Below, in pieces: positions 1 through 32,251 of a stretch of DNA of 32,251 nucleotides (its first letter is position 1; every line of letters begins with the position of its first letter). This DNA is from an uncultured Candidatus Saccharibacteria bacterium (GTDB lineage: Bacteria; Patescibacteriota; Saccharimonadia; Saccharimonadales; UBA4665), in contig CAIMCP010000097.1 of assembly GCA_903839515.1 (NCBI GenBank), positions 1 to 32,251 of the forward strand, in the 5' to 3' direction. Below the pieces are notes generated by a model. The model was not told the DNA's origin, made no database searches, and worked only from the letters and a program-made list of their open reading frames with translations. The position numbers and the translations under genes are program-made.

Positions 1-8
1 AAAAAAAA

Positions 9-144
9 CCACATATTACTGTGGTCATAATACTTATGCTTGGTGCAGCAGGCTGAAAAAAGTTTATACCTTAATAGAGATGAGGTACTAAGATGGATGG
101 CTCTATTGGAAGAGCCATATCGTGAGTATTTACTTAATATTTAA
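9..144 (+). repeat. Repeat copy R1: diverged plus-strand gene 3' fragment, partly degraded
   Basis: CACATATTACTGTGGTCATAATACTTATGCTTGGTGCA matches R2 (690-731) closely. It ends at 142-144 with ..YLLNI*, compared with R2 ..NLLSI*. The middle is out of frame. Confidence 0.6.
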
Positions 145-387
145 ATACTTATCAGCATATGAACTAAGTACACCATTTATCATTGGTTGGTACTTGGTGT
201 TGTGCTTCTTGGCATATTTCTTATAGAGTTCTAGGCTGCGTTTATCTACTGAAATTGTAATCTTTTCTTTTTCACCTTTTCTCACAAGCTCTGCAGGAGA
301 CAGCAAAAAATCACTCACTATTATTGGATTATCTAAAGACTCGTCTATATCTTCTGGAGCATCCGTGTAACTAATTGTTTTGCTCAT
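130..387 (-). CDS. BrnA-like antitoxin
   Basis: 85 aa ORF immediately downstream of a BrnT-like toxin, with a ribbon-helix-helix-like C-terminus. Confidence 0.6.
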   Translation of the reverse strand: MSKTISYTDAPEDIDESLDNPIIVSDFLLSPAELVRKGEKEKITISVDKRSLELYKKYAKKHNTKYQPMINGVLSSYADKYLNIK

Positions 388-405
388 AAATTTTTTTCCT
401 TTCCG

Positions 406-642
406 CTAGTATCCTGCACCAATGATGCGAATATGACTAGTTCTTTTAGTAAACCTAACTGTAGCAATTTCACCATTGGATGTTTTGCCAATGCAGAAAA
501 ATCTATTTTCTGATGATGAATGAACTTTATCTTTTAAGATTAGTCTATTCTTATCAAAGAATGCTTCTTGGGCTTCGTAGAACGATAGACCATGCTTCGT
601 TATATTTTCAGCATTCTTACTATCGTGCCATTCAAAGTCCAT
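406..642 (-). CDS. brnT: BrnT family toxin
   Basis: 78 aa; FEWHDSKNAENITKHGLSFYEAQEAFFD...RFTKRTSHIRIIGAGY is characteristic of the BrnT fold family. Confidence 0.8.
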   Translation of the reverse strand: MDFEWHDSKNAENITKHGLSFYEAQEAFFDKNRLILKDKVHSSSENRFFCIGKTSNGEIATVRFTKRTSHIRIIGAGY

Positions 643-689
643 ACATACTATGATATGGGTTGCAAATTAATATTTAAGAATAAAAAGAT

Positions 690-834
690 CACATATTACC
701 GTGGTCATAATGCTTATGCTTGGTGCAAGATAGCTGACGCATTTCAAACAGCCTCGTTAAAGAGTATTGACGACTACAAACTCAAACACCTTGCTGAAGT
801 ATTCAACCTGTCGGGTAATTTACTCAGTATTTAA
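690..834 (+). repeat. Repeat copy R2: gene 3' fragment encoding TYYRGHNAYAWCKIADAFQTASLKSIDDYKLKHLAEVFNLSGNLLSI*
   Basis: Homologous to R3 and R4. Differences from R3 are concentrated at codon third positions. Confidence 0.75.
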
Positions 835-844
835 CTCGACGTTT

Positions 845-1153
845 TTATGATGCAACTGGCTGAGCAGCAGTGATGTCAGCCTTTAACGTAACGTCGTCAT
901 TGCCCATAGCGGTCCCGAGAGTACCCAGTTCAGTTGTTTGGTCCTTATAAGTTTGCTGGTCTTTCGCTAAGCTCGCATTGTCGGTGTCGAGTTTTGTCTT
1001 GTTCGCAGCGACATAACCACTTGGGAAATCAGCCTCTTCTTGCGAAATGCTGGTATCAGATGTGATTAGTGACTGGTCGCTGGTTATTTGGAATTGCATA
1101 TCAATATGGCCAAAGCCCTTAGAGTCTTTGCTAAGTTTTTTAAGTATATTCAT
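845..1153 (-). pseudogene. Truncated pilin-like ORF (leader peptide retained, TM helix missing)
   Basis: N-terminus MNILKKLSKDSKGFGHIDM is nearly identical to the adjacent pilin ORF, but it is followed directly by a hydrophilic segment with no hydrophobic helix. Confidence 0.55.
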
Positions 1154-1177
1154 TTTGTTGACCTTGTTTAATAATTA

Positions 1178-1756
1178 TTAGCATCTTGAAAGATTGGTAC
1201 GAGAACCTGCATTTGTTATTTTACCGTTATTGTCTATTCCAGGTATAAACGTCGGATTTCCAAAATGCGGATCAGTATTTATCGGGAACCAAAATCCAAG
1301 ATTACTATTGTAGTAAGTGATCGCCACTTCATCATCGTGTGCAGGAACCATATTAATTACGGGGAAAAAGCCCCATGGCTGGCTATTAATATGCAGATCA
1401 GCCCATTGAGACTGTTTATTACCTAGATTTTGGGAATAGTCGACTACACCTAGGTAACCATCAATGTTGGTTCCACTATTATTAATTACGCCTACCCTAA
1501 CTTGATTAATGGTTGTGCCAAAAGCCTGAATTGGCGTAAAGCAGGCTTCTAGAGTGAACCTTGAATTACCCCCCACATACCACTCTAACTGGCTCCACCC
1601 ACCAGCATGAGCAGTACTGTGCTTGCCCGATTTGCTATGATTCTGGTATACAAAGAACCCTACACCAGCTATTGCTGCTACAACTAGTACTATTACGATC
1701 ATTTCTATATGGCCAAAGCCACTGCTGTCTTTACTAAGTTTCTTTAGTATATTCAT
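1178..1756 (-). CDS. Type IV pilin-like protein
   Basis: Prepilin-type start KDSSG|FGHIEMIVIVLVVAAIAGVGFFVYQ with Glu at +5 and a hydrophobic helix; AGGAAG SD upstream. Confidence 0.7.
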   Translation of the reverse strand: MNILKKLSKDSSGFGHIEMIVIVLVVAAIAGVGFFVYQNHSKSGKHSTAHAGGWSQLEWYVGGNSRFTLEACFTPIQAFGTTINQVRVGVINNSGTNIDGYLGVVDYSQNLGNKQSQWADLHINSQPWGFFPVINMVPAHDDEVAITYYNSNLGFWFPINTDPHFGNPTFIPGIDNNGKITNAGSRTNLSRC

Positions 1757-1919
1757 TTTATTTATTCTTCCTTTTTGTTTTTTATATATCTTGATTTTAA
1801 TTCAAGATGTTTTTATATATAAGTTAAAGATAACATAAGCGTTATATAAATAGCAAGTAGCTATGCACAGGGTATAGATAGGAGTGTAAACAGGCTCATT
1901 TGGTTGTCTTAAAATTAAC

Positions 1920-2062
1920 AGTGGTCAAAGTGGTTATGGTGCACGATAGTTGACGCATTACAAACGGCTGCAATAGGTGCTACTAACGATTATAAACTAA
2001 AACATCTTGCCGAGGTGTTCAACTTATCAAGCAACTTAATCTCCCAAGACAACCAGTTTTAG
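1920..2062 (+). repeat. Repeat copy R3: gene 3' fragment encoding WCTIVDALQTAAIGATNDYKLKHLAEVFNLSSNLISQDNQF*
   Basis: Homologous to R2 and R4 at protein and DNA level; a ~4 nt deletion just upstream of TGGTGC breaks the frame. Confidence 0.75.
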
Positions 2063-2100
2063 CAATAGCAGGGAATTTGCAGGGAAAATATCAATATAAT

Positions 2101-2373
2101 TTAACCTACTTGCTTTAGTCGTTCGTAATTATAACCATTTTTATCACGTGCCATATAGTGCCTATCAATAAGTTCTCGTCTTAACAGCGGCCAATCAGTA
2201 AATGTATGCCACTGCTTAAGTATTTCGTTAACCTCTTTTTCAGTATAAAACCTGTCGTACTCAAACTTAGTAGCCAAATAACTAAGAACGATTACTTTGT
2301 AACTATGCTTTGACGGCCATACCGTAACTTTGCCCTCGTCGTCCAAAAACCTTTTAAGTATTTCCTGTGTCAT
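2101..2373 (-). CDS. DUF2087 domain-containing protein
   Basis: FLDDEGKVTVWPSKHSYKVIVLSYLATKFEYDRFYTEKEVNEILKQWHTFTDWPLLRRELID fits the DUF2087 pattern; 4-nt overlap with the MFS gene. Confidence 0.8.
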   Translation of the reverse strand: MTQEILKRFLDDEGKVTVWPSKHSYKVIVLSYLATKFEYDRFYTEKEVNEILKQWHTFTDWPLLRRELIDRHYMARDKNGYNYERLKQVG

Positions 2374-3557
2374 AGATTTGTTGCTGCCTTAGCTAAAGCT
2401 GGTTTATTCGCCTTGGGTATACTTCTGCTTGCCCAAAACCAATATAACAGCGTAAATACAGCGATAACTGCTACAAACCGTAATGCCCACAATGCGTCGT
2501 ACTGCGTAAATAGCCAGCCGAGCACAAAGCTAGCTGGAATTGCTATTGCCCTGCCTAACGCTGATAAAACTGAAAGTACTGAAGCTCGTACCGATGACGG
2601 TGTATTTTCTTGTACACGAGTTTCTATTTGGTTTAATAACGCAGCAGAGGCTACTGCTTGTAACATAAATAAAACAAGGCTAAACCAATTATCGATAAAT
2701 GACATAAATACCAACGGCAATGTAGTCAGTAGAACTAGCGTGTTAAGCCTTGTTCTGAACCTGTGTGCTATTAAGCTACCAAGTGACCAAGTAAAGGCAT
2801 AAGCAGCCCATAGTAATCCGATTAACTGCGGTTCGGTTACATACCTAAGCATATATAGTTGCCCAAACTCACCCTTGAATAGTTCCACCACAGCTAAAGC
2901 ACTCATAACAATGGCAAGGCTTCGTAACAACTTTGTATTTACCAGCGTTTTAATGGTTTGACCAAGCTGCTTAATAACACGCTCTTTCTTTTCGTCTTTA
3001 TGAAACGCTGGCTCTTTAAGACTTAGTATAAGTAATGCATTTAGTACGCAAGAAATAACTGTTACAAAAAAGGTAGTTGAATAAGAAAAGTGATTGGCAA
3101 TAAAACCGCTAGCAACATTTGCTACACCTGCACCTGCTAGGAATAACGCATATGCACGTCCTATAACTTTGCTATATTGGTCTGCTCTACCCTCATCGTG
3201 CAAGCTGTCATACGTAATTGCTTGGTACGTGCCACTTGTAGAAACTACGTACACACCGTAAAACAAGTAGCCAACAATATACATTTCTAGGCCGTTGCTT
3301 AAACCAAGTATTACAGAGCAAATAGCCAAGGAAATAGCCGACACAAAAAGCATACCTTTTCGGCTCCACTTATCTGCAAGAATACCTGACGGTATATCGA
3401 ATATTAAGTTAAAAGCTAAGAATATAGCTGTGGCAGTACCTACACCTACTGCGTTTATGCCAATACTAGTCATAAACAATTTTTCAATACCGTACCAAAA
3501 CACTAATCCTGTTAGGAAGTTACTTAGGTATAGTTTTTGTATTTGAGTTAGTCGCAT
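2370..3557 (-). CDS. MFS transporter
   Basis: 395 aa with about 12 hydrophobic helices; DIPSGILADKWSRKGML resembles the MFS loop 2-3 motif. Confidence 0.85.
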   Translation of the reverse strand: MRLTQIQKLYLSNFLTGLVFWYGIEKLFMTSIGINAVGVGTATAIFLAFNLIFDIPSGILADKWSRKGMLFVSAISLAICSVILGLSNGLEMYIVGYLFYGVYVVSTSGTYQAITYDSLHDEGRADQYSKVIGRAYALFLAGAGVANVASGFIANHFSYSTTFFVTVISCVLNALLILSLKEPAFHKDEKKERVIKQLGQTIKTLVNTKLLRSLAIVMSALAVVELFKGEFGQLYMLRYVTEPQLIGLLWAAYAFTWSLGSLIAHRFRTRLNTLVLLTTLPLVFMSFIDNWFSLVLFMLQAVASAALLNQIETRVQENTPSSVRASVLSVLSALGRAIAIPASFVLGWLFTQYDALWALRFVAVIAVFTLLYWFWASRSIPKANKPALAKAATNL

Positions 3558-3578
3558 AAGTTTATCTTTGGTTGATTA

Positions 3579-4124
3579 TTATAAGTTTGTTTCCTCGGAT
3601 AGCTTAACTCGTACTTTTTCAGACATAGTATTAGTACTGACATAACCAAGCACATCAACATCAGGGTCGTATAGTTCAACCATATCTAAGTCGTTACGAG
3701 GAAATACCCTTGCACCTTTTATCTGTTTACCTCTAAGTAACGACTGCTTCAGCTCATCGTACTGCTCTTGCTCTAGGTAAAAATCAACATCGCCGACGTG
3801 GTGCCTGTAAGGGTCTGGCCTGCGAATATATAAGTGGGTGTACTCGGTCTGCGGAACACCGTCTTTAGCTGGTATTACAATAGGTTCATATAATGCAAAG
3901 TACTTTAGTTCTGGATTATCTGACGGTTCAGTCATTTCTTTGCGAATTGCAACTAGCCGCTCGTACTCGTCGTCATAATGGCAAAAAACGCCCATATTTC
4001 CTGCGTTAGGTAAATACTCACCAAACGACTGCTTGCATAGCTCGTAACAGGCAAAATGTATGTGCTGTACTGCTTCTAGCAGTTGTTCTTTGTTTTCTAT
4101 TGGACTAAATCTGTATAGCTTCAT
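3579..4124 (-). CDS. Hypothetical protein
   Basis: 181 aa ORF, 4-nt overlap with the upstream APH gene. Confidence 0.6.
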   Translation of the reverse strand: MKLYRFSPIENKEQLLEAVQHIHFACYELCKQSFGEYLPNAGNMGVFCHYDDEYERLVAIRKEMTEPSDNPELKYFALYEPIVIPAKDGVPQTEYTHLYIRRPDPYRHHVGDVDFYLEQEQYDELKQSLLRGKQIKGARVFPRNDLDMVELYDPDVDVLGYVSTNTMSEKVRVKLSEETNL

Positions 4125-5233
4125 ATTTTAAAATACTCCATTGACTGTGCAAGGTGTGTTTTTCCTGTTTCAATTTTGTCTTTCATAAAATCACTTGGCT
4201 CCCAAGAGTAACGACGTATTCGCAAGGTCATTTTAGAAAGTACGTAACGTAGTCGTAAAAGCTCAAACTTATCGTCAAAATCTGCTGGCTTTTCGGCAAC
4301 TTGCCAGTAACCATCAAGGAAACCCTGTAAACGCTCTGGTTCAAAAAAGGTACTCCAACAAGCTATATCCGATACTGCGTCGCCAGCTACACACTCGTCC
4401 CAGTCCAGAATACCTGTGACGTCATTACCGTCGGTCAATAAGTTCCAGTCAGCAAAATCGTTATGTACAAGCACTGCTTGTTGAATTGTGAGTAAAGGGT
4501 TGTCGTCAAATAGCTTAGTAATTGCCGCTATTTGCTCTGTGGTCAGTATATTTTCTTTATTTAAAACATCTAAATTAAATGGCAGTCCAGCACGTACGGC
4601 TTGACCAAATGTATTATGTAACCCAACCAACTCGCCACTCTTTGCTCGTTCGTTATCAAATGGTCCAAAGCCGTCAACTTTCACTTGATGCAATCGTGCC
4701 ATCATTTTGCCTATTTGCGTCAATAGGACAGCCTCATCGTCGGGATGAGCTTCAAGCCACTTCTTAATGGCTGTGCCTGATAGTTTTTCAAGAACGTGGA
4801 ATGCAAAGTCATTACCACCCTCGTAATCGTGAACCGCAAGCGTATCAAAGCTGGGTAAACCTGCCTCTTTTGCTTTGTGTGCGGCAGTAGCTTCAGCGTG
4901 AAAATAACCATTCCGAACGCCTTTAGGATGGCAACGTACGATAACTTCTTTGCCTGATGTGAGCAGACCAGTACGCACCGAGTTTACATTGCCAAGGTTA
5001 GTCTGTGCATCCAAGTCTAGCGGCTCAATGCTAGTTAACTTGTCCTCCCCAAGTGCAGTATTTACAGTTTCAACCAAATCTCCATCAGTAAAGTACCTAT
5101 GCCTATCTGCCCAAATATGACCTGCGTCAGCTGGTTCTACTGCACGGTCAGTCTGCCAGTAGAAAACGTCTGACCTGTCGGCTATACCTGCGTTGATTTT
5201 TTCCATATCTAGGTTTGCCATTTGCTCGCTCAC
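4121..5233 (-). CDS. Aminoglycoside phosphotransferase (APH)-family protein
   Basis: Kinase-like catalytic block VLVHNDFADWNLLTDGNDVTGILDWDECVAGDAVSDIA. Confidence 0.85.
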   Translation of the reverse strand: MSEQMANLDMEKINAGIADRSDVFYWQTDRAVEPADAGHIWADRHRYFTDGDLVETVNTALGEDKLTSIEPLDLDAQTNLGNVNSVRTGLLTSGKEVIVRCHPKGVRNGYFHAEATAAHKAKEAGLPSFDTLAVHDYEGGNDFAFHVLEKLSGTAIKKWLEAHPDDEAVLLTQIGKMMARLHQVKVDGFGPFDNERAKSGELVGLHNTFGQAVRAGLPFNLDVLNKENILTTEQIAAITKLFDDNPLLTIQQAVLVHNDFADWNLLTDGNDVTGILDWDECVAGDAVSDIACWSTFFEPERLQGFLDGYWQVAEKPADFDDKFELLRLRYVLSKMTLRIRRYSWEPSDFMKDKIETGKTHLAQSMEYFKI

Positions 5234-5625
5234 ACCTTATCCTTGTACTTTTTTATAGCGTCCAACAGGTCATTGAGGTTTGAAAACGTATCGTGACCAA
5301 CGAGTACTGGCTCAAGCTGGTCTTGTACCATTGCCAATTCTTGCTCGGTTAGACCAACTAAGAACTTATGTTCATCTGGTCTGTCATCACCTCTGAAGAC
5401 CAGAACGTATCCTATAACGCCGTTAGGATTTGAGCCTACAAAAAGGTCAAGTTCGTGGTCATCTTCACCTGTATAGCCCTCAATATGACCGTAGTCAACT
5501 GGGTACGTCACGCCTTTCAATGGGTAAGTGCTGTTGGCTGGCAACTCAAAGTCGTAATACTCGTTTGCAGGTACGTCAATTACGAAGCTATTCAGAGGGT
5601 CTGGTAACTGCTCGGTTATGTTCAT
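5230..5625 (-). CDS. Inorganic pyrophosphatase-like protein
   Basis: YPLKGVTYPVDYGHIEGYTGEDDHELDLFVG matches the family I PPase core; short and with altered metal-ligand positions. Confidence 0.75.
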   Translation of the reverse strand: MNITEQLPDPLNSFVIDVPANEYYDFELPANSTYPLKGVTYPVDYGHIEGYTGEDDHELDLFVGSNPNGVIGYVLVFRGDDRPDEHKFLVGLTEQELAMVQDQLEPVLVGHDTFSNLNDLLDAIKKYKDKV

Positions 5626-5915
5626 AATTGCTCCTTTGCGGCTTTCAGAAATGCTAAGTCTCGTTTCTGTATAAACTGACCCTCTAGGTTGTTGGGCTTA
5701 TCCTGCGACAACAAATCAATAGCGTCATCTATGCTTTTGGCTTTTACTTCAAACATACCCTCTGCAAGTTCGCCTGGTTTCATAGTTGCTGCAGGGAATC
5801 CCCAATGTCCTCCAAGGTCTGGATCATCTTCGGGTCGCTTAACTACTAAAAATTCTTCTGGATTAGATTTATTTTTAAGAACTACTGCTACAACGTATTT
5901 AGTTTGTTTACTCAT
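5622..5915 (-). CDS. Nudix-like protein lacking the Nudix box
   Basis: VVKRPEDDPDLGGHWGFPAATMKPGE resembles the Nudix N-terminal half, but no REUxEExGU follows. Confidence 0.6.
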   Translation of the reverse strand: MSKQTKYVVAVVLKNKSNPEEFLVVKRPEDDPDLGGHWGFPAATMKPGELAEGMFEVKAKSIDDAIDLLSQDKPNNLEGQFIQKRDLAFLKAAKEQL

Positions 5916-6028
5916 TACATAATAATAACAAATTAAATAACCAAATGGGATTTACACCAACAATATAGAGATATTTAGAAATAAAAATGACACGCATATT
6001 TACGTGCCTTATCTGTTAGTCAAAATTG

Positions 6029-6137
6029 GTGCAAGATAAGTGACGCATTACAAACATCAGCTATTGAAAAATACAATGACCAAAAGTTGAAAAACCTAGT
6101 CAATCTATTTAAATTATCAGACAAGTTGTTAGCGTAG
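6029..6137 (+). repeat. Repeat copy R4: gene 3' fragment encoding WCKISDALQTSAIEKYNDQKLKNLVNLFKLSDKLLA*
   Basis: Homologous to R2 and R3; begins at the shared TTGGTGCAAGATA block. Confidence 0.75.
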
Positions 6138-6692
6138 TCTTCCCCAGATTGCCTTTAATGGCTTTTGTGTCTGTTGTGATAGCACATAACCTGTTGCTCG
6201 CAAATGTCCTTCAAGTATCTCGCCCTGATTATCATTATGATTAGACACTACAATGATTGGATCGAAGTCTAAGCCACTTTCAAAATCGTTAGCAACCAAA
6301 TGAAACCTATCATTTGGAACCTCAAACACAACTTTACCATTTACTATATTCTCAGCAGCACGACCAACTTTACGACTATTGTCGCTAAGCTCATTCCAGT
6401 AACTGTAGTCGATGTAATTTAAGTTCGAAACATCATATTTATCTAGCTCGACTAGTTCCCAGTCGTAATCGCCAAAGTCCCTATCAAGCCAAGTTCGGTA
6501 GCTTTTTAGTATTTGCCACCTCATTGCATTTTCTTGTTTATTATTGAGATCAGGTTGAGTGACAATTTCTTCATCATAACCTAATTTTTTGATTGCTATA
6601 TGCAATTCATTGCTAAACCTAGCAGAGTCCATCTCTGCCTTCAACCATTCTAGGATTGCTTGTTCTTTGCTGCTGTCGCTAATGAGTTTCAT
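6129..6692 (-). CDS. Hypothetical protein (start re-assigned to MKLISDSS...)
   Basis: Long ORF. The upstream part of the called ORF (6693-6755) overlaps a terminator hairpin and a TTTGC-TATGAT promoter. The C-terminal part LEGHLRATGYVLS is vaguely ParB-like. Confidence 0.6.
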   Translation of the reverse strand: MKLISDSSKEQAILEWLKAEMDSARFSNELHIAIKKLGYDEEIVTQPDLNNKQENAMRWQILKSYRTWLDRDFGDYDWELVELDKYDVSNLNYIDYSYWNELSDNSRKVGRAAENIVNGKVVFEVPNDRFHLVANDFESGLDFDPIIVVSNHNDNQGEILEGHLRATGYVLSQQTQKPLKAIWGRLR

Positions 6693-6706
6693 TTTATAAT
6701 CATAGC

Positions 6707-6733
6707 AAAAAGAGACCATCGCTGGTCTCTTTT
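6707..6733 (-). terminator. Terminator for the minus-strand tRNA-Gly transcript
   Basis: Minus strand AAAAGAGACC-agcgat-GGTCTCTTTTT hairpin with T-tract. Confidence 0.75.
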
Positions 6734-6775
6734 GTTTGAAACTATACTGTTTCAAAATCGTTTGGGTCTAATTGG

Positions 6776-6849
6776 TGCGGGTGACGGGACTCTAACCCGT
6801 GGCCTCATCCTTGGCAAGGATGCGCTCTAAACAACTGAGCTACACCCGC
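6776..6849 (-). tRNA. tRNA-Gly(GCC)
   Basis: Reverse complement GCGGGTGTAGCTCAGTTGTTTAGAGCGCATCCTTGCCAAGGATG..GGGTTAGAGTCCC..ACCCGCA + CCA; anticodon loop TTGCCAA. Confidence 0.93.
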
Positions 6850-6940
6850 ATAACAGGGTATTATTATAACTATATTTATGCGATTATACAATATATCCTT
6901 GAGAAGAAAGGCTTTTTCTTATAGAATATACGAAGTCATT

Positions 6941-7013
6941 GGCGCTTTAGCTCAGTTGGTAGAGCAGAGGCCTGAAGAGCCTTGTGTCCCCAGTTCGAGT
7001 CTGGGAGGCGCCA
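6941..7013 (+). tRNA. tRNA-Phe(GAA)
   Basis: GGCGCTTTAGCTCAGTTGGTAGAGC..CTGAAGA..GTTCGAGTC..GGCGCCA + CCA encoded. Confidence 0.93.
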
Positions 7014-7038
7014 CCATTTGACTATGTAACCATCTCAG

Positions 7039-7109
7039 GGCGCCTTGGCGGAGTGGTTACGCAGAGGTCTGCAAAACCTTTTACACCGGTTCAATTCCGG
7101 TAGGCGCCT
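7039..7109 (+). tRNA. tRNA-Cys(GCA)
   Basis: GGCGCCTTGGCGGAGTGG..CTGCAAA..GGTTCAATTCC..GGCGCCT + CCA; U73 discriminator. Confidence 0.92.
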
Positions 7110-7143
7110 CCAGTACATTAACTTTCTAGACTATTTTATTTTT

Positions 7144-7227
7144 GGGCAAGTGGCGGAATTGGTATACGCGGTGGACTTAAAATCCGCTGGTTTTACGACC
7201 TTGTGGGTTCGAGTCCCACCTTGCCCA
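7144..7227 (+). tRNA. tRNA-Leu(UAA)
   Basis: Class II tRNA with long variable arm; anticodon loop CTTAAAA; GGGCAAG/CTTGCCC acceptor; CCA encoded. Confidence 0.93.
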
Positions 7228-7231
7228 CCAA

Positions 7232-8431
7232 TTAGAATTTGAATATGTTTTTAATTTCCCAAACCAAACTAGGTCTTGGGATTTTTTCATTTAATATTAA
7301 GTTCTGAGTGTGGTTGTTTACTGAAATTGCGCCAACTACAGTGCCTTTTTTTGTCAGGTAGTTTATTTTCTTAGTTTTAATAATTGGTTGCAAAGTGGTT
7401 TTATCCCAAAGTATATGTTGGTAATTCTGCGTAGCTATAATCTGATAGTGAGACTTAGACCATGGAACGCTGTAATATCCTACGACTTGATTGGTGGCAG
7501 GATAGTCAATCACAGTAATGTTTGAAATTGCCGAATTGATTATTGGGATACTATTAGACATGGCTTCTATTAGCGAAGGCTCATCCATAACTGCCCCAAC
7601 TACAGTTGCGGTCTGGTTTGTGCCCTGTATATTGTTTTTTGAGGCGAACAAATATGCCCCAGTATCTTCGTTATTATTACCTGTTTTGATTCCTATGATT
7701 CCATTTTTGCCGAGTAGGATGTTAACGTTCTTAATCATACCCTGAACTGGAATAATAGCTGTTTTTTGATTAACAATTTGAGCTAAAACGGGATTATTAA
7801 GAGCTAATTTACCAACTTTTATTAGATCGGAAGGACTGGAGGTTGTAGTTGGTGATAAACCGCTGGCGTCTGTGCCTATTACGGTGTCGTTAATATTCCA
7901 CTGCTTTAGGGTTGACGTTGCATACATGTTATATGCAGCAAGTGATCCAAAGGCCCAGATTGCTGCACTATCTGACATATTACATGAAGAGGGAAGAAGT
8001 ATGGCTTGCAGAACCTGATATTCACTTATTTGTTCCCCGAGTTCTACTTTAACCACTGAACCTTCCGCCGCTAGATATGAATTATATAAATTAACATCTT
8101 GAGCAGTCATGGTTAGCATCGGTCCTTGCTGGTTAAGGTCTAAAGGATATTTATTTAGTATCATGAGAGCTGTTATAACCTTTGAAGTGCTGGCAGTCGG
8201 TAACTGATCTTTATTTGTGCTGGTTAATACCGTTTTATACCCTTGGATGGTAACGGCCGATTCACCATTTTCTGGCAAGGTAACATCTGGCCGTGGATTA
8301 GTTAAAGGCTGTAGTGTAATAGCTGTTCTTGTCTCATATAGGGGTTTGATTACGGCATAGGCAATAACTGGTAATAGCAATAAGGGAATCAAAAAAAGCC
8401 ATAACTTCTTCTTCTTTTTATGTCTTGTCAT
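7232..8431 (-). CDS. D-alanyl-D-alanine carboxypeptidase (peptidase S11)
   Basis: STSK (SxxK), SCN (SxN) and KTG motifs; N-terminal TM/signal. Confidence 0.88.
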   Translation of the reverse strand: MTRHKKKKKLWLFLIPLLLLPVIAYAVIKPLYETRTAITLQPLTNPRPDVTLPENGESAVTIQGYKTVLTSTNKDQLPTASTSKVITALMILNKYPLDLNQQGPMLTMTAQDVNLYNSYLAAEGSVVKVELGEQISEYQVLQAILLPSSCNMSDSAAIWAFGSLAAYNMYATSTLKQWNINDTVIGTDASGLSPTTTSSPSDLIKVGKLALNNPVLAQIVNQKTAIIPVQGMIKNVNILLGKNGIIGIKTGNNNEDTGAYLFASKNNIQGTNQTATVVGAVMDEPSLIEAMSNSIPIINSAISNITVIDYPATNQVVGYYSVPWSKSHYQIIATQNYQHILWDKTTLQPIIKTKKINYLTKKGTVVGAISVNNHTQNLILNEKIPRPSLVWEIKNIFKF

Positions 8432-8527
8432 AAAGACATTCTATCATCATATTAACCTGTTTAATGTATGCCATTTTTTGCTCATTAGTTGTATAATTAA
8501 AGGAGTAAATATAATAGGGAGTAATTT

Positions 8528-9100
8528 ATGACTTTAGTTATCGTGATAATTGTAATAGTGGTCTTGCTGGGCATTGTAGCTATATCTATATATAACGGAC
8601 TAGTAAAAACAAACGTAAGAGCCGATGAAGCTTGGAGTGATATAACTGTACAACTTAAAAGACGTTCAGATTTAATACCTAATCTTGTGCAAACTGTTAA
8701 GGGTTATGCGACTCATGAAAAGACTGTATTTGAGGATGTTACGGAAGCCAGAACAAAGGTTATGTCAGCTCAGGGTCCAGCTGAGACTGCAAAGGCCGAC
8801 AATGCATTTCAAGCGACAATGAAAAGTCTTTTTGCAGTTGCTGAAAACTACCCTCAGCTTAGAGCAAGCGAGAATTTCCAAGAACTACAATCCGAACTAG
8901 TTGATACTGAAGATAAGATTCAAGCATCTAGAAGATTCTACAACGGAATGGCCCGTGACTTTAATACTAAAAGAAAAGTATTTCCAACAAATATTTTCGC
9001 TGGTATGCTTGGATTTACTAAGGACCGAGAATACTTTGACGTAGATGCTTCAGAACAAAAATCTGTTCAGGAACCAGTAAAAGTAGATTTCACAAAGTAG
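8528..9100 (+). CDS. lemA: LemA family protein
   Basis: N-terminal TM, YNGLVKTNVRADEAWSDITVQLKRRSDLIPNLVQTVKGYATHE. Confidence 0.93.
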   Translation: MTLVIVIIVIVVLLGIVAISIYNGLVKTNVRADEAWSDITVQLKRRSDLIPNLVQTVKGYATHEKTVFEDVTEARTKVMSAQGPAETAKADNAFQATMKSLFAVAENYPQLRASENFQELQSELVDTEDKIQASRRFYNGMARDFNTKRKVFPTNIFAGMLGFTKDREYFDVDASEQKSVQEPVKVDFTK

Positions 9101-9127
9101 TTCATTACTTAAATAGAAATAGAATTT

Positions 9128-10000
9128 ATGTATAGCCAAATAAGCTCAAACAAAAGAAAAACAGTGTTAATAATGGCATTCTTCTTTGTCATCATTGGAC
9201 TACTTGCTGGAATTTTGGGATATCTATATAGAAGTACCAGTATGGTAGTAACGATTCTAATAATTGGAACCGTCTATGCGTTTATTAGCTATTGGGCCGG
9301 AACTAGATGGAGTCTTTCATTAAATGGTGCTCAGGAAATACAGAAAAAAGATGATCCAAGACTTTGGCGAATAATTGAGAATCTCGCAATTACAGATGGA
9401 CTACCAATGCCCAAAGTCTATATTATTGATGATCCAGCCCCAAATGCTTTTGCTACTGGACGAGATCCTGAGCATGCATCAGTTTGCGCAACTAGTGGAC
9501 TGTTAGAAATAATGAACGATAAGGAGCTTCAGGGTGTATTCGCTCATGAAATGTCTCATGTAAAAAACTATGACATTCGTGTAGCTATGATTTCTTTTGC
9601 CCTAGCTGCTGCCATATCTTTAATAGCAGACATAATTCTCAGGGTAACAATATTTAACCGTGATGATCGTGAACAAAGCCCAGTGTTAATTATTGCAGGC
9701 ATTGTCGCAATTATACTTGCTCCAATCCTAGCAACTATGGTGTCACTAGCAGTATCAAGAAGAAGAGAATATTTAGCAGATGCCAGTGGAGCCTTGGCGA
9801 CTAGATATCCAGAGGGACTTGAAAGTGCTTTAAATAAAATAAAGGAGCATGGAAGTGTATTAAAGAAACAAAATACCGCAACCGCTCATTTCTTCTTCGC
9901 CAATCCTTTGAAGGGTCATAGTTTAACTAACTTATTCTCAACTCATCCTCCAATTGATGATCGGATTGCAAGACTTAAAAAAATGGAGACTAACGAATAA
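9128..10000 (+). CDS. htpX: M48 family metalloprotease HtpX
   Basis: HEMSHVKNYD zinc motif, four TM segments, adjacent to lemA. Confidence 0.93.
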   Translation: MYSQISSNKRKTVLIMAFFFVIIGLLAGILGYLYRSTSMVVTILIIGTVYAFISYWAGTRWSLSLNGAQEIQKKDDPRLWRIIENLAITDGLPMPKVYIIDDPAPNAFATGRDPEHASVCATSGLLEIMNDKELQGVFAHEMSHVKNYDIRVAMISFALAAAISLIADIILRVTIFNRDDREQSPVLIIAGIVAIILAPILATMVSLAVSRRREYLADASGALATRYPEGLESALNKIKEHGSVLKKQNTATAHFFFANPLKGHSLTNLFSTHPPIDDRIARLKKMETNE

Positions 10001-10911
10001 TGGCTAATTCAAAGAAGAAGGCGATTAACAAGACTCTGACTCGCAATAAGGTCAAAAAACCTAGTGATAAAAAAGAAGTACAAGAGAATCTAAAAAAGAT
10101 AGATAATCCTTTTAAGATTACCAAAAATAGCTTCATGGTTTTAAGAAATAATTGGACACTTTTTGCTTTAATCATGGTTCTTTATTTTTTCCTTAGTATG
10201 TTTTTTGTACATGGATTTAGCCTAGGTGGTGATTTGCAGACTGTGAATAGCAAGTATGCACATTCAGACGCTTTCACTAGAGGTATTAATCTTGTCGGTA
10301 GTGTTATATCTTCATCTCAGGGGACTACTTCAAGCGCTAGTGTATATCAGACATTTTTTGGAGTTGTAGTTTCCCTGGCTGTCATTTATTGTTTGAGAGA
10401 AATTTATGCGAATAGAAAAGTTACTGTTAGAAATGCATTTTATAGAGGAATGGGGTCGATAATTCCATCAATTCTAATATTAAGTCTTATCGCAATAGAG
10501 CTTATTCCATTTTTAATATCAGCAGTGTTATACGCATATTTTTTTGGAAGCCAAATAAACATAAATTTGTTCGAAAAAATAATAGTACTAATACCCTGTA
10601 CACTGCTTATTTGGCTAACTTGCTATTGGGTGACTAATAGTATTATAGCTTTTTATATATCTACACTTCCGGAAATGGAACCTCTAATGGCTCTTCGGGA
10701 AGCTAAAAAAATAGTTAAGAAAAGAAGACTCAAGATATTTGCTAGGATTATTATTTTTCCAATAATCCTTTTCCTGACAATCTTTATTATCATGATTCCA
10801 ATTTCTCTTTATTTGACCGCCATAGCAGCATGGATCTATTTTATCTTAGGACTTGCTTCATTAATTTTCTTTAATAGTTATATGTACAGTCTTTATCGGG
10901 AACTTATATAG
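10000..10911 (+). CDS. Hypothetical multi-pass membrane protein
   Basis: TAATG overlap with htpX; Lys-rich N-terminus followed by hydrophobic segments. Confidence 0.75.
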   Translation: MANSKKKAINKTLTRNKVKKPSDKKEVQENLKKIDNPFKITKNSFMVLRNNWTLFALIMVLYFFLSMFFVHGFSLGGDLQTVNSKYAHSDAFTRGINLVGSVISSSQGTTSSASVYQTFFGVVVSLAVIYCLREIYANRKVTVRNAFYRGMGSIIPSILILSLIAIELIPFLISAVLYAYFFGSQININLFEKIIVLIPCTLLIWLTCYWVTNSIIAFYISTLPEMEPLMALREAKKIVKKRRLKIFARIIIFPIILFLTIFIIMIPISLYLTAIAAWIYFILGLASLIFFNSYMYSLYRELI

Positions 10912-12936
<2,025 letters not shown>

Positions 12937-12939
12937 TAT

Positions 12940-12968
12940 TTGACAGTATCTACGTTTTCAGATATAAA
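12940..12968 (+). promoter_or_regulatory. Sigma70-type promoter for an unannotated RNA
   Basis: TTGACA (12940-12945), 17-nt spacer, TATAAA (12963-12968). Confidence 0.75.
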
Positions 12969-12974
12969 CATTAG

Positions 12975-13091
12975 CATGTTCGTACGTTTAAATAGCGGCG
13001 TAGTGAAAAACAAAAATACTAATTAAAATTTCCAGCCGCTTTCGGTGGGCACGTACGAAATAGTAAAAAGCCAAGATAGTCTTGGTTTTTT
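12975..13091 (+). ncRNA. Candidate structured small RNA (novel)
   Basis: Promoter upstream; outer 9-bp stem TTCGTACGT/ACGTACGAA (12979-12987 / 13051-13059); inner 6-bp stem AGCGGC/GCCGCT (12994-12999 / 13035-13040); ends in an intrinsic terminator. Confidence 0.65.
13065..13091 (+). terminator. Intrinsic terminator
   Basis: AAAAAGCCAAGA-tag-TCTTGGTTTTTT. Confidence 0.85.
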
Positions 13092-13179
13092 AGTTTTAAA
13101 GATAATAGTTTTGTAATTATTTGTGCAATAATCTATTATTAACATAACTATTAAGTTTTTATAGAGGGGTAAAAAGAAA

Positions 13180-14646
13180 ATGAAAAAAATATTACGTAAG
13201 TATATCTACATTTTCATGATCACTGTATCTTTTGTTTCTTTAAGTAGTGGTATTTTATCTAAGGCTTATGCGGCAACTGTCCCTGGCAGTAATTCATCTT
13301 GGCAATCAGCGACTAATCTACCTCAAGTAGTAAATAAATCAACATCTGTTAATTACCATGGGTTCATTTATTCAATTGGTGGAGAAGGAAGTTCTTCGAA
13401 TAATCTAACCAATATTGCACCAATTGCAGGTGATGGATCATTAGGTGCATGGACAACATCGCCTAAGTTATTGCCTGCAGGAATTGCTTGGCATGCCTCA
13501 GTAATTGTTAAAAATTACATTTATGCCATGGGAGGTTATGGTGGAGGCAGTGGTATAGTCGACACTGTTTACTACACTAGCGTCAACTCAGACGGATCAA
13601 TAAACGACTGGAAATTAGCTACAAATCTACCACAGGCCCTTTATGGCAGCTCAGCGGTAACTTTTAATAATTATATTTATATGATCGGTGGTTGGAACTC
13701 TAGTTTTTTTTCTTCTGACACTGTTTACTACACTAGCGTCAACTCAGACGGATCAATTGATAGCTGGAAAACTGCCACTCATTTACCAGTATCTTTATCT
13801 GACATCGGATCAACACAAAGTAATGGATATATTTACGTTGCTGGTGGAGTTAACAATGTTTCTGGAATGACCTATTCTGACAAAGTATATTATTCTAAAA
13901 TTAACTCAGACGGATCAATCGGTGACTGGAACGCATCAACTCATAATTTACCACTAAGCTTATTTTTCCCACAGATACAGGCCTATCACGGATATATATT
14001 TTCTGTAGGCGGAGATTCTGACTCAACCGGTACAATAGCATCAGTTTATTCTGCACCTTTGAGTACAGACGGATCAATCGGTGACTGGACTGTTTCACCT
14101 AACCCACTGCCCAAACCTATATCTCATTCAACTAGTTCTGTGTATAACGGTGTGATGTATCTAATAGGTGGTAGCACTAATACAGGTTTTTCAGGATTAG
14201 ACAATGTATACTATTCGACGCTAGCAGGCTACGATGCACCTATTCTGCAGTCCATAACTTCCAGTTTAGCTTTTGGATCGAGTAACACATTTGATTTATT
14301 TTCTCTAGCATCCAATAATCCTAGTCAACAATCTCTTATTATCACAAGTAGCCCTAGTCACGGTAGTATTTCTATATCCAATGGAACTATAACTTACACT
14401 GCCAATACCGGATATATCGGTTCGGATAGCCTTACCTATAGTTTTTGCTATATCTATGATTCAACAAATTGCTCTCAGGCAATCATTACTCTAAATATAA
14501 CTAGATCTATTGCTATAGCTCCAAAGACCGGTTTTGGTATCATAGATTCCAATAAAACTGCTAATAAAATTACATATCTAGGACTAAGCAGCTTTAGTTT
14601 TCTTGGATTGGGATTTATTGTTCGAATAAAATCAGGTAAAATTTAA
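13180..14646 (+). CDS. Secreted kelch-repeat surface protein with LPXTG-like C-terminal anchor
   Basis: Signal peptide; repeated YIYxxGG kelch motifs; C-terminal APKTG + hydrophobic segment + RIKSGKI. Confidence 0.8.
   Translation: MKKILRKYIYIFMITVSFVSLSSGILSKAYAATVPGSNSSWQSATNLPQVVNKSTSVNYHGFIYSIGGEGSSSNNLTNIAPIAGDGSLGAWTTSPKLLPAGIAWHASVIVKNYIYAMGGYGGGSGIVDTVYYTSVNSDGSINDWKLATNLPQALYGSSAVTFNNYIYMIGGWNSSFFSSDTVYYTSVNSDGSIDSWKTATHLPVSLSDIGSTQSNGYIYVAGGVNNVSGMTYSDKVYYSKINSDGSIGDWNASTHNLPLSLFFPQIQAYHGYIFSVGGDSDSTGTIASVYSAPLSTDGSIGDWTVSPNPLPKPISHSTSSVYNGVMYLIGGSTNTGFSGLDNVYYSTLAGYDAPILQSITSSLAFGSSNTFDLFSLASNNPSQQSLIITSSPSHGSISISNGTITYTANTGYIGSDSLTYSFCYIYDSTNCSQAIITLNITRSIAIAPKTGFGIIDSNKTANKITYLGLSSFSFLGLGFIVRIKSGKI
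13561..13757 (+). repeat. Perfect 41-bp direct repeat within the kelch gene (13561-13601 and 13717-13757)
   Basis: GACACTGTTTACTACACTAGCGTCAACTCAGACGGATCAAT occurs twice, 156 nt (52 codons) apart. Confidence 0.95.
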
Positions 14647-14674
14647 TATACCAACACTTTTAAAAAAGTTTTGT

Positions 14675-14748
14675 GGGGCTGTAGCTCAGTTGGCTAGAGC
14701 GCTTCCATGGCATGGAAGAGGTCCAGGGTTCGAGTCCCTGTAGCTCCA
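14675..14748 (+). tRNA. tRNA-Ala(GGC)
   Basis: GGGGCTGTAGCTCAGTTGGCTAGAGC..ATGGCAT..GGTTCGAGTCC..AGCTCCA + CCA. Confidence 0.93.
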
Positions 14749-14817
14749 CCAATAGATTTTATATTAATTCTTTAATCTGCTAAGTATTAATATCTGATTA
14801 TTTGCTATAATAAACTG

Positions 14818-15720
14818 ATGGCAAATAAACTCTTAAAGAAATTAGAAAAAGATGGCGAATCGAACATAAGACTTTTTGTAATCGGAGGAGTACTATTATT
14901 CGCTCTGAGTATAGGTCTGTTTATTAATAATATATATTTGAATCCAACTAATGTATTTTGGGGTTCATTTAGTAATGACATTTCTACTATAGGTTTTACT
15001 AAGACAACTAAGACAAATAATAATGGAGCCAACCTTAAGCAGGTAGTACAGATTGGTTTAGGCGGATCGAGCTACTCTCATTCACTAACATATCTTACTC
15101 GTAGCGGGATTACAGTTGTAACTGAAGAAAACAATAGCCCTACTTATGAATATGTAAGATATTTGAAGATATCCGCTAATCCTAAAAATGCTGGTGGAAA
15201 AACTGCTAATTATTCTAAGGTTTTAAATATTTGGGGTTATCAGGCAATAGCAAAGGGATCTTTAGGTAAAACTACTCAGACTTTTTATCAGTCTCTATTT
15301 GGTATTCTACCTTTTGGCAATTTGACATCTAGCCAAAGAAACTCTCTTGTAAGCTTTGCTAAATCTCACAAAGTATATGTTGTTAATAAATCCAAATCTG
15401 AAACTATTAATGGTCAGAAAGTAGATAGCCTAAATGTTTCTGTGAATTTATCTGGCTATATAGAAATGATGCAAAAATTTGGAGGCTATATAAATTATGA
15501 TGGCTTAGCCGGCATTAATCCAAGTCAATACTCGAAGCGTCCTCCTGTTAAAATTACTGTCAGTATTAACCCAGTTTCAAGGAATCTAGTAAGGATAAAT
15601 AACGGCAGTCCTTCCGGAATCACTGATTACTCAGGATTTGGAATTGATCCAGCATTTAAGGCTCCAACCAAATATATTTCATTGAAGCAGCTCGAGACTA
15701 AAATTCAAGCAATAAAATAA
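14818..15720 (+). CDS. Hypothetical single-TM extracytoplasmic protein
   Basis: One N-terminal TM then a long polar domain; promoter TTTGCTATAAT ends 6 nt before ATG. Confidence 0.75.
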   Translation: MANKLLKKLEKDGESNIRLFVIGGVLLFALSIGLFINNIYLNPTNVFWGSFSNDISTIGFTKTTKTNNNGANLKQVVQIGLGGSSYSHSLTYLTRSGITVVTEENNSPTYEYVRYLKISANPKNAGGKTANYSKVLNIWGYQAIAKGSLGKTTQTFYQSLFGILPFGNLTSSQRNSLVSFAKSHKVYVVNKSKSETINGQKVDSLNVSVNLSGYIEMMQKFGGYINYDGLAGINPSQYSKRPPVKITVSINPVSRNLVRINNGSPSGITDYSGFGIDPAFKAPTKYISLKQLETKIQAIK

Positions 15721-15744
15721 TAAAAACTTTAGTATACTAAGCAT

Positions 15745-16503
15745 ATGCAAGTAATCGTCGATGATCTACTTATAAGTTACGAAACTAGAGTTGGCAAAAC
15801 TTCTAAAAGTATTTTGTTTTTGCATGGTTGGGGTGATAGTGCAAAGGGACAGGCTAAATTCTTGGATAGTTTATCTGAATTTGGTAATGTAATCGCTCCA
15901 GACCTTCCTGGATTTGGAGATAGCCAAATTATGAATGATGATTGGATGCTTTTAGATTATGCTAAGTTCGTATCGGACTTTGTTAAAAAAATTAATTTAG
16001 TGAATATTGATTTAATTGTTGGCCATAGTAACGGTGGATCTATAGCAATTAAGGTAATATCTAAAGAATTAATATTGCCGGAAAAACTTGTACTTATTGG
16101 TTCAGCTGGAATTCGTGGCAATAATAAAGGCAAGAATAGTTTACTCAAGGTGGCAACTAAGACAGGAAAGATTGTTTCGTCGCCATTACCCAAAAACTTT
16201 AAATCTAAACTTCGCTCTAAACTTTATACTACAGTAGGCTCAGATATGTTATTGTCTGAAAACTTACAGGAAACATTTAAAAATATTGTTGCTGAAGATC
16301 TCAGAAGTGAAGCTGTGAAGATTGACATCCCAACCTTACTTATTTATGGAGAAGAAGATAAATCTACGCCACCCAAATTTGGTATGATTTATCATGAAGC
16401 AATTGCAGGATCAACACTTGAGTTGGTTGGATCGGCTGGACATTTCGTACAGTTTGATCAGCCTGAAGTAGTAGGAAAACTAATTAAGGATTTCATCTCA
16501 TGA
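15745..16503 (+). CDS. Alpha/beta hydrolase
   Basis: FLHGWGDS, VGHSNGGS nucleophile elbow, C-terminal GHFVQF. Confidence 0.9.
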   Translation: MQVIVDDLLISYETRVGKTSKSILFLHGWGDSAKGQAKFLDSLSEFGNVIAPDLPGFGDSQIMNDDWMLLDYAKFVSDFVKKINLVNIDLIVGHSNGGSIAIKVISKELILPEKLVLIGSAGIRGNNKGKNSLLKVATKTGKIVSSPLPKNFKSKLRSKLYTTVGSDMLLSENLQETFKNIVAEDLRSEAVKIDIPTLLIYGEEDKSTPPKFGMIYHEAIAGSTLELVGSAGHFVQFDQPEVVGKLIKDFIS

Positions 16504-17939
16504 TAAAAGCGCTCCTCGGAATATACAGACCAAAGTTTTTAGTAACTATTGCATATATGCTTCAGTCAAGTGAATATGATGTCCTTAAGTACTTAAAATG
16601 GTTTTGGACGACTCAGAATTTCAATAAAGTAAGTAACCGCGGATCTCTTAAGAAAACAAGTTCTGCTAAGACCTTACTGTATGCACTTTATGCTGGATCT
16701 TTAATTTTGATTATTTCTGGGCTACTTTGTATTTTTCTTTGGCACAGTAATAAACTTTATGCTGGATGGACTTTTGGCCTGGCATTAATTGTCGGATATC
16801 CAATAATAATAGGGAATATTGTTGTTGTGCCATTAATACTCGGAAGACTTCTTCTTGTTAATCCAAATAATAATAAAAAGATATTAAGGAGCGAAAAGAT
16901 ATTCAAAGATTATAGGGGTGAAAAGATAGCTATTGTTGGCAGTTATGGAAAGACCTCAATGAAAGAGTTACTTATGACTATCCTTGGAGAAAATAAGAAC
17001 GTGGCTGCTACGCCTGGGAATAAGAACGTTGCAATATCTCATGCTAATTTTGCTTTTAAATTAACAGGCGACGAAGACATATTAATAATCGAGTATGGAG
17101 AGGGGCAGCCAAGAGACGTTGAGTTGTTTTCTAGAATCACACATCCAACCCGGGCTATTATTACTGGCCTTGCTCCTGCACATTTAGATAAGTATAAGAC
17201 ATTACAGGCTGCCGGTGATGATATTTTCTCAGTGGCTAATTTTGTTGATCCTGAGAAAATTTATGTCAATGCTGAGTCAGAAGAAACAGAAAATTTCATG
17301 AGGCCCAAGTTTAATAAGTACTCCAAGTCTGGCGTCAATGGTTGGACAGTTAGTAATATTAAGACTTCTATTTCGGGCACTACTTTTAAAATATCTAAAG
17401 GAAAGACTAGTCTAGATCTTTCAACCTCTCTAATAGGAGAACATCATATCGGAGGATTAGTTCTCGCCACTTCACTAGCTTTAGAGTTTGGTCTTAGTGA
17501 AGAACAAGTTATTGCTGGAGTTGCCAGAACTACTCCTTATGAACATCGTATGCAACCATATGAACTTAATGGCGCCTGGGTTATAGATGATACATATAAT
17601 GGAAATATTGAAGGGATACGAGTCGGCTGCGAACTACTTCATGACCTTAGTGCTAAAAGAAAGATATATGTTACTCCGGGACTTGTAGATCAGGGCAAAG
17701 AAACAAAGCTGATTCATGAAAAATTAGGTAGCTATATAGCTGGGTCTGATGCCGATATAGTAGTACTTATGAAAAATTCAGTCACGGAATATATTAAGAA
17801 TGGTCTTTTAAAAGGCGGCTATAAAAAGAAAATAAGTATTGAGACTGATCCTTTGAAATTCTATCGGAATCTTAGTCACTTTATAGCCTCGGGTGATGTT
17901 GTGATGATGCAGAACGATTGGCCCGATCAGTATAAATAA
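16500..17939 (+). CDS. Membrane-anchored Mur ligase family protein (MurF-like)
   Basis: P-loop IVGSYGKTSMKELL, DDTYNGN, upstream of ddl; about 120 aa N-terminal membrane region; ATGA overlap with the hydrolase. Confidence 0.88.
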   Translation: MIKALLGIYRPKFLVTIAYMLQSSEYDVLKYLKWFWTTQNFNKVSNRGSLKKTSSAKTLLYALYAGSLILIISGLLCIFLWHSNKLYAGWTFGLALIVGYPIIIGNIVVVPLILGRLLLVNPNNNKKILRSEKIFKDYRGEKIAIVGSYGKTSMKELLMTILGENKNVAATPGNKNVAISHANFAFKLTGDEDILIIEYGEGQPRDVELFSRITHPTRAIITGLAPAHLDKYKTLQAAGDDIFSVANFVDPEKIYVNAESEETENFMRPKFNKYSKSGVNGWTVSNIKTSISGTTFKISKGKTSLDLSTSLIGEHHIGGLVLATSLALEFGLSEEQVIAGVARTTPYEHRMQPYELNGAWVIDDTYNGNIEGIRVGCELLHDLSAKRKIYVTPGLVDQGKETKLIHEKLGSYIAGSDADIVVLMKNSVTEYIKNGLLKGGYKKKISIETDPLKFYRNLSHFIASGDVVMMQNDWPDQYK

Positions 17940-17957
17940 TTCTGCTATACTAATTAT

Positions 17958-19121
17958 ATGAATAAGCTTAATGTAGCCGTTGTCTTTGGTTCTAGATCAA
18001 CTGAACATGATGTGTCTATTATCACTGGAGTATCCAGCATCATTAAACCCCTAGAACTTAGTGGCGACTACAACGTCATAGCTGTCTATATTTCTAAAGA
18101 TGGATCATGGTACTCTGATGATAAGCTAAAAGATCTATCTAATTATTCTGGCGGTCATTTTCAAGAATTTCTAAATAAGATAAAACCAGTTACATTGTCT
18201 TTAAATTCGGGACTAAAACTTGTGAGGCCAGGACTTACCAATAAGACAATAGATATCGATGTTGTTTTTCCGGCTACTCATGGAACCCACGGTGAAGATG
18301 GAGAACTCATGGCAATTTGTGAGATGGCGGGCGTAGCATACGTAGGTTGTGACGTTAGATCGAGCGCAATTGCTATGGATAAAGTCGTAGCTAAAGATGT
18401 AGCCATGAGTAACTCTATTGATACGGCTAAGTTTGTCTATTTTTCTAAGCATGACTTTAACCAAGACTCTAAAGGAGCTCTAAATAAAATAGAAAAGGAA
18501 TTAAAGCTACCAGTCTTCGTAAAACCGGCTCATCTTGGCTCTTCAATTGGTATCACTCGTGTCACAAAGACTGAAGATGTAGTTAATGCAGTTGAAGTGG
18601 CACTTCATTATGACGATAAAGTTCTAATTGAAGAGGCGGTTAATAACCTGGTTGAGGTAACCCTACCGATAATTGGAAACGAAGAATTAAAGCCGGCCTA
18701 CCTAGAACAGCCAGTGCTTCACAGTGAGGATTTCTTTGATTTCGACACAAAGTACTTACAAGGTGGCAAAAAGGGCAAGAACAAGGGCTCAAGTGGCTCT
18801 CAGGGCTATTCAACTATTCCGGCCAAACTTCCAAAGGCACTTTATGATAAGGCTGAAGCTACAGGCCTAGCAGTTTATAGAGCAATTGGTTGTAGTGGTA
18901 TAGCGAGAGTTGATATGTTGATTGATACTAAAACTGAGAAAGTTTATTTCAATGAAGTCAATCCACTTCCCGGAGGATTGTATTCACATAACTGGAACAA
19001 AGCTGGAATTAACAATATTGAATTAGTCAGTCGACTTGTAGACCTGGCTGTAGAAAGATTCACTGAAAAGAAATCACTCGAAACAGTCTTTAAGACAAAC
19101 TATTTATCTCAGTTTAAATAG
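17958..19121 (+). CDS. ddl: D-alanine--D-alanine ligase
   Basis: VVFGSRSTEHDVS, HGTHGEDG, KPAHLGSSIG, FNEVNPLPGG. Confidence 0.96.
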   Translation: MNKLNVAVVFGSRSTEHDVSIITGVSSIIKPLELSGDYNVIAVYISKDGSWYSDDKLKDLSNYSGGHFQEFLNKIKPVTLSLNSGLKLVRPGLTNKTIDIDVVFPATHGTHGEDGELMAICEMAGVAYVGCDVRSSAIAMDKVVAKDVAMSNSIDTAKFVYFSKHDFNQDSKGALNKIEKELKLPVFVKPAHLGSSIGITRVTKTEDVVNAVEVALHYDDKVLIEEAVNNLVEVTLPIIGNEELKPAYLEQPVLHSEDFFDFDTKYLQGGKKGKNKGSSGSQGYSTIPAKLPKALYDKAEATGLAVYRAIGCSGIARVDMLIDTKTEKVYFNEVNPLPGGLYSHNWNKAGINNIELVSRLVDLAVERFTEKKSLETVFKTNYLSQFK

Positions 19122-19148
19122 TCATTATCATTGAGAAAATAATTATGC

Positions 19149-19178
19149 TTGACTATATTAGCTAAGTTAGCTAATATA
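19149..19178 (+). promoter_or_regulatory. Promoter with embedded operator palindrome for the phd/PIN toxin-antitoxin operon
   Basis: TTGACT-17-TAATAT; 12-bp arms TATATTAGCTAA / TTAGCTAATATA around one G. Confidence 0.85.
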
Positions 19179-19183
19179 TTTAC

Positions 19184-19435
19184 ATGAAAACAATATCAAT
19201 TCATGATGCAAAAACAAACCTAAGTAAATATATAGTTGCTGCAAAAAAGGGTCAAAAAGTATATATTGGAGGCTTCGGAAAAGCTGAAGTAGTACTTACA
19301 CGTATTCCAGATCAGGGTAATGGTCCCGGCGCTAAACGTAACTTTACTGTCGCAAGGGGTAAAATTACAGAAAAGCCAGACTCATTTTCCGAAAAAACCG
19401 AACACTTTGTCTCTAACCTCATGTATGAAAACTAG
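19184..19435 (+). CDS. Phd/YefM-type antitoxin
   Basis: MKTISIHDAKTNLSKYIVAAKKGQKVYIGGFGKAEVVLTRI. Confidence 0.9.
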   Translation: MKTISIHDAKTNLSKYIVAAKKGQKVYIGGFGKAEVVLTRIPDQGNGPGAKRNFTVARGKITEKPDSFSEKTEHFVSNLMYEN

Positions 19436-19441
19436 GCTTCT

Positions 19442-19834
19442 GTGAAATTGCTAATCGATACCCAGGTTTTCATTTGGCTCCTCAATAGTGATGATCGACT
19501 AGGGAGTAAGACTAGAGAAATTCTACTAAATAAATCTAATGAACTCTATCTTAGTTATTTCTCTGTTTATGAAATGATTATAAAAGCATCAATCGGTAAA
19601 TTAAATTATGATCCAAGCGTATTAGATGATCTGCAAAGCATGGGTATAGAACTTTTAGTGCCCGATAAAACAACTCTTCAAAACTACACATTATTCAATC
19701 CTGACAATAAAGACCCTTTTGATAATGCCATAATCACAATGGCAATTCATGAAAATTGTTTATTAGTAACAAGTGATTCTAGGATCTTGCAACTATCTAT
19801 TCATAATTTAAATTTATTGAACGCAAAAAAATAA
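19442..19834 (+). CDS. PIN domain toxin (VapC-like), GTG start
   Basis: LLIDTQVFIWLL...SVYEMIIKASIGKL...DPFDNAIITMAIHE...LVTSD acidic residues. Confidence 0.9.
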   Translation: MKLLIDTQVFIWLLNSDDRLGSKTREILLNKSNELYLSYFSVYEMIIKASIGKLNYDPSVLDDLQSMGIELLVPDKTTLQNYTLFNPDNKDPFDNAIITMAIHENCLLVTSDSRILQLSIHNLNLLNAKK

Positions 19835-19969
19835 TTCATCAATATCTTATTATGCAATAGAAGGCACTAGTCTTGGGTGCAATAATTCTAAATAAGATAA
19901 TTCTTATAATTTAAGATTTAAATCTGTAATCTGGCAGATATCAAGCTAATACCATATAATGTCTCTATT

Positions 19970-22411
19970 ATGAAAAGATATAACCCTAAAGAAATCGAAC
20001 CCAAATGGCAAGATTTTTGGCAAGATAAAAAAATTTATGAGGCAGATGATAAATCTAATAAGCCAAAAAAATATATACTAGAATACTTTCCGTACCCAAG
20101 TGGTGCTACTATGCACGTAGGCCATGTTCGAAATTACACTATCGGTGATTCGATTGCTAGATTCAATCGTATGAGTGGATTTAATGTACTTCATCCTATG
20201 GGCTGGGATGCTTTTGGTTTACCGGCTGAAAACTATGCGATTAAAACTGGCGTTTCACCTAGAGTTGCAATTGATGAAAATACCTCTCATTTTAAAAAGC
20301 AATTAATACAGATGGGTTTTGGATATGACTGGTCAAGAGAAATAGATTCAACTAAACCTGAATACTATAAATGGACACAGTGGTTTTTCTTGTTTTTGTT
20401 TGAAAAGGGCTTAGCTTATCAAAAACAAAGTTCTCAGTTTTATTGCCCCAAAGACCAGACAGTTTTAGCTAATGAGCAGGTTGAGAATGGGCTATGTTGG
20501 CGCTGTGGTTCCAAGGTTGAAAAAAAATCCCTAAAACAATGGTTTTTCAAAATTACAGATTATGCAGATAGATTAGTAAAAGATCTTGATGACGTTAATT
20601 GGAGTGAATCAATTAAATCCATGCAGCGTAATTGGATAGGTAGAAGCGTAGGCTCTGAAGTAGATTTCTCGATCGACGGATCCGAGGATAAAATCAGGGT
20701 CTATACAACTAGAATAGATACTATTTATGGAACTACTTTTTTAGTTGTTGCGCCTGAGCATCCAATTCTAGGAAATATTGTATCTAATGATCAGAAAGTT
20801 GCAGTTGATGAATATGTAAAGCAGTCCCAAATTAAATCTGAGATCGATAGACAAGAAACCAACAGAGAAAAAACTGGCGTCTTTAGCGGAAGCTACGTAG
20901 TTAATCCTTTAACTAAGGCTAAGATTCCTATATGGATTGCCGATTACGTCCTTTACGGTTATGGAACTGGAGCAATAATGGCCGTTCCAGCACATGACGA
21001 AAGAGACTTAGAGTTTGCGAAGAAATTCAACATAGATGTTATTCAGGTAATTAAGCCTTCTGGAGATAATAAAGAAGAAATATTTACAGGTGAGGGTACA
21101 TTAATAAACTCAGATAAATACAATGATTTAAGTAGTAGTGACGCTAGAGAAAAAATCACATTAGATCTGGCGCAGAATGGTTCAGCTGAGGAAAAGGTCA
21201 ATTATAAGCTAAGAGATTGGTTAATTTCTAGGCAAAGATACTGGGGGGCTCCGATTCCAATCATTCATTGCCCAACTGACGGAATCGTTCCGGTTCCTAA
21301 GGATCATTTGCCGGTACTACTTCCTGAATTAGATAAATTCGTTCCTGGGGTTGATGGCAAGAGCCCACTTGCTAGTATCGATAGCTTTGTAAACACAACA
21401 TGCCCTAAGTGTGGCGGTTCAGCAAAAAGAGAAACAGACACAATGGATGGTTTTGCTTGTAGTAGCTGGTATTTCTTGAGATTTGCTGACCCCCATAATG
21501 ATAGTGAGGCATTTTCTAGATCTTTGGCAGATTACTGGCTTCCGGTTGACGACTATATTGGTGGAGCTGAACACGCTGTTATGCACTTATTGTATGCCAG
21601 GTTTTGGACTAAGGTGATGTTTGATGATGGTCTCATTAATTTCACTGAGCCTTTTACTACTCTTCGTAACCAAGGCATGATATTGGCTCATGATGGCCAA
21701 AAAATGAGTAAAAGTAAAAATAACACCGTGAACCCAGATGAGCTTATAAGTCAGGGTTATGGCGCTGATTCAATTCGCTTAATGGAACTATTTATAGGTC
21801 CTTGGAATCAAAGCGCTAATTGGAGTACCGAAGGTTTAAGTGGAACTTTCAGGTTTCTTCAAAGAGTCTGGAATGTAACCCAGGAGTACGTTAATAGTGC
21901 TTCAGCTCATGAGGGTGAAGAGTCTGGTGACTTGCTTAAACTGACTCACGAGACAATCAAAAAAGTAACAGCTAATGCTAGTAATCTAGATTTCAATACA
22001 TCAATTTCTGCATTAATGGAAATGGTTAATGAACTTTACAAACTAAAGATTGTTGACGAAATGGATTCAAAGAGCTGGAATGTAGCCATCCCTAGTCTTC
22101 TTAAGCTACTAGCTCCATTCGCACCTCACATAACCGAGGAGCTTTGGCATGATTTAGGCAACCATGACTCTATTCACATATCTTCCTGGCCTGAATACGA
22201 TGAGAAATATCTTGTTTCTGATTCAATGGAAATTGTGGTCCAAGTTAATGGCAAAGTAAGAGCTAAACTAACCTTGCCAACTAGCTATGATGAGAATAAG
22301 ATTTTTGATGAAGTATTATCTAACGAGAGAGTCTCTGCCTTAATTAAGGATCAGGAATTAATCAAAAAGATCTATATCCCCGGAAAACTTGTTAGTCTAG
22401 TAGTCAAATAA
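19970..22411 (+). CDS. leuS: Leucyl-tRNA synthetase
   Basis: HVGHVRNYTIGD (HIGH-like), KMSKSKNN, editing domain. Confidence 0.97.
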   Translation: MKRYNPKEIEPKWQDFWQDKKIYEADDKSNKPKKYILEYFPYPSGATMHVGHVRNYTIGDSIARFNRMSGFNVLHPMGWDAFGLPAENYAIKTGVSPRVAIDENTSHFKKQLIQMGFGYDWSREIDSTKPEYYKWTQWFFLFLFEKGLAYQKQSSQFYCPKDQTVLANEQVENGLCWRCGSKVEKKSLKQWFFKITDYADRLVKDLDDVNWSESIKSMQRNWIGRSVGSEVDFSIDGSEDKIRVYTTRIDTIYGTTFLVVAPEHPILGNIVSNDQKVAVDEYVKQSQIKSEIDRQETNREKTGVFSGSYVVNPLTKAKIPIWIADYVLYGYGTGAIMAVPAHDERDLEFAKKFNIDVIQVIKPSGDNKEEIFTGEGTLINSDKYNDLSSSDAREKITLDLAQNGSAEEKVNYKLRDWLISRQRYWGAPIPIIHCPTDGIVPVPKDHLPVLLPELDKFVPGVDGKSPLASIDSFVNTTCPKCGGSAKRETDTMDGFACSSWYFLRFADPHNDSEAFSRSLADYWLPVDDYIGGAEHAVMHLLYARFWTKVMFDDGLINFTEPFTTLRNQGMILAHDGQKMSKSKNNTVNPDELISQGYGADSIRLMELFIGPWNQSANWSTEGLSGTFRFLQRVWNVTQEYVNSASAHEGEESGDLLKLTHETIKKVTANASNLDFNTSISALMEMVNELYKLKIVDEMDSKSWNVAIPSLLKLLAPFAPHITEELWHDLGNHDSIHISSWPEYDEKYLVSDSMEIVVQVNGKVRAKLTLPTSYDENKIFDEVLSNERVSALIKDQELIKKIYIPGKLVSLVVK

Positions 22412-22493
22412 TATTTATCCCCCTTGAGTTTTTAGCTCAGTTTTGCTATAATATAGTTATAGTTCAGTTTAAATATAAGGAGAACCTAAAGAT

Positions 22494-22637
22494 ATGGGTA
22501 AACCTAAGAAGCGAACCAGTCCTCGTAAAACTGGTACTAGAAGAAGCCATTTGGCACTAAAATTAGCTCGAGCAGTCAATGCTAAGAGCCCTATAAAAGC
22601 ACGTACAACAGTTCGTGAATCTGGCAAAAAAGCCTAA
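22494..22637 (+). CDS. rpmF: 50S ribosomal protein L32 (absent from supplied ORF list)
   Basis: MGKPKKRTSPRKTGTRRSHLALKLARAVNAKSPIKARTTVRESGKKA*; SD AAGGAGA; TTTGCTATAAT promoter. Confidence 0.88.
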   Translation: MGKPKKRTSPRKTGTRRSHLALKLARAVNAKSPIKARTTVRESGKKA

Positions 22638-22673
22638 AGCACCTTAAATAAATCTAAACAAGAGTAGAATATC

Positions 22674-23159
22674 ATGGCATCTAATCGTCACCTCGGTCGT
22701 ATCATTGTTTTGCAAACTCTATATGAGCAAGACTTCAGAAAAGCATCTGACGATTCAAGCTTTGATTTAGATGAAGTCTTAAATCGAAATATTGATCGTT
22801 ATCATAAGATGGTTGATGACCAGGACTTTATTAAGCGCCTCGTAAAAGGTGTTAACTCTAAAGAACAAGAGCTAAATGAAACTCTTGGTCCAATAGCACC
22901 TGACTGGCCAATTGACCAGATTGCCAGAATGGATAGGATTGTTCTACATATTGGAATTTATGAACTTATGTATGAGCATGACACACCCCCGAAGGTTATC
23001 ATTAACGAAGCTGTAGAGCTTGCTAAATCTTTCGGTGGAGACAACTCATCCAAGTTCATAAACGGCGTTCTTGGAACAGTTCTTCGAAAGATTGAGGAAG
23101 AGAAGCCAGTAACTAAAAAAGAAGTTAAGGCTAAACCTCAACCTCAACCAAAAAAATAA
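22674..23159 (+). CDS. nusB: Transcription antitermination factor NusB
   Basis: [18 protein letters not shown]...[25 protein letters not shown]. Confidence 0.95.
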
Positions 23160-23196
23160 CTAATATTAATTAACTAAACTTATCAGGTAATCGAAA

Positions 23197-23691
23197 ATGA
23201 ATAAACCAGGTCCTTTCAAAGGAATTAAAAAATTTGTACACCATTCTAATGCCACTATAAAAGAAGTGGTCCATGAAACTACTGCTGGTGGAATAGTCTA
23301 TAGATTGGATAAAGACGGCAAGATTGAAATCTTGCTTATTCAGGATGCCAAAAATAGATGGACGATTCCTAAAGGTCACGTTGAACCCGGAGAAGAGCCA
23401 CGTCAAACAGCTGAGCGAGAAATTCAAGAAGAGACAGGGTTGCAGAAAATGGATGTACTTAGTTGGCTTGGCAAAGTTAACTTTAGATACAGGCGAGTTT
23501 CAACACTCGTTCTTATGACTATGCACATTTATTTAGTCCATGCCAAGGGTGATACTAATGAATTGAAGCCTGAAGAATGGTTGAATGGAATAAAGTGGTT
23601 TCAAGTTAACGATGCAATTGATAAAATGGAATACGAAGACATAAGTAAACTGATGTTATTAGGATTAAAGAAAATACGTGAATCAAGATAA
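23197..23691 (+). CDS. Nudix hydrolase
   Basis: GHVEPGEEPRQTAEREIQEETGL is an intact Nudix box. Confidence 0.95.
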   Translation: MNKPGPFKGIKKFVHHSNATIKEVVHETTAGGIVYRLDKDGKIEILLIQDAKNRWTIPKGHVEPGEEPRQTAEREIQEETGLQKMDVLSWLGKVNFRYRRVSTLVLMTMHIYLVHAKGDTNELKPEEWLNGIKWFQVNDAIDKMEYEDISKLMLLGLKKIRESR

Positions 23692-24391
23692 TCTAACTTA
23701 CCAAAAATTTGCGACAGAAGTGCTAGGCGTTACTTTCGTTGATTTGGATCTATTAATAACTGCCTTTACTCATAGATCTTATTTAAATGAACATAAGAAA
23801 ACCGTAAAGCAGCACAACGAAAGACTAGAGTTTCTTGGTGATGCTGTTCTGGAACTTGTGACCACTGAGTATCTTTTTAACAACTATACTGAACAAGAAG
23901 GCATTCTAACTAACTGGAGAAGCTCACTTGTTCGTACTGAGAGCATATCGGCTGCTTCTGCGCGACTTAACTTCGAATCCATGCTAAGACTAAGCAAAGG
24001 AGAGAAACGTGGCACAGACAGAGCTAGAGCTCAAATACTGGCCAATACTTATGAGGCAGTCATTGGTGCTATATATTTAGATCAAGGTTATGAAGCTTCT
24101 AGGCAGTTTATCGCTAAGAGTCTACTAGTGACATTTGATGAGATATTGGAAACAGGTTCGTGGATGGACTCTAAATCTCATCTTCAGGAACTGGTTCAGA
24201 GTCGAGAAGGTCAAACTCCAAGCTACCGAGTTTTATCTGAAGAAGGCCCAGATCATGACAAAATATTTACCATTGGAGCATTCGTAAACGGCAAGTTACT
24301 AGGTGAGGGAAAGGGCGCCAGTAAACAGATAGCCCAACAACAAGCTGCAGATATGGCGCTCAAGAAGTTGAATGAAACTAAAACTGATTGA
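23678..24391 (+). CDS. rnc: Ribonuclease III
   Basis: NERLEFLGDAVLEL signature and C-terminal dsRBD. Confidence 0.96.
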   Translation: MNQDNLTYQKFATEVLGVTFVDLDLLITAFTHRSYLNEHKKTVKQHNERLEFLGDAVLELVTTEYLFNNYTEQEGILTNWRSSLVRTESISAASARLNFESMLRLSKGEKRGTDRARAQILANTYEAVIGAIYLDQGYEASRQFIAKSLLVTFDEILETGSWMDSKSHLQELVQSREGQTPSYRVLSEEGPDHDKIFTIGAFVNGKLLGEGKGASKQIAQQQAADMALKKLNETKTD

Positions 24392-24416
24392 CATTTTGCC
24401 TTTATATCTGTAAAAT
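24388..24416 (+). promoter_or_regulatory. Promoter upstream of rpsP, overlapping the rnc stop codon
   Basis: TTGACA-17 nt-TAAAAT. Confidence 0.75.
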
Positions 24417-24466
24417 AACTTAAATTGTACGAGTGAAATAATTAAAGGAAGAATTAAGCAAGATTT

Positions 24467-24940
24467 ATGCTAACTATTAGATTACAAAGAACTGGACGAA
24501 AAGCACACGCGATGTTTCGTGTTGTTGTTCAGGACTCAAGAAGAACACCTACCAGTGGTAAAATTGTTGCTCATATTGGCAATTACGACCCACACAATAA
24601 GACATCAAACTTAAATGTTGAAAAGGCTAAGTTTTATCTAGAACACGGTTCACAACCTTCTCCAAGAGTTGCTAGCTTATTCAGACACAACAAGATTGAT
24701 CTTCCTAAATGGGTTGCAGAACCTACCAAGAGAACAGCATCTGTAAAGAACACTGAAAAACTACGCAAGAACCAAGTAAAAGAAGAGGCTCCTGTAGAAG
24801 AAGTTAAGGCTGAAGAAGCAATAACCGAAGCAACTGAAGAGATTGTTACAGAAGAAGCAGAGAAGATAGTTGAAGAAGCCGGTGTTGAAGCTGTAGAAGA
24901 AGCAGAAACTAAAACCGAAGAAAAATCTAAAGAATCTTAA
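24467..24940 (+). CDS. rpsP: 30S ribosomal protein S16 with Glu-rich C-terminal extension
   Basis: MLTIRLQRTGRKAHAMFRVVVQDSRR...; ~65 aa acidic tail. Confidence 0.95.
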   Translation: MLTIRLQRTGRKAHAMFRVVVQDSRRTPTSGKIVAHIGNYDPHNKTSNLNVEKAKFYLEHGSQPSPRVASLFRHNKIDLPKWVAEPTKRTASVKNTEKLRKNQVKEEAPVEEVKAEEAITEATEEIVTEEAEKIVEEAGVEAVEEAETKTEEKSKES

Positions 24941-25478
24941 AACTAATAGCTAGTCCTACTCCTATTATTATCAGTCCACTTATTACTTCGCTATACTCTT
25001 CGACTTTGTGACTAAGACGAGTTCCTAGCTCCATTCCAATTAATGATAGGCTTAAACTAATTATTGAAATTACAATTATTGCTTCAGTAATTGGTATTTT
25101 TTGAGATCCTAAGCTAAAACCAACTATTAGATTATCTATGCTTAGAGACATTGCCGTTATGAACTGCTGAGTTAATTTGCTACGAGACTTATTTTTAGAT
25201 ATTGCATTTTTTTTCTGGGAATTGAATATGATATATATTCCAGTCCCAATAAGAAGCAGGCCACCAATCCAGTTCGTATATGTTCCCAAGTAGACTGATA
25301 GCCTATTTCCCAGCAGTAGTCCAGTAATAGTCATAGCAGTTTCGAATATTCCAATAGTTAGAGCAATTCTAATTCTGCTTGTGGCTTTTACTCCTCCAAG
25401 ACCAATTGCTGCTGATACCGCAAAGTTATCTATACCGGTAGATAGGGCTAGTAAGATAATAGCTAATAATTTATCCAT
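24927..25478 (-). CDS. MntP/YebN-like putative manganese efflux pump
   Basis: Six TM segments with two ALSTGIDNFAVS / MSLSIDNLIVG repeats. Confidence 0.8.
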   Translation of the reverse strand: MDKLLAIILLALSTGIDNFAVSAAIGLGGVKATSRIRIALTIGIFETAMTITGLLLGNRLSVYLGTYTNWIGGLLLIGTGIYIIFNSQKKNAISKNKSRSKLTQQFITAMSLSIDNLIVGFSLGSQKIPITEAIIVISIISLSLSLIGMELGTRLSHKVEEYSEVISGLIIIGVGLAISFKIL

Positions 25479-25592
25479 TAAAATAATGCTAACATAAAAG
25501 TTGCAGGGTAATCAAAAGGATATAATCACCTAACAAATATTTGAAAATAGGGTATAATATGATTATTCATTAATAAATAGGAGCATAGACAA

Positions 25593-26096
25593 ATGAGTAG
25601 CATTGACCAGGAATTTGTAGAATTTATAGCCAAGTCTTTAGTAACTAAGCCAGATGCAGTATCAATTGAACGAAGAATCGACGAAAGAGGCGTTCTTTTA
25701 GAGCTTACAGTTGATCCTGAAGATCTTGGAAGAGTTATTGGAAAGCACGGAGCAACAGCTCAAAGCCTAAGAACTCTACTTAGAGCTCTAGGAACTAAGA
25801 ACGATGCCCGCTACAACCTAAAGATTGTAGATAGTGATCGACCAGAGGGTGAACGATCTGCTCCAGCCCCAAGAAGAGAAGAAACCCCACGGGAGGAATC
25901 AGCACCAGCTCCAGAAGAAATAGAGACACCTTCTGAGGAAGCTCCAAAAGAAGATATTATGGCTAAAGAAGCTGATCTTGATGAAGTTTGGGGCAAAGAA
26001 GAAACTCCTGCCGAAAAAGAAGAATCAGACGAGCATGATGACATGGTTAGTAAGACCCGCAAGGAACTTGCCGAACTAGACGATCTTGATGTATAA
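25593..26096 (+). CDS. KH domain RNA-binding protein (KhpA-like) with acidic tail
   Basis: VDPEDLGRVIGKHGATAQSLRTLLRALG KH motif; ~85 aa Glu-rich tail. Confidence 0.85.
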   Translation: MSSIDQEFVEFIAKSLVTKPDAVSIERRIDERGVLLELTVDPEDLGRVIGKHGATAQSLRTLLRALGTKNDARYNLKIVDSDRPEGERSAPAPRREETPREESAPAPEEIETPSEEAPKEDIMAKEADLDEVWGKEETPAEKEESDEHDDMVSKTRKELAELDDLDV

Positions 26097-26128
26097 TAAA
26101 AGAGTCTATAAGGCGCTTTAACAAAAAT

Positions 26129-26170
26129 AGCTCTTGCGAGCCACAACCAAAAAATTAAGTTGTGGGAGCT
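26129..26170 (+). promoter_or_regulatory. Bulged stem-loop between the KH gene and trmD
   Basis: AGCTC-ttgcgag-CCACAAC-loop-GTTGTGG-GAGCT: 7-bp inner and 5-bp outer helices. Confidence 0.6.
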
Positions 26171-26184
26171 TTATGTGACAAACG

Positions 26185-26215
26185 GAACCTCCCTAAAAAG
26201 AGGTTCTTTTTGTTT
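26185..26215 (+). terminator. Intrinsic terminator
   Basis: GAACCTC-cctaaaaa-GAGGTTC-TTTTTGTTT. Confidence 0.85.
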
Positions 26216-26229
26216 AGCATGGATAGACT

Positions 26230-26880
26230 ATGAAGATACAAGTAATTACACTATTCCCAAATATGATCAATGAAACGCTAAATTCTAGCATGATGTTCAA
26301 GGCGTCCAAAAATGAGATTGTTGAATTTAAAGTCATTGATCTTAGGCAATTTGGACTTGGACCTAGAAAACAAGTTGATGATACTCCATATGGTGGTGGT
26401 GACGGCATGCTTATGCGCGTTGAACCAATTCATGAAGCTGTCATGGAAGCTAAAAAGTATGCTCCAAATTCTAAGGTCGTTATCATGACACCGGCTGGCA
26501 AGACTTTGGCCCAGCCTATGGTTAGGGATATGGCGGCCGAAGCCTTAGACCTAATAATTATCTGTGCTCACTATGAAGGCTACGATGAGCGAGTTCTATC
26601 TTTTGTTGATACTCAAATATCTCTAGGTGAATACATATTAACAGGAGGTGAGCTTCCAGCACTTGTCTTAATAGATAGTATTGTTAGATTACTTCCTGGA
26701 GTATTGGGTGGTGAAAAAAGCGCTGAAATTGAGAGTTTTAGTGAAGAAGGGGTGATTGAATATCCTCAATATACTAAGCCAAGAGAATATAATGGTATGA
26801 ATGTGCCAGAGGTACTATTAAATGGTCACCATGCAGAAATACTTAAGTGGCAAAAAGATAATTACAAAAAAGCTGTATAA
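26230..26880 (+). CDS. trmD: tRNA (guanine-N1)-methyltransferase
   Basis: YGGGDGMLM, CAHYEGYDERV, LGEYILTGGELPALVL. Confidence 0.96.
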   Translation: MKIQVITLFPNMINETLNSSMMFKASKNEIVEFKVIDLRQFGLGPRKQVDDTPYGGGDGMLMRVEPIHEAVMEAKKYAPNSKVVIMTPAGKTLAQPMVRDMAAEALDLIIICAHYEGYDERVLSFVDTQISLGEYILTGGELPALVLIDSIVRLLPGVLGGEKSAEIESFSEEGVIEYPQYTKPREYNGMNVPEVLLNGHHAEILKWQKDNYKKAV

Positions 26881-26910
26881 TTAGATTAGTAGAAATTTAA
26901 GGAGGGTATT

Positions 26911-27291
26911 ATGTTTAAATTAATTAAGACGGCCTATGCTCATTGTGATCTGCCTTGTGGAGTTTATGATCCAATTCAGGCAAGAATTGAAGCCCAGTCA
27001 GTTCTAAATATACAAAAAAAATATGCAGATCTTCACGATGAGGATAAAATTAGAGCTGTATTTATAAAAGAAGAAAGAGCTAATCTTGCAAAGGAGCATC
27101 TTTGGATTTTATGGACAGACTATTTCAAGCCTGAACATTTAGAAAAACATCCCAATCTTCATGATCTTTTCTGGCAAGCAACAAAACAAGCTGGCAATGT
27201 TAAAAAGTCAGTTGATCCCGCAACCGGAGAAAAGCTACTCTCAATGATTGATGAGATAACTGAAATATTTAAGGAAACTAAAAAAGCTTAA
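26911..27291 (+). CDS. sodN: Nickel-containing superoxide dismutase
   Basis: HCDLPCGVYDPIQARIEAQSV nickel hook after a 10-aa propeptide MFKLIKTAYA. Confidence 0.95.
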   Translation: MFKLIKTAYAHCDLPCGVYDPIQARIEAQSVLNIQKKYADLHDEDKIRAVFIKEERANLAKEHLWILWTDYFKPEHLEKHPNLHDLFWQATKQAGNVKKSVDPATGEKLLSMIDEITEIFKETKKA

Positions 27292-27293
27292 AA

Positions 27294-27584
27294 GTGATAT
27301 TAATCCGAAGAATATCTGGCCATTCAATGATGCCAACATTAAAAACTGGCAAGATAATCGTTGCTTTTAAATCCGGACAATATTTTAAAGATGATATTGT
27401 TTTGTTTTCTCATGATGGTCTAGATAAGATTAAACGAATATCGAATGTTTCTAGCGATAATTTATATGTGCTCGGGGATAATATGGATCACAGCAGCGAT
27501 TCAAGAGTCTTCGGAAGTATTAATAAGTCAGATATAAAGGGCAAGGTTATTTGGCCATTAAATAAGATAAAGGAGTATAGATGA
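27294..27584 (+). CDS. Ni-SOD maturation peptidase (S24/S26 signal peptidase-like)
   Basis: SGHSMMPTLKTG Ser motif, KIKRI Lys, GDNMDHSSDSRVFG; directly downstream of sodN. Confidence 0.88.
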   Translation: MILIRRISGHSMMPTLKTGKIIVAFKSGQYFKDDIVLFSHDGLDKIKRISNVSSDNLYVLGDNMDHSSDSRVFGSINKSDIKGKVIWPLNKIKEYR

Positions 27585-28306
27585 AAGTATTTCAGCCACT
27601 TAAGCCAAGTATTGTTTTGGGAATTGCAGCTCATCCAGATGATCTAGAATTCTCAATTGCTGGAAGTATAGCTAAATGGACTAGTCAGGGGGCTAAGGCC
27701 TACTATCTAATTCTTACAGATGGTAGCAAAGGTACGGAAGATCGCAGTGCAAAACCAGAAGATTTAACTAGGGTTCGTCGCCAGGAACAAAGAGATGCCG
27801 GAAAAATAATTGGTTTGAGTGATGTTTTTTTTGAAGATTTTGAAGACGGAACACTTGAGAATAGTTTAGCTGTCAAAAAAGCTATCTGTAGAATCATTAG
27901 GAAGGTTAAGCCCGATACCGTTCTTTGTATGGATCCGACTTTTATATATTCAGCAGAGCGAGGCATGATCAATCATACTGATCACAGGGCTGGTGCGATG
28001 GCGACCATAGATGCTGTTTATCCTCTTGCCCGTGATCATTTAAGTTTTCCTGAACTATTAATTGATGAAAAACTTGAACCCCATAAAGTAAATACACTAC
28101 TAATGACAAATTTTGAGAATCATAATTATGGCGAAGATGTTACAGACTTTGTAGATATTAAGCTCAAGGCTCTTGCAGCCCATGCAAGCCAAATTCCAGA
28201 CATTGTTGGTAGAAGTGACATGTTACGTGGTTGGATGTCTAATATGGGCTCTAAATACGGTGTTAAGTACGCTGAGGCATTCGTTAGACTAGATATGAGC
28301 CTATAA
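27581..28306 (+). CDS. PIG-L/LmbE family deacetylase
   Basis: IAAHPDDLEFSIAGSIA, NHTDHRAGAMATIDAVYPLAR. Confidence 0.9.
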   Translation: MKVFQPLKPSIVLGIAAHPDDLEFSIAGSIAKWTSQGAKAYYLILTDGSKGTEDRSAKPEDLTRVRRQEQRDAGKIIGLSDVFFEDFEDGTLENSLAVKKAICRIIRKVKPDTVLCMDPTFIYSAERGMINHTDHRAGAMATIDAVYPLARDHLSFPELLIDEKLEPHKVNTLLMTNFENHNYGEDVTDFVDIKLKALAAHASQIPDIVGRSDMLRGWMSNMGSKYGVKYAEAFVRLDMSL

Positions 28307-28308
28307 AA

Positions 28309-28713
28309 TTATCTTTTTAGTTTAGGAAACTCTGTCTCCATTAGAAATTCTTCCGTAAAGTCTTCTAATCTCATTCTCTTTTCTAAGTTATCTCCAAATG
28401 CTTTTAGAATCTTAGCTCTTCCTTCTCCAATTTTGTTTGCACTAGCTAGGTCTTCGAATGAAACTTGTCTTAACAGTCCTATAGTTGGAATCCTGAGTGA
28501 ATTTCTAGCTATTCCAAGCGAAGCTCTTGTTATGCTTCTTTCATTTTTATCTAGAGTTTTTGCAAATTCCATCCAGTTACTTGTGAGGCCATCAATTTCT
28601 GAACCTGGCCTTATTAGACTCCTTCCAACTGACATAATCCTGGTCTGGTCATGAACTTCTAAAGAATTCTGATTTATCTTTTCTGATACCTGTTGGGATA
28701 GCTTTTCTGACAT
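28309..28713 (-). CDS. Hypothetical protein with possible helix-hairpin-helix segment
   Basis: ORF with AGGAG SD; LASANKIGEGRAKILKAFG. Confidence 0.65.
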   Translation of the reverse strand: MSEKLSQQVSEKINQNSLEVHDQTRIMSVGRSLIRPGSEIDGLTSNWMEFAKTLDKNERSITRASLGIARNSLRIPTIGLLRQVSFEDLASANKIGEGRAKILKAFGDNLEKRMRLEDFTEEFLMETEFPKLKR

Positions 28714-28776
28714 TTTATGCAGCTCCTATGTAAATATTATAACAAAGTACTTGCGTTAATTTGCTATAATATATAG

Positions 28777-28995
28777 ATGGAACAATCAAAAAAACATATT
28801 CAAAATACTGACGTCGAAGGGGTTGCTAGTCCCATGCTTGTGGTTATCAATGGAGACACTAATTCGGCTAAAATATTAGAAAATAATTTGAATCAGGATG
28901 TAAAAGACGGAAGATCTAAGCGTTCTGTTCAAGTTGTTGGCAGGCTTGCGCTTAAAAAAAACGTCCACAGTAAAATAAAAAATAGCGCCTACTAA
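28777..28995 (+). CDS. Hypothetical small protein
   Basis: TTTGCTATAAT promoter ends 6 nt before ATG; terminator overlaps the 3' end. Confidence 0.65.
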   Translation: MEQSKKHIQNTDVEGVASPMLVVINGDTNSAKILENNLNQDVKDGRSKRSVQVVGRLALKKNVHSKIKNSAY

Positions 28996-29012
28996 TAAGC
29001 GCTATTTTTTTT
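28977..29012 (+). terminator. Intrinsic terminator, probably bidirectional
   Basis: AAAAATAGCGC-ctactaataa-GCGCTATTTTTTTT. Confidence 0.85.
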
Positions 29013-29026
29013 ATTGTATTGTCTAT

Positions 29027-29560
29027 CTATTTCTTAGAATGACTCAAATCGTTTGCCGCTGCAATCATAAGCGGTCCTGTGATTAGCGCGTATAAACCTA
29101 GGATCCATACGAATGCTACACCACTAGCTACTGGCTGGAATAGTACAAATACTCCAACACCAAGGCTTAAGACACCTGCGATTAGTAGGAAAGTCTTGAT
29201 TGTTGAAGGTAGTTTTTCTGATAGAGAAACTACTATTCTGAATAAGCCATTGAAAATCAAAGCAAATCCAATTAGTAAGATGAAGGTTGCGAAAGTTACT
29301 TTTGGATGTCTTAGAAGATACACACCTGCACCTATTTCAAGCACACCAACTAGTAGTTTTAAGTACCATGAAGATGGGTTGGTCTTAATTTGAAAAATAC
29401 CACTCATCATATTGATAAGTCCCATAACTAATATATAGCTTGCAAATATATATAGTAAAGTTAGGATTGTTAGTCCTGGCCAAAATACAGCCGCAATTCC
29501 GAAAGCAATAGAAACTATACCTTCAAATACCATTAGATTTTTTGTTCCCTGGTCAATCAT
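29027..29560 (-). CDS. HdeD/DUF308 family membrane protein
   Basis: Six TM segments with paired repeats (FEGIVSIAFGIAAVFWPG / LVGVLEIGAGVYLLRHP); SD AAGGAG. Confidence 0.82.
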   Translation of the reverse strand: MIDQGTKNLMVFEGIVSIAFGIAAVFWPGLTILTLLYIFASYILVMGLINMMSGIFQIKTNPSSWYLKLLVGVLEIGAGVYLLRHPKVTFATFILLIGFALIFNGLFRIVVSLSEKLPSTIKTFLLIAGVLSLGVGVFVLFQPVASGVAFVWILGLYALITGPLMIAAANDLSHSKK

Positions 29561-29622
29561 AATAAGATCTCCTTTTTATTTATAATACAATTTAAGCTCT
29601 TTTGTTGATATTTTGTCAAGTT

Positions 29623-30774
29623 TTATTTATTGGCTGATAGTATATCGACAACTAGAATCAAGACTAGGGCAACTATTAAATAAGCTAAAATTGTAGCTAG
29701 ACTAAGAGTAATAAAACATAGTATTCCAGATATAAGTATAATGATTGACCAGATTATATATTTCTTGTGCTTAGCAATGAAATTAGTCAGTTTATTTTCT
29801 TTATTTTTGAAAATTAACTTATGTATATTGCCAGAGATAATAGTACTAACAGATTTTTTGAATTTAATTGCTGATTTAGAATTACCGGTTAGGAAAGCAA
29901 TAAATGTAACTGATAAGAATAATGTTAGTAATGTTGCGGTCTGAATGTAAAAAGGTTTCATTACTATTTGATAGGCCGATACAGCTGCATTCTGATAATC
30001 TGCAGATACCCGGCCCTCAATACCCATTCTAATGATACGAAGACTAATTATAGTAAGGAGCATCAGAAATGAGAATAAGAAGCCCATTTTAACTATAATT
30101 CGATTCTTATTTTTAGCAATTATAATACTAAGACATACAAGTATCACAAAGGCTAAGGTCATAATCGCCTCAAATGGTTTAACGTTAACTACAATATTGT
30201 GGACAATAGGAAGCCACTTGGCGTCTATTAGCTGTATTTGACCAATATTGGCCGGTAGACTTTTTCCTGCTAAAAAGCCAAGCTTTGTGTTTTTAAGGTT
30301 ATTGGTCATAAAGGTGAATAGTTGGCCCAAATCTATTTTTCCGTCACCTTTGTAGTTGGTGGCACCTTTTATGATGGCATTATGGGTTTTCTGGAGTGAG
30401 TTATTCCATATATTTTGAAATTTTGGTTTTTCTAAAGTCTTTTGTAGCCCAATATTGACATATTTTTTGAGCTGAGTTGTGAGAGATGGTGCTAAGAATG
30501 ATGCTTTGGGCGGTAAAACGTTTGAAACATAACCTTGGACGTCGATATTAGAGAAAAGCTGATCGGTGCCATATTTCGCAACTGCTGTTTGGATCGCAGG
30601 GTTCTTAATTAGTGGCGCAGTAGTTTTGGTGAACTGTTGATCGCTGACTATAGTATCTCCAACCCAAAATAGGACATTACCACTTATTAAAATTCCACCA
30701 GCTATACCTATTATTACAGCCAGGCTTAGGCTTCTGAAAAAACCAGACTTAGTTTTTTGTTCTTTATTGGTCAT
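29623..30774 (-). CDS. Hypothetical membrane protein with large extracytoplasmic domain
   Basis: 383 aa; N-terminal TM, ~160 aa soluble region, multiple C-terminal TMs; SD and TATAAT promoter upstream. Confidence 0.75.
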   Translation of the reverse strand: MTNKEQKTKSGFFRSLSLAVIIGIAGGILISGNVLFWVGDTIVSDQQFTKTTAPLIKNPAIQTAVAKYGTDQLFSNIDVQGYVSNVLPPKASFLAPSLTTQLKKYVNIGLQKTLEKPKFQNIWNNSLQKTHNAIIKGATNYKGDGKIDLGQLFTFMTNNLKNTKLGFLAGKSLPANIGQIQLIDAKWLPIVHNIVVNVKPFEAIMTLAFVILVCLSIIIAKNKNRIIVKMGFLFSFLMLLTIISLRIIRMGIEGRVSADYQNAAVSAYQIVMKPFYIQTATLLTLFLSVTFIAFLTGNSKSAIKFKKSVSTIISGNIHKLIFKNKENKLTNFIAKHKKYIIWSIIILISGILCFITLSLATILAYLIVALVLILVVDILSANK

Positions 30775-30832
30775 GTGTTTTTCCTTGATTAACTTGCGAT
30801 ATTATAGCATAGCTAGTTATTGCGTATTTAAA

Positions 30833-31645
30833 TTAAATCGTATTGGTCGGATCCCAGCAGGTTCGATAGTTTTCGTTTAGGTTGTTAATCGATGTCATTT
30901 CAATCTCACTAAGTTCGAAATCAAAGACATCGAAGTTTTGTTTTATGCGAACAGGGTTTCTTGATTTAGGAATCACTATGTTGCCATGCTGTAAGCTCCA
31001 GCGAATCATAACCTGGGCTACAGTTTTTTTATGTGCGCTAGCGATGTCTTGTAGGGTGTGATCATCTAGTCTTTTGCCGTGTGAAAGTGGGGAATAGGCT
31101 TCAAGAACAATACCATGTTTGTTACAGAATTCTAGTAATTCTTTTTGGTATAGGAAGGGATGAAACTCTACTTGATTAACTGCTGGGACGATGCTAGTTT
31201 TACTCATGAGCTCTTCAAGGTGTTTGATTGTGAAATTACTAACGCCAATAGACTTAACTCGTTTTTCTTTATATATATTCTCCATTGCTTTCCAGGCATC
31301 AACTCTCGTACCACTGACTGGAAAGTGCATTAAATAGAGATCAATATATTCTACCTTCAGTTTCTTTAGACTCTTTTGGTAAGCTTCCTCTACTTTTTTA
31401 TGGTCCCAATTCCATAGCTTAGTAGCAATGAAAATATCTTCTCTTTTTATCTGACTATCCTGTATTGCCTTACCGACTGACCCCTCGTTAAAATAAATAT
31501 GAGCCGTATCTATGTGTCTGTATCCATCTTCTATGGCAGATAAAACGGAATTATAGGCTTCTTTGATTGGTTTAAGTTGCCAAGTTCCAAAGCCAAGAGA
31601 AGGAATTTTGTTTTTGCTGTTAAGTTCTTTATGTATCATATTCAT
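30833..31645 (-). CDS. Aldo/keto reductase (start probably 31639)
   Basis: GFGTWQL, DTAHIYFNEGSVGKAI, IGVSNF, PKSRNPVRIKQNF. Confidence 0.95.
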   Translation of the reverse strand: MNMIHKELNSKNKIPSLGFGTWQLKPIKEAYNSVLSAIEDGYRHIDTAHIYFNEGSVGKAIQDSQIKREDIFIATKLWNWDHKKVEEAYQKSLKKLKVEYIDLYLMHFPVSGTRVDAWKAMENIYKEKRVKSIGVSNFTIKHLEELMSKTSIVPAVNQVEFHPFLYQKELLEFCNKHGIVLEAYSPLSHGKRLDDHTLQDIASAHKKTVAQVMIRWSLQHGNIVIPKSRNPVRIKQNFDVFDFELSEIEMTSINNLNENYRTCWDPTNTI

Positions 31646-31708
31646 ATGATAGCAAATTACATCGATTAATTTCTTTTAATCATAAGCATTTTGCTAGTAT
31701 ATATATGT

Positions 31709-32137
31709 ATGAAAAAAAAACAGTCTCCAAATTATAGACTTTTCCCGTTTGCTCCTAGGTGGGTAATTTTAGCCTATGGACTCATGGGACTTTGCATGAT
31801 TCCTTGGACGATATATCTCGGCTACTCGTTGCCAAAAAGAAATTTAGCTCACCATTGGGACATAGCTTGGGTGGGACTGGATATTTTTTTAATAGCTGCA
31901 CTTTTTGGTAACGCTATTTTTGCAATTATTAAAAGTAAGTTTTTAGTTATAAGCCTTATTGTAACGTCTACTTTATTAGTTTTAGATGCCTGGTTTGATG
32001 TGGCGAGCGCAAGAACCGGTAGACCCCTAGTAATAGCAATTTCTGAGGCTCTTATTTTTGAATTACCACTGGCTCTAATTTCATTTTCTGTAGCATGGAA
32101 TTTAATCACTAATTTAGATTTTAAGTCTAGGCATTAA
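31709..32137 (+). CDS. Hypothetical membrane protein (start re-assigned from TTG 31691 to ATG 31709)
   Basis: MKKKQSPNYRLFPFAPRWVILAYG..., four hydrophobic segments; the TTG start lies within a probable -10 region. Confidence 0.7.
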   Translation: MKKKQSPNYRLFPFAPRWVILAYGLMGLCMIPWTIYLGYSLPKRNLAHHWDIAWVGLDIFLIAALFGNAIFAIIKSKFLVISLIVTSTLLVLDAWFDVASARTGRPLVIAISEALIFELPLALISFSVAWNLITNLDFKSRH

Positions 32138-32199
32138 AAACTATTGCATTTTATTAGGTATGCTTGTATAAATATAAGCGTAACTAAAAAGAAATAAAA

Positions 32200-32251
32200 A
32201 TGTTTAATAAAATACTCGAAAACATACAATACCACGTTCTTTACAGGGACA
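32200..32251 (+). CDS. 5' end of an ORF truncated by the window edge
   Basis: ATG at 32200, open to the end: MFNKILENIQYHVLYRD. Confidence 0.4.
   Translation, partial: MFNKILENIQYHVLYRD

Follow-up and report, generated by a model that had tools for sequence, protein, structure and literature searches.

A structured RNA gene that lies outside Rfam 15 is found across the order Saccharimonadales, almost always as a single copy. On comparative evidence we regard the existence of this order-wide gene as close to certain, with no expression evidence to hand, and we consider the new RNA family established with equal confidence; its expression, partner and role stand outside that claim. What is new is the family itself, the general kind (a free-standing structured ncRNA) being known, and no new mechanism is claimed. 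An unannotated structured RNA had been proposed in the initial annotation, and this is borne out by homologues throughout the order, compensatory changes in both stems and the lack of an Rfam match. The breadth of the distribution (order-wide and single copy) and a near-invariant GGUGGGC strand go beyond that single-sequence view.

The window, that is, the whole stretch of DNA analysed (32,251 nucleotides), comes from an uncultured Candidatus Saccharibacteria bacterium whose genome (130 contigs, ∼0.96 Mb) contains one copy of the element. The RNA gene spans window positions 12940–13091 on the forward strand, inside the intergenic stretch between ligA (10915–12936, same strand, the stop codon ending at 12936) and a kelch-repeat gene (13180–14646). 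Read directly, a −35 element TTGACA (12940–12945) and a −10 element TATAAA (12963–12968) are separated by a 17-nt spacer and begin 4 nt past the ligA stop, as had been reported, and transcription is inferred to start near 12975. Downstream of the core, folding and the flanks of homologues indicate an intrinsic terminator at 13065–13091, comprising the stem AGCCAAGA/UCUUGGUU and the T run described earlier. The core is ∼81 nt and the predicted transcript ∼115 nt, in the absence of expression data. Open reading frames overlapping the element encode 23–40 amino acids and none is convincing, which agrees with the earlier reading.

Two nested helices surround an A-rich loop, as first described. The outer helix, P1, pairs UUCGUACGU (DNA: TTCGTACGT; 12979–12987) with ACGUACGAA (DNA: ACGTACGAA; 13051–13059), and the inner helix, P2, pairs AGCGGC (12994–12999) with GCCGCU (DNA: GCCGCT; 13035–13040); all four strands show two-sided changes among aligned homologues. 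The original P1 needs trimming, since its inner 8 bp are conserved and its outermost pair is unpaired in 30 of 86 sequences. Between the P2 strands lies the A-rich loop (13000–13034) with its motif AAAYAAANA, and the joint from P2 to P1 is formed by an internal segment TTCGGTGGGC (13041–13050, direct reading) that contains GGUGGGC (13044–13050). When the window sequence was folded singly the expected helices were obtained with z = −2.2, and 4 of 200 shuffled sequences folded as well. Single-sequence folding is hence only mildly unusual, and comparative evidence was needed to settle the structure.

Searches with blastn found the RNA in both congeners and a few members of the family. Covariance models were then grown outward from the window locus: the first, built from five sequences, matched 69 of 93 family genomes; the second, from 54 sequences, matched 198 of 392 genomes of the class; and the third, from 86 sequences, matched 318 of the 392, almost always with one copy each (281 of 342 when only good-quality genomes are counted). 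Among the class matches listed for the third model, all fall in the window's order, with a single exception, still unresolved, from a sister order. Named records that carry the RNA are Candidatus Saccharibacteria, Saccharimonas or Saccharimonadales. With the same model, named Saccharibacteria records and the bacterial MAGs grouping with them score at least 51.5 bits, and sequences from Actinomycetes, Proteobacteria and others, selected by pattern, score at most 29.3 bits; pattern matches in the GC-rich genomes of other phyla, scoring so far under the true set, were rejected as occurrences of the RNA. Beyond the class, four genomes of the phylum gave matches (E = 0.006–0.024), and these were also discarded, the inspected sites lacking the layout and looking like chance. 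The sister-order match (genome G109, L258:2001–2077, reverse strand, 37.8 bits) has P1-like ends and GGTGGGC with no recognisable promoter, and may be a distant relative or a chance hit, which remains unresolved. In some genomes of the order that are complete or nearly so, the third model has no match, and this may reflect loss or insensitivity of the model. A phage origin was dismissed, as one viral contig fits the DNA pattern yet obtains no score with the covariance model.

Across the family the layout is constant: a P1 of 8 bp leads through a short linker into P2 (mostly 5–11 bp in homologues), and the A-rich loop, the P2 3′ strand, GGUGGGC and the 3′ strand of P1 follow in that order. When 86 sequences are aligned under guidance of the model, two-sided changes are seen at 13 of the 14 modelled pairs; for P1, eight of nine pairs change on both sides, and for P2 all five modelled pairs do so. 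This alignment contains 160 compensated cells against 40 in shuffles, with a covariation score of 0.424 (0.145 when shuffled), and 93% of its cells pair, compared with at most 62.5% when the partners are slid by 1–3 columns. Because the alignment had been fitted to the structure, P2 was retested without structural guidance by seeking, in each of 135 sequences, the best helix that the 5′ region can form with the segment preceding GGUGGG. The mean z was 3.9, with z > 2 in 90% of the sequences, and 71 different P2 5′ words were present among the 135 homologues (for example AGCGGC, GGCUCUUU, CGGGUUU, GAGGUUCUU and GUGGCUCUUU). The helices are also borne out by a MAFFT alignment of 54 sequences that was made without fitting to structure. 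Compensatory change in both stems, which the initial annotation had named as the support to look for, is thus seen in P1 and P2 across the order.

The unpaired parts are, in contrast to these drifting helices, nearly fixed. Of 135 homologues, 133 retain GGUGGGC and two have GGUGGGG instead, and AAAYAAANA is found within the A-rich loop of 132. Much of the window's family has a third helix, P3 (CACCC/GGGUG), which forms an H-type pseudoknot by interleaving with P2; this helix is weak in the window RNA and missing from genus g23 and from most of the other families. In the window a possible P3 remnant, UCCA (13031–13034), could pair with UGGG (13046–13049), and together with P2 this would make a possible H-type pseudoknot. 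GGUGGGC is unchanged even in RNAs that have lost P3 and with it a possible local partner for the motif, and hence internal pairing does not explain its conservation. The A-rich loop appears to tolerate extra domains, as an insert of ∼55–60 nt lies within it in two homologues (L306:1199–1335 and L307:1195–1336).

Signals for transcription and termination accompany the RNA through its range. A promoter-like sequence (score of at least 9 of 12) lies upstream of 108 of 135 homologues, against 8 when shuffled, and a terminator-like hairpin lies downstream of 114 of 133, against 13. The conserved putative σ70-type promoter and terminator argue for transcription, for which there are no expression data; with both of its own, the RNA qualifies as a free-standing structured ncRNA as far as sequence evidence alone can carry the point. 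LigA is upstream on the same strand at 86 of 135 loci. Downstream genes vary in identity and are often on the opposite strand, one downstream family, read as corA-like, recurring in ∼20 members of the window's family. A gene for a small glycine-rich RRM protein is located divergently upstream, at 170–260 nt, in ∼21–22 loci, mostly of family f6 (L253, L257, L260 and L268 among them). No RRM match was obtained in G114, G125, G128 or G143, all of which carry the RNA, and an obligate RNP partnership with this protein is ruled out by such genomes.

Three further observations concern transcription and surface proteins in these organisms. In the complete genome G081 (L308–L358), words like a promoter −10 element are enriched from −40 to +20 of predicted start codons (TATAATA occurs 58 times, where 4.4 are expected), and this suggests very short leaders, or none, for many genes. 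The kelch-repeat protein encoded beside the RNA has a signal-peptide-like start and, at its C-terminus, PKTG and a hydrophobic stretch, an end like that of a sortase-anchored surface protein. Elsewhere in the window, adjacent ORFs on the reverse strand (845–1153 and 1178–1756) have the common start MNILKKLSKDS(K/S)GFGHI, like type IV pilin leaders.

Our inference is that this free-standing gene would yield a trans-acting housekeeping RNA, whose most likely task would be to scaffold a ribonucleoprotein. GGUGGGC and the A-rich strand would then be the parts read by its partner, a protein or a large complex, and P1 and P2 would serve as shape and so be free to drift in sequence. Single copy number, retention across the order, an own promoter and terminator, drifting helices and two fixed motifs are, as an inference, best fitted by such a scaffold. 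Taken whole, the statement that an order-wide RNA gene acts in trans as an RNP scaffold is tentative, and we hold it to be slightly more open to doubt than to acceptance: the role is inferred and no partner has been identified. Against it, a motif that is fixed and unpaired might just as well serve as a base-pairing seed, and the one linked RNA-binding protein gene, that of the RRM protein, is absent from some RNA-bearing genomes. A bolder form, to which we allow only a slim chance, is that the RNA evolved, in a lineage without detectable SRP, as part of an order-defining core RNP that performs an essential step by a mechanism unseen elsewhere in bacteria; the step would be the targeting of membrane proteins or a function tied to the ribosome or polymerase.

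The seed possibility would make the RNA a base-pairing regulatory sRNA, in which the helices present GGUGGGC as a single strand to GCCCACC near mRNA starts. A fixed 7-nt strand in a drifting RNA with its own promoter and terminator is what such a regulator would offer, but in the complete relative G081, the only genome searched, GCCCACC occurs in 2 of 918 gene-start windows where 2.2 are expected. No target was found among these gene starts, other mRNA regions and structural RNAs not being excluded, and we consider this explanation unlikely, if by no means negligible. Occurrences of GCCCACC at the 3′ end of tRNA-Ile and at a likely 23S rRNA position were rejected as targets, since they fit chance. 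Family f6 raises the different prospect of a two-state switch, in which the 5′ strand pairs either with a local partner or with the distant P1 and P2 strands, the choice being made by a ligand, a protein or transcription itself. A strong local 5′ hairpin in f6, P0, overlaps the 5′ strands of both P1 and P2 and is far stabler than in shuffles (mean z −2.35, with 72% below −1.5); the median cost of folding the two halves separately is only 1.5 kcal/mol, and several sequences show one position at which the P1 and P0 partners co-change. For the family to which the window belongs, however, P0 is close to chance level (mean z −0.59), and there the long-range fold is favoured by ∼8 kcal/mol. Genera g50 and g58 also weigh against a switch, as they have an inserted 5′ hairpin that looks compatible with P1 and P2, so that P0 may be an extra domain and P2 may form a pseudoknot with it; moreover, the terminator takes no part. 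A switch therefore strikes us as distinctly improbable.

A cis-acting leader or riboswitch, controlling the downstream gene (here the kelch-repeat gene) by termination, could be imagined from the terminator that directly follows the core and from the ∼20 members of the window's family with corA downstream. Yet no pairing links the terminator stem to the core, promoter and RNA persist whatever the neighbour, and the genes that follow differ widely and often lie on the other strand. This variation excludes a general leader or riboswitch role and points to action in trans, and control of the neighbouring gene is very hard to credit. We are equally sceptical that the RNA is a substitute for SRP RNA, acting in protein targeting, even in a lineage that seems to lack the particle. 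No match to either the small or the large SRP RNA model (RF00169, RF01854) was found in 11 genomes, the window's own included; no credible Ffh was found in 31 genomes (the window's own and 30 relatives), all 14 control genomes being positive; and a six-frame motif search of the complete genome G081 revealed no Ffh/FtsY-like GTPase. The signal recognition particle seems, in short, to be absent from the Saccharimonadales. However, no SRP domain IV is visible in the RNA, the lack of Ffh leaves it without an SRP protein to bind, and coincidence within the lineage is the only argument for the substitution. Any link between an RNA without an SRP-like domain and the loss of SRP is speculation. Least credible of all is that the element works as DNA, as a protein-binding inverted repeat or a replication or partition site. 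Its single copy per genome would suit such a site, as would P1, an inverted repeat that is fairly conserved within the window's family, but the sequences of P1 and P2 drift freely with pairing kept, G-U pairs included, which favours RNA over a DNA site, and the promoter and terminator are conserved in a fixed orientation. Covariation refutes this reading in practice, and a trans-acting RNP scaffold remains the role we prefer.

The ultrasmall Saccharibacteria live as episymbionts and have strongly reduced genomes. An RNA that the order has retained in single copy, despite extensive change in its sequence, very likely matters to the cell, and a core RNA of this group appears to have been overlooked so far. 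No description of the RNA, or of SRP loss in Saccharibacteria, was found in the literature, of which coverage was incomplete; likewise, a keyword check of some Saccharibacteria and Patescibacteria papers gave no mention of ncRNA or SRP. The covariance model allows the RNA to be annotated in Saccharibacteria genomes, and at ∼115 nt it is a concrete, short target for genetics in the group. Natural transformation and Tn-seq now exist for cultured Saccharibacteria (PMC10633639).

In comparison with known RNAs, a scan of the window against Rfam 15 at the gathering score returned only tRNAs and nothing over the element. The same scan of 20 divergent loci gave tRNAs, one LOOT and one DUF3800-IX RNA, none of them over the element, and a relaxed-threshold search yielded only noise, the best matches being far below threshold. 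A match to a known family, which would have refuted novelty, is thereby missing from the window and the 20 loci alike. The DUF3800-IX RNA (RF02968) is at L107:219–288 (forward strand), near a copy of the new RNA, and the LOOT RNA (RF03000) at L248:780–897 (reverse strand), ∼1.1 kb from another. LOOT is likewise conserved, free-standing and of unknown function, but its sequence and fold are unrelated to those of the new RNA. The initial annotation had recognised no SRP RNA, 6S RNA, tmRNA or known riboswitch here, and this judgement stands, given a separate tmRNA gene, the varied downstream genes and the absence of Rfam matches. tmRNA (RF00023) is also a housekeeping RNA with pseudoknots; identity with it was rejected, a separate tmRNA gene being present in the window's own genome (contig C39:1799–2204) and in relatives. 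ARAGORN reported no tmRNA in G081, which we take as a miss because tmRNA is recovered by the Rfam model in those relatives that were tested. SAM-II and preQ1-II are H-type pseudoknot riboswitches with A-rich loops. The interleaved P2 and P3 and the A-rich strand resemble them in some lineages only, whereas the new RNA has no downstream gene link, has its own terminator and does not widely conserve P3. SRP RNA (RF00169, RF01854) is similarly a small single-copy RNA across a lineage, but the new RNA lacks the domain IV motif, a tetraloop hairpin with internal loops. 6S RNA, of ∼180–200 nt, is a long hairpin with a large central bubble that resembles an open promoter. No 6S match arose in the all-Rfam scans of the window and the 20 divergent loci, and size and layout differ. 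The new RNA resembles 6S RNA (RF00013) in being free-standing and in having a closing stem and an inner helix flanked on either side by unpaired strands, and it differs in its core of ∼81 nt, its one-hairpin layout, its A-rich loop and its fixed GGUGGGC.
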